From the NCBI RefSeq assembly GCF_029962835.1, contig NC_080589.1, forward strand, positions 22,244,586 through 22,308,585: a DNA stretch of 64,000 nt, given 5' to 3'. Below the pieces are notes generated by a model. It did not search any database and had not been told where the DNA came from. It saw nothing but the letters and a program-made list of their open reading frames with translations. Positions 1 to 64,000 of the stretch are shown piece after piece (position 1 is the stretch's first letter; every line of letters starts with the position of its first letter). The position numbers and the translations under genes were made by a program. Source of the stretch: Magnolia sinica. Taxonomy: Eukaryota > Streptophyta > Magnoliopsida > Magnoliales > Magnoliaceae.

Positions 1-245
1 GCCCACCTTTCAGACTTATCCTCCAATGCTATTAACAATCAACGTGAAAGGGTTGTGATTGGTGACGCGTAACCGACGAATGCACAAGGGACAATCACAA
101 TATTTTCCTCAACCCTTATGATATGTGCAAGTCATCTTTTTACAGTGACAACAGATTCGAATCACTATCTTTTCTAACCAGAAGGGTGGGGTGTCCACTT
201 GCTTTGCCCTTCGGTTGCTCGCAACTTTGGCCAAAGAGGGGCATC
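1..245. other. Unassigned sequence
   Basis: No gene, repeat or RNA recognised. The short open frames here are frequent-start noise on both strands. Confidence 0.5.
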
Positions 246-815
246 TGTAAACACCCCACCCAGGATAACATCTTTAAAAAGGCTAAGACTGGCCAGGAAC
301 TATGATCACACCTTAAACCAAACCCTAATCCTAGCCTAAACTTAACCCTGTTACAAAAACCTCTAAACTTCCAAACCAAGACCCAAAACCTTGATCCAAA
401 TGTTCAATCCACACACAGCCCCCACCTATACCTTATACCACGACTAGAACCCGTTACCCAAGCCCCAACCAACCTGGCCCAGTCATCGGAAGCCACCATT
501 CGAACCAACACATCAGACAAAGCCCGCACACGAGAACTCGGCCCAAACAGAGCCCGGGCGGTAGTCTTCCTACCGTCGGCGGTACTCAGAGTGCAGCCAC
601 ATGCGGCTCGCGTGTGGACAGCTGTCCCAGCGTCCAAAAGTCAACTTTCTCTGGTATTTACCCTCCCCATCTTCACTATTTACCATTTTACCGGCCCCCA
701 AAGCCAATGGGAACACGTCACGTGGTACTCCTCTCCCCCTAGCCAATCGCAAGCCTCCATTTCCTAATTTTAACCCTTACCTACCCCCTATTTACAACAG
801 TGTCATTGGAGAAGG

Positions 816-825
816 CTATAAATAG
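816..825 (+). promoter_or_regulatory. LTR TATA box
   Basis: CTATAAATAG followed by CT-rich sequence. The same motif and downstream context occur in the related LTR at 4955-4964. Confidence 0.5.
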
Positions 826-1146
826 CTCTCTCCTCTTCTCATTTGAGTCATCCTCAATAAGCCACTTCACATTTCTAAGGCTAAGTGAGAAGGAAAGGGA
901 GAGAGTGAGGAAGAGAGTGAAGGAAAGGGAAGGAGCTCCCAAGCCTTCAGCGATCCAAAATTTCCAGCCATCCCGTAGCCTTCCTCTCAACCTTTCCAAT
1001 CCATAAATCTAGCCTAGATTGATCATGGTTCAATCCATACCTTAGCTCACTTAAAGATCAAACCAAAGATCCATTCATTTTACATACAAGCATTCACCAT
1101 GACATCTATTCCCTTCTCAACCCCCCTGCTCCTTTAGATTTCTAGT

Positions 1147-1325
1147 GAACGTATGCTCTATAACTTGCCGTACACCGGATCCTGTCACATCAGAAATTCC
1201 TAGTGTTCTAGTCTATTCTTCTTTACCTTTTTACATAAGCATCATTACATCCGCCTTCTAGACACGCCGTTGGACGTATGCTCTGTGGCTTGCTGAAGTC
1301 TTGGATCTTGCTACATCAGAAATTC
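1147..1325 (+). repeat. Tandem duplication inside the LTR
   Basis: A block opening GAACGTATGCTCT and closing CATCAGAAATTC recurs about 125 bp later as GGACGTATGCTCT...CATCAGAAATTC. The two units have diverged. Confidence 0.6.
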
Positions 1326-2461
1326 GCTTGTGTGCCTAGTCCCATCTCGACCACAGCATACATCATCCCTTGGGATTGTTTTACTACACTGAGTAGAGAC
1401 CATACATTTGTACGGGCAGAGAGGGTGCCTAAGACCTTCCCTCTTTGTAACCGAGGTCCCTTACCCATAATCCCGGATAGCAAACCAGGAGTCAAATCTA
1501 AAGGAGGGAAGTCTTCAGATTTCTCCGACTTTACGTATTCTGCAGTTTATACTCGGTGTTGGGTGACGGCTCGTACTATGTTGATCCCTTAATTTGGATC
1601 AAGGGACATTGGTAAGGAGCCGTCATATGCTGTAATGAGTCATATGATCTAGATAATGACTTGTGATATGACGCCGATTTCTTAGGTTCGCCAACCTGCT
1701 GTATGAACTGGAACTAATAATCACTTGACTAATCATGCATATCGTAGGAGATGTTGCGATTTGATATTGGAGTCGCTTGTAATGGAGTGTTGGCATTTGT
1801 GAAATAGGCATTAAAGTTACTTGTTAGGGAGTGTTGAATTTTAAGGAGCATGCATCACTTCATTATAACATTAATATACTTACTAACTATATTAGAAAAT
1901 TATTTGTTTGTTATACCATCATTACTTGCGCTTAATTTTGTTGGTAACATGTGTAACTTGCTTAGTACTTGTGCGTTAAAGGTAACAAGTTTAAGTGCAT
2001 TACATGTATGAATATGTATTTGTTGTGAACTTTTTATTTACTGAAATATCCCAAGTAACAATCTTGGGGATATGTCTTTACTATGTTGGCATTTGACGCA
2101 TCTTATTTGACACATGTAGATAATTCAGGAATATGACCAGTCGGTAGTGTGCTCGGGGCACCCAGTAAATCTCTAGCTTCTCCCCTCTTAGTAATTGTTT
2201 TTCTATTCCTATTGTAATTATTGTGGTTTATATAATTCTCACATGGGTAGTTACTACTTTTGGAACTGTAACTTTTGAGTGTTAGCCCTATATTTTCGAA
2301 CTTTGTTATCTCTACCATGTTTTAGTTCCGCTAAGTTGAAATGCGTTACTTTGATTATTTGTGTGTGAAATGAATGTGAATCTGAATGAGGACACATGAG
2401 TATTTTATTTAGTTAACACTCAGAAACTTCGGATTAGAGTTTATGTACTCGAGTGCCAATT

Positions 2462-2995
2462 TTTGGGACGTTACACCTTTGATGTGGATCGTTTATTGTG
2501 TCGGCCCCATCTTTAATGTGGGCCGTTCATCATGCAGAGCCCACCTTAATTGTGTGTCATTCATCATTAGGGGCCCACCTTTAATGTGCACAATTCATTA
2601 GGTAGGGCCCACTTTTGATGTTAGTCATCCATCATGTGGGGGCCATCTTCAATATCCACTGCGTATGATGTGGAGCCCACCTTTGATGTGGACTGTCCAT
2701 CATGTGGGCCCACCTCTGACGCGGGACCCACCTTGGATATGGGCCACTCACTATTAGGCCAACCTTTGATGTGGATATTCCATAATGCCGGGCCCACCTT
2801 GATGTGGATCATCCATCATGTGGGACCCACCATTATTAATTGTCCATCATGTGGGTCCCACCTTCAATGTGGTTGCCCCTCTCGTGGGGGTTCGCCTTGG
2901 ATGTGGGTCATTCATCATTAGAGGCAAACCTTTGATGTGGATCGTTCATCATATGGGGCCACCTCGATGTGGCCATCATCGTGTGGGGCCTATTA
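2462..2995. repeat. Degenerate ~38-bp tandem array
   Basis: About fourteen imperfect units of the form GGGCCCACCTTTGATGTGG followed by ATCRTTCATCATGTG. Unit length varies by a few bases and divergence between units is high. Both strands stay partly open, giving low-complexity reading frames that I do not call genes. The array starts at the end of the preceding LTR. Its units resemble the termini of the palindromic elements elsewhere in the window (CCCACCATGATGTATGTG). Confidence 0.7.
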
Positions 2996-4335
2996 AATCA
3001 TTTACCCATTCATTAAATGAATTTCTAATTTTATGAACTTCAAAAGGGTTTGTGGCCACATAAAGGATATTCCCTTAAATAATTTACTTTGTTGCTATGT
3101 CACCAATGCAAATGAAGGAAATAAGTTACTCTTGGAAGTTGAAAAGCAATAAAAAATAAGTTACTTAAAAAAACAACTTAAATTTAATAACAAACTAATT
3201 TATTTAAGAAAAGTAACTTATTTAAGTTTAAAAAGTTATTTGATAGCATCCAAGCAGGTTCTTATTAGGGCCCATTTGGGTGGTAACTTACTTCAAATAA
3301 ACTATTTATGACTCTGAGTAGCTTATCTTGATTTTTAATTATTAAATAGATGTTTGTTAAACAACATGCTTATTAACTAAGAAATAGATAAGCATGCTTG
3401 GTTCCCAACATTAATTAGTAGCTTCTCCATTACTCTATTTTTTTTTAAAAAAAAATCCTTTTTCTTTTGAAAAACAAGTTATGTAACCTACAATGAATAA
3501 AAGCTAACATGTGCATCAATTCCAACTGTATAGATTGTGCAACCATCACCCGGTTGCTTTGATAGGCAGCCCTCCATGCATAGGCCATAAATTAAAAGGT
3601 TGAGATTGTTCTATTAAGATTTTTATTTGAGGCAACGTGGAAAAATATATCAATGGTCTTGATTACCCAACAACCGAAAACCCATGTATATTGTGCAAAG
3701 ATGCCGGCACGTAACATATGTTTCCTCGTACAATGAGAAACCATAGGACATCGATTGGAGGATACAGAGAATATACACAGGCTTCTTTGAGCAAATGGGG
3801 CCATAGACGGTTAGACGTACAAAAATGTCCATTTGCTTTTGGCATTATACACCGCATAGGCATATATTTCAATTATTTTTTAAAAACTATAATACATATT
3901 TTCAAAATCTTTTTCATTTTTGACAGTATTTTTCAGATAATACTTGGCAAAAAACCTCATATTCTAAAATTCTCCCCAAAAATTTGCTTGCCAAAGAAAC
4001 TGAAAAGGAGATGTTACATGTGTGACATGTGACACAAATGTGACATACCAAAGTCAAGCACTATACATGTGCAAATGGGCCGCACTCAAAACATTCTATA
4101 TGCATTAATGTGGACGTGCATCATAAATTCTACAAATGCTCCTATCCATGTTAAGCTCTTTACACACACCCCAAGTTATCCTTACTTCCCTCTTCATGAA
4201 TAGAATAATACTCCAAGATAACATGATCTAAATAGCATATATGTTATTTATAGTAAATTAGGTATGAAGCCCACTATGATATATGTGTTTAGTGCCATCT
4301 ATCCATTTTTTCAGCTCATTTTATGACATGTGTCC
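2996..4335. other. AT-rich intergenic DNA with a MITE relic
   Basis: 3118-3290 has AAGTAACTTATTT repeats ending at GGGCCCATTTGGG. This matches the style of the MITE pair at 14421-14903. Nothing else is recognised; the open frames at 3592-4032 overlap each other on both strands and look like noise. Confidence 0.4.
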
Positions 4336-5285
4336 TGTAGACACCCCACCCCAGGCTGATAAACTGATTGAGTTTGAACTGATGGATAGTAAACCAAACC
4401 CCAATCCTAAACCCTAAATTCAACCCATTCAACCTAGTAAACCCAGTCAATCCAGTCATTCTAACCTTAAACCTTAAGAATCTAAAATCCTAGAACCTTG
4501 AGTCAGCTGAGCGAGTCAACTCACCTTGTCAACCTACCCAATCCAACAACCCAATCAACTTACCTAGTTAAGCCCAAAACCAAACCCAATTGAAGAAATA
4601 GGCAAAACCTCAAAGTAGCAACTTTCACAGTAAAACTTCCACACACTTGGAGGAGGTTGCATGCCAAAGCAATGAGTCCAAATGGGGATTGGCAGCAACC
4701 AGATTACCGCCAGCCGTGTGACACTCCCCTTTTTGGGGTGGCATCCCTCAAGCATGTGCAATCACTCCTTTTCAGACCTTAAGTGTGCGATTGAGGTGTA
4801 TTTATTCCGATGCCCATCTCATTACCTAAAATTACACTTTTATCACCTCATCCAACCCATGCGATGATGCCATATAGTAATCTCCAATCCTAACCCTTCA
4901 AACACCTTTTGCCCTTAGTATTACCAGCAATTACCAGAAAATCAAGTTTGAAGACTATAAATAGCCCCCTCTCTCTTCTTCTCATTTCAAGCATTAGGAA
5001 TTCAGAGGGAGTCCCCCATTACATCTAGTAGGTCCTGATCCATTACTCCGCCAAGGAGAGTAAGAGTGAAAGTGAGAGACTCCAGCCCTGGTTTAGCCTA
5101 CCGTAGCTAGAGTCCAACCCTCCTGAGCCACTCGATCTAGCTTTACGATATTACCGTCCATCCAACCATTTAAGCTTTAATCAATTTCATCAAATCGGAG
5201 CATTAGTATTGTGCAATATCTATTCCCTTCTCAATCCTTTTCTCCATATATACATCAACATTACATTGCATTTCATTCAATTTTG
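4336..5285 (+). repeat. 5' part of a second gypsy-like LTR
   Basis: Starts TGTAGACACCCCACCCC, has CTATAAATAG at 4955-4964, then CT-rich sequence. The layout matches the LTR at 246. It stops where a palindromic-family arm begins (about 5286), so it is truncated there. Confidence 0.45.
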
Positions 5286-5586
5286 GGCTCATGCCCTAAA
5301 ATGACTGAGAAAAATGGATGGACGAGGATAATGACACATATCATGGTGGCCCCCACAGTTTAACTCAACATGCTTAGCACACAATCTGTCGTACGGATAG
5401 CAAAAAGAAAGAATGAAAATTTTAAAAAAAAGAAGACAAGTTGACCCAGCACGTTGGTCACAACTTTTAAGAAAAACGGGTGAGTAAGATAAAAAAGAGT
5501 AAAGCCTGTATTTAACATACACCTGTGGCTAACCTGATTAGCGACCGGCCTTTACATCAGGGAATTTCATGATGAGACCCACCTGT
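5286..5586. mobile_element. One arm of the palindromic GGCCCAC family, then unassigned DNA
   Basis: 5286-5352 (GGGCTCATGCCCTAAAATGA to CATATCATGGTGGCCCCC) matches the right arm of the elements at 13379 and 51277. The left arm is absent, so this copy is truncated. The rest up to 5586 is unassigned. Confidence 0.55.
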
Positions 5587-5734
5587 TGAATGGTTAAGAT
5601 TACCACAGGTGTGCACATGAACCATGAATCACCTGTTGAATCTGCCTTTTCAGGCACTCTAACAAAACAGGAAAACAAGTAGGACTGTTCTCGAGGTGAC
5701 CCAGACCATTCATCTGATGGGCCTCGCATGTTAT
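5587..5734 (+). repeat. 148-bp direct repeat, left copy, flanking Copia-1
   Basis: Begins TGAATGGTTAAGATTACC and ends GGGCCTCGCATGTTAT. By eye it is identical at every base to 12069-12216. The two copies lie immediately outside the two ends of Copia-1 and have the same orientation. LTR-retrotransposon target duplications are normally about 5 bp. Confidence 0.9.
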
Positions 5735-6517
5735 AAATGAAAATTCAATTTTTCAAAATTTTGGGATTTTTCCGCCAAAATACCTTTTTGAATTTTTAAA
5801 TTAAAAAGTGCGGTGTGTGTGCTTTGTCCCACATCGGAAATACAGAGAAAACTTTTGTGGTTTATATGAGATGTTGAGAAGGGTATTCTTACTTGGAGCT
5901 TTTTTGGAAGAGATGAAACCTGGTTGCGTGTTCCAGTTGCATGTTCCAGTGCGCCGCGCTCGGGCACGGGCATGGGCGTGGGCGGTGAGGCAGTGTAGTT
6001 GTAGTGGCGCTAGATGGGGTACTTTGCACTTCGCACGTGCGCATCGTGTCGCAGAGTGGTCGCTCCTCACGAATCGGGCGCGAACTCGTGCGATCTCGGT
6101 GAGCCGAGTTTTATAGGTGATCGAGAACGGTAGGATCTTAAATCCGAAACGCCGGCCGTTTCTTAAACGGATAACTACCTTAAAAGCCACAACGGTCCGA
6201 AAACGGACGCCAGGATGATCCAACTATCGGATCTACGATCTAATGACCAAACGCCTCGAGATTAATGGACAACGGCGAGAAATGTTTTCAAACGTTCCGG
6301 ACCATTGAATACCACACAACAACGGGTCTAAACCTGAAGCCTATATAAACCGGACCATTCCACGATTTCATCATCTCCACACACCATCTCCCCATCAAAT
6401 CGATACGGTCCATAGCTTCATATTAGAATACTTTGTCATCTCCATAGTCTAAGTCTGCGTCAGAATAAATCGATTGCGTTAGAATTGTTCCATAGTGGAC
6501 CTATCGTGATTGCTGCA
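5735..6517 (+). repeat. Copia-1 5' LTR, truncated at its 5' end
   Basis: Aligns with 11217-12064 from AAATTCAA...CCCGCC onward, sharing AAAAAGTGCGGTGTGTGTGC and ATCGATACGGTCCATAGC. A TATA-like CTATATAAACC is near 6340. The TGTTGAAAATCAGTGG start seen in the 3' LTR is missing. The border between LTR and leader could not be fixed, because the other LTR ends early. Confidence 0.8.
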
Positions 6518-6938
6518 CGGATCCGGATAAGGCTTGTCTTATCCTGGAAGCAATTCCCCTATAACCATCAGCGATTGATAAGGGGGCGAATCACGCTTTA
6601 AGGACGGCGTATTTTATACGTGATTCACCCTAGTGATAATTTTATTTTATTATTTATTTTCGGTGTATCCAAAAGTAGTTTTTATAACAATCTTAAAGCG
6701 TGATTATGGACACCGAAAGTGTTGCATCAATCAAACCGATGAACCAGGATCTGGATCCGATTGGACCCATTCGATGGTTCAAATTTCACTAGATGGTAGG
6801 ACAAGTTGAAATTCTGACCACTCGAAGATCTTCTACATCTTGGACCCGACTCTCCAACCTCTGCTTGAAGCAAAGGACACCGACACTCGAGCAGATCGCT
6901 GCTAGGATCAAGCGACAAGAAGATGAACTTACCGTGTC
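6518..6938 (+). pseudogene. Copia-1 leader and broken gag N-terminus
   Basis: After the shared LTR part comes a leader with a hairpin-like GGATAAGGCTTGTCTTATCC. A candidate gag start ATG is at 6706 (M-D-T-E-S-V). That frame stops after about 28 codons. Copia-like gag residues (F-D-G-S-N-F-T-R-W) continue in another frame near 6770 and in a third further on. The gag N-terminus is therefore disrupted by at least one frameshift before the long frame from 6939. No clear primer-binding site was identified. Confidence 0.65.
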
Positions 6939-8021
6939 GTGGCCACATCCTCAATGCTTTTCTCTGATCGTTTGTATGATTTGTACATGGGGACCACATT
7001 AGTGAAAGAAATTTGGAGCGCGCTGGAATACAAATACAAGGCTGAAGAGGAAGGTACACAGAAATTTCTAATTGCCAGGTATTTTGACTTCACGATGGTA
7101 GACAATATACCGCTGCTTGCCCAAATCCAAGAACTGCAACTTATTGTAAACAAAATAAAGGCCATAAAAATTGATCTTCTTGAATCCTTTCAAGTCGGAG
7201 CTATAATCCCAAAATTGCCTCCGAGTTGGAAAGACTACAGGAAGAAACTACTATATAAATCTGAAAAGTTCACCCTAGAACAAATCCAGAAGCATCTTCG
7301 TATTGAAGAAGAATCTCGTAACCGAGACAAAAAGGATGACGCTAATGGTGCATCCTCATCCAAGGTGAACGCAGTAGAAAAGACATCCCAAAATAATACC
7401 TATGAGAAAGCTGATTCCCTTAAACCTAACAAAGATCAAGGGAAATTCAAGAAAACCCAAAAGAAGAAAAACGGCAAACCTAAGGGAGCTTGCTATGTCT
7501 GTGGCAAGACCGGACATTTCGCCCGAGTCTGTAGGGACCGAAAAAAGCCTAAGAAAGAGGCTAATGCAGTAGACGATGAAATTGTAGCCATGGTCACAGA
7601 AGTGAACCTAGTTCAAGAGAAAATCCCTGGTTGGTGGTACGATACAGGTGCCACAGTCCATGTATGCAATGATCGATCTGCTTTCAAAACCTATGAAAAT
7701 GAGACCAATGGTCAAGAGGTTCAAATGGGAAATGAAGGACGATCGAAAGTTGTAGGCAAAGGAACCGTGGAATTACTCTTTACCTCTGGAAAGAAGGTAA
7801 TCCTGACCAACGTACTGCATGTCCCAGACATAAGGAGGAATCTTGTCTCAGGGGATCTCTTGAGCAAGCCTGGGATTAGGGTTGTGTTTGAATCAGGCAA
7901 GCTGATCTTGTCTAAGAATGAGAACTTTGTGGGTAAGGGATACGCTTGTAATGGGATGATCAAACTCTCTTTAAATGAAAAGAATTCTTCTGCTTACATG
8001 ATTGAGTCTGTAACACTATGA
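6939..8021 (+). pseudogene. Copia-1 gag and protease section
   Basis: This 360-codon frame encodes most of the nucleocapsid-type gag and the aspartic protease. Residues 1-130 have the helical copia gag pattern (UBN2-like by family knowledge). A CCHC zinc knuckle, C-Y-V-C-G-K-T-G-H-F-A-R-V-C, starts at residue 185 after a lysine-rich stretch and would bind the element RNA. The protease active site is W-W-Y-D-T-G-A-T-V-H, with its catalytic aspartate at residue 235, and looks intact. The frame ends at TGA 8019-8021, exactly where the pre-integrase domain would start with W-H-G-R; a TGG-to-TGA change explains it. Translation resumes in the same frame. Confidence 0.88.
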
Positions 8022-8275
8022 CATGGTAGACTAGCCCATATTGGCTACAGTACCATAAAACTCATGGCTAAGAACGGCCTAATATCATACAATGATAGTG
8101 ACAAAGATAAATGTGAAGTATACATACGGTCTAAAATAATAAAGAAACCATTCCCTAGCGTTGAGAGATCCTCTCAAATATTAGACCTAGTGCATACTGA
8201 CATATGTGAACTAAACGGCGTTCTTACCCGTGGAGGTAAAAGGTACTTTATAACATTTATAGATGATTGTTCAAG

Positions 8276-8323
<48 letters not shown>

Positions 8324-8948
8324 GTTAAAATCGAAAGATGAAGCATTTAATGCATTCAAAATCTATAAAGTTGAAGTAGAAAATCAATTAGATAAAAATA
8401 TTAAAATCCTTCGTAGTGATCGAGGAGGAGAATATTTCTCTAATGAATTTTCTAACTATTGTGAAGAACACGGCATAATACATCAGTGCACAGCACCTTA
8501 TACACCACAACAAAATGGTGTAGCAGAGAGAAAAAATAGGACGTTAGTAGAAATGGTCAACTCAATGCTAATACAAGCACAGTTGCCATTAAACCTATGG
8601 GGAGAAGCGCTGTTAGCTGCATGTCATGTTTTAAACCGAATTCCTTCTAAGAAAATCAAGACCTCTCCATACGAAATATGGAAAGGAAGAAAACCAAACA
8701 TAGGGTATCTTAGAGTGTGGGGGTGTCTTGCATATTGCAAAACTCCAGAACCTAAAAGAACTAAATTAGGACCAAGAGCTATCAAGTGCATCCTTGTAGG
8801 ATATGCACAACATAGTAAGGCCTATAGACTTCTAGACTTAGACTCCAATGTAATCATAGAGTCTAGAGATGTAGAGTTCTTTGAGAATTCTGTATTCACG
8901 GAGAAAAAGAATGCTGAGATTCAATCTCCTAATGAAACTATAAAATAA
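8022..8948 (+). pseudogene. Copia-1 pre-integrase and integrase section
   Basis: In frame with gag. The zinc-binding H-H-C-C region is damaged: after L-A-H-I-G the expected final C-x2-C reads C-E-V-Y. The DDE core shows the first aspartate in V-H-T-D-I-C, the second in L-R-S-D-R-G-G-E-Y and the glutamate in N-G-V-A-E-R-K-N. All three are present. Between the first and second acidic residues a (TA)n microsatellite has expanded in frame, giving an isoleucine-tyrosine run after C-S-R-Y-V. The section ends at TAA 8946-8948 in the linker before reverse transcriptase. Integrase inserts the cDNA into chromosomes; this copy is unlikely to be functional. Confidence 0.9.
8281..8321 (+). repeat. (TA)n microsatellite within integrase codons
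   Basis: About 20 TA units lie between the codons for C-S-R-Y-V-Y and L-L-K-S-K-D. The frame is kept on both sides. Confidence 0.95.
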
Positions 8949-10661
8949 ACACAAATAGAAGAGAATACTTCTAGTGAACCTCGTAGGAGTCAAAGAGAAA
9001 GAGTAGAAAAGAGTCTTGATCCTGATCAAATAAACTCTCAACGACTCTCTTTTCATCTAGTTGAGGGTGATAGAGAGAAGGTGATTAGGAAAATACCTAT
9101 GGTTTTGACTATAGAAGATGAACCTAAAACCTTTAGTGAAGCTATGTCTTCAAGAGACTCCGCTTTTTGGAAAGAAGCCATTAATGATGAAATGGATTCT
9201 ATAATATCTAACCAAACATGGGAATTGGTAGATCTACCTCCAGGTTCTAAACCAATAGGTTGTAAGTGGGTATTTAAGAAAAAATATCACACAAATGGTA
9301 CAATTCAAACTTTTAAAGCAAGATTAGTTGCTAAAGGTTTTCGACAGAAGGATGGAATTGATTATTTTGACACTTATTCACCAGTAGCTCGAATAACATC
9401 GATTAGGATCTTATTCGCTCTTGCTTCCATACATCATCTTCATATCCATCAAATGGACGTGAAGACAGCATTCCTAAATGGTGATCTCGATGAGGAGGTT
9501 TACATGGAGCAACCAGAAGGGTTTGTTCTACCAGGAAATGAAAGAAAAGTATGTAGACTTGTTAAGTCTTTGTATGGATTAAAACAAGCACCAAAACAGT
9601 GGCATGATAAATTTGATTCTAAAGTTCTGTCTTATGGTTTTGAACACAATATTGCTGATAAATGCATATATTCAAAAGTATGTAATGATTATGTTATAAT
9701 CATATGCTTGTATGTAGATGATATGTTAATAATCAGTAATAAAATGGAAGGGGTAACTGAAACCAAAAAGTTTCTCTCTTCAGTTTTCAAAATGAAAGAT
9801 CTTGGACAAGTGGATACCATATTAGGTATCAAAGTTAAAAAACATAGTGGGGGTTTTGCATTATGCCAGTCTCATTATATTGAGAAAATAATAAACAAGT
9901 TTAATCACTTGAAAATTAAAGAGGCAAAGACCCCGTTTGATCCAAGTATCAAGTTAAAAGAAAACAGTGGAAGAGCAGTTGCACAACTAGAGTATGCTAG
10001 TGCTATAGGTAGTCTTATGTATGCGATGCAATGCACAAGACCGGATATAGCATACGCTGTGAGTAAACTAAGTAGGTTTACAAGTAATCCAAGTGTTGAA
10101 CACTGGAAAGCAATTAGTAGAGTTCTAGGTTATCTTAAAGAAACCAAAGAACTAGGGCTATTTTACTCAGAATTTTCAGCAGTATTGGAAGGATATACCG
10201 ATGCAAGTTGGATATCGAGTGCAGGGGACAACAAGTCCACTACAGGGTGGATATTCACCCTAGGAGGTGCAGCTGTATCTTGGGGATCCAAGAAATAAAC
10301 TTGCATAACGCACTCAACTATGGAATCTGAGTTCATAGCTTTAGCTGCTACAGGCAAAGAGGCTGAGTGGTTAAGGGATCTTCTTTTAGAAATCCCATTT
10401 TATGCGAAGCCTATACCGGCTGTTTCACTTCATTGTGATAGTGAAGCTACTCTAGCAAGAGCCTATAGTGGTACCTATAATGGGAAGTCCAGGCACATAA
10501 GTTTGCGACATGACTATGTAAGACAATTGATTCAAGATGGAATCATTGCGATCTCATATGTAAAATCAAGTAATAACTTGGCTGATCCTTTTACTAAACC
10601 TCTAACGAGAGAGGTAGTAAGGACAACATCTAGAGGGATGAGGTTGAAACTCTTTACTTAA
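8949..10661 (+). pseudogene. Copia-1 reverse transcriptase and RNase H section
   Basis: In the same frame as gag and integrase. Reverse transcriptase runs from about 9160, with K-A-R-L-V-A-K-G-F, the catalytic D of [11 protein letters not shown] and an intact Y-V-D-D-M box near 9712. It is followed by [15 protein letters not shown] and the RNase H region (Y-T-D-A-S-W, then E-S-E-F-I-A and C-D-S-E-A-T). A TAA at 10296-10298 splits RNase H directly after W-G-S-K-K; a CAA-to-TAA change explains it. The frame ends naturally at 10659-10661. The catalytic motifs are intact, so the section is recently decayed. Confidence 0.92.
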
Positions 10662-11216
10662 AGTTTCACCAGTGAAAGAAACCCAACCCTAAATTAGAAA
10701 ATCTCTAAATATTGGGTTTAATGGGTAACAACAATTCACTGATAAGTGAAAAGTTTCAGCACTAAATAAATAAAAAACCTCATCCAAGATGATAGTGCTG
10801 GCCGTTATAAAGAGGGATGAGTATTGAACTCTTAATGAAATCCAGTCAAACAAGACAAGTGTTTTAAACGGAAACACTGGAAGGATTTCACCTATGTGAA
10901 CGTAGAAGTGGTGCCGCTTCTCATGAGACTTAGAGTTATCTCGGGATCGTTCATGAAACAGGATAAGCACATGGCCATTAAAAGTGCTAAGCGAGATTAT
11001 AAAGGAACACCTAACGCATAAGCTATTATGTGTGTAGTATTTTCGGTTATATCATAAAGGAATAACTGGTTCAATGCTGCGGCAACCAGAAATTTCGAAA
11101 TAACTTTAAAATGCTTACACTAAGGAAAGATTCAAATCGCAAGATATCTTTCTTTATGCATAATAACTATTATTATTCTGGCAGAGTTTTCATTATTTTA
11201 AAAACCAGTGGGGGAT
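10662..11216 (+). other. Copia-1 3' untranslated region and polypurine tract
   Basis: No coding signal. AGTGGGGGAT, directly before the TGTTGAAAATC start of the 3' LTR at 11217, is the polypurine tract that primes plus-strand synthesis. Confidence 0.8.
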
Positions 11217-12064
11217 TGTTGAAAATCAGTGGTTTAAAAAATAATTTTAAAAAAATAAAAATTCAAAATTTTCAAAATTTCAGGATTTTCCCGCCATAAT
11301 ACTTTTTTGAATTTTTAAATTAAAAAGTGCGGTGTGTGTGCTTTGGCCCACATCGAAAATGCAAAGAAAAGTTGTGGTTTATATGAGATGTTGAGAAGGG
11401 TGTTCTTACTTGGAACTTTTTGAAAGAGATGAAACACGGGTTGCGGAACACACGCAGGCACGCACGGGCGTGGGTGTGGATGAGGGCGAGGGCGTGGGTA
11501 GTGTGGCAGTGTGGTTGTAGTGGCGCTAGATGGCACACTTTGCACTTCGCACGTGTCGCAGAGTGGTCGCTCCCTTGCGAACTGGTGCGACCTCGGTGCG
11601 ATGGGTCTGGTCAAAGCCTTAGGGCGATATGGATCTGAAATGTTGGAAATGAGCCTGAGTTTTATAAGTGACTGAGACAGTCGGATCTTAAATCCGAAAC
11701 GTCCAGCCGTTCCTTAAACAGATGGCTACCTTAAAAGTCACAACGGTCCAAAAACGGATAGCCACTTTTAAAAGCCATAACGGTCCGATAAAAGAAACGC
11801 CTGAGATTAATGGACAACGGCCGAAACATTTTTCAAACGTTCGGACCATTGAATTCCACACAAAGAACGGGTCTAAACTCGAGGCCTATATAAACCGCAC
11901 CATTCCATCCGATTTCATCATCTCCACACACCATCTCCCCATCAAATCGATACGGTCCATAGCTTCATATTAGAATACTTTGTCATCTCCATAGTCTAAG
12001 TCTGCCAGAATAAATCGACTGCGTTAAAATTGTTCCATAGTGGACCTATCGTGATTGCTGCACG
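11217..12064 (+). repeat. Copia-1 3' LTR, truncated at its 3' end
   Basis: Begins TGTTGAAAATCAGTGG after the polypurine tract and contains CTATATAAACC near 11885. The match to the 5' LTR stops at GCTGCACG. Four bases (atgg) then precede the right copy of the 148-bp repeat, so the LTR end is missing. By eye it differs from the 5' LTR by roughly 15-20%, including indels. Confidence 0.85.
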
Positions 12065-12068
12065 ATGG

Positions 12069-12216
12069 TGAATGGTTAAGATTACCACAGGTGTGCACAT
12101 GAACCATGAATCACCTGTTGAATCTGCCTTTTCAGGCACTCTAACAAAACAGGAAAACAAGTAGGACTGTTCTCGAGGTGACCCAGACCATTCATCTGAT
12201 GGGCCTCGCATGTTAT
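12069..12216 (+). repeat. 148-bp direct repeat, right copy
   Basis: Identical by eye to 5587-5734. Host sequence continues after TGTTAT with GAACCGTGCGG. Confidence 0.9.
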
Positions 12217-13378
12217 GAACCGTGCGGTGCATCTCTTCACTCGAAGATAGGAACCATTTTGTTGGGGGATTTTTTGGACAGCTTGTGCACAGCCTGCCTT
12301 AGCACAAATGGTTCATGTTAAAGTCCCTTGGTATACATTGATACGCCATTCTCTATCCACTTGAACTTTTAGAGAAAGTGGTGATTTAACGTAATATCAT
12401 ATCAGAATGTCTTATATTTGAATCCCATAAACAACAAATGTCTCGATGATATATTCTCTAATCCTACTTTTTCTCCTTTAAATATAGTCTCATTAATGAC
12501 GCAGGGATGGACGTGATGAGCTCAATTACCGTCTTCCTCAGGGATAACTACTCCGAATCCAAGAAGTTTCTCTAAACTCCTCTTAGAGATTTCTTGAATC
12601 CATGAGGTAAAATAGGAGAATAGAAATAATTCTAACAAATTCAAAATTAAATTGATTGATAATAAAAATAAATTTATAATTCTATTTACATAGGAAGAAG
12701 TTTCATAATCAAACTCCAACTCAAACTCCCTTAAAACGTGACTTACTATAAATAGTAAACTTACTATTTATAGACAGTCATGAATTCCACTAACTTCATG
12801 GTTTTCAGCCAAAAATAGTAACTGTCTAATTTGACCTAATCACGCTATTCTTCTAATTTTTCTAAGCCCTTTTCATGTTTGGCACAACTCCTAAAGCTCA
12901 AAGGATCAAGAGTTATGTTAAAAACGAAATTAAAATGGACTTTCAACCACCAATCTAATGAATTCTTGCAAATTCGGTTGGGTGGCTGAAGTAGCTTCTC
13001 CTACTCCAAAATCATATATTATACGTCAAATAACTCATTCCAGTTTGTGAGATATATCTGCTTTAGGGTTCCACCGGTCTTGATCACTTCCGCCTTTGAT
13101 CGGGCCTTCTTTGGTTTATTTTGGTCATGAAAGTGTCCGTGACCCCTCTACATCAATTAAGCATTGAATAATAAAAGTTTATAACCAAATGGTATCATTG
13201 TATTTTGGGAAACATCTTACGACCAAATTTGTTTTTATAAATGTAGGATGAATGAGTTTTTAACCCATCAAAACTGCTCTAAAACTTCACATACAATCAA
13301 ATTATCTATATTATATGTAGATCCAAACCACTGAACAAGCAGGCCTATCTTACAAAAGTCTTACATCATCGTATTTAG
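12217..13378. other. AT-rich LTR-like sequence, family not recognised
   Basis: 12480-13165 has the look of an LTR: a TATA palindrome, A-rich stretches, and on the minus strand a beginning TGTAGAGGGGTCACGG. No partner copy or coding region is visible in the window. The rest is unassigned. Confidence 0.3.
12746..12773. promoter_or_regulatory. Perfect TATA-box palindrome
   Basis: CTATAAATAGTAA, two bases, then TTACTATTTATAG: 13-bp perfect inverted arms. Each strand therefore presents CTATAAATAG, a plant TATA consensus. It could drive transcription both ways or simply be a hairpin. Confidence 0.5.
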
Positions 13379-13880
13379 ATGAGACCCGGGATCCACCAAG
13401 GTGGGTGGAACCCCTGACTTTGGGGCTCACAATGATGTATGTGCCTTAAATCCACACCATCCAACTGTTTTGAAAGCTCATTTTAGGGCATGATCCCAAA
13501 AATGAAGCAGATCCAAATCTTATGTGGACCATACCACGTGAAACAATAGTGATTGAATCCCCACCATTAAGAGCTTCATGGGGCCACTAGAATGTTTATT
13601 TTCCATCCAACCAGTTGATAAGGTCACAAAGATCTTGATAAAGAGACCACACAAATATCAGCTTGATCCAAAACTTTTATGGCCCACAAGAAGTTTTTAA
13701 CGGACAATTATCACTGTTTCCTATATTATGGTCCACCTGAGATTTGGATCTGCTTCATATTTTGGATCATGCCCTAAAATGATCTTTCAATACGGATGGA
13801 CAACATGGATGCAGTCACACACATCACAGTAAGCCCAACAGTACGTGGTCCCACCCACCTCAGCAGATCCAGAGTCTCAC
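13379..13880. mobile_element. Palindromic MITE, shell type GTGAGAC...GGATC
   Basis: Ends are inverted copies: ATGAGACCCGGGATCCACC on the left, and GGTGAGACTCTGGATCTGC as the reverse complement of the right. The interior is the ~400-bp core found at 31.9, 50.8, 51.3 and 51.9 kb. Core signs are TCATTTTAGGGCATGATCCC on the left and CATGCCCTAAAATGATCT on the right, with CACTGTTTCCT and GTGGTCCC(A/C)CC between. No coding capacity, so non-autonomous. No clear target duplication. Confidence 0.7.
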
Positions 13881-14420
13881 CTAATACACTCCCTACATCA
13901 TTTTGATAGCTGTTTCTGACAGACCTCTTCTAAAGAATTGCTTCTTTAAAATAACATAGACAACAAACCCCCAACCAAAAGAATCTATTTCATTGCCAGT
14001 TTTGTTCCCACTAGTGGATGGAACCATGCTAACATCTGAGAGGTCAATCATGGTTTTTAATTCGACTCTTCGAGTCGAGTGGAAACTCACCCAGTCAAGG
14101 CCCAAGGGCTTATTGGCTCGACTCTCCAGAGGATGGCCCATGGTTCCTAGCCATAGCTCGGACTAGTAACATGCTGTATTGGAAATTCTGGTGTTTTGTG
14201 TTAGCTGGTTGTCCGATGAGTTTGCTATCCACCGTCCATATATCTCCATTGTATGGATGTAGAGATGCACAGACCTGTATTTGGCATTTGAAGATGGGCA
14301 GTCTGTAACTAACATTCTTCTTATCATTCATCCACACCGTTTATAGCTCTATCATATCCATGCAAAAAGCCTGCAGTCCTTTCTAATGGCATGGCCTCTG
14401 CGAGTTTCAACCCAGCCCCA
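13881..14420. other. Unassigned sequence
   Basis: No gene recognised. A palindrome CGACTCTTCGAGTCG at about 14065 is the only structure noticed. Confidence 0.4.
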
Positions 14421-14903
14421 AGGGGTTGTTTGGATCGTAAGTTACTTATGACTTAAGTAGCTTACCTTAATTTCTACTTATCAAATTGAAGTGATTAACT
14501 TTAAATAAGAAAAGCTACTTATAATTGATCATAAACCAACTTACTTATCTAATGCTGCAAGTAGAAAAAGCAACTTATTTGGTGGTATCCAAACGGGCCC
14601 TAGTAAGTTGCTTAAGATAAGTTATTTATGCTAGAAGTAACTTATCTTAGTTTTGACATATTAAGAAAATATGTTTAGTAAACAACCTACTTATCAGCTT
14701 CTCCTCTCTTTCTTCTCTCCTATGCCTCTTCAGTAACTCATGAAAAGTATAAAAGCTAAAAAAATTAACTGAAGTGATTTAAGTACTTTTAGGTAAAAAA
14801 GTTACTTATAACTAATCATAAACCAAACTTATCTGAAATAAGTTACTTATCTATTGCTGCAAGTACAAAAAGTAACTTATTTGGTGGTATCCAAATGGGC
14901 CCT
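14421..14903. mobile_element. Two adjacent AAGTAACTTATTT MITEs
   Basis: First copy about 14421-14601: AGGGGTTGTTTGGAT at the left, ATCCAAACGGGCCCT at the right. A second related unit follows and ends ATCCAAATGGGCCCT at about 14903. Both repeat GCTGCAAGTA(G/C)AAAAAG and AACTTATTTGGTGGTATCC. No coding capacity. The terminal style resembles PIF/Harbinger or hAT MITEs, but target duplications were not resolved. Confidence 0.55.
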
Positions 14904-16656
14904 AAATGACAGGGTAAGATTAAGATGATATAAGCCCATCTAAGCTGCTAATCAGCTTTCTTTATGGTGAAATCCTAGCCTTAGAGCAATACATCCGACT
15001 CTTCTATCAAAAAAAAAAATAGCAATTAGATACTCTAATGCATCTGCATCATATGAAAAGAGGAATGTTAATTGCAAGTGACATGCAGTAGGGATGTAAT
15101 CAATCTGGACCACTCATCAGGAGAGCTTCACCATATATGAGTCAAGGTATAACAATCAGTATGGTCAGTCAATCCTTACTACATTGTTATAGCAGATCCA
15201 AGAAAGAGTGGGTGGACTTTTTTTTTTCTTTCTCAAATCAAGTGCTTGGACCATTTAAACTGCCAGGTTCTATTCCATAAGCCAACTATGAAGAGGCCTA
15301 CTCGATGAGCGGTTTGAATCTCTTACACATCTTCCACGTGCATCAATGGTACTCCCATCCAATTAGCATTCCTCATCTGAAAATCCAAACCAACCAAGTC
15401 AATATCCGTGAGGCACTCCATCAGAATATCCAAATTGATGGTTCTCTGTCACAAACCATCACCAGTGATATGCATTATGAATTAGTTTACCAACAACCTA
15501 TCTTATTTCAAGAGCATTGCTTCCAAAACATGATAGACTGGAATCCACACATCAACAGAGATGCATTATGTTGGTAATTGGGGGTAGAGGGGAGAGTGGG
15601 TCATATACCAATACATATGAAACAACATTTGGGCAGTTGCATATGGTCCATGTGATACATGTGGGTGCCTGTACTTGGGCATTTGAGCTTACGGACGTTT
15701 GGATGGAAGTAAATGAGGGGAATTGACAGTAAATGAAGGTAAATGACATTTGAAGTGTGTTTGCATGCAAGTAAATGCACGGAAATGAAATGGGAGTACA
15801 TGGGCTTGCGAATGAAATCCTCTCTGCGGGAGGCAGACTGTGGACAGATCTTGGGTGGGGGCAAATCCACAGAGTCCATCCCTTTTCTCAGATCATTTTA
15901 AGTTACGAGCCCAAAAATGAGGTAGATCCATTGCTTAAGTGGTTCTCTCTCACACACACACACAGTAAAAATTAATCAAATCAGATGGGCTTATAATTGC
16001 AATAAGCATGAAACAAATTGCCAATAGATTCAGGTTAGGGTATGGGAAAGCAACTGTTTCAACATGTTATCAGGTGTGACCAGCTAGGAAGTGGGGGCAG
16101 GGGTGCAATTCAAAGCAGGAACAGCACTTGGGGCCATGTGTTAACCATTGGCAAGTTTTTTAAGGCCGTCTGTCATCTTCACGCATTTTAAGCCAGCCTG
16201 ATGACTTGGAACTGCCTGACATTTACAAAGGTCATCAAATCAATGGTACCCACCCATGCTCATGTTGAGAGGTGGCTGTTTTCTTAGCAAAGGTCTTCTG
16301 AAAGATGAAATGTAAGCACACAAGGAGCAAGTATAACCCATGAAAGGAAGCACCAAACCTTCTCATGAGCCAACAGTCACAGACATGCATACACACTGTA
16401 ATTTCTCCAGCAGCTGAAACTTGTAATACTCACAAGAAGGAACAAAAGTAACAACTAATAATCTATGGATGTTTCAATACCATGCAAGTCAATACTGGGA
16501 ATGCAGTCTAGTACATAATATCCATTAACTAAGATGAGATGAACTCATTTTTAAGTGGCAAAGCATGAAAAGGGCATAGCAATATAGATTCCTTCCCATC
16601 CTATGATGGTTGCAACTTCAATGGCATAACTAAATATGATTTATTTGCATGCATAA
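14904..16656. other. Unassigned intergenic DNA
   Basis: A 90-codon frame at 15305-15577 and overlapping frames at 15517-15975 show no motif I recognise, no codon pattern and no splice context. 15690-15800 has repeated GTAAATGA/GGAAATGA words. I see no gene. Confidence 0.4.
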
Positions 16657-16889
16657 GGGCCTGTTTGCATGAAAGCAGCTTTGGTTGAATCAGATGGGAT
16701 ATCCCCACCACCCATCCATTTCATTTCACACAACGAAAGACCTCAAAGAATGGCACCTTTCAAGAACCTCCTCAGGCCTAGAGCATTTGGGAGAATCCAA
16801 GCACACCCTACTTTTTCAGAATTAAATCCTTTCGGATAACAAAATCAAAATTAAATAAAGTTGGGATTCATTCCCATACAAACGAGCCC
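16657..16889. mobile_element. Small MITE with GGGCCTGTTTGCATG ends
   Basis: Left end GGGCCTGTTTGCATG; the right end in reverse complement is GGGCTCGTTTGTATGGG. TAA precedes the left end, but the right flank is AAG, so the 3-bp duplication is not clean. About 233 bp, non-coding, Tourist-like in termini. Confidence 0.5.
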
Positions 16890-19194
16890 AAGTATCCATT
16901 TTGAACCTTGGTAGGTTTAGTCAATGCACATCACAAGCCCAGCAGAAGGCATATTCACATGGTCAAACAATGAGAAAAGAATGGTTAAATGGTTCTTAGC
17001 ATCCAAGGATCTGGAGTGATCCCTGAGGCTTCTTATCTCATTCTTCCTAAGCTATATAATTTTATATCACAACCCTATCCTCCTACAAACTTCAGAGTTA
17101 GATTTCAAAAGATGACAAAAAAAAAAAAAACTAGTACACATGATAAGTTTCCTACTTTGTATGGGGCCATAAACTATGCGCCTGACAAAAGTGATGCAAC
17201 TATATGAAAAATCAGTTCATATAATTTATAAATCATAGAAGACATGTATGAAACACAACCAATTAATTAAAATTACATTATCCAAATCGTCTCATAACCC
17301 AAAAATTAGGATTATTTCCTCATCTAACAATGAGATTGGTGGACATTTATTGGACAATTACGAATAAAAAATATCCAATGGTCTTGTTTCAACAAACAAG
17401 TGTCCACGAATCAAAAGCCAGGATCGTTCAAACAATATAATTTTGGGACAGTGACTTAGCAACAGTGGGTTCCACAATTTAATTGGTTTAATTTGAGTTT
17501 ATATATGACGTGTACAATTTATGAATGTTATAGTTACTAGAGTATCATACAACTCCCCTTTTTAAATAGAAAATACTTTGATACTCTGGTAGAGTGTAAT
17601 GTGTGATACACGGGCACAGAGAAATTACTAAGAAATAGCTTACATGGCATATAAATAATTCAAAACAAACCATCCAAATTATGGGCACCAGTTTAAATGT
17701 TTCATGGACCCAAAATAATTCTTGTTTGATTATCAAACTCGTACATCATTGGCACTAACTGGATGGACCAAAAATAACTCTTGTTTGATTATCAAACTAG
17801 TACATTGTTGGCACTAATGGGACAGCTAGAGATGAAAGAAATATCTAGTTGCCTTATTTTATTTTATTTAAAAAAAAAAAAACAAGTGTCCACGAATCAG
17901 TGATTATTATTGTTTAACCCACCTGACTTTTATACAATAACTTAACGTGGATGGGATCCACAATTTAATTGGTTTAATTTGAGTTAATATATGCCACCTA
18001 ATACCATTTCTAAGTACCTGCATGTCAAGCATAATACACAGCCGGCAGGAGAGCTCACAGGCATCATGCTTTTCATTCTCAATTTTTTTTTTCACCATTT
18101 GCAATTCCGGCCCACTTCTGCTTGAGCTTTAATCCAGTTCCCAATCTAAATGGTTTATTCAACTTTTTTTGGGCTCCAACTTGAAAGGAATCCCTGGATG
18201 GAATTGGAAACAAAGACCATCCACCAAGTGGTAAAGGTATACTAGCAAAATTAGTTTCAAAACATGCAAAAAATTAAAGATTTACCTTTCATTTCAAATT
18301 AATAGGTAGGTCACTACTGCTTTTCAGGCAATCTTGCATGTCCATTGTAAGACCCTAGACCTCACTTCCCCTTCTCCTCTTTCTTCTTAGTTTGTAAGCC
18401 TTCAGCATATGAGGATGCTTTATTTAGTCCCTATCCCTTTGCTTTACCATGTTTCTTGTTCTTCTTTTTGAATTCTCTGATCACTATGTGTATAGACAGC
18501 TTTCATTCCTATCTCAATCTCGCTTCCTCTTACGCATACATTAGTCAAGTCATTAATAATCGTTTTTTTCTCTTTGTGAGTTAATGAATCTTGAGCGGAC
18601 CAAACTACAGAGGCACAAGGGTTAGGACAGAGTAGACCATGAACTCGTTATCTTATTTTATGTTTGGTGCCCTTAATTTTACAACAAAGTCTGTCATTTT
18701 TAGGATATGATCATGAATACCACAGGTTTCATTATACTTTATGGTAGCAAGTCACCCCATTAAAGTACCCACTAATGAATTTACAACATAATGGAAACGG
18801 TTCCCTACCAGATTTTAATGTATGCTTTTACATTAGAGGATTCCTCCATTAATCCCTAATCTTCTTCACAATTTTCATCTTTAAAAACATAAAGCTCAAA
18901 TGATTTTATGCTCAATGTTTATACAATGCCTTATCTTCTGCAGATGTTGTATCAGACAACATAGTGCGCCAGTCAATTTGCAGAGCAAGATCTAAATCCA
19001 ACAGACTTAATTCACACAGGACCTGATGCCAATTAGGAAAGTTCGATCCATTTAGGACCAAAATATTTGAGGCATACTCATGTAATAAAAAAAGTACATG
19101 AACTAATTTAAGAAAACAAGCATCATTAAGTGGTTCAAGATTTCTAGCAATCACCTAGAGAACTTTCCTTAACGCCTCTAGTGAGTGACCTAGT
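16890..19194. other. Unassigned DNA with diverged direct repeats
   Basis: About 17395-17505 and 17880-17995 share AACAAGTGTCCACGAATCA and CACAATTTAATTGGTTTAAT. They are diverged direct copies around 480 bp apart. Otherwise no gene or element recognised. Confidence 0.45.
17704..17819 (+). repeat. ~59-bp tandem duplication
   Basis: Two units beginning ATGGACC and containing CTTGTTTGATTATCAAACT and TTGGCACTAA. A few substitutions apart. Confidence 0.8.
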
Positions 19195-19467
19195 ATATAA
19201 TCATAATTACTTCTTTTGGAGCAAAATTGTGGTATACTAATTACCCACTCAATAATAAATTGTATCACCTCATAAGGTCGTCTTCATAGTAACTCCAAGT
19301 GTCAATAAAAAAAAAATGAGCCTTTGGACCAATATAATCACAATTACTTCCTTTGGACCAAAATTGTGGCATACTAATTGTCCACTTAATAATGAGTTGT
19401 ATCATCTCATAAGGTAGCATTCATAGTAACCCCAAGTGTCAGTAAAAAATGAGCCTTCAGAGTTCAG
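19195..19467 (+). repeat. 137-bp tandem duplication
   Basis: Units start at 19195 and 19332 with ATATAATCA. Both contain AAAATTGTGG and CCAAGTGTCA. Roughly 10% divergence by eye. Non-coding. Confidence 0.85.
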
Positions 19468-21339
19468 GCCATAGGTTAATCTAGATTAAGTTACATACCA
19501 AAACATCATGTGCCAATCATGTATCTAAAACACAACGATCGTACCTTTGGATCGATCCTTCCTAGTTCCCATACATCATAGGCAACTGGAAGTGTTCTAA
19601 CGACATCATCACGCAACATGATTATGGCACCATGAGACATTAATATGATCCACACAACCCTTGATTTGACATTGAGCTAGTCCTTTTAGTGATTTCCACA
19701 CCAATGTCAAACATTGTACTCTGAATCACTATTGATGGCATTAGAATTAATCATGTCCTCAATGCATGGTCTATGAGCATATTCACTTTGCCTCCCACTT
19801 AGAGTCTACATTCATCCAATCCAATCACATCCCGCTAAGGGTGTCAGCTCCTTGAGACAATTATACAAATATGGAGATTGTTCTTTTAATCATGTGAGTG
19901 GATTTAGTGTCCCAATAGTCCAAAAAGTGAGCACATAAACTCTTAAGGACAAAATCCATCCATTTAATAGCTTAGATTCACATCCGTCATCCCATAATGT
20001 TCTCAAACAATTCACACTGTGAATATGTTGGTTTTGCACAATAGTGGGTGTATAAGATCTAGTCCTTAGTACATTCTGACATATGATAGTCGAGATCACT
20101 AATATATACATATAATGGTCAAGCAGATCATGTCATCCAAAATCGATCCATATGCAACGTCTGGGATTTAAACATTTCACACATGACACGCATTGAGTTC
20201 ATAAGAAAAAAAATGACTTGGAAGTGACCATTAGCATCCACATACTGATGAAACTAATCTCAAGTACAACGTCCATAAATGTACAATCCAAATTTTGAAC
20301 ACAACACCCATCATATGGGTCAGCCCAGATATGGTCATTTTGGCACAAGGTGCCTAAAGATCGAATCACCATATCAGTAAACCTAGTTGCTCATGTCATG
20401 TACAATTCAATTTGTTTTCTTTTGAAGTGACCCTTATGGAAAAGCAAATGGACAACCCTTATAACATCCACAAACCCAAAGGCCAACTGATTGGATCTGT
20501 CCATAAGACATCCATAATATGGATGGTCAACTTCAAATCTATCCATGTGATCATCAATGATCCAAACATAACTGGCTCATAGCCAGCCATCAAGTGACAG
20601 TTTGGGCCTAATCCACTATACCTAAGATGGTAGGTCACCTAATACATCATGTGTTCACTAACCACACATTAATGAGCAATACAGGTCAGCATACAAGATC
20701 TGTCTAGATGAACAGGCAGTTCATAAGCAAGACAATGTCCAAATTTGACAAGGTCAACATGAGGGTGAATAGATTATTTTCTTGCTAATGCTTGTACCAC
20801 AGATCTAAAGCATCCGCATTGGATGTACAATTGGATAGAAGGTTCCGATTTGGTCTCGATGTGAGCCAAAAGACCACTGTCATACACCCTCTAATGTCAT
20901 GGACTTTGAGACGGACAAGGACTCTGCAGTTATGCTTGTATAAACCAATGCCCTTATAAAATTGGGCAACTACAAGATACATACCGTCTTCATATTGAAT
21001 CTAATATTGCAGTCATATGCATGGTTGAATGAATTTGACGGACAACAAAACCCTACATCTTTTGGCATCAATCACCAACCTAGTGACCTTAGGCCACTTA
21101 TGTTCATGATGCAGCGATTGAGAAGCCTTGTTGAAATTCAGCCCACCATATCTCAATAAGGATCTAAAACCACCTAATGACAAAAACATCCAAGCAGTAT
21201 TTCCAGTGATCATGTATATGCATACATACATTCTCGAAATCTACGCTCTAATACTACATGTAAACTGCTATGAAATCCTATCAAAAGTTATAATTTATCT
21301 ACTAGGATCGTGAAACACTTTATAACAACTAGAAAACCA
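19468..21339. other. Unassigned intergenic DNA
   Basis: No recognisable gene. Open frames are short, overlap on both strands and lack motifs. Confidence 0.4.
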
Positions 21340-21804
21340 CAGTAGTTAAGGGGGATCAACCATGTATCTAAAGTCATCATGAATCGGATAGTGCACTTCT
21401 CTCTCTACAATCTTGGGTTTGATGATGAAAGGCTCCAATTGTCGCTCTCACATCCCACGATGTAGAGGCCTTTGGCTTACCTTCTCCCAAAATTCAATCC
21501 TTAGGTGTGTGCTAGAGATGGCAGCTCGCCTTTTTTTTTTTTCTTCTTTTTGTTTTTTTAAAAAAATCTTGGTTTATTGAGGGAAAAGAGTCTCTCTTAT
21601 TTATAACATTTGGTTCATCTCTCCCATCATAAAAACCAAGTCCCATTAAGACTTTCTTTCCTTGTACATGCTAACACATTTGGTTCATGTTAAGTTTCCT
21701 AGTATAATTAAGCTTCAATAGCCAAGAGCACAAGTTTTCCTAAATACCAAAAAGAACACAACGTGCATGCGTCTGAGCCACCCTACACATGAGTTACACT
21801 AACA
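21340..21804 (-). repeat. Copia-type LTR fragment, minus orientation
   Basis: On the minus strand it starts TGTTAGTGTAACTCATG. It matches the plus-strand LTR at 22323 in order: TTTAGGAAAAC, TAGGAAACTT(A/T)ACATGAA, AGAGACTCTT, then CTAAG...GAGCCAA. Strongly diverged. It points away from the 22323 copy, so the two 5' ends face each other about 520 bp apart. Confidence 0.5.
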
Positions 21805-22322
21805 TACTCTAAAAGAAGCAACGGTGCATAAACCCAACGATATCACTTGTACTATGCTGATTATTGTGGATGAGGTCTAGGGGATGCAAGCTCAGTAAGC
21901 TTTAAAAGGTTGACAACTACAAAAGTCATTATCAAGTTGGAAGCTTCTAGCTTTGCACCCCGCATTTCCAACCCGAAATGAAGTCAAGACATATCTACAG
22001 AGTGCAGTGACTACCCTTGATCTTCCCTTTCTTATCTTCTCCTCACCTCATTTTTTGATTTTCTAACTCAGTACAAACAATATTTAGAACCATGAGCAGC
22101 AAAGTCAAATGGGTTTGGTACGGTCCATCGAAAATACAACAAAGTTTTGAGTTCAACTAGGCCGTACACCAAATTAGTGATAGTGCATGCTTTTTTGGAA
22201 CTACATTCACTTTGTTATATTTGCTTGCCAAAAAAAAAAAAAAAAGATCACTTCGTTATAGTTGGAATATAAATGCCAACTTGTCATGTGAAGCATCGTA
22301 CCCACGCATAAGGAGAGCCCTA

Positions 22323-22817
22323 TGTTAGCATAGCTCAAGTGTTTAGTTACCCACACCTAAGCACGCACATGCTTCTCTTGGTGTTTTAGGAAAACATGGG
22401 CTCTAAATCTTCAAAACCTAATCATATTAGGAAACTTTACATGAAGAGACTACCATGTAAAAGGAAACAGAGTCTTAGTAAGACTTCGTTTCTATAAAGG
22501 GAGAGGAGAATCAAAGACTATAAATAAGGGAGACTCTTGGCCCTCTACATACCAAATTCAAACTTATAAGGCTGCCTATATCTAACACACAACTAAGAGA
22601 GATAATTCAAGAAAAGGTGAGCCAAGTGTGTCCACACGTCGGACAAGTGGAGCTTCGAGACCGAAGTTGATGAAAGTGTGTCATGCATCACCAGTTCGAC
22701 ATGGCTCAAAGGTACGTGGTTGATATCATCATTTGTGGTTTTCTAGTTGATAATATTGTGTTTCACAATCCTTGTTGAGGAATCATCACCATTCATTGAT
22801 TTCCATAGAAGTCAACA
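22323..22817 (+). repeat. 5' LTR of the decayed copia element
   Basis: TGTTAGC...GTCAACA ends, with a primer-binding-like TGATATCAAAGTG three bases beyond. Contains CTATAAATAAGGGAG near 22519, a plausible TATA region. Confidence 0.55.
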
Positions 22818-23420
22818 TGTGATATCAAAGTGTAGGGTTTGAAACCGCACATCTGCAAATTCATGATTATCCTGAAAAGTGCATTAATGATCTTGTTTGT
22901 TAAAGGTGATTACAATACAACCTTATTGTAACCTTCAGACAAATTGCATGCAAAGTTCAGGCCTAAAGCCACTTTTAAAGATCTAAAATCATACCTCGAA
23001 TTAGATTGACTCAATGTTCCTAGATATAAGGTGCAAATCCAAACTTACAATTTGTACAAGCAATCAAATTGTTTTTAGGATACCCGAGTACAATTCTAGT
23101 CAATATGTACAAACCATAGCACTATGCATGAAGTTTTGTGTTTGGATTCTAAGGATTGTGCCTTGCTTGGAGACCCTTAATTATATGGGAATTGATAGCT
23201 TTGGGTTCACGTGCATATGCCCAAGATCCGTTGTAGAGGCCTTTTTATTATTCAGCTAATGGATTGTTCATGGGAGGTACGTGAGTTTGATCATATCCAA
23301 ATCGTTCATAAGACAACTGAGTTGGACAAATATGAGTCATTCATCCTTGAAACAACTGACAGCAATAGGTTAGATCCAGGTCATCCGTTCTGGATGACAA
23401 TACGATAAATGTGAACCATC

Positions 23421-23786
23421 CTTTTTTTCTGAAGAGTAATGAAGATTTTATTGAAAGACCCACGAAGCAAAAAGAAAGCAGGGAAAAAATACAGAGGGGA
23501 ACCCTCACAAATTACAACCTATATATATATTTCTCTCCCACCTTTATCCTGCCCACCAACTCCTCTACCGAGCCAGCACTATTTTGAAAGAACCTGCTAT
23601 TTCTCTCCCCCCAAATAACCCACCACAGAGTAAGAAAAACAAGATGCAAATTGCCCTACCTTCCTTTCCCACCCCTCCTCCATGTCGGGCCCACAAAAGC
23701 TCCCCCACATTGCGTGGCAACACCCAAGGCATGTTGAATAGGGCAAGGAAATGCACTCAAGACGTTGTGCGACAAATATAGATTTT
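23421..23786 (-). mobile_element. 5'-truncated LINE, 3' end only
   Basis: Read on the minus strand it has a short A run at its 3' end, an AATAAAATC poly(A)-signal-like word and an untranslated tail. Upstream are decayed codons of the L1-type C-terminal region (pattern W-W-V-I-W-G-E-R-N-S-R, familiar from plant LINE reverse-transcriptase tails). Only about 360 bp remain, as expected after incomplete target-primed reverse transcription. No target duplication was found. Confidence 0.6.
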
Positions 23787-25484
23787 CCTATGATTGTTCA
23801 TAAATGCCTCAAATTTGGACCGTTCATCAATTGGGCATATTGCATAGGATGGATCAAAGCGCCTATGCTTTGGAAGACGAGATACATTGAACAGATGTAA
23901 GCCATCCATATAATGACAATGAGATGGGCAAAATTATTTTGTGGTTAAAAGATTTGACGGACAATCATCACCGCATTTGAACCATCTACTAGCTGAACAA
24001 TCACCGACGAATCTTATCAAGTGTCAGAACCATCCAATTATTGAAAGATGACGGTTAAATCTAGATCATCTTATAGCAATCTAGACTATTCACTTGAAAA
24101 CTGATTGGAATTGCGGAAGAGTCAATTAGTGGATGGTTGCTATCAAATCTGAACTATCCATATGATGGACGCTTACTGACAGAATTGAACAGTCCATTCG
24201 GCACTAATGATCAAAACTAAATAGTCAATTTTGCAGGGCATTGTACACATCATATGTGACACCTAATCAAGTTGTGAAAATGATGTACAATCATGTGGAT
24301 TGATCAAAACCATTGGATGATGCATTTGAATCTTATTTAAAATACTATTAAATGGATGAATCCTCTAGGACCCGCATGTTCATCTATGGGACTCCTAGGA
24401 CACCAATCCATTTACATGATTAAAGAATAATCTTCATTGTTGTACAATTGTCAAGGTGATAAACTACTCAAGATAGGTGATCGGATTGAATGATATGTGA
24501 ACCCTAGTGGGAGTAGAAGTGAATAAGCAAATGTGTCTAAATAGTGAGTACATTATTGGTTTGGATGCCATAAATGGTGATCCAGAATCTAATATCTGAC
24601 ATTGGTGTGGTGATCACCCAAGTGACCCGATTAATGACAAATCAAGTATTTTACCAATCATATTAATGTCTTAGCACCATAATCATGTGTTGGATAATTA
24701 TTTCATCCAAACGCTTCCAGTTGTTTGCCATGGAAAATAATGATCGGCCCCCATAGGGGTGATTGTTGCGTTTCAGATAAGTAACTAGCATGATGTCTTA
24801 ATATACACCTCAATCTAGACCAACCTGTGAGCCCAGAGGTTTATAGCCTGCTAGTTCTTGAGGTGTACTGTCAAAACTACCATCTGGGGCAATATAACTC
24901 GTCATTGAATGAATAGTTGTTATGTTGCAGTTTTTACCCAAAGGAAGAAATTGTGATCATACACTAGGTCACTCAGAAGTATTATGGAAAGTTCTTTAGA
25001 TTATCACTTGACTTATAAAAGCACTAAATTACGTGAGTCTTGCTTATTAAAGTTAATGTACCTGCTTCACGACATGCATATCCATCAAATATTCCAATCT
25101 TGAATGAATCAAGTTTACCCAACCGGTACGAGCATGTCCGGTATGCATTAGGTGTTCTAAACTTAGGTATTACTTTCAAGATTGATTTGCCCCTGTGCAA
25201 ACTGATTTGACATCTAAAATAGATAAAAGTAATATATGAACAGTGATAAAGATCAAATCACATGTTTAATATTCTTAAAGATGACAATCACGAAAACATA
25301 AGGAATCAATAAAGGAATCTTTTGTGCAAAAAACATATCCAAAATCTCTTTATGGGAATATTCCCATTCCACGAAAAATTCATTAGCAAACACTTTAATG
25401 GCCCGACCAACCACCATGAAATATGATAAAACCCTTAATATTCATGATCACATATTAGTCGGTAATGTCAAAACAATTACGATT

Positions 25485-25700
25485 ATGTAATGGTAGTAGT
25501 GGTACTCATTACGCATTACAAGGCCAAAACGGTCGTTACATATAAAAAAAATGACCTGTAACAGCCCTGAAATGGTCCCATAACAATCATAAATTTTTTA
25601 TTTTTTTTTCAAAAAATAAAAAACAACCACAACAAGGGACGTATCGTAATGGTAGTGGCAATGGCCATTCCGGCCACCGTACCAATATGAAACACCTTGG
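25485..25700. mobile_element. Short GTAACG-family MITE
   Basis: Contains GTAATGG, CGGTCGTTACAT, GACCTGTAACAGC and GTATCGTAATGG, with AAACACCTTGG at the right edge. It resembles the sequences around 34530-34654 and 42306-42424. Exact ends uncertain. Confidence 0.45.
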
Positions 25701-26064
25701 AGGTGGCAGCCACTGCTATCAAATTAAGAGTAATGAACAAGAAAGTAAATGATAAATTTATGCTCCAGTTGATCCTGGTCTCTTTACCTCCACAATTCGG
25801 TCCATTCGAGATTCATTATAAATTATAATACACACAGATAAATAGACCATTAATAAGATGACTAATATGTGTGTCAAGAGGAAGCCAGACTGAAATAATA
25901 ATAATAATAGAAAAGGAAGGACGGTTGTTTGTAAACATGGTGAATAGAGAGTATGAAAACAAGAACAAGAAGTATAGTGAAGGAAAAGGATAATCATCAA
26001 ATAAAGCATCATCCTCTCCCAATAGCCTACAAGCGAAGAAGGAAAATAGGGGAAGAGGCGGTCT

Positions 26065-26260
26065 AAGGTGTTACTTCTATAAAAAGAAGGGGCATATAAG
26101 GTTTGCCCGAATGCAAAGCGAATGGTTCAAAAAGAAAGGTAAATCCTTAACTTTCATATGTTTGAAAACCAATCTTGCTAGCATACCTTCTAACATTTGG
26201 TGGATAGACTATGGTGCTATTGTCCATGTTTCCAAATCCATTCAGGGCCTTCCAATTTCC
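26065..26260 (+). pseudogene. Copia gag zinc knuckle and protease relic
   Basis: The translation shows a degenerate knuckle, R-C-Y-F-Y-K-K-K-G-H-I-R, in which the second cysteine reads tyrosine. About 25 codons later comes a protease-like W-W-I-D-Y-G-A-I-V-H-V-S, with D-Y-G instead of D-S/T-G. Both catalytic and metal-binding residues are lost, so this is a relic. It belongs to the decayed element at 22323-27790. Confidence 0.65.
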
Positions 26261-27079
26261 TGTCTAATTACAAGTAAATTAGCCATCATTATCTTTGGAA
26301 GGTGTTTGATAACACAAGAATTCCGCACAAGAATCAATATTCAAATGCAGTCAAAGGAAAGAAATTGTAATCATTACAATTTTCTGTTGTAAAACTACCT
26401 TATTTATAGTGATTCATGGAGAAAACAAAAACCCTAAGCTCAATCATCATTACGATCAAATCACACTAACATCAATACGGAATTACAGGAGTAAGCAATC
26501 ATTACCCATTTGCAGCCAATTGCTGCTATAATTGGAAAAACAAATAGGCCCGCGAGGATTCTTTTCAAACCGGAGCCCAAACAAATGAGAATTGGAAAAG
26601 CTAAACAGAAGCAATAGTGACTCGCTATTTTTAAGCACTTGGTATTATTTAGATTTAAAAATATATTTTAGATTCCACGTATTTCACACAACTTAAATTC
26701 TATTTCTAAACTTAATGCACAGAGTTATACTTTTTGATTTAGTAATGGTAGATGACTAGATTCAATGTTTTTAAGCATTAGCCGTGGGTTGGTTTCAGTG
26801 ATTTGCATGATAGTTTGTATAAACTAAGTCTTAACGCCCAATTTGCTCAAACCTTTCTTGCCCTGCATGTGAATTGTGAATTGAAACCTGGCACGACAAG
26901 AGTAACACTCTTTGATAGCATGTATAAAGGTACTACATGGATTGTAAATGCATGACTGTAATGTACCAAAAAAATTGTAGTTCCTAATGGATATGTAACG
27001 AAGCGACTTTGTCGCCTACTGCTAGTAGTAGTATTATTAGCTTCACCTTACCCGAATCTATGTAGGGTGAAGCTCTCTT

Positions 27080-27720
27080 CATAGTTCCTAAACAGGGTTC
27101 CCAATAAAGGCACCCTTAAAACTCCTTTCAAGTCATGGAGAGGTAAGAACCCAGCCCAAGGCATCTACGCATATAGGGATGCTCAGCCAAAGCAAAAATC
27201 TATGACCTACATGAAGGGAAATTGGATTAAAAAACTGATAGTGGATATTTCACTGGATATCCACAAAGACCCAAAGGGTGCTATCGGCAATGTCAAACTC
27301 CTTGGAGATATGCAGATTAGTGGGATCACGGAACCATGCAAAGTGGTTTTTGGAAGAAATACGAGCCTTACTGCCCTTCATCATAAATTCGGATAATCAG
27401 GGCGTCCCCCGACTGATTGATCATTACAATTAAGTAGAACACCAAGATCTAGACAATGCACACTCACATGATACTAATGTGTCCAATGGGGATACACCAG
27501 CACAGAAAATAACCAGAAAACCTCATAAAGGAGATTTGTTATTACATATGATTATGTGGTGCATATATAGGAAAATGATATGGGCATTGATAACCATTAT
27601 CCGGTCACATTTTCATAAGCTATGGAATGCCCAAATTATTCTAAGTGAATTGATGCCACCAAAAATGAGTTGCAATCCATGAGCCAGGATGAGGTCTGAG
27701 ATCATGATTGTGGTTTCTAT
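27080..27720 (+). pseudogene. Copia integrase C-terminus and reverse-transcriptase N-terminus relic
   Basis: Near 27100 the frames give L-N-R-V-P-N-K and K-T-P-F-K-S-W-R-G, the usual end of a copia integrase. Near 27600 another frame gives A-M-E-C-P-N-Y-S-K and N-E-L-Q-S-M-S-Q, the start of copia reverse transcriptase. Several frameshifts and stops intervene and the polymerase core is missing. The order places it correctly downstream of the 26.07 kb gag/protease relic. Confidence 0.55.
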
Positions 27721-27790
27721 ATGCATGCATTTCACAAAGCTTGTTGAGGAATCAAATCCATTTATTGGGTTCCACAAAAGTTAGCATCCT

Positions 27791-28675
27791 ACCCATTAGA
27801 TTAGTTCTCCCAAAAAGTAGGCCAGTCCACTCATTTAGCGGGCCACCTGTACACTAAATATTGACAGCTGAAATCCTATTACCTTTTCTTGTTCTTTATC
27901 AAGCATCCATCATTCTCATACAGGTATGACCTACCTGAGAGTTGACAGGCCCGATGTATGGGCAGGGTGACTGGATCCACCCATTACATGGGTGGATTGA
28001 GTGTTCCAAACACCATGTGAATAGTAGCACGTGAGCTTACGAAAGCTTTAGGAATAAACTGCAAGCTCCAGAAACAATCAGAAACAAGAACAAGACATGA
28101 ATAGTGACAAGGTTTAGCTCAATTACCCCATTGACAAAAATTCAATGCACGCTGTTTGCAATAGTCACAAAACTACATTCAAAACATAATTTCAGAGATT
28201 CTAACATGCACAATAAAGCAAAAAAAAAAAAAAAGGATCATTGTTATCATTTACATTCGACGGATTTACCATTCCTAAAAGATAAAGAAAATAAGAAATT
28301 AGAAAACTTGCTTCCACGGGTAACCCCAAATCCATGAAAGCTTTCTTTGCCGACACATTTAAGGATCCTCAATTCCCCAAAAGCTTCCAAACTTGGCGAT
28401 GTAAGTTCCCATGGAAGAACTCCGAGCAACAAGGCTAGGCTATTAGGAAATGCCGAGCTTCATGCTGCACAAATCTACCAGCTGACAGTTAATGTACAAG
28501 GCACATAGACCATACTATTGGCATGAATAAAAGGGACCTAGAAATTGTTGAATATTGATAGTAAAACATAGCTTAAACAAATTAATTAAAAAGAGCACTT
28601 GAGGTAGGCAGGGGGCAGAAGGCTTGGTGCCATAAAAACCTTATTTTAAGAGGTTAACAACTTGTTTTAAAAAAC
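27791..28675. other. Unassigned DNA
   Basis: Nothing recognised. The reading frames at 28104-28432 overlap on opposite strands and lack motifs. Confidence 0.4.
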
Positions 28676-29856
28676 ACTACCTAATTAATACAGATTTTAC
28701 ATTCCAGTACCTTTTTCAAAAAGGTTTTCAAAAAGCTACTCACTAATTAATATAATAATCATTTCACTACCTTTTGTCACCTTCCATCATGTCCCGCCGT
28801 CTGAGCAAATAGGTCGGTGACTTTATTGGACCCCACTGTGATGTTTATGTAAAATCCACCCCAACAACCAGGTGTGTCACCCCATGTTAGGCCAAGGACA
28901 CAAAGATATGCTCCGTCTGTGATTTAGGTTGACAGCATGATTGGAAACAGTGTACAGAGCAACATTCACCCTCCAAGCTCTTTCCATTAGTGTGGACCAC
29001 GTCAATTGTAGATGGTTACAATTTTTATGCCATAGGCCTAAACATTTTTGTGGAATCTAATGGTTGGAGTGGATTTCGTATAATTATCACAATGGGCCCT
29101 TTAAAAATCAAGGGTGGATGTATTTCTCCCAATCATTTCCTCTAGTATGACCCACCAGAATCACAGATCAGCCTAATTTTTGTCTCTGGGCGTAATATCA
29201 AACTAAATATCTAATGGCCTGAGTGAATCTTACATAAACATCACGGTGAGCCCTGTCAAAAATCAAGAGTGAACCTTCCACGCGATTCTTTTTTAAAAAA
29301 AAAAATATATGTGTACAGTGGTAGAGGGACTCCACGGCTTGATTTGTGGCGAGGTCCGAAATCCACTCCGACCATTAGATGTGTAATCCCAGTCTAGGCC
29401 CAAAGCCAAAAAATTAGGTTGCATGTGATTAAGGTGGGCCACGCCAAAGAAAACAATTGGGAAAGAGATGTGTTCCCTTGATTTTTACAAGCCCACCGTG
29501 ATGATTATATGAAATCCACTCCAACTATTAGATTCCACACCAAAATTAAGTATTAGGATATAAAAATTAGGCCCATCCATGATTCAGGTGGGCCACACCA
29601 ATGGAAACAGTTTGGAGGGTGATCGTTGCCCTAAACATTGCTTCCAATCATGCAATCCACTTGAATCACCGATGGGGTTATTTTTGGGCCCTTGGCCTGA
29701 CATGAGGTGGCGCGGCTGATGATCGGGGTGAATTTCATATAAACATCACGTTGGGGCCCACACAAATGTAATCGAAGGTGAAATGATAATTATATCAACT
29801 AAAAAGGTAGCTTTTTGAAAGCTGTTTTGAAATAGTTACCATACTAATTAGGTAGT
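28676..29856. mobile_element. Long-terminal-inverted-repeat element (~1.18 kb)
   Basis: Left end ACTACCTAATTAATA; the right end in reverse complement is ACTACCTAATTAGTA. Homology between the arms continues inward for about 200 bp (TTTTCAAAAAGCTAC, ATAAT.ATCATTTCAC, GTGATGTTTATRTRAAAT). The interior has GGACC/GGCCC palindromic sequence related to, but more diverged from, the core at 13379 and 50721. No transposase. No target duplication identified. Confidence 0.65.
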
Positions 29857-30587
29857 TTCTGTAAAATCCCCAATAAATAAATAAATAATCACACTAAAGG
29901 TTGTTGATTTTTTTATTGGGAGCATTTAACTTCAAAGAACCCAAACATTGGTCTTTGAACACAACCAGAAATCAATAGTTGACAGGTTTTGGCTCCAAGT
30001 GGCTTGGTTGACCAGTTAAAGTGGCAAAATATCACTTTCGGCAACTTCACAATATTCGGGGTCGTGTGTTTGGAAAATTAAAATTATGAATAAAGGGAAA
30101 GCAACTGATGTAAAAATAAAGCGAGGAAGGTTAAGAACCGGAGAGAGGGCAACTTAGTGAAGATGAGATTCCCAAGGGAAAAAAAAAAAAGAAACTGTTT
30201 GTAATAAACAAAAGTGAAAAAAAAAAAATGATATCAACAAAAAGAAGTCACATAATCAGAATCTTTATAGGATTCCGATATTATTACCTTCTAAGAAGAC
30301 TGAGAATATCGTGACATGTCCAAGACATCACAATTGCAGCTAAGAATATGGGTGGTAGACACAAGTGAATCACAAGCCATGAGCTGGATAGTGTGCAGTT
30401 TATTGTTGGATGAATGATAGCAAGGAAATGGTGATGACACACAACAGTATCTCAAGGTTGACAAGGAAAAAGGTCCGCTGCTTTAATCCATAAAAATATC
30501 TTGAAAAGCTAATAATAATAATAAAGCAGAAGAAAAGAAAGGCTTAGAGAGACATAAATAACATCAGAGATCAAACTAGTTAAGAGG
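29857..30587. other. Unassigned AT-rich DNA
   Basis: No gene or repeat recognised apart from A-rich runs near 30180-30230. Confidence 0.4.
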
Positions 30588-30880
30588 GGGACAAGTAGAG
30601 CTGGAAATTGAACCGAACCAAATCGAGCTTGGCACAGCTCGGCTCGGCTCGATCAGCAGACTACCTGAGCTCGAGTTCGGCTCAGCTTGGTCCTTAAACT
30701 GGGCAGGCCAGCTCAAGCTGAGTTCGAGACTAGCTCGAGCTTGAGCTTTCAAGTTTGTACATAAAATCCAATGTACAAAAGATAAAACCCAATCCATCAA
30801 CTAATCAACATCATATATGTAGAATTGAAAATATACTGATCAATTCACTATGGAGACCGGACAATGGTGAACTGAGCGTT

Positions 30881-31635
30881 TAATGCAGGGGCATTTTCAC
30901 ACTGGGCTTGAGTGAGGTCGCCTGTTGGATGCAGGGGCACACTCGAGGTGGTTGACCCGTGTGATTTGGGGTCCACGGGGGAGGTCTCGTGTTCGAGATT
31001 CCTTACCAGGGGTGAGTAATGTGCATTTCACACCGGGCTCAAGTGGGGTAGCCCGTGGGATGCGGGGACACACTCGGGGTGGGCGGCCCATGTGACTTGG
31101 GGCCCACGAAGGGGGTTCGGCCGAGGTCCTAACCCATGAGATGTGGGGCCTGGGTTATGAGATAAAGGGATTAATTCACCATACTCTAACAGTTTGAGCT
31201 TTTAGAGCAAGTGGTTAATTGTCCTACATCAAATTGGTATCAGAGCGGGAGGTCTCGTGTTCGAGACTCCTCACCGGGGGTGATTAATGCAGGGGCATTT
31301 TCACACTGGGCTCGAGTGAGGTCGCCTGTTGGATGCAGGGGCACACTCGGGGTGGGTGACCCATGCGATTTGGGGCCCACGGGGGAGGTCTCGTGTTCGA
31401 GATTCCTTACCAGGGGTGAGTAATGCGCATTTCACACCGGGCTCAAGTGGGGTAGCTCGTGGGATGCGGGGACACACTCGGGGTGGGCGGCCCATGTGAT
31501 TTGGGGCCCACGAAGGGGGTTCGGCCGAGGTCCTAACCCATGAGATGTGGGGCCTGGGCTATGAGATAAAGGGATTAATTCGCCATACTCTAACAGTTCG
31601 AGCTTTTAGAGCAAGTGGTTAATTGTCCTGCATCA
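30881..31635 (+). mobile_element. TRIM: 351-bp LTRs around 53 bp
   Basis: LTRs at 30881-31231 and 31285-31635 are both 351 bp and differ at about 13 sites (roughly 96% identical). The flanks are GCGTT at 30876-30880 and 31636-31640, a 5-bp target duplication. The internal part is only 53 bp: a primer-binding site TGGTATCAGAGC at 31235-31246, complementary to initiator tRNA-Met, and a purine tract ACCGGGGGTGAT before the second LTR. No coding capacity, so it must have used proteins of another element. The LTR begins TAATGCAGG and ends CCTGCATCA, not the standard TG start. Confidence 0.88.
30981..31406 (+). repeat. Repeated hairpin GTCTCG-TGTT-CGAGA(C/T) in the TRIM
   Basis: GAGGTCTCGTGTTCGAGAYTCC occurs at about 30981, 31249 and 31385: once in each LTR and once inside. 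Each is followed by a TAATG... block, so each LTR is two diverged half-units offset by 136 bp. The word resembles a tRNA T-arm and B box (GTTCGAnNC), which suggests but does not prove a tRNA-like origin. Confidence 0.6.
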
Positions 31636-31768
31636 GCGTTACCATGTTTTGCTCGGAAAAGGTGATTGGATAGTGACAGACCAAACAATGGGGGTTGAGT
31701 TTGTGCAGAGGCGGACGGGCGAGATCAATTCACTAACCAATTCACAAATTTACTAATCAATTCACTAA

Positions 31769-32330
31769 GGGCCTGTTTGATTTCAAGGGAACTGGAAAAT
31801 ACCCTTGCAAAAGTTCATTATTACCTTTTCCGCTGTTTGGATTCTCAAATGCAATTCCACCTCGAAAATTGGTCCAAAAAAGTTGACTTGCATTTGTGGA
31901 CCCCACTGTGATGTGTATGACATATCCACACCGTCCATCTATTTTATTAGAAGATTTTAGGGCCTAAGTCTAAAATTGGTAAGGGATAAACACAAAAATC
32001 AGCTTCAGCCAAAACATCTAAGTGCCACAAAATTTTTATACGGCAAACATTAAATTTCCACTGTTTCCTGTGGTGTGGTCCACTGGAGCTTTGGATCTAC
32101 CTCATTTTTGAGTTCATGGCCTAAATGAGGCTAACATACAGGATGAACGGTGTTGATATATCATGTACATCACGGTGGGCCCTATATTCCTTTCACAGCC
32201 ATCCTCGATTTTAACGCCAAAAGGCTACGCCGTCGAATCAGCGCACAGGAAATGAGGGGCAATTCGCTGGTAAGTAATTATTACTTATTTCCCAGCTAAT
32301 TCCCATTTACTTCACAAATCAAACAGGCCC
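31769..32330. mobile_element. Tourist-type (PIF/Harbinger) MITE
   Basis: 15-bp perfect terminal inverted repeats GGGCCTGTTTGATTT, flanked by TAA at 31766-31768 and 32331-32333. A TAA 3-bp duplication is the PIF/Harbinger signature. The interior is the palindromic GGACCCCACTGTGATGTGTATG...CATGTACATCACGGTGGGCC core that also sits in elements with other ends. Non-coding; mobilised in trans if at all. Confidence 0.85.
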
Positions 32331-32802
32331 TAAGGTGACCAGACAAAGGCGGACAAAACACAGAAAAGGTGACTGGATAGTGGCAAACCGGACAATTGCG
32401 GCCGAGTCTGTGTAAAGGTGGATAGCCAAGCAGGAGGCCAGAGGCGGATGGGCGAGAATAAGAGACAGTAAGAGCAATTGAGAGAGTCAAGACTCGAGAG
32501 CAGAGGGCCAGAGGCGACAGGCGAGGTAAACAGTCGGGTAGGGGGCCGGAGGCAGAAGGGCAAGAGTGAGAGAGAGATTGAGAGAGAGTAAAAGAGATTG
32601 AGACAAAGTCGAGAATAGGGTCAGAGGCAACAAGTGAAAGAGTAAGAGAAAGAGAGAGCCACGAGCAAAGGGCCGAAGGCGAGGCGACTCGTCTGGTCGT
32701 CGAGACTCGACGAGCAGGAATTGGGGGGGAGGGGGGATTCAGAAATCAGAATGGGCAAAATTTTAGGGTTGGGTCGAATGAAAAAAGAGCATTTATATAT
32801 AA

Positions 32803-32813
<11 letters not shown>

Positions 32814-32862
<49 letters not shown>
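32814..32862. repeat. (AT)n microsatellite
   Basis: Uninterrupted or nearly uninterrupted AT dinucleotides near the right end of the hAT element. Confidence 0.95.
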
Positions 32863-32865
<3 letters not shown>

Positions 32866-33061
32866 AATTAGAAACGAGCCGAGCCGAATCGAATTCAAAC
32901 CAAGTCGAACCGATCCGAACTCCAAACCGAGTCAGGGTCAACTCCGAACCGAGTCAGGGTCAGCTCGAGCTCGGCTCAAAAATCTTTCGAGCTTAAAACA
33001 ATGGCTCAACTCAGTTTGAACACGACATTCGATCCGAGCCAAGTCGAGCTCTAGGGACAAG

Positions 33062-34646
33062 GAGGAAATGCTAAGCCATCCCATTGAACATCTAAGAGAT
33101 CTCCTTCAATCAAGCATGCCAATGTCTTGTAATTACAAGAGAACCTTACCTTCCACCTCCAAATTGCATTATTATTGAGGTTCAAGTTATTATTGGGGTT
33201 CATGCTTATAGCCTCAGGGTTGAATTCAATCAGGTGCTAGCTACCACCACCTTTAGCATTGGAACAAGAGACTGTTTCTTTGCTGAATGGAAGCACGCCC
33301 AAGGATTCCAATTAAAATTTGGCCACTTGATCCTGCAAATTCAGTTGCTATATCAAGATCTGAATTGAGTAAAATATAAATATATGTATGTATGTATGTA
33401 TATAGACAGCCTAGGCTTCTATTTGTGTACACAATGATTGTAAAGCATGATTGAAATTTAGGAAAGCTTTAATTTCGGGAAAATAATAATAAAGTTGCGT
33501 ATTAACTTGAATGACTCTATTCTGATACTTCTAACTGATGACATGGCCGATCATATCAAGAACCAAACTACCCAACCCTCCATCAAAAGAGTTAACAAAA
33601 AAAACATTGTGATTATCTGCAAAATGAGAAATTAGGGAGACTGATTTTCCACAATAAATACAACTGAAGTTTTAATTCACCTGACTGAGTGGGGCAACCT
33701 ACCAAGAAGGGACATGAGATAGTGTAGCGCCCATTTGTTCTCTTTTTTCTTTTTCTTTTTCTTTTTTTTTTTGGAGTTCTAGAATTGGTAAGCCTGCAAG
33801 CATTCAACATGCAATTTGTTATTCTACTGGTTTCTTTCCACAAACTAAGTTTGAAGGATTTTTTCACTTACCAGAATGGGCTCTGACTATGGGCAGGGTA
33901 GGTAGAAATGCTAACTCTACAAGCTTTTGCACAAGTTGTCATGGGGACATAGAGCAGATGTGTACAGGATCCAACCCATTCATACAGTGGGCTCAACCAT
34001 ATGAGCCATGGCTCAAAAAATCAGGCTTATCAGACAAAACTGCTCGTTCAAAACATGGCCCAAGGACTGGCCATTTTTACCTCAAAACAAGCAGTAAGGA
34101 CAGTCCAATTGGGCTGATCTTTGGTCATGACAACTTATGGCATGAACTGCACAATGAATGGTCCTGATCATATAAATATCTGCCATGGGTCCCCAGGGAA
34201 ACTTGTGTGGAAAAAAGAAAAAAACATAGGAAGTAGTGGGCATTCAGCATTTCAAAAACCAACTTGAAACTATGAGTACATGAAAACTGCACTCTACTGC
34301 CTACCAGTAGCCAAGGATTCTACATTTAATGCTTTCCCAAAAGAGGAAAACATGGTACCAAGATACGGAATAAAAAGTTTACTACATCAAGCGACAAAAA
34401 AACAGTAACCCACAGATAAAATTAGAACCCGTACGCTCATAGCTGATTAAGACCAAATACAAGTTATAAAACCCATGCAGAAGGCCCTAATAAAAACCAC
34501 GGCAAACTGAAGATCTCTTTCTTGGAAAAATTGACCCATAACGACCCCATAATAGTCCTGTAACAGCTGCAACAGCTCCGTAACTTTACAAAACAGGTTT
34601 TTTCAATATATATGTGTGTGTGTGTGTAACTGCCATTACAGCCTGT
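33062..34646. other. Unassigned DNA with an interrupted GTAACG-family MITE at its end
   Basis: A 92-codon frame at 33889-34167 has no recognisable motif. From about 34530 (CATAACGACCCCATAATAG, CTGTAACAGC) the sequence is of the GTAACG MITE family and is cut at 34654 by hAT copy A. Confidence 0.4.
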
Positions 34647-37284
34647 ATCGTAACTAGGGGTGCACATGAACCGAGCTAGCTCGGTTGGCTCACTCGACTC
34701 AAATCGAAAAAGCTCAACTCGACTCGGATTGAAGCTGAGTTTGAACCGAGTCGAGCTGATTTTTGAAGCTCGAAAACGAGTTCGAGCTTGCCCTAGCTCG
34801 ACTCAACAAGGATTGAATCCAGCTCGAACTCGGCTCGACTCGGTGCAAGGTATATATACCCTTCAAAAAAAAAAAAACCTGCTTAAAAAAAAAAAAAACC
34901 CTCCCTCCCTTACCGGCATGGCCACCCGCACGAACCCTAACCGGCTAACCCATTTGGCCATTTCCCTTAACCTTAACTCATCTTCCTCCCTCTCTCTCTC
35001 TACTCTCTCCCTCCTCTCTCAGGCGCTCACCTCACCTTCCGGCCATTTCCCTAAACCCTAACTCCCCTATCCGGTCGCCACATCGACTGTCCGGTGGCAA
35101 CTCCCCTACCCAGTTGCCCCTACCCCTACCGCAACTCTCCAGTCCGAGTCCGACCGCCGGTAAGCTACAAGCCCGGTCGCCCCTGCCCCCCTGCCCGAAT
35201 GGAACTTACAACTTGAGTTTAATGTTGAAGTTTTTATTTATTTTAATCTTTTGTCAAACTTACAGCTTGAGCTTCCTCTCTAGGCATAATTCTTCAAACA
35301 CTTCATCAATTGCAGATTTGCAGTTTGCTCAGGTGCTAACTCTTTCCTTTTGAACAAGTGGTAAGAAATGCATTCCATTTTTTGTTATTTTTTCTGCATT
35401 TGTGTTGATTCAACATGGTATGAACCAGAATCTGCAAGAAATGCATTCCTCTACATTGTTGTTTTTCTACAGTTCTTGGTGCCAATCTAGGAAACCAGCC
35501 CCTTTCAGCCTGATTTTCAGTATGACCCAACTGAGTTGCAAAATTGCCTGATTTTGGGCTGACCATTCATCCGAGCCAGATGAAGGATCTAAATGACCTG
35601 GACTCCATATATCCAAAAATGGTGGGCATCCCCTCTCAAATTTGTCCCTATCATGTAGCCCACCTGAGTTTTGGATCAGCCTGATTTCTAGGCTTATGAC
35701 CAAAGGTTGGGAGAATGCATTTGACAGATGGGTTGGATGTCGTGCATCCATCATGTGGGCCCCACAACAGCCCATTACTACTATAAGCTATGGTGGAACT
35801 AGTACCACTAGAGCACACCTTATGGATTAGAGAACTTTGGATGATTTTTTCTCAACTGTATGTTTGCTAAGTGTGCCAGCTGATAGAACAACCTGATTCT
35901 TGGTATAGGGAACCAAATAGTGGTACCCTTTTCATGGATGGCTTAGATATTGCACCTGTCCACCATGCTAGAATATATGCTGGCATGTTCATTAGCTAAC
36001 TTGTACATGTATGCGGGCTTAGCGAAGCTCATATATGTGTGTGCATGTGCCCTTGCTCGCGTGTCCACAAAATAACACTCATACATATAAATGCCATTAC
36101 ATGAAGAAGCAACACATGCAAGAGCAACTAAACAAGCAAACAAAACAAGAAACCAAACCCATTTGTTTGCATGTAGTGATGAATTTATATCCAAACTCAC
36201 TAATAAATGTCTTAAATAAGGAATTAAAATGCTAAAATGCAAAAATTAAAGAGCCCAACTCCACTCTAACCCTCTGCATATCAACTGCATGGGCCTTGAT
36301 ATACGCATCCATATATACGCATCCATTTGCTATTAGTTTCTATTTATTTTAAATGTCCAAATGTCTAAAAGGTTGTCAGAAATAAGGATTTGACACAACC
36401 GTGGTGTATAAAGCATATGGATAGGGTCCATTATATTCTCATTCAATTCCAATCTCTCCAACTTTGAGGGAGAGGGGTCTTCAACAGCCCGTTTGGTAGA
36501 AGAGGTAACACCTCTAGCCATGCTCTCTGAGCAGTAGCTCCTTTGGAGCCCGCTTTCACGTCGGCCCAAGGGTCTTAGCATGGAACTACCAGATCTGCCC
36601 GTTGAGTCTAAAAGAGAGACGCAATGTTTTTTGTTTTTGTTAGCTAGTCTTAATTTATGCTTATACCTATTGCCTATTGGATATCTTTTATTTTTATAAA
36701 TGTTGTTAATAGTTAGTTGGATGATGACAGTTGAATATCTTTCAGCTTGCTCTTTTGTTTGGCTAGATATTAATTGTTTTATTGTTCTAGTTGTAATATA
36801 GGATAATCAGTTGCCCATTTGAGAATTTCTATGTTGCCAGACATAAATTCAATGTGTTCTTGGATGCATAGAAATTCTCAAATTTTCCCTTTTTGGACAG
36901 TTCAATGTTGGATAGATAATAATATTTTCATTTATTCTAATTTAAATGCACATGTTTGTTTCGGTTCCTCTCTCTTAATTCTCCCTGGATATATTTCTTA
37001 CATTTATTTCCTCATCAAATATCCACACTTTGTGTGAAGAGTTGACGTGCGAATCAAATACAAGATTAATATATTCTGGAGAGATAAGGGGAGATGCTGC
37101 CGAAATTTTGGCGTAGCATTTAAATTGAATAATGAAAGCATTACAATCTATTCAACATTGAATGGGTGACTAATTTAAACGCTTAGAAAATTGTTGAAAG
37201 TTTAGAGCACATTTATACACATATGATACACCACTTAGGAAATTCTTTACTAAGGTTAGATGAAATTGTTTCATATCTTTAGAG

Positions 37285-39320
37285 ATGGCCAGTGAGGATG
37301 AAGTCCCAACTACCCCTGGTGCTGGCGCGTCAGCCACATCACCTCTTGTTGTTGAGGGAGAGGGGTCTTCAATTGCAAGTAAAGGAAAGAAACGGTCAGC
37401 TGTCTGGGATGATTTTGAAGTAGTAGTAGTAATAGTTAACAATGTCGCTAAGATCAGATGTCTGCACTACAAAACTCTATACAACAAAAATACCAAGGGG
37501 TTGACTACTCATTTAAACAGACATAGGCAAAGTTGTTCAAGGAGACCTAGAACTCCACCTTCAGGCCGACAATTACTATCGTTTATAAAGTTCGAAGGAG
37601 CTTCTTCTGAAGGTAAACTTACCACTCATAAGTTTGAAAAAGAGAAGCTGAATGAGTGGTTTGCAAGGCTTATTATCGTTGATGAGCAACCATTTAAAAT
37701 GATAGAGAGTGAAGTGTTCATGAGATACAGTAAATTCCTTAATCCTCAGGTTGAGAAGGTTTTCCGTATTACTATGAAGAGGGAGTGCATGAAGATGTAC
37801 GTAAGTGAGAAAATGAAGTTGAAAACAGTTTTAGCATCGGTTTCAAGGATAAGTTTGACTTCTGATATGCAGACGGCACAAAATCAAAGAAAGTGATACA
37901 TTTCATTGACTGCACACTATGTTGATGAAAATTATAAACTTTGCAAGAAAATATTGAACTTTCGCCACCTTTCATCTCTCTATTCCGGTTTGGTTATTTC
38001 AAATTGCATTTACAACTGTTTACGAGATTGGGGCATTGAAAAAAAAGTCTCTTCATTAACTTTAGATAATGCTTTAACAAATAATAGTGTAATATCATTC
38101 TTATGTAACCAGTTCAAAGCAACCGACAATTATATTTTGGGGGAAAAATATTTCATTTTCGGTGTTGTGCACACATCCTGAACCTAATTATACAAGACGG
38201 GTTGAAATCAATTGACCAAACTATAGAGAATGTGAAGGAGAGTGTAAAATACATAAGAGGCTCGCCTTCGAGATTGAGTATATGAAATGACATAATCCAA
38301 CGTTTGAATATGAAGTCTCCAAAAACGTTGAAGCTAGATGTATGCACATTGGAATTCGACTTTTGAGATGTTGGATTCGGCCCTGGAATTAGAACTTACA
38401 TTACCAGAATATGCAACGCGTGATAGAACATATGCTTGGTTGCCTACTGAAGAAGATTGGAGCAAAGCAAAAGAAGTTTACAAATTTTTAAAAGTTTTTT
38501 ATGACTATACGAAAATATTTTCTGGCAATAAGAAGAAGATTGGAGCAAAGCAAAAGAAGTTCACAAATTTTTAAAAGTTTTTTATGACTGTACGAAAATA
38601 TTTTTTGGCAATAAGTTTCCTACAGGAAATATGTTCCTTCCAACTGTGTAGAAGATCAAGGAAGCCCTAAAGAAAGGTGCCAGTGAAGGTCCATTTTTTC
38701 TGCAACTCATGACAGGTGGTATGCAAATAAAGTTCGATAAGTACTGGGATGAATGCTATTTGTTAATGTCCTTAGCTATTGTTTTTTATCCTTGGTGCAA
38801 GATGAGTTATGTTAAGTACTTCTTTATGAAGATTTATTCTAATGAAAAGGCAGTAACTGAAGCCTCGAAGGTTCGTGACGCAATCGAAGCATTGTACAAT
38901 ATGTACACAACCACAAGATCCACGCCAAGTGTTAACGAAGTTAGATCGCATGCTGCCACAAGCTCTGACATTATGCTCGACGATGATTACATGTCTTTCT
39001 TAGCAAAAGAAAATACAAACACTGAAACGAAAGAATCAGAGTTAGACTTGTATCTCAGAGAGTCAATCGTAATGCGGCAGAATTCAGACTTCGATGTTTT
39101 GGAATGGTGGAAAATGAGAGTTAGTGAAGGAAAATACCTTACACTATCAACGGTGGCACGAGATATTTTGTCAATTCCTATTTCAACAGTGGCATAGGAA
39201 TCTGTTTTTAACACAGGGAGTAAGGTCGTGAGCAAGACTCAAAGCTCCCTTGCACCAGATACAGTGGAAGCATTAATTTGTACACAAGATTAGTTGTGTC
39301 TAAGTTTGAGAAGTTCTAAT
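37285..39320 (+). pseudogene. hAT transposase, broken (copy A)
   Basis: Pieces in order: 37285-37896 (N-terminus with a BED-type zinc-finger region at residues 59-80, where the expected C-x2-C reads C-L-H-Y before T-H-L-N-R-H); 37906-38181; 38338-38574; and 38709-39197, with the RNase-H-like core and the C-terminal dimerisation region (E-W-W, then L-S-T-V-A-R-D-I-L-S-I-P). The BED finger binds element ends and the core cuts DNA. At least four frameshifts or stops interrupt it, including an 83-bp tandem duplication at 38451-38616. The second BED cysteine is replaced. A TAG stops the dimerisation domain at 39195-39197. Not functional. Confidence 0.88.
38451..38616 (+). repeat. 83-bp tandem duplication inside the transposase
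   Basis: Units start at 38451 and 38534 with AGAAGATTGGAGCAAAGC. They differ at a few sites (TTTACA/TTCACA, CTATACG/CTGTACG). 83 is not divisible by three, so the duplication shifts the frame. Confidence 0.92.
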
Positions 39321-39586
39321 ATTGATGAGGAAGAGGAGGAGAATGTGTTTCAAGCCGCATCACATGAAACAACAAAAACATGAATGGAGTTATGTTAACA
39401 TTTCTTGTTAATTTATTGGAACTTGAAAATGATGTAATGGGTACTCTTTTATTTTTTTATATCATGTAGATAGATGTTATACGCGCAATGCATTAATGGC
39501 GTTTTTTTCCATCCATAAGTTGCTTTTGTTTTATGTTGTATTTCGTTATTGCTAAAATACTAATTTTTCCAACATAATATGTAGAT

Positions 39587-40224
39587 ATGTCTTCAAGTGA
39601 ACCATCGATCGACGTTTGAGACTATGATTCCTTAGTTCATTCTCCAAAAGTTTGGAAAGTTAAAGATTGTCTCATTTGTGTGGAGCCAAGTTTGTTAACA
39701 AAATTAATCGGCTCAGATTACACTTATCCTGTCGAGGTGGAGATGCAAAACCGTGTTCTAAAGCCCCAAAGGAAGTCCAACTTCTTTTCCAAGCACTTAT
39801 TGATTCAAACAAAAAAGCTTCCACTCCCCCATCCAAACTTTATGAGGCAGAAGAGGAAGCTAAATTATTAGCATTGAAAGAAGAACAATTCCAACTCACC
39901 TTAAAGCACAGTATGGAAGAGGCTTTTACACATCAACGATGTCCTCCAAGACAACATGATGTCGAAGCAGGTTAAAGCTGCACAACTAAAAAGAAGAAGA
40001 ATAAGAATTCATCAAAGTTTCTCTCTAGTCTTGGTGTGTTTTACAGGACGTTGGGAACTACGTATAAATCTTCTCACAAAAAAAGTTAAAAAAATCTAAT
40101 TCAAACTATGCAAGAGGGCGATAAAAAGCTATCTCCACCTTCTGATTCGGGAGAGGTGAATGAGTACGTATATGAAGATTTGGATAGCAGCTCGAGCTTA
40201 GCAGGCGAATCTCCTCTACAGTAG
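39587..40224 (+). pseudogene. Accessory ORF downstream of the hAT transposase (copy A)
   Basis: ATG 39587 follows a splice-acceptor-like TATGTAG. The frame has TGA at 39617, ten codons in, then a zinc-finger-like C-G-A-K-F-V-N-K with R-L-R-L-H-L-S-C, a stretch rich in K and E, and a lysine-rich segment (K-K-K-N-K-N-S-S-K-F-L). Copy B encodes the same protein and stays open longer. I do not recognise a named family. The C...C...H...C spacing suggests a second DNA-binding (BED-like) protein. It lies inside the element, directly 3' of the transposase. Confidence 0.6.
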
Positions 40225-41242
40225 CGTCTTCAGTTTGTATTTGATATTTTATTTTATGGTCTATTGTGTTATTAAATGTATGTAGTAAAATTATAATTTT
40301 AACTCGATACTTTCGACTTCCTAGTTCCAAGTTCCGACATTGTATAATCTCGAAAACTAAACTTGAATTCAAATTTGAAAACTACACTAGAAAATTTAAC
40401 TTGAACTCGAACACGGCTCGAAAGCTCGAGCTTAAACATGGCTCGAGAGCTCGGCTTGAAAGCTCGAAAGCTCGAACATGGCTCGAAAGCTCGTGCTCGA
40501 ACTCGGCTCGAACCGGTCCGATTGCTGACTGAGCCAAGCCAAGCTGGAGATGCTGGCTCCGTCACCAAGCTGAGCCGAGCCAAGCTGGAGATGTTGGCTC
40601 CGTCACCAAGCCGAGCCGAGCCGAGTTCGAGCTGGGTGTGCCTGGTGACCGAGCCAAGCTCGACTCAGTTCGGCTCGATGTACACCCCTTGTTGTGGATT
40701 TTGGGCTTTTTAATTGGCTGAAATAGGGCTAGATTTGGGCAATGGGTTATGATAGGGGTCAAATTTGGATTGGAATATGGCTGATTTTCTGGGCTTCTAA
40801 TGGGCAGGAACATGGGTTTGATTTGGGAGGATAGATGGTTGTGGAACGTTTGGCGGAGTCTCCCCTTTATCAATTGGACATTTGGGCCTTGTTAAAGAAA
40901 AGAAAAAGTGAAGGGGAGTAGCACCAATAGATGTAGTTTTTTTTTTTTTTCCTTTTTATTTAAATAAATAAATAAATGATTAAAGAATTTGGAAGCAAAA
41001 TATTGAGATTGTTGTTGATTCATGATTTTAATGTAGTTGTTGGAACTCGCTTTGATACCAATTTAATGTGGGCGATTGATGGGAATGATTTGCCCAAAGG
41101 TAGGCACCTCCAAGCAAATCACAAGAATAACAAAGTAAAAAAATAAGAACTAGGATTTTTATTCATTTCAAAGGTTCCTTGGTAGTTGGTACTACTCATG
41201 TCAGGCCCTTGAATTTGCTCATTTAGACCTTCAAAGAAGGAA

Positions 41243-41424
41243 CGATTTTTTTTTTTTTTGAAGACACAAGGTGTACCCACCCCTTTATGAGGTGAGACTA
41301 TTCCCCGCGGATACACGCAATAACCCACAACCAAGTGGATCGGGTAATGCCGAGAAGGGGAGTCGAACCCACACCTGTAGGGAGCAAACCCACGATGATG
41401 GCCGCTTGCCTAAACCTCGTTGGG
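41243..41424 (-). mobile_element. tRNA-derived SINE with 13-bp target duplication
   Basis: Flanked by TTCAAAGAAGGAA at 41230-41242 and 41425-41437. On the minus strand the order is A box TAGGCAAGCGG (41402-41412), B box GGTTCGACTCC (41359-41369), a body, and an A tail (T run 41246-41259). These are the internal RNA polymerase III promoter boxes of tRNA-derived SINEs; GGTTCGACTCC matches the B-box consensus exactly. Length about 180 bp. It was inserted by LINE machinery in trans (family knowledge). Confidence 0.9.
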
Positions 41425-41654
41425 TTCAAAGAAGGAATGTTCATTCTTAATGTGATTGACAACTAATGACTTGTTGCAAAAATGAAAGAGTAATTAAGAA
41501 AAATACTCAATGGATAAGAAATCCAATGGGATTTTATTGCGTGGCTGACTGATTGATTGTGCATAGCTAGTCTTCTTATTAATGGGCCGATTGTGGGGCT
41601 TGGGCCTGGCCCATGGATCTTGGGCCTAGTTCAACTTGTATCACATATCATCAT

Positions 41655-42830
41655 CTTCATTTTAGATACACTCAACTTATCCTTAATTGCCCAACGTTGT
41701 CCTGTAAAGCATGATGTCTTATGTTTATCCTATAAAATTATCCTTCTAGTTTTAGTGGTACATGATGATCACATAAAACGCTAGAGGTTGATCTTCCTTT
41801 CTTCCACCTATATTGAATTCTATGGGCAACAATCTTCTCAATGTCTCCACTCTCTTGAATTATTCACCCAAGATATTAAAAGTGGTCATTTTGAGAGACT
41901 TTTGGGTCAATAATCTTAACTAATTTCTTGTTTCCATTCCCGTTGTTACTAAAATTTTACTTCATACACTTTGTTATGGTTTGATTAATTTTAAATCCTT
42001 TAGATTCTAAAGCACCCTTCGATGAATCTAGCTTTGTGTTTACATCCCTCCGTTGTTTTGTCAACCAAAATTGTCATCTACACAACATACACCATGGTAT
42101 CTCCTCTTGCAAATGCCCATTTAACGACTCCATAAACCAATGGGAAAAGGTACGGGCTCAATGTCAACGCCTAATGCAAGCCTACAACAATTGGGAACTT
42201 GTCTCTCCACTTGTAGTCCACACGTTTGTCATTGCTCCCTCACATATCTTTATATCCTCTTTAAACTCCTTTCTCAACGCCCATTTTAAATTTCTAGGAA
42301 CCAAGGTATTCCATAACCGTAATGGTGGATGTAATGGCCATTGCAATTATTTTATGATACAAACTTATAATGTGTAACGGTTGCCACTGTTTTACAACTG
42401 TTACGTAACTGTTTTTGAGTACCTTGCTAGGGACCCTATCTTATGCTCTCTCTAAGTCAATAAAGACCATGCTAAGATCCTCCTTTCCCAGTATTTCTCC
42501 ATCAATTGTCTAAATAGTTAAATAGCTTTAGTGGCGGACCTCCTAGCAAGAGTCCAAACTGATTTTTTTGATGCACTTGTCTTATGACTTTGCTCAATCA
42601 CTCTCTCTCTCTCTCTCTCATAAATTTATAGCATGTTCATAAGTTTAATTCCATGATAGTTAGTGCAACTTTGTTGTCTCCTTTATTCTCATAAATAGGT
42701 ACCACAATACTTTTCCTCCATTCATTCGGAATTTTCTTCGATCTTACATTTTTGTTGAGCAACTTCGTCAACCAAAATAACCCAGTATCTCCCATGCACT
42801 TCTAAAACTCTCATAGTATCAAGGTATTCT
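41655..42830 (-). pseudogene. LINE reverse-transcriptase relic
   Basis: Minus-strand frames give, in order, N-E-W-R-K-S-I-V-V-P-I-Y, then N-Q-F-G-like residues, D-L-E-R-A just before D-R-V-P, a V-D-D in place of the polymerase A-D-D box, E-S-K-G-F-K-I, and L-K-L-E-G-x-F-Y-R. This is the order of plant non-LTR retrotransposon reverse transcriptase. Frameshifts and stops are many, and the endonuclease part is absent. A short MITE (42306-42424) interrupts it after D-R-V-P. In the window the LINE runs on the minus strand; before the proposed inversion it would have run on the plus strand. Confidence 0.7.
42306..42424. mobile_element. Short GTAACG-family MITE inside the LINE relic
   Basis: Starts AAGGTATTCCATAACCGT and ends ACGTAACTGTTTTTGAGTACCTT, an imperfect inverted repeat. 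Family members also lie at 25485-25700 and at the hAT target sites (34530-34654 and 42819-42883). Confidence 0.55.
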
Positions 42831-43238
42831 CGATGTATTCTGTAATGTTAATAGTGGCCATGACAAACTAAGGCCGTTACGATTAGGGGTGTACATCAAG
42901 CCGAACACCGGGCACACCCAACTCGAACTCGGCTCGGTGACCGAGCCAGCATCTCCAGCTCGGCTCGGCTTGGTCAGCAATCGGACCGGTTCGAGCCAAG
43001 TTCAGGCTTTCGAGCTTTCGAGCTGAGTTCGAGCTCGAGCTTTCGAGCAATGTTCGAGTTCGTTTTTCAAGACGAGTTCGAGTTCAAGTTAAAATTCATA
43101 GTTTAGTTTTCGAAATTATACAATGTCGGAACTCGGAACTAAGAAGTCGAAAATATCGAGTTAAAATTATAATTTTACTACATACATTTAATAACACAAT
43201 AAAGCATAAAATAAAATTTCAAATACAAACTGAAGACG

Positions 43239-43877
43239 CTACAATAGAGGAGATTCATCTACTAAGCTCAAGCTGCTATCCAAATTTTCATATACGTACT
43301 CGTTCACTTCTCCCGAATCAGAAGGTGGAGATGGCTTTTTATCACCTTCTTGCATTGTTTGAATTAGATTCTTCAAACTTTCTTTGTGAGAAAATTTATA
43401 CGTAGTTCCCAACGTCCTATAAAACGCACCAAGACTGGAGAGAAACTTAGATGAATTCTTATTCTTATTCTTTTTAGCTGTGCAACTTGAACTTGCTTCA
43501 ACATCATGTTGTCTTGGAAGACATCGTTGATGTGTAGAAGCCTCTTCCATACCGCGCTTTAAGGCGAGTTGGAATTGTTCTTCTTCCAATACTAATAATT
43601 TAGCTTCCTCCTCTGCTTTATAAAGTTTGGATGGGGGAGTGAAAGCTTTTTTGTTTGAATCAATAAGTGCTTGGAAAAGAAGTTGCACTTCCTTTGGGGC
43701 TTTATGACACGGTTTTGCATCTCCACCCGAACAGGATAAGTATAATCTGAGCCGATTAGTTTTGTTAACAAACTTCGCTCCACACAATTGACACAAATTC
43801 TTCAACTTTCCAGACTTTGGAGAATGAACTAAGGAACCATAGTCTCAAATGTCAATCGATGGTTCACTTGAAAACAT
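43239..43877 (-). pseudogene. Accessory ORF of hAT copy B (longest form)
   Basis: ATG at 43877-43875, then TGA at 43847-43845 in the tenth codon region, the same position as the TGA in copy A. After it the frame stays open for about 200 codons to the stop at 43239: C-Q-L-C-G-A-K-F zinc-finger-like start, an E/K-rich middle (residues ~60-90), K-K-N-K-N-K-N-S-S-K, and an acidic end (N-E-Y-V-Y-E-N-L-D-S-S). Without the TGA it would be about 212 residues. Function unknown. The position and finger-like cysteines suggest a DNA-binding partner of the transposase. If stop read-through or another start is used, it could still be translated. Confidence 0.55.
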
Positions 43878-44149
43878 ATCTACATATTGTGTTGGAAAAA
43901 TTAGTATTTTAACAATAATGAAATACATCATAAAACAAAACCAATTTATGGATGGGAAAAAAAAGCCATTAATGCATTGCGCATATAACATCTATTAACA
44001 TAACATAAAAATAAAAATAAAAGAATATCCATTACATCATTTTCAAGTTCCGATAAATTAACAAGAAATGTTAACATAACTCTATTCATGTTTCTATTGT
44101 TTCATGTGATGCGGCTTGAAACACATTCTCTTCCTCTTCTTCATCAATA

Positions 44150-44780
44150 TCAGAACCTCTCCAACTCAGACAACCAATCTTGTATACAAATTAATGCTTC
44201 CACTGTATCTAGTGCAAAAGAGTTTTGAGTCTTGCTCACGACCCTACTCCCTGTGTTAAAAGCAGATTCCGATGCCACTGTTGAAATAGGAATTGACAAA
44301 ATATCTCGTGCCACTGTCGATAGTGTAAGGTATTTTCCTTCACTAACTCTCATTTTCCACCACTCCAAAACATCGTAGTCTGAATCCTGCCGCATTACGA
44401 CTAACTCTCTGAGATACAAGTCTAACTCTGATTCTTTCATTTCAGTGTTTGTATTTTCTTTTCCTAAGAAATACATGTAATCATCGTCGAGCATAGTGTC
44501 AGAGATTGTGGCAGCATGCGATCTAACTTCATTAACACTTGGTGTGGATCTTGTGGTTGTGTACGTATTGTACAATTCAGTTACTGCCTTTTCATTAGAA
44601 TAAATCTTCATAAAGATGTACTTAACATAACTCATCTTGTACCGAGGATAAAAAACAACAGCTAAGGACATTAACAAATGGCATTCATCCTAGTACTGAG
44701 TTGCAGAAAAAATGAACCTTCACTGGCACCTTTCTTTAGGGCTTCCTTGATCTTCCACACAGCTGGAAAAAACATATTTT
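44150..44780 (-). pseudogene. hAT transposase C-terminal part (copy B)
   Basis: A 175-codon open frame (44677-44150) carries the end of the catalytic core and the dimerisation domain: E-W-W-K-M-R-V-S-E-G-K-Y, L-S-T-V-A-R-D-I-L-S-I-P, then E-S-A-F-N-T-G-S-R-V-V, which copy A has lost to a stop. About 20 codons present in copy A near the E-A-S-K-V-R-D-A segment are deleted. The N-terminal two thirds are missing. Confidence 0.85.
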
Positions 44781-44854
44781 CAGTAGGAAACTTATTGCCA
44801 GAAAATATTTTCGTATAGTCATTAAAAACTTTTAAAAAATTGTGAACTTCTTTT

Positions 44855-46900
44855 ATACATGCAAATCATTAATTTTTTTCCCGTATTTATGAATAATGAT
44901 ATTTTAATTTTCTATTAAGTACTTTAGTTTATTTGAATTAAATAAAATAATTTTATTTTTATTTAATAAAAAATAATTTCTTTATAATGTAAAACATTTC
45001 CAAACAAGAGATAGGGGCAAATGTGTCAAATTAACATATTTCAGACATTTCAAATGTTTGTTAACAAATAGGTTGTTTCAAATTCAGTACTTAATTTTCA
45101 GATTCAACCATAGTTACCAAACAAGTTTTTTAACTTCAGATTTCATATTCAGGCTTTAGACGTCAGATTCAACAAACGGGGCCTAAATCTTCTTTTGTAG
45201 AAGACATCTTTTTAGTTATTTGTAGATCTTATAGCAGAACCTTTTCATGCTAATAACCCTCTAAAAATCATCCCCCACCACCATATTTCTTTACTTGTGC
45301 TTCTCTTGCAGCTTCTCCCATCTTCAACTTCTGAATTGCCAATCGAGTTTCGAGGATTTAAATCATGGTCCACATATGAGTTAAGTTGTGTCAACGTATG
45401 GGATCTCCAAATCAAAAAAGATTTGTTCAAAACAGCCATATAAAATTGTTTCACCAATTGCAACTTACGGAACAGGCAAGAAGATTGCCTTGAGCCGTAA
45501 ATAATATCAGAAAGCCAACACATGGAGCCTGTATTTAAGAGCAACACATAAATGGCATGAGGCTGAGTAGGTACAATACCAAGCGGGTCACCCACAAGTG
45601 GGAAACCCACAATAAATGGGCCAGATTCCTGAACCATTGCCTATTTAAGTCCCAAGCTTTCCCTGCAAAGCCTTGATAAGAGATAGTGCCCCTTTGCAGC
45701 TCCTCCCCCACTCATTACCAAACGTGCAATATTAAAACCGAAGACTACAAAGCATCTACGGCTCTAATATTCAAAGGCATGGTCATGGATGAGGTAGCAA
45801 ACTGCTATAGTAAATTGCAAATCTAATATCTTTCAACATCCAGTTATTCAAAACATCAAAAGTACCATAAGCTAAACAATATCTTTCAACATCTAGTTCT
45901 TCAAAAATCACAAGTACCATAAGCTAAACTCCAAGCAACCATCTCACAAGATATCCAAAATAGTGAGTTCAATATCTCTTCTATTCCTCACAACACAGCA
46001 AAAGGGGGCAGCCCAAAAGATCAAAAAATGCCCACATAAAAACAAGAAACTGGGGGAAAAACCATAACCTGATTATGAAGGTACCTAATATGTGTTAGAA
46101 AAAACATTCAGTACTCTAAAACACACAAAATAATCACAAAGCTCAAAAAATCAAAGGAATAATAACCAAAATGAGGAAAAATCACATTTTGCACAATAAT
46201 CAACTACCAGCATCACACCATTAAAGACAACCAAATTAAAGGTAATGACAATCACATTCCAGCAAGTTTTTGGCATAATCAGTTATACCATATAAATAGA
46301 AAATCACACTTAATGCTCTAATGATATCATTGGGCTAATGCTGCCAAAATCAAAGACACATTTGACACTTGCAAAGACAAGTTACAGCAGGCAGCAATGG
46401 CAGTCCAGGACTGGACAGAGGGGTTAGAACAGAGCACATTGCAAAAAAGAGTCTCACCTCAAGAATGCATTTTCAAAAACCCTCCAAATTGGGGATTTAG
46501 AATACACTCAAATCCAAAAACACCAAATTCCAACTGCCAAATGCACCTTCAAACTGAAATCCCATCAAATACACCAAACACCACCTCCAAACAAACCCTA
46601 ACAAAACATTTGTACACACCTGACCATAATATACTTTTCATCTTATCATCACTCAATCTCCATGAAAGCTGGACTACATTTCAAATGTCTAGAAAATGTT
46701 ACAGAGCTGGACTACATTTCAAATGTCTAGAAAATGTTACAAATTACCAATGGCAGATTGAAGACACCCAAAATTCAAATGATACACATTATGAACCCCA
46801 CACAGGTGGCACAACACACTTCCAACTCATAGCAGACCATTTTTGCAGCCCACAAAGCACTGCAAATGATTTACAACCTGTTTGTTTGGCTTTAAGTTGT
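44855..46900. other. AT-rich DNA with an unrecognised 130-codon frame
   Basis: 45245-45637 (minus) is open for 130 codons. Its composition is not clearly low-complexity, but I recognise no domain and see no flanking splice sites. The 169-codon frame at 46397-46906 contains a 38-bp tandem duplication that would break a real reading frame. I call no gene here. Confidence 0.35.
46667..46742 (+). repeat. Perfect 38-bp tandem duplication
   Basis: AGCTGGACTACATTTCAAAT... repeated at 46667 and 46705 without a mismatch visible by eye, so recent slippage. Confidence 0.9.
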
Positions 46901-47212
46901 AGATGATTTACTAGTAAATCATTTACAATGTTTGGATAGCCTGTAAACGGTAAATGAAATCTGCTTTATAAGCATCATTTATATATATATATATATATAG
47001 TAACGGCTGGGATTTGGATGAAATTCCCATTGGAGAGAGAGTGCGCACTTGCGCGAGTAATAAAAGTGAGATATGGACTCTGCCATACACACAGCCTCAC
47101 TCACACACATACCTCTCACGAAGTACTCTCTCATTCCCCCACACACATCCGCGCTCTCAACCTCTCTTGCCTCTCCCTCCAATGCAACCAAAGCCATCTC
47201 TCTCCCTCCAGC

Positions 47213-47249
<37 letters not shown>

Positions 47250-49270
47250 AATGCAACCAGAGCCTAATGAAACCTCTGCTATCTCTCTCTGTTCTGGGCT
47301 GATGCTGGTCAGGGCTTCCAAGATTTGGGGATTAACTGGTTTGGAATTTGAGTTTTTTATATTTGAAAAAAAAAAACCCCAATTGTATTGTAGGTTAGGG
47401 ATTTGTTTTTCCCCAAACATTCTAGGTGGCTTGGGATTCAACCCATGTGATGTTTTAGCATTTGAAGGTCAGGGCATGCTTGCTCACAATGACATAAAAT
47501 GATTTGGTGTAGTGTAACTTATATTTGGATCACCACTGTTTATAATATTAAATCACTTTTCCTTTATAATGTTTGTACCATTTCTATGATGTGCAGGAAA
47601 GGGAAAGAAAATAGGTCGTCTCTATCATGTGCAGGAGAAGATGGATCGAAGAAAAAGGAGCAGGTGGAGACTTTACAGAGGTGGTGGGGAGAAACTAGAA
47701 AGATATTTTTTTATAATTTTTTTTTTTAATGAATTTAGAAAATAGTCTTTTGGCTCACGTGTCTTGTCAAATGCCAGATTCATTAGTTGAAATTTCATTA
47801 CAGCAAAAGTACAAAAGAGGTTTCAACCCATATCCTGCAAGTTTTTCTTTACAAATCCCTGATTTCGGCCCATGGGTGTTGTTGGGTGGATTGTTTCATT
47901 AGTGGTATTTGATTCCAACACAGAATTTGTTGTTGGTGGTTGTGTTAGTACAAAACTCAACAAGGTAAGAAAAAAAAATGGAGGAAAAAAAAAAAAAAAC
48001 ACATCACAGAAGCTGATCGATTCAACAATCATGCATACAACCTGCTGCATTCAACTGCAGGCAATGTGATGATATGCAGTGATCATCTATCTGGTACCAT
48101 CAAATTCAGATTCCAGATTGTGATGAGTAGATATTATGAGAAGATGGTAATGCCTTTTGGGTTGTCAAATGCATTGACATAGGAGATGTGCTCAGCCAAG
48201 AAACAATATGCAAACTTGAGAGAGCGCCACTTGACAACAAATGCCATGTGGTTTGCGTCTGTTTCAGCTTAAAAACAAGATAAATCCAAAGATCATATTG
48301 GTTATAACATCAGAACAAAAAAAAAAAAAAAAAGTGAGCACAGGCTGGCCACCATCAAAACCCTTCAGATGTATGTAGCCACACACTTTATAGCCACTTA
48401 ATGTGGGGCCAATGAAGCCATGTCCTTCATTTTCAATTCAGCATCACTCTTCCCACCAAGGGAATTGCCAACGTTCATGGATAGATCTAAAATCACCATC
48501 AAATAGAATCTTGTCATGAAGAGGTGTGTTTGATGGATCAAAGATCAGCATCTTAAGAACTAGAGCTAGCAATGCATGGTATCCCACATGTGTGGAGGCA
48601 GTATCTGTGCTCATCTGGCAGTGCATCTTGCAGGCCTGATCATTCCTTTGGTAATCTCTCATCAGCTACAATTTCATTACCAGTGGCTTAAGTTCTCAAT
48701 GGGGACATGCAACACTACCTAGAAGGTTAAATGAGGGATGTAGTAAAAGAAAGCGGACATCAACCACATTAGAGGATTGCAAGGACCAGGTGGGCCCCAA
48801 GAGTCCCAACAGCCCTCAAATTCCTAACCAGTTAATCCCCAAGTCTTAGAAGCCCTGACTAGCATCAGCCCAAAACAGAGAGATAGCAAAGGTTTCATAA
48901 GGCTCTTGTTGCATTGAAGGGAGAGAGAGATGGCACTAGTTGCATTGGAGGGAGAGAGATGGCGTTGGTTGCATTAGAGGGAGAGGCAAGAGAAGCTGAG
49001 AGAGCTGACGTGCATTGTGCAATGGCATTAGTCGCGATGGAGGAAGAAGTGAGAGAGAGGGGGGGGAATGAAAGAGTACTTCATGAGAGGTATGCATGTG
49101 AGTGAGGCTGCATGTATGAGAGAGTCCATATCTCACTTCTATTACTCACACAATGCACACTCTCTCCAATGAGAATTCCACCCAAATCCCAGCCATTCCA
49201 TACATCCAACAGCTGTGGATGAGGTGCAGACGTATGGCCATACAAACCAGTGCGTAGCTGAGCATTCCTC

Positions 49271-49306
<36 letters not shown>

Positions 49307-49466
49307 CCATTGTCATCTCCTCATTTACTAGTAAATGAGAACTCATCCTTTTGCTGGTAAATGAGAAGGGGGCTTTGCTAGTAAATCATTTACAAGTAGT
49401 CAATGATTTACAAGCAAATTAGATCATCCAAACAAGTAGTAAATGATTTGCTAGTAAGTGATTTAC
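46901..49466. repeat. Large inverted repeat with ~350-bp inner arms
   Basis: 47001-47337 and 48823-49195 are inverted copies. Shared words include GGCTGGGATTTGG, GTGAGATATGGACTCT, CTTGCCTCTCCCTC and GGGGATTAACTGGTT. Outside them lie (AT)n tracts and palindromic TTTACTAGTAAATCATTTAC words at both edges, so the arms may reach 46901 and 49466. The ~1.5-kb centre has no intact gene. This could be a foldback or MULE-type transposon with long terminal repeats, or two independent insertions. No target duplication was identified. Confidence 0.6.
48070..48180 (+). pseudogene. Tiny gypsy-type reverse-transcriptase relic
   Basis: One frame reads D-H-L-S-G, then Y-Y-E-K-M-V-M-P-F-G-L-S-N-A-L. V-M-P-F-G-L-x-N-A is the conserved block of Ty3/gypsy reverse transcriptase. 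Only about 35 codons remain, with a TAG right after. It lies in the centre of the large inverted repeat. Confidence 0.55.
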
Positions 49467-49837
49467 TACTAGGCCCATTTACCACCATCCAACAACCCAT
49501 AAGATCCACAAACCCCACAATGGATGGCAAACCTCCTGCCAATTTCATCTAAAACCACATGTTTGAAAAAGTGAAGCCAAGATCAAATCACCCTTTAAAA
49601 CATCACCTTCTATGTATACCAAAACAACAGCAGGATGCCAATTGAAAGTACATTATATCAAAGGTAAACACAGTAGAGAGTAGAGATTTGGAAATGGTAA
49701 GACAAAAAAAAAACATCACGGCCAATGCCATGTAAGCCTTTCCCATTAGAACCACAAAAGAAACATGTAAAAACAAAACCAAAACATGCATTTACATCTC
49801 AAGAAACCAAAAAAAGAAAACATAAAGAAAAAGAAAT

Positions 49838-50504
49838 CTAAAACTCCTGAGAAACAGATCCAATCTCCCCCTTTCCTTTCCCTTGCTTCTTTGGCAGTAG
49901 TGTCTGATGGATATTAGGCAAAACCCCACCATTAGCAATCGTGACAGTTCCCAAAAGCTTGCTCAGCTCCTCGTCATTTCTTACTGCAAGCTGTATATGC
50001 CTTGGAACAATCCGATTCTTCTTGTTATCCCTTGCTGCATTCCCAGCAAGCTCAAGAACCTAAAAAATCGAAATAAGAAACAAAAAAAGGAAATCAACAT
50101 ATCAGAAACAGGGAAATATATGAAATTTAGAAAACTGGATGCTTAGAAGCATGCACATGAAGATCAAGGCGGTCCATAAAGATGAGTCTGATCAGGCCTA
50201 CCCACCCATCAGCATCGTTTGTTTTCTTCACCGGAGCATGCCAAGAGCAAGCCCCACCTAAAGAACAGACCAGATCTCACACAATGGATAATGGGATTTC
50301 ACAAACCTCAGCAGCAAGGTATTCAAGGACAGCAGAGAGGTAGACCGGAGCGCCAGCACCAACGCGCTCTGCATATTTTCCGGCCTTGAGGAATCTGGCG
50401 ATTCTGCCAACAGGGAATTGGAGGCCGGCCTTATGAGATCTGGAGACGGATTTGGAGGCTTTGGGCTTGCCTCGACCGCCCTTCGTCGTTGCTGTAGAAC
50501 TCAT
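49838..50504 (-). CDS. Histone H2A.X, two exons
   Basis: Exon 1 is 50504-50307 (66 codons), the intron 50306-50060 (donor GTTTGT, acceptor TTTTTTAG) and exon 2 50059-49838 (73 codons plus TAG). The split is in phase 0 between A-A-E and V-L-E-L. The 139-residue protein has a basic N-tail ([10 protein letters not shown]), the histone fold from [12 protein letters not shown], an acidic-patch region and the C-terminal S-Q-E-F. That S-Q is phosphorylated by ATM/ATR kinases at DNA breaks in the H2A.X family. Length fits plant H2A.X (about 140). It packages DNA in the nucleosome and marks breaks for repair. Oddity: K-K-N-R where most H2As have K-K-T-R. Reading frame intact and splice sites canonical, so probably functional. 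Confidence 0.96.
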
Positions 50505-50538
50505 CTTCTCTGTTCGGATTTCTTCTTTGCTGATTTTG

Positions 50539-50553
50539 AAACCCTAACCCTAA
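50539..50553 (-). promoter_or_regulatory. Telo-box in the H2A.X 5' leader region
   Basis: AAACCCTAACCCTAA on the plus strand, 35-50 bp upstream of the ATG. Telo-boxes are common near start sites of plant histone and ribosomal-protein genes active in dividing cells (established knowledge). Two units only, so not an interstitial telomere. Confidence 0.6.
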
Positions 50554-50592
50554 TCAACGAGGAACAAGCTGAGATGGCGATGATGGAGCTTT

Positions 50593-50651
50593 GGTGGGAA
50601 AGGCGCGATATTTATATAGAGAAGAGCGGGAGGATATCTCTCGCTCATTGG
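50593..50651 (-). promoter_or_regulatory. H2A.X core promoter: TATA, E2F-like site, CCAAT
   Basis: On the minus strand, from distal to proximal: CCAAT (50651-50647), TATATAAA (50618-50611), then CGCGCCTTTCCCACC just downstream (to 50593). The last contains an E2F-like TTTCCC next to GCGC. The TATA lies about 107 bp before the ATG, placing transcription start near 50580. S-phase or damage-linked control via E2F would fit H2A.X but is inference. Confidence 0.55.
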
Positions 50652-50720
50652 CTGATTCGTGTAGACACGGATTGCCAGCGTGGCATCTGGTACGGAAGGC
50701 GGTAAGTGTTGCAGGACGCG

Positions 50721-51244
50721 GATTTCCTGCTAAAGCCCCTTCGCAGGAAGTTCCTGCGCCGGGATCCTAAGTGGGGCCCACAGTGACGTTTGTGAGAAAT
50801 CTCACCGTCCATCCGTTTTAGAATATTTGTTCAGAGCACTCAACAAAAAATGAAATGGATCCAGAACTCAAGTGGACCGCATGAGAGGGAAAACCTAGGA
50901 AACAATTCCTACCGTTGAAACCTTCTTGGGATCTACCTTGATGTTTATATGCCATCCAAACCGTTTATAAGGTCAGTCCCACCAGGATTAAGTGAAAACA
51001 CTGGAACTTAGACTAATACGAAACTTCGTGGCCATACAAATGTTTCAAATAGTGGTCACTGAATCCCAACTGTTTTCTCTCGTGCGTCCCACCTGAATAT
51101 TGGATCCACCTCATTTTTTTGTTCCATACACTAAAATGAACTCTAAAAAAGGATGAACGGTCTGGATTTCTTACAAACATCACGGCCAGCCCCACCTAGC
51201 ATCCTAGCTCAGGAACTTCCTGCCAAAGGCTTTGGCAGGAAATC
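50721..51244. mobile_element. Palindromic MITE, shell type GATTTCCTGC
   Basis: Left end GATTTCCTGCTAAAGCC; the right end in reverse complement is GATTTCCTGCCAAAGCC. Arm homology continues through GCAGGAAGTTCCTG and TAGGTGGGGC for about 70 bp. The interior is the shared core (AAATGGATCCAGAACTCAAG, CAACTGTTTTCTC, TCCCACCTGAATATTGGATC). Non-coding. It begins about 217 bp upstream of the H2A.X ATG. Confidence 0.75.
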
Positions 51245-51276
51245 AAATTATAGTGTTGCGGTACTGTGCGCGGGAA

Positions 51277-51812
51277 CGGATTGGCTACTCCCCTTACACA
51301 AGCCAATGACTGGTGGTGCTCTGTGGGCCCCATCATGATGTATGTGTTTCATCCATCCCGTACATCTATTTTTAAAGATCATTTTACAGCATGAGACCAA
51401 AAATGAGGTATATCCTAATTTGAAATGGACCACATTACAGGAAACAGTGTTGAATCAACTATTAAAAACATTTTTGGGACCATAAAAGTTTTGGATTGAG
51501 ATGATTTTTGTTTTTCCCCTTCATCTGGGCTTGTATGACCTAATAAACAGATTGGATGTCAAATAAACAGTACAGTGGGCCTTACGAGGATTTTAATGAT
51601 GGATATCCAATCACTGTTATTTTCATGTGGTGTGGTCCACCCGAGATTTATATACCTCTCATTTTTGGAATAAATCTCTAAAATGATCTTTAAAAATGGA
51701 TGAATGTAATAGATGAAATGCATTGTACTACATAAAATACATACATCATGGTGGGGCCCATAGAGCACCAACCACCGGCCTCGGACTGGTGTCGGGGGGA
51801 GTAGCCAATCCG
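51277..51812. mobile_element. Palindromic MITE, shell type CGGATTGGCTACTCCCC (copy 1)
   Basis: Left end CGGATTGGCTACTCCCC, right end GGGGAGTAGCCAATCCG, so the ends are perfect inverted repeats over 16-17 bp. Inside are CTCTGTGGGCCCCATCATGA and CATCATGGTGGGGCCCATAG. The core is the one shared with 13379, 31769 and 50721. Non-coding. Confidence 0.78.
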
Positions 51813-51877
51813 TGTTCCTCTCGGGGACTTGGAAATGGATTGGCTACTCCCTGCCCACTTGCCCGGTGGCTAGGAGA

Positions 51878-52518
51878 ATGGATTGGCTACTCCCCTGCCA
51901 TTAGCCAATGGCCAGTGGTCGGTGCTCTGTGGGCACCACCATGATGTATGTGTTTCATCCATGCTGTCCTTCTATTTTTTTGGATCATTTTATAGTATGA
52001 GCTCAAAAATGAGATATACCAATCTCAAGTAGACCACATTACAGGAAACTGTGTTGATTGAACATCGACCATTGAAAACTTTTTAAGGGCCATAAAAGTT
52101 TTGGATCAAGCTGAGCTGATTAATAGATTGGATGTTAAATCACTATTGTTGTTTCCTATGGTGTGGCCCATCTAAGATTTAATGGTGGATATCCAATCAC
52201 TATTGTCGTTTCCTACAGTGTGTTCCATCTGAGATTTATATCCCTCCCATTTTTGGGATGGAGCCATAAATTGATCCGTAAAAATGGACGATCGGCATGG
52301 ATAAAAGACATACTTCATAGTGGGGCCCGCAGAGAACCGACCATTGTTTCCTATAATGTGGTCCACTTGAGATTAGGATATATCTCATTTTTTGGCTCAT
52401 GCCATAAACTTATCTAGAAAAATAAATAGACGGCATGGATGAAACACATACATCATGGTGGGGCCCACAGAGCACTGACCACTAGCCATTGGCTATTGGC
52501 AGTGAGTAGCCAATCTAT
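51878..52518. mobile_element. Palindromic MITE, same shell (copy 2)
   Basis: Left end ATGGATTGGCTACTCCCC, with a further copy of that end at 51835. Right end GAGTAGCCAATCTAT. The central segment GGTGGATATCCAATCACTAT and the GTTTCCTA...GTGG words are partly duplicated inside, which makes it about 100 bp longer than copy 1. Confidence 0.72.
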
Positions 52519-52742
52519 TCTCGAGGAGTCTGGATCCTTTGTTATTTGGTAAACAGGGATTCCTAGATTTCCTAATCCTTATTGGTCCACGTCATCACTC
52601 ACTTAAAAATATATAAAAAAAATAAAAATAAAAACTTCGAACTCCAAGCCATTATAAAAAAAAAAAAAAACAAAGGAAAAAAAAACAGAAAAAAAAAAGG
52701 GGAAGGGAGGGAAAAGAAAAGGAAGAAAAGGGGGAGAGTCTC

Positions 52743-52746
<4 letters not shown>

Positions 52747-52799
<53 letters not shown>
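52747..52799. repeat. (CT)n microsatellite
   Basis: Continuous CT dinucleotides in a purine/pyrimidine-rich stretch preceding a possible leader. Confidence 0.95.
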
Positions 52800-52802
<3 letters not shown>

Positions 52803-52828
52803 AGTGCGCGTAAGTGCACTCTCTGAGT

Positions 52829-52920
52829 GTTATAGAAATTGCAGAAGATTTACGAGGTGCGTCGTTTTCCTTTCTGGCTGAAAGGCCAGAGTTATAGAAA
52901 TTGCAGAAGATTTACGAGGT
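52829..52920 (+). repeat. Duplicated 30-nt block ending in a donor-like GAGGT
   Basis: GTTATAGAAATTGCAGAAGA followed by TTTACGAGGT occurs at 52829-52858 and 52891-52920, 62 bp apart. The position after a CT tract and the ending ACGAG|GT would suit a non-coding first exon with a duplicated splice donor. No downstream exon could be tied to it. Confidence 0.5.
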
Positions 52921-53635
52921 TGGTATTTGAATTTTCATATATTTTAGTTAGTTTTCCTTTAAATTTAGATTCTTGGGATCTTATTTCTGTGTCTTCATGA
53001 AATTACAAGATTCCGCGTTTTTTTTTAATTTCCTTTTTTTTTATATTTGACGAGGTTTTGTAATCTTTTACCTTTTTCCAACTGAATTTTCGTACTGGGT
53101 TCTGTTGAATTTCCATTGTTTGTTGATTTTCTGTCTTTGCTTGAATTCTCCAAGAATTTATTACTTTGTCCTCCTACGGTCCAAATGGTTATTTGCCATC
53201 CAAACCATTGGTGGATCCTGTAGGAGGTGTGGATTGGGTACTACCCCCACCAAGACCTACCTAGAGATGGACAGCCATACTAGGAGCTTTGTCGACCCCA
53301 CTTTGATTGATCATTCTAGGGCATTCATTAGGCCATTCAAAACTCTAGTGGCCCACGAATTATATAGGATTTGGGGATGCTCTTCGTCGATTGCTCTTAA
53401 TGGTGACCCCGTAGATTTATTTAAAGAGTTTTTAGATTTATTTAAAGTGTTTTATGTTAAATGACGGAAGGAACCATATTTATGATGATTGAAGAAATAT
53501 CTGATAACTCATGAGTCATTTCATGACTTTCGTGGATGACTTTTACCGACAACAGTCGTCCCTTGTCTTCTTGAGTCGACTGCTTATTGCAGAAGAAAGC
53601 ACCTTCCTTGGTACCTTCCATAGTAGAAAATGACT
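52921..53635. other. Unassigned; one 119-codon frame
   Basis: 53105-53464 (plus) is open but has no recognised motif. The T-rich start and lack of splice context argue for noise. Confidence 0.35.
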
Positions 53636-53935
53636 GTGGTCACTAAGATGATGTATGTGTTATATCCGCTCCATCCATTCATCTTGTCAGGCCATTTTAG
53701 GGCACTAACCTAGAAATGAGTCAGATTTAAAGCTCAAGGGAACCACACCGTTGAAACCTTTTTAGAGCCCACCACGCTGTTGATTTTACATCAATCTGTT
53801 CATAAGGTCACATAAAACCTGGATGAAGGGAAACCATAAAAATCAGCTTCATCCAAAACTTCTATGACTCCCCAAGAAAAGTTTTTAATGGTAGGCATTC
53901 AATCCCCACTGTTTTCTCTAAAGCGTTTGGCGCAT
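53636..53935. mobile_element. Partial palindromic-core element
   Basis: GATGATGTATGTGTTATATCC, GCCATTTTAGGGCACTAACC, CAGCTTCATCCAAAACTTC and TCAATCCCCACTGTTTTCTC are the left and middle parts of the shared core. It stops abruptly at about 53922, so it lacks the right arm. Confidence 0.6.
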
Positions 53936-54550
53936 GGTAGTATATGGGATTGGGAGGGAGATGATGGGAAAGGTTGGGAATAGTTGGGATGGTATTGCAT
54001 TTAATCCTATGAAATTGCATTTGGTCCTATGTAGGATTCCCGTGCATTTTGAAATTCAGAGAGTGTGGGGCCCACTCATCTTGTACACACCATTAAATCC
54101 ATCAAAAAAGTTTGCCCTACCAGCTATACTAGTCAATGCAGCAGTTTTCCTGCTATGTATTTTTCATGCTAGCACATTACAGAATGTCAATTTCTCTATT
54201 CCTTTTGCTCTCTTTGTAGATCCATTTGTTCCGGAATAGGAAGCTAATTAAAGATTGATATGAGTTCATTTTGCTAATATGGACTGAAAATTTATAGTCC
54301 CTTTTAGAGCATTTCCTTGGTGCAAACCATTTATACCACTGTGAGTAAAGACCCTCAATCACACCTTATCTTTAAGTGGACATTAGACTATAATGGCCCA
54401 TAACTCTTGCACTGTGATGAACAAATGTCCAAGAAAGACTTTGCATTTTTTAGAGCTGAAAATGAAGTGTAAAAGAAAATATGAAACCACAGATGGAGAA
54501 GAAATGGAGAGGACATCTACAAGATTATGGAGAAGGAACATAAAATGAGA

Positions 54551-54607
<57 letters not shown>

Positions 54608-56537
54608 CATAAAAGGTATTGCGTGGTCCAGCTGTTGAATGCTACAAGTTAGCTCGGTTGCTGTTGACGATTGACTAGGAATTGATTCTATTGAGTAGTA
54701 CAGTTTGCATTTGTATAAGTGACCTATAGTCTCCATTGTATTGTTAGGAATTGAAATTATTCCTTGTTAGATTTGCATTTATACATCTAAAATCATTCTC
54801 ATTTGGACAGACATTTGGGTCCACTAGCAAGCTAAACTTAATGGAATCTTGGGGTCCATTTGGTTAGCTTTTTAATCAGCCCTTTGGTTCCTTTGGTTAG
54901 ATTTTATATGTGAATTTCAATGCGTGTCAATGCTGTAGGTGTATAAGATCTGGGCCATTCATCAGTTTCAACAGCTGTGAACGTGTTGTGGCCAAAACAA
55001 CATCCAATGTTTAGGTGGCCCACCTGTGAACAGAATAAGAAACTAGAAGTAACTAACAGCTTGTAGAAAATGCTGCAATGGTGCAGGTTTGGGGTGAGAA
55101 CAAAAAGGCCATTCAAGTTGGGGGAGCGGATTATGTGAGACCCACCTTGATGCATTTATTCTATATCCACACTCTCCATCTATTTTTCCATATCATTTTC
55201 GGTCATGATCCCAAAAATTTTGCATATACATTTAGAGTTAGGCTTGGGCTGGACTATTTCGGCTCAGTTTGGACAGAGCTTGGCCTGTCCCGTTCAAATG
55301 CGTACTAAAATTTGAAGATCCCATCTGCTTCACCGACTAACTGAAATGGATGTTCTTTTGTTCTAGAATGCTAGTTACTAACATCCTTTTTCAAAAACTA
55401 ATTGCATGAAAGTTTTCCCTGCCTGTACTATATATGTTGGAGATCAGATTGTGGTCTCTTTAATTGGCAAGTCACAGTCCCAAAATCAAATTGGTGAAAC
55501 AATCCTAACTTTTGACTTATTGAAACTCGATTGTAAAATATAATCATACAATATTTGTCATTTTTTAACATTGAGTTAATCTCCAATCTTACACTTGGAA
55601 AATCAAATTAGTGTATTTATTTATTTTTGTTCATTTTTGAATTGTTGAATTTGGTATGGCCTTGTACATTTGTTTACTGGATTTAGTTTATGGTAGGCTT
55701 TTGATTAATCAATTGGATCATGTATTAATTTACATGTCTCACTGTTTTGGTGTGGAATGCAATTTTGCAATCCAGTATCAATTAAAATGTAGTTGAAAAT
55801 GTGGAATTCTTTCTTTATTTTTTATTTGGTTCATCTAAACGACGGAAGGCAGAAAGGAGTAATCATTTGCATAATTTTGTATGAGTTTAACTATTCTCCT
55901 TCCCTATAACGAAGGTGGGCATGGAGGCAGAAAAACTCATAGAAATGGGATGTTGTCATCAGCTTCTTCTCTATTGCTTATCTAAGAGACTAGAGTTAAA
56001 TAACAACACTAATTGTTTTGTAAACATCCAACTCCATTTCTTGATTTTTTTATTTTTATTTTTGTTTTCTTAGTTAATACACAACCCTTAATTTGTGAGT
56101 CCCATCGTGCATTGAATTTTGGCTCGCATGTGTCCCCATCTGAATAATTTAGTCTCAGGCCATAACACAGTGGGTTACTCACACCTCCACCTCATTGTTG
56201 TTATGGTCCATGAGAAACTACCTATTTGCTATCCTATTCACTTGCTTTATTGCTTTATTGGTAGTATTTCAACATGGATTTTGTAGGGACTTTCAATCGA
56301 TCTGATTGGCCTGAAATCCCTCAAGGACCCCCTCCTTTTTTCTTTGGAATGAGAGTAATAGGTGATGTTCCCACAATGAAAATACAACTACTTTCAGAAT
56401 GTTACATTTCAACCTTTGTAGTATGTAGTATGTAGTACGGATGCAAGACAGAGGATCAAACTTTCACTATTTTATGGTGTGCAGCTGACAGAGAGCACGG
56501 CCTGCAACCTTTCATGTAAAGTTGCACCTTCCAACTT
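53936..56537. other. Unassigned DNA
   Basis: Holds a (GA)n tract at 54555-54604 and a core-like fragment near 55135-55215. No gene recognised. A short frame near 56274 (M-D-F-V-G-T-F-N-R) lacks supporting signals. Confidence 0.4.
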
Positions 56538-56540
56538 GTG

Positions 56541-56790
56541 CATGCACTTGGACTCTCTCATATGTTCTTTGAATATTTGGTATTGTTGGTCTTCTTAATT
56601 GGGTCTCATTTTGAACTTCTACATGCACTTGGACACTCATATCTGGCTTTTTGGAAATTGGGTATTGCTGGTATTCTCAATTGGGTCTTGCATTTTGAAT
56701 ATCTACATGCACTTGAACTCTCCCATATATGGTTTTTTGGGTATTGCTGGTTTTCTCAACTGGTTTTTCGAGTGTTTTTCTTGTTCATTC
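56541..56790 (+). repeat. Three ~82-bp tandem units, open reading frame kept
   Basis: CATGCACTT starts at 56541, 56622 and 56706 (spacing 81 and 84, both divisible by three). The frame 56538-56819 encodes three hydrophobic blocks that each start with an H-A-L-x-x-S-H-like motif and continue with F-x-x-x-L/G-I/V residues. I recognise no family. It could be a de novo membrane-peptide ORF or chance. Confidence 0.55.
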
Positions 56791-56964
56791 TAGTTTTGAT
56801 GAAGTTATGGTTTGTTTAATTATAGTTAATGTGTTTATAATGTTGGACGGAATGTATGATCTGGAGCAAGGCATCATGCATCCAAACATCTAGATTTACG
56901 ACAAGAGAATCAAATGAGGTGCTGAAGATTAAATGATCCATCAAGTGGACAGGGTTCCAATTAG

Positions 56965-56967
<3 letters not shown>

Positions 56968-57010
<43 letters not shown>
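56968..57010. repeat. (CT)n microsatellite
   Basis: Uninterrupted CT dinucleotides about 110 bp before Copia-2. Confidence 0.95.
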
Positions 57011-57014
<4 letters not shown>

Positions 57015-57119
57015 ACAGATTGTAGCTATACAGTAGATGGCCAACAATTGAAGAGTTTGGATGACAATCTCATTTTATTAGGACTGCTCTAACATAGCTC
57101 TTATGTGGAAAAATGTAGG

Positions 57120-57735
57120 TGTTGAGATGTGGAGCCACATCTGGACAGGGCTGCTCGACTAGTCGAGTGGTCTGCTTGATCGGTTGAGTGGCCCACTCGA
57201 CCAGTCGAAAGCTGGCTCGACTCAAAGTCCAGTGAGTAGCAGTTTTTTGGGTCCGAGGTGGTCGACTGGTCGAGGACCATGCTCGACCGGTCGAGGTTCT
57301 GCTCAACCAGTCGAGGAGCCTGCTCGACCAGTCGAGGTTACGCAGATTCATTTTGCGGATTTCACACGGACTGCGGAATTTTGAGGCAGTTTCACAAGGG
57401 TGCAAAAGGGAAGTTGCCTAAACTATAAATAGGGATCGTAGGGTTATTCTAGGGTATGGAAAAGAGATTCTAAAGTGTGGGCAAAAGAGTTTTCTCTATA
57501 CATCTAAAGAGAAAAGGTTGGTATATTGCTTGTAATCTCGTTTTCTTCATAGTAGAAGTTTTGCACCTGTGGTTTTTTTATCCTTATTGGGGTTTTTCCA
57601 CGTATATTCTGTTTTGTGGTTTGTTTAGAATGCTTTGATTCTACTTTCAGATTATATTTCTTCTTGTTTATCGTTTGTGGGTGAGATCGGAGATTAGATC
57701 TCGGTTCATTAGCATTGTTGGCGTGCTACGCAACA
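57120..57735 (+). repeat. Copia-2 5' LTR
   Basis: TGTTGAGATGTGG...GCAACA. A TATA-like CTATAAATAGG lies near 57422. Contains the palindrome array at 57154-57336. Confidence 0.9.
57154..57336 (+). promoter_or_regulatory. Seven phased CTCGACC(A/G)GTCGAG palindromes
   Basis: 14-bp (near-)palindromes start at 57154, 57175, 57196, 57261, 57282, 57302 and 57323. Steps are 21, 21, 65, 21, 20 and 21 bp, about two helical turns, and the 65-bp gap is close to three steps. The 3' LTR has the same seven positions (61744-61926). The region is U3, upstream of the TATA box. A dimeric DNA-binding protein is a plausible reader (inference). Confidence 0.85.
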
Positions 57736-57774
57736 ACTAGTATCAAAGCTATTGGTTTAGTTCAAGTGGGAGCG

Positions 57775-58857
57775 ATGATGGAAGAAGGGAATACTAGAAT
57801 TGAGAAGTTTGATGGTTCAAACTTTGTCTTCCGGAAGATGCAGATGGAGGATTATCTATATCAGAAGAACCTCTATATTCCTTTAGAAGGAAAAGAGAAG
57901 AAACTAGAGAAGATGACAGATGATGAATAGTCTTTATTGAATCGGAAGGCTTTAGGAACGATCCGACTCTCTTTGTCTAAGAGCATCGCCTTCAATATAT
58001 CCAAGGTGAAGACTACAAAAGAATTAATGCAAGCCCTAGCTACGATGTATGAGCAACCCTCAGCGTCCAACAAGGTTCATCTTATAAAATGGCTATTCAA
58101 CATGAAGATGTTAGATGGTGGGAGCGTGGCTGAACATTTAAACGAGTTCAATATAGTCACAGGCCAATTGGAATCTGTTGGCATCACTTTTAAGGAAGAG
58201 GTCAGGGCATTATTGATCTTGTCCAGTTTGCTAGACAGTTGGGATGGTTTGGTGATTGCCGTGAGCAATTCTTCAGGGTTAACAAAGCTGAAATTTGATC
58301 ATGTAGCCAGTCTAATTCTCAGCGAAGAATTTAGAAGAAAGACATCGGGAGTTTCAGGGGATTCAGGGAATGCTCTAGACATTGAAGGAAGAGGAAGATC
58401 GCTGAACAAAGGAGGCAATAAACAAGAATGTTCTAAGTCGAAGAAGAAGTTCAAGGGACCGAAAGACAAAGACAGGTGTTGGCATTGCGGGAAGAATGGA
58501 CACATGAAATGTAATTACAGGGCGCTTAAGAAACAAGAAGGAAGCTCTCAAGGTGGGAAGGATTCAGTGAATCTATCTGAGGAGAGTGACATAGAGGTGT
58601 TGATCTTATTTTTTGATGCGCGAAATGAGTCTTGGGTTATAGACTTGGGTGCTTTGTTTCATGCCACTTCATGTAAGGAAGTTCTACGTGATTATATGTC
58701 AGGTGACTTCGGGAGAGTCTACCTGAGTGATGATGAGCCGTGCAGTATTGTTGGAAAGGGAGACGTTCATTTAAGTCAGAAAAATGGAACGGTCTTGAAA
58801 TTGAAGGATGTCAGACATGTACCGAGTTTGAGACAGAATTTGATCTCAATGGGGTAG
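57775..58857 (+). pseudogene. Copia-2 gag and protease section
   Basis: ATG at 57775 follows the primer site. The frame is open except for TAG at 57928-57930 and ends at TAG 58855-58857. Gag helices cover roughly residues 1-200. The zinc knuckle, C-W-H-C-G-K-N-G-H-M-K-C (from 58477), has H-x2-C rather than the usual H-x4-C. The protease site reads W-V-I-D-L-G-A; the normal serine codon after the catalytic aspartate is TTG at 58645, explicable by a TCG-to-TTG change. Both should impair function. Confidence 0.88.
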
Positions 58858-59619
58858 TTGGCCAATACCGGATATGTGACGACATTCACTAGTGATTCCT
58901 GAAAGACCACAAAAGGTGCCTTGGTGATATCTCGAGGCAAGAAGGAAGGTACTTTGTACGTAACTTCAAGATCATATAGTTCACTCGCAGTCGCATCAAC
59001 CGGTGTGAATGAGCAGTTATGGCATCAGAGGTTGGGACATATGAGTGAGAAATGAATGAAAATGTTATTGTCAAAAGGGAAGCTATTAGGGCTGAAGTCT
59101 ATTGACTTGAAATTCTACGAGGACTGCGTGTATGGCAAACAGAAGAGGGTAAGTTTCAAGAAAACAGGAGGTGCTCCAAAGATACATCTGTTGGAGCTTG
59201 TACACACTGATGTGTGGGGACCAACACAGGTATTATCTCTTGGTGGCTCTCGTTATTTTATCTCTTTTATTGATGATGTTAGTAGAAAACTATGGGTCTA
59301 TTTCTTAAAGCATAAATCTGATGTATTTAATGTGTTTAAGAAGTGAAAAATAATGGTAGAAAATGAGACAGGTAAAACAGTAAAATGTCTTAGATCAGAT
59401 AATGGGGGAGAATATTGTGATAAGATGTTTCAGGAGTATTGTGCAATAAATGGAATCAAACATCAAAAAATGATTCCAGGGACACCACAGTGGAATGGTG
59501 TGGCTGAGCGCATTAACAGGACCATCCTTGATCGCACCAGGAGCATGAGGTTACATGTAGGGTTGTCCAAAGACTTTTTGGGTAGATGTTGTGAATACTG
59601 CCGCATATCTCGTCAATAG
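58858..59619 (+). pseudogene. Copia-2 pre-integrase and integrase section
   Basis: Still in the gag frame. The pre-integrase domain shows L-W-H-Q-R-L-G-H-M-S; the integrase core has V-H-T-D-V-W-G-P, L-R-S-D-N-G-G-E-Y and N-G-V-A-E-R, so the D, D and E residues are present. Stops occur near 58900, 59053 and 59344. After 59619 the frame shifts and the C-terminal part continues at 59678 (H-L-K-V-F-G-C-T-S-Y). Confidence 0.88.
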
Positions 59620-59677
59620 AAGTCTCTCAGAACCATTGGATGGTGGGCTACCAGAAGAAACGTAGACTGGGAAAGAA

Positions 59678-61639
59678 GTGGACCTTGCACATCTCAAAGT
59701 GTTCGGTTGCACTTCATATGTTCACATTGATGCAGAGCACAGAAATAAGTTGGATGCAAAGTCCAAGAGGTGTACGTTCATAGGCTACGGGCAGCATGAT
59801 TTTGGTTACCGTTTTTGGGATATAGAAAATAGAAAAATCATTCGAAGCAAAGTAGTCTTCAATGAAAAAGTGATCCATAAGGATAGTGTGCAGCAAAATA
59901 AGGTCGAGGAGAAAGAATTCGTAGAGTTGAAAGAGTTACCGGACACGGGTGTTACAGTGTCATATGATAATCATGCACAAGAGAATTATGAGGCACGCAG
60001 ACACCGGTTGTGAGGAGGTCTACTCGGGAGAGGAGACCCACAGTCCTATACTCACCCTCCTTACATTATCTACTGCTGACAGATAATGGTGAACCAGAGT
60101 GTTTTGAAAAGGCATTACAGTCAGATACACGAGTTAAGTGGGAGTAGACCATGGATGTTGAGATGGACTTTCTTAAGTCAAATCGTATGTGAGAGCTAGT
60201 CACTCTACCTAAGGGTAAGAAGCTCTTCATAACAAGTGGGTTTACAGACTGAAGGAGGAACATGATGGTTTAAAACGGTACAAGGCCAGACTGGTTGTGA
60301 AAGGATTCCAACAAAAGGCAGGTATCGACTTCACTGAAATATTTTCACCGGTAGTGAAAATGTCTACGATTCGCATGGTCTTGAGTATAGTGGCTAGATA
60401 GGACTTACATTTAGAGCAGCTAGATATTAAGATAACCTTTCTTCATGGGGACCTTGAAGAAGAGATATATATGCATCAATCAACAGGAAACGTGGCACCA
60501 GGAAAGGAGAACAAGGTGTGTAGACTGAAGAAGAGTCTATATGGCCTGAAGCAGGTCCCGAGGTAGTGATAAAAGAAGTTCGATAGTTTTATGTCGGGAA
60601 ATGGTTTTAAGAGATGTCATGCAGACCACTATTGCTATTTGAAGAAGTTTGATACGTCGTACATCATCCTTCTTCTGTACGTTGATGATATGCTTGTGGC
60701 CGGATCAACATGAAGGACATATCAGATCTCAAAAGACAACTGTCTAAAGAATTTGGCATGAAGGATTTAGGAGCTGCAAAACTAATCCTAGGCATGAGGA
60801 TAAAGTGTGACAGGGAAAACAAGAAGCTAGTTTTGTCACAGGCAGAGTATATAGCCAAGGTACTTGATCGATTCAATATGGGAGGTGATAAGCTGGTTAG
60901 CACTCCATTAGCCAACCACTTTAAGCTTTCTAAAGAGCAAGGTATGAAGACGCATGAGGAACGGGACTACATGGCTAAAGCCCCATACGCGTCAGCTTTT
61001 GGGAGCCTCATGTATGTTATGGTGAGCACGAGGCCAGATATTGCTCAAATAGTGAGAGTTGTTAACAGGTTCATGAACAACCCCGGGAAGGAATATTGGG
61101 AAGCTGTGAAGTGGATCCTCAAATACCTGGTAGGTACTGTGGATGTAGGGCTGTATTATGGAGGATCAAAAATCAAGCTACAAGGCTACATAGATTTAGA
61201 TTTGGCAGGAGATATCGACAGCAGCAGAAACACTACAGGTTATGTCTTTACTCTGGGTAGTGCTGCAGTCAGTTGGGTCTCTCAGTTACAGAAGATAGTA
61301 TCTATCAGTACAATGGAAGCAGAATATGTTGCAGCTACAGAAGTGTGTAGGGAGATGGTGTGGATGCAAGGTTTCATGGAAGAGTTGGGTTAGAAGCAAG
61401 CAGATTGCAAGCTATACAATGACAGTCAGAGTGCAATACACTTGGCTAAGAATTTAGTCTTTCATTCAAGGACCAAGCATATTGACATCAGATATCATTT
61501 TATACATTCATTATTAGAAGATGAATTAATTGCTTTGGAGAAGATTCATACAAGTGAGAATCCTGCGGATATGTTGACTAAGGCGGTCACATGGGAGAAA
61601 TTGAAGCTCTGTTTAACTTTGGTTAGTCTTCAGGCTTGA
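59678..61639 (+). pseudogene. Copia-2 integrase C-terminus, reverse transcriptase and RNase H
   Basis: 59678-60013 is the end of integrase. Reverse transcriptase starts near 60231 in a different frame (N-K-W-V-Y-R-L-K, K-A-R-L-V-V-K-G-F). It has several stops (e.g. after S-I-V-A-R) and keeps L-Y-V-D-D-M at 60675. A further frameshift near 60705 leads to 60710-61393 (L-G-A-A-K-L-I-L-G-M, T-R-P-D-I-A and the RNase H start S-T-M-E-A-E-Y). After another stop the last part is 61442-61639 (S-R-T-K-H-I-D-I-R-Y-H). At least three frameshifts make this non-functional. Confidence 0.88.
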
Positions 61640-61709
61640 AGACGAGGAGGTGATGCACTCCAGATGTAGAAGAAAAAGGTTTATGGTAATGTGTCTCCAA
61701 GTGGGAGAT

Positions 61710-62323
61710 TGTTGAGATGTGGAGCCACATCTGGATAGGGCTGCTCAACCAATCGAGTGGTCTGCTCGACTGGTCGAGTGGCCCACTCGACCAGTTGAAG
61801 GCTGGCTCAACTCAAAGTCCAGCGAGCTGCAGTTTTTTGGGTTCGAGGTGCTTGACCGATCGAGGCCCATGCTCGACCAGTCGAGGGTCCGCTCTACCAA
61901 TCGAGGAGCCTGCTCGACCAGTCAAGGTTACGTAGATTCGTTTTGCGGATTTCACACGAACTACGGAATTTTGAGGCAGTTTTGTAAGGGTGCGAAAGGG
62001 AAGTTGCCTAAACTATAAATATGGGTCCTAGGGTTATTCCAGGGCATGGAAAAGGGATTCTAAAGTGTGGACAAAGGGTTTTCTCTATACATCTAAAGGG
62101 AAAAGGTTAGTATATTACTTGTAATCTCGTTTTCTTCATAGTAGAAGTTTTGCACCCGTGATTTTTTACCCTTATTGGGGTTTTCCCACGTATATTTTGG
62201 CTTGTGGTTTGTTTGGAATGCTTTGATTCTACTTCTAGATTATATTTCTTCTTGTTTATCGTTTGTGGGTGAGACCGGAGATTAGATCTCAGTTCATTAA
62301 CATTGTTGGAGTGCTGCACAACA
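61710..62323 (+). repeat. Copia-2 3' LTR
   Basis: TGTTGAGATGTGG...CACAACA, preceded by the purine tract. By-eye count is about 63 differences from the 5' LTR over 615 bp, mostly C/T and G/A. Confidence 0.9.
61744..61926 (+). promoter_or_regulatory. Phased palindrome array, 3' LTR copy
   Basis: Starts at 61744, 61765, 61786, 61851, 61872, 61892 and 61913, the same steps as the 5' copy. Several members differ from the 5' LTR by changes within the palindromes. Confidence 0.85.
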
Positions 62324-62687
62324 ACAGGCATGCCAACTAATGTGAATGAGATCCACATTGTCCATCAGGTACACTGCCTCATGCTCACCCTGGAACTCAA
62401 AAATTAGGCTGGCCTAAAACTTAAGTATGCAACATCATAGGGAAGGATTTGGATGTGGATGCCCACCATTAGTTGTGTGTGGGGCACACAAAAATGTGAA
62501 ACTTCCCATTATGTGGGCATGGAAAAAACTTTCCTATGTGTATGTTTGTCAATGTATAATTAGTGAAGCTCTGTACAAACAAAGCCTCTTTATCTACACC
62601 ACAAAATGTGGCCACACATGCTAGCATCTTACCTGCACATCAGGTAAATACCATAGCAATATCAAGATTAGTGGACCAAAAAATTAC
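62324..62687 (-). other. Possible intron sequence
   Basis: Lies between the candidate exon's splice donor and Copia-2. No coding signal. Confidence 0.35.
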
Positions 62688-62834
62688 TTATAAATTGTCA
62701 TCATGTCGCTTCCACTAGCTCCTGCTTGAGTATTTGTTGTAGGATCTATTCTGTCATCTATGAAACTATCATTATGCTCAGTGTTGTCCTTGTCATCTTC
62801 TTCATCCTCCAACACTTCTGCATCTGACGATACC
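62688..62834 (-). CDS. Candidate internal exon, acidic protein (possibly FANCM-like)
   Basis: On the minus strand a pyrimidine-containing TGCTTCTGCTCAG acceptor precedes 147 bp that stay open as one base, 48 codons and two bases, then the donor GTAATT. The peptide is acidic and polar: E-V-L-E-D-E-E-D-D-K-D, then D-S-F-I-D-D-R-I-D-P-T and G-S-D-M-M-T-I-Y. The D-S-F-I-D-D-R-I-x-P-T...D-M-M-x-I-Y pattern reminds me of the C-terminal region of plant FANCM helicases, from memory and unverified. No neighbouring exon was found. Copia-2 would lie in the next intron downstream, on the opposite strand. Confidence 0.45.
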
Positions 62835-64000
62835 CTGAGCAGAAGCAACCATAAGTCAGGCCTCCATGAACTGAATACTTATTCTCCCATTTTGTTTGGT
62901 TGGTCCCTGGCCTGCATTTACATCTTGGCTGTTAACATCTCATGACTACGATAAAGGTAAAGATAGGCCCATATGCTTATTTATAGGAAAATGACCAAAA
63001 CAAACCCAGTTGCTCCTGTTGACAGGACAATCTTTCTACCCAGAAAGAATAATTGTACTATGCTCATAAATTGTTAGTGCTATATAGATCAAGATGTATC
63101 TGTTGTGTGTGTGTGTATTGTCTTATTTTGTAGTGTTTATAGCATCTAAATATATAGATTCCTTGGCACACGCTCCCAATCAACAAGCCATACGCAACTT
63201 TTTTATGCAATATCTTATTTTATAGTATTTATAACATCTAAATATTCCTTATTATTTCTACAAGTTTTAAATTACATCTATCAACTGTTGAGTCCAATGA
63301 GGTCGAGCCTTTGAGTCAACCGAAGCTGGGTGAATATTTCTGATTTTTTTTTTTAACCTTTGTAATTAGTTTTCATAATATCTCTGTTGGTCAATACAGA
63401 GTAAATACATCACTAAAATGTTGCTACTTAGTGGGAGAGGTTGAGATTTTATTATACAAGCCAAGGTATAAACTTCACTTCCTTTCACTTTTTTACCCAG
63501 ATTTTATCATCCACTTCACTAAAATGCCATGCACTTCACGAGTGAACTTACAGTGTACTGGCCCTGTATGACTGTGGCTTAAGCAGAAAAAACAGGCCCA
63601 TCCCTTTTGCTTTTGAGTTGGCCATTTCAAGTTTGGGTGTTTGGATCTTAAATGAAAATGAAACGGTAATCATTTTGTTATTTATTGAGTAGTTTGTGCT
63701 TCTAAAAAAAGTCCTGTGGGGCCCATTAGTCTCTGTTCTAGTCCATTGACTTGATGGACTGATGAGAATGCAAAATGTTATATTTTTCTCCCTTAATGTT
63801 TAGTCTTTTATACTTATTTGGTGCCTAAATGTACTCATTATTCTTATATTTTGATTTAGGGTGCAAATGGAGGCGTTAAATGCAAAACGGAGCTAATTGG
63901 GAGATTTTGGACAGTTTCAACATTGCTTCGTAATCTGGGCATAACTCTCTCATCCGAGCTCCGATTGAGATGATTCAAAATGATATGGAATGCCAAGAAA
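62835..64000. other. Unassigned, possibly intronic
   Basis: No second exon for the 62688-62834 gene recognised. Contains a short GTGTGTGTGT tract near 63100 and AT-rich DNA. The last 130 bp (GGGCATAACTCTCTCATCCG) look like dispersed-repeat sequence, family not determined. Confidence 0.35.

Follow-up and report, generated by a model that had tools for sequence, protein, structure and literature searches.

Ac is a hAT element, and fAc is without its 5' end. Reversed-ends inversions formed with Ac and fAc have been described at maize p1/p2, in which each inversion junction carries an element copy and one of the two members of an 8-bp duplication; one of these element copies is enclosed by the inversion and its partner lies immediately beyond it (PMC8225341). 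In Drosophila buzzatii, inversion 2z3 was made by Galileo, two inverted copies of this one DNA transposon being located at the breakpoints with exchanged target duplications (PMC2775673). In its treatment of mechanism, the same paper sets hybrid-element insertion as an alternative to crossover, with identical versus chimeric copies as the discriminator; by this route, according to the legend of its Fig. S1A, an inversion arises between two copies from one site, together with a new duplication (PMC2775673). The locus we describe here may bear a likeness to each of these systems in the arrangement of its copies and duplications. An inversion flanked by two transposon copies is a known kind of event, of which this is a new example.

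The order of elements at the locus is L, left part of a MITE, t, hAT copy A, u, Y, t and hAT copy B, where t is the 8-mer ATCGTAAC, u is the sequence flanking the 3' end of A, Y is the segment between u and the second t, and L and R are the left and right outer flanks (Table 1). The coordinates and strands of the original prediction were correct. Copy A and the 5'-truncated copy B are members of one large hAT family, with hAT C-terminal dimerisation and RNase-H-like domains recognised by matches to PF05699 (E 5.3e-15 for A and 4.7e-28 for B) and PF14372 (E 6.3e-18 and 2.4e-06), both within 38652-39197 in A. Short terminal inverted repeats are present (TAGGGGTGCACAT and ATGTACACCCCT(A/T)); in copy A the base following CCCCT is a T, and an adenine is found there in the 3' ends of 16 located relatives. 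The relative L065 aligns with A over most of 34956-40625. B shows 87% identity to A 38552-40574, and its homology to A ends at 44854 (A 38552), with matches to a high-copy repeat starting at 44853; of the 1531 first-look candidates for this repeat 40 were scored, itself included, and the other 39 match at 88-94%. Among eight copies whose 5' stretch was examined, both ends were located in three, and all three have perfect 8-bp target duplications (GGAAGAAC, CCCATCAG and CTTACAAG).

Table 1. Features of the locus, in positions of the window (the whole 64-kb stretch of DNA analysed).
Feature	Position	Strand	Basis or remark
Left outer flank L	33330..34521	+	68% to L087/L088; order and strand as for 45301-45377
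GTAACG-type MITE, left and middle part, cut at the hAT junction	34522..34646	+	joined-query match to L084; start approximate, set by the end of L homology at 34521
Target duplication ATCGTAAC at A 5' end	34647..34654	+	
hAT copy A, both termini present	34655..40690	+	termini, Pfam domains, L065 alignment, 3' ends
Inverted-segment body: LTR-like dispersed repeat, SINE-like insert, LINE fragment, small MITE	40691..42819	-	kinds named by eye
LINE fragment in the inverted-segment body	41644-42819		kind named by eye
Small MITE inside the LINE fragment	about 42303-42416		kind named by eye
MITE right end part (same MITE as 34522..34646), ends ...AATACCTTG	42820..42875	-	
Target duplication ATCGTAAC at B 3' end	42876..42883	-	
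hAT copy B, truncated at its 5' end, with an intact 3' terminus	42884..44854	-	starts at A-equivalent 38552
High-copy repeat adjoining the broken end of B	44853..45184	+	right end approximate, 45171-45197
Right outer flank R	45301..45377	+	in L087 at 3817-3893, on the strand of L (1350-2485)

Exact matches to the 8-mer t number two in the whole window, against a chance expectation of 0.90 (sd 0.96). As at least two occurrences were also present in 25 of 100 shuffles, this copy count alone is uninformative, and the evidential weight of t is in its position: both copies exactly adjoin hAT termini, namely TAGGGGTGCACAT from 34655 and ...ATGTACACCCCTA, which ends at 42884 on the minus strand. This exact t at both termini supports the proposal that the 5' end of A and the 3' end of B have one target duplication in common. 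By direct reading, the 3' flank of A (TTGTTGTG or TGTTGTGG) differs from its 5' flank. The accompanying statement, that no matching duplication exists at the other ends, is therefore a real mismatch for A, while B has no 5' terminus to be read; with the 5' end of B missing, the diagnostic flank is lost, and u (at most one mismatch) was not found in 44855-45400, beside the broken end. The 1 in 65,000 chance originally attached to the match holds for one fixed comparison, but is too strict given several end pairings and a GTAACG-rich target. Our relaxing of this figure is a judgement and not a computation, and the MITE comparison is independent of it.

The sequences beyond the two 8-mers probably represent complementary parts of one MITE, as supported by their alignment once rejoined. 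When 34531-34654 was joined to the reverse complement of 42820-42875, the product matched the uninterrupted relative L084 across the join (66/88 columns) with a score of 87, as against 58 and 43 for the single parts. Shuffling the right part 500 times gave a maximum of 76 (mean 59), and replacing it by the 3' flank of A or by the R flank gave 60 or 58. Run against its own genome, the joined query recovered nothing beyond the parts it was made from and a single MITE relative. The earlier claim of two MITE halves is supported by L084, better than by the window copy near 25485-25700 that had been cited, which with a score of 34 is a weak model for the join.

The outer flanks L and R are collinear in a paralogous locus, L087. 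It can be inferred with high confidence that, before the event, L ran through the MITE into the reverse complement of Y without a break, from which it follows that 40691-42883 has been inverted. An inversion of this 2.2-kb interval, as originally predicted, is therefore very probable, being backed by the split t, the complementary MITE parts and the collinear outer flanks in the paralogue. An inverted duplication of the 3' half of A is ruled out, as the 3' flanks of A and B differ. It is improbable that no inversion took place and that two MITE copies were each hit separately at an identical 8-mer, with loss or mutation of the other duplications, or that the arrangement is an error of assembly. 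GTAACG-rich MITE sequences do occur elsewhere in the window and in the loci, L084 does not tell whether the join should contain t once or twice (score 87 versus 93), and the locus is known here from the assembly. Other LINE copies extend beyond the point where the 41644-42819 fragment ends, and the part beyond 42819 was not found beside the L half, so that at the very least a truncation affects the L side; between L and the reverse complement of Y, a search for a LINE target duplication gave just matches of 11 or 12 bases that contained one mismatch and fell at no consistent place. Nevertheless, the MITE parts complement each other with t as their meeting point, the right flank of A has no trace of t, and the window sits within a 73.8-Mb contig.

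Hybrid-element and reversed-ends transposition both predict the same anatomy as a crossover. We lean, very slightly and tentatively, towards a single hAT element having undergone hybrid-element (sister-chromatid) transposition as the whole mechanism, narrowly ahead of crossover and well ahead of reversed ends. According to this reading, hAT transposase acting on the two sister-chromatid copies of a single element may have built what is now a natural fossil inversion. Before the event, a single hAT element would have resided at u, on the far side of Y. Its hybrid-element transposition would yield an inversion between two copies, with A joined to L via t and B joined to Y via t, and with the 3' flank of A and the 5' side of B retaining the old site u, which is the outcome set out in the Fig. 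S1A legend (PMC2775673). A later deletion would then have taken the 5' part of B and its copy of u. The reading is consistent with t being split precisely between two hAT termini whose polarity is as required, with the perfect 8-bp duplications of relatives, and with MITE parts that rejoin against L084 between flanks collinear in the paralogue; one insertion and one event are enough. Compared with hybrid-element insertion as published, however, the second flank of B is missing here and the copies are diverged (PMC2775673). The u expected at the 5' flank of B is gone, the deletion at 44854 has to be added as a further step, and there is nothing unusual about crossover where inverted repeats lie a few kb from each other.

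Descent of both copies from one element is required by the hybrid-element model and merely allowed by the others. Copy A is the best genome match of B among the 40 scored of 1894 candidates, and the A+B clade has a support of 0.996 over the whole shared region, 0.975 in the left half and 0.944 in the right half with all 25 rows (0.996, 0.972 and 0.940 with 23 rows), so that both appear to descend from a single element. By these alignments, A and B appear to pair as sisters across the shared region as a whole and in each half of it, but by a narrow margin and with exceptions among the short bins. Identity is 92.6% for A-B, 92.1% for A-L065 and 91.2% for B-L065; in 5 of the 7 bins with values another copy beats the A-B pairing for A or for B, and under the strictest filter the rare sites of B favour L028 over A (5 versus 2) and L072 over A (2 versus 1). 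Local transposition would likewise yield sister copies, and with 109 of 1595 scored sites differing today, identity of A and B at the time of the event cannot be shown.

Almost as plausible is ectopic recombination, in which a complete hAT element at t crossed over with a 5'-truncated inverted copy at u within their shared 3' half, inverting Y, swapping the 3' ends and leaving both copies chimeric. Here too t would be split and A would carry u, from the other copy, at its 3' flank, and about 2 kb of inverted sequence is shared by copies 2.2 kb apart. The published signature of a Galileo inversion consists of exchanged duplications together with chimeric copies (PMC2775673). In the 2z3 case as described there, both exchanged duplications survive and chimeric copies were demonstrated, with uninverted chromosomes for comparison, whereas here one pair (t) is readable, the other was lost with the 5' end of B, and 23 relatives gave no clear switch point; Galileo is, moreover, a P-superfamily element with 7-bp duplications (PMC2775673).

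The 3'-half alignment did not yield a clear switch point between A and B of the kind that the original prediction had led one to look for. Changes derived in A and in B separate best at 40092 (p = 0.056), at most a weak hint, and 40050-40350, the final 300 bp, taken by itself does not place A with B. Five A-B indels of at least 2 bp lie before 40350; four of them occur in A or B only, and the fifth (gap 39453) is also spanned by a larger gap in L067; those after 40350 fall in a fast-changing stretch. Mutation loads were also tried as a discriminator of mechanisms, and the differences between parts are small. In raw counts, the load of A is the same in its unique (83/1831) and shared (75/1575) parts, with 33/785 in the right half, as against 47/787 in the right half of B, which mildly disfavours the 3' part of B as a continuation of the 5' part of A. 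The sister relation of the copies in both halves also counts against a crossover, as do the need for two copies in inverted orientation and the longest identical A-B run today, which at 48 bp is no longer than chance (shuffle mean 66).

Reversed-ends transposition is an unlikely origin, though less so than the absence of any inversion. A and B would have been direct neighbours, and transposase would have taken the 3' end of B and the 5' end of A, with loss of the DNA between them, insertion at t, and inversion of A plus Y. That B is a 5'-truncated copy fits this proposal, and no u is needed at the 5' side of B, where none was found; but the truncation may be secondary, and two direct insertions and the loss of a segment are called for, of which the window has no trace. 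The Ac/fAc inversions were observed with a known progenitor and involve fragments of 80.9-81.8 kb (PMC8225341), whereas here we infer the event from one genome and the interval measures 2.2 kb (8.2 kb with A).

Being small and situated among old repeats, this single case is of little consequence. The split target duplication together with the split older repeat nevertheless forms a two-part signature that is searchable in any plant assembly. To our knowledge, inversions made by hAT transposase are known chiefly from marked maize stocks, and screens for this signature could count natural hAT-made inversions and the routes by which they arose. If the hybrid-element reading is true, a transposon, and not passive homology, would have built the inversion, with its split target duplication still readable.

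The 8-mer ATCGTAAC adjoins the 5' end of hAT copy A (34647-34654, plus strand) and the 3' end of the 5'-truncated hAT copy B (42876-42883, minus strand), each time in the orientation of its own copy, and it occurs nowhere else in the window. Since 0.90 occurrences are expected by chance, the weight of this observation rests on the exact positions and not on the number. A and B are 87% identical across A 38552-40574, and their C-terminal transposase parts match the hAT RNase-H and dimerisation domains. The 3' flank of A shows no match to its 5' flank. Perfect 8-bp duplications were present in all three relatives in which a 5' end was found (the 5' stretch was inspected in eight; for one relative, L065, a further stretch was inspected and no 5' end found), so the unpaired flanks of A are unusual, in a sample of three. 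Among the 23 relatives aligned with A and B for the kinship tests (25 rows), 16 yielded a 3'-end motif, always ending CCCCTA, and the other seven did not; the search motif itself included the final A of CCCCTA, and the match in L027 lies well beyond the aligned part of that locus.

A single MITE is divided between the two 8-mers: its complementary parts are the sequence to the left of the first and, to the right of the second, the reverse complement of 42820-42875. A 180-base query joining 34531-34654 to the right MITE part (join at 124/125) was searched against the 1.84-Gb genome (127 contigs, with repeats of plant-like appearance; the window is C17:22244586-22308585), and matched its own two parts and one other place, C2:48979608 (L084), uninterrupted over query positions 83-165 at 75% identity (E 3.7e-6). 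In local alignment to L084 the join scores 87, against 58 and 43 for the two parts taken separately, 60 and 58 when the 3' flank of A or the right outer flank replaces the right part, and a maximum of 76 in 500 shuffles of that part. A join with two copies of the 8-mer scores 93, as L084 contains additional GTAACG-type bases at that point. By this alignment L084 supports contiguity of the MITE parts, not that the 8-mer was single. By eye, GTAACG-type MITE ends (CAAGGTAT...) occur in one LINE region in two different LINE copies (at 42820 and at L008 ~2533), their positions differing by about 12 bp.

One paralogous locus matches both outer flanks, 33330-34521 and 45301-45377, with order and strand preserved, at a spacing of 1.33 kb there against 10.8 kb here; the DNA outside the inversion is thus not inverted. 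This paralogue is present at two places (L087 and L088; C35:101334 and C5:31818942) with mirror-image coordinates and equal identities; the two loci are not exact reverse complements and may be near-duplicates. Most of 33996-34427 recurs at 19 further places (70-74%) among the 40 candidates scored, and may be an old repeat or a fragment of a gene family. Within the inverted segment, the LINE ends where the target MITE starts, and other LINE copies run further. Its continuation beyond 42819 was sought beside the left MITE part and not found; therefore either part of the MITE and of the LINE has gone from the left side, or the LINE was already truncated on arrival. Taken together, we consider it very probable that the inversion of 40691-42883, with its split target duplication, is real.

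Features of the hAT copies, the inverted segment and the adjoining repeat
Feature	Coordinates	Strand	Remarks
hAT copy A	34655 to ~40690	+	starts TAGGGGTGCACAT, ends ...ATGTACACCCCT
Second ORF in A	39620-40230	+	
SINE-like insert	41230-41437	-	in inverted segment; poly-A run; 13-bp direct repeats TTCCTTCTTTGAA both sides, by eye
LINE fragment	41644-42819		in inverted segment; interrupted by small MITE, ~42303-42416
Dispersed LTR-like repeat			in inverted segment; relatives begin 4-9 bases from 3' end of A in 7 rows
hAT copy B	42884-44854	-	3' end ...ATGTACACCCCTA at 42884; homology to A ceases at 44854
Second ORF in B	43239-43844	-	
High-copy repeat	44853-45184		matches begin at end of B's homology to A; 1531 candidates at first look, the 39 scored besides itself being 88-94% identical

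The original prediction had read the sequence correctly, and its inversion with a split duplication very probably holds; the mechanism it named, a crossover between two inverted copies in their shared 3' half, is one of three that fit. Tentatively, we place first the transposition of a hybrid element, in which a single event on one element would have produced both inverted sister copies, leaving A between the 8-mer and the flank now at A's 3' end, and B between a copy of that flank and the 8-mer. It is put narrowly first solely for economy, as it needs one element, and the route from sister-chromatid cuts to the exact order here is our own derivation. A crossover, almost equally probable, gives the identical outcome (both as described in PMC2775673), but requires two insertions that are inverted and, by coincidence, sisters. 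Transposition of reversed ends would leave the same flanks on A, and the 8-mer at the 3' end of B (as described in PMC8225341), but requires two direct insertions and appears improbable. As B lacks its 5' end, its far flank is unreadable and does not separate these routes. The broken end of B corresponds to a position within the second unit of a tandem duplication of 84 bp in A's transposase region (38449-38615, units 96% identical), of which L065 has one unit.

The hAT family has many members (1069 and 1894 candidates at first look, 40 scored in each case), and among those scored the best match of B after itself is A. With all 25 rows, FastTree grouped A with B at a support of 0.996 (0.975 and 0.944 for the left and right halves), and at 0.996 (0.972 and 0.940) without L068 and L072. 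The margin is small: identities are 92.6% for A-B, 92.1% for A-L065 and 91.2% for B-L065, the A-B pairing is best for both copies in two of seven bins, with another copy ahead for one of them in the other five, and 40050-40350 by itself does not group them. When L065 serves as the third copy, A-B share 12 rare derived sites, A-L065 1 and B-L065 5 (3, 0 and 0 under the strictest filter). Many of the changes are recurrent C-to-T or G-to-A transitions. Under the looser filter the A-B count is highest with each of 16 third copies; under the strictest, L028 exceeds it (B-L028 5 versus A-B 2), as does L072 (2 versus 1), and L025 ties.

The search for a switch point between A and B gave a best split of derived changes (45 in A, 63 in B) at 40092, where A's share is 0.48 to the left versus 0.11 to the right (p = 0.056). 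These data do not demonstrate the predicted exchange and, because A and B are close, are compatible with it. Their longest identical run is 48 bp (shuffle mean 66), and loads against the majority are 83/1831 in the part unique to A, and 75/1575 for A and 88/1519 for B in the shared part. Four of the five A-B indels of at least 2 bp before 40350 are private, the gap at 39453 coinciding with a larger one in L067; those past 40350 fall in a fast-changing GAGCTCG-rich stretch. In another copy, in L054 (820-3001) with L025 (C10:81176000-81180741), the 3' end breaks off at A-equivalent 40160, where fragments of this family in opposite orientation are attached; this is possibly a second hAT-on-hAT rearrangement.

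Members of the hAT family have a second open reading frame (ORF), some 200 codons long, downstream of the transposase. It is fully open in B and in L034, almost fully in L029, and its stretch measures 588-620 bp in all 25 aligned rows. Subfamily majorities differ at 27/579 positions in it, 34/491 in the transposase and 31/254 between them; no excess of changes at third codon positions was found in it. By eye it looks like a BED-type finger, and Pfam gave no significant match for it.

The tip branches of A and B (0.040 and 0.052) exceed their shared stem (0.014) about threefold, placing the split between the two early in these copies' history. Such an early parting fits with transposase being present, and also with a local jump. 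The case is a new example of an already known kind of event.
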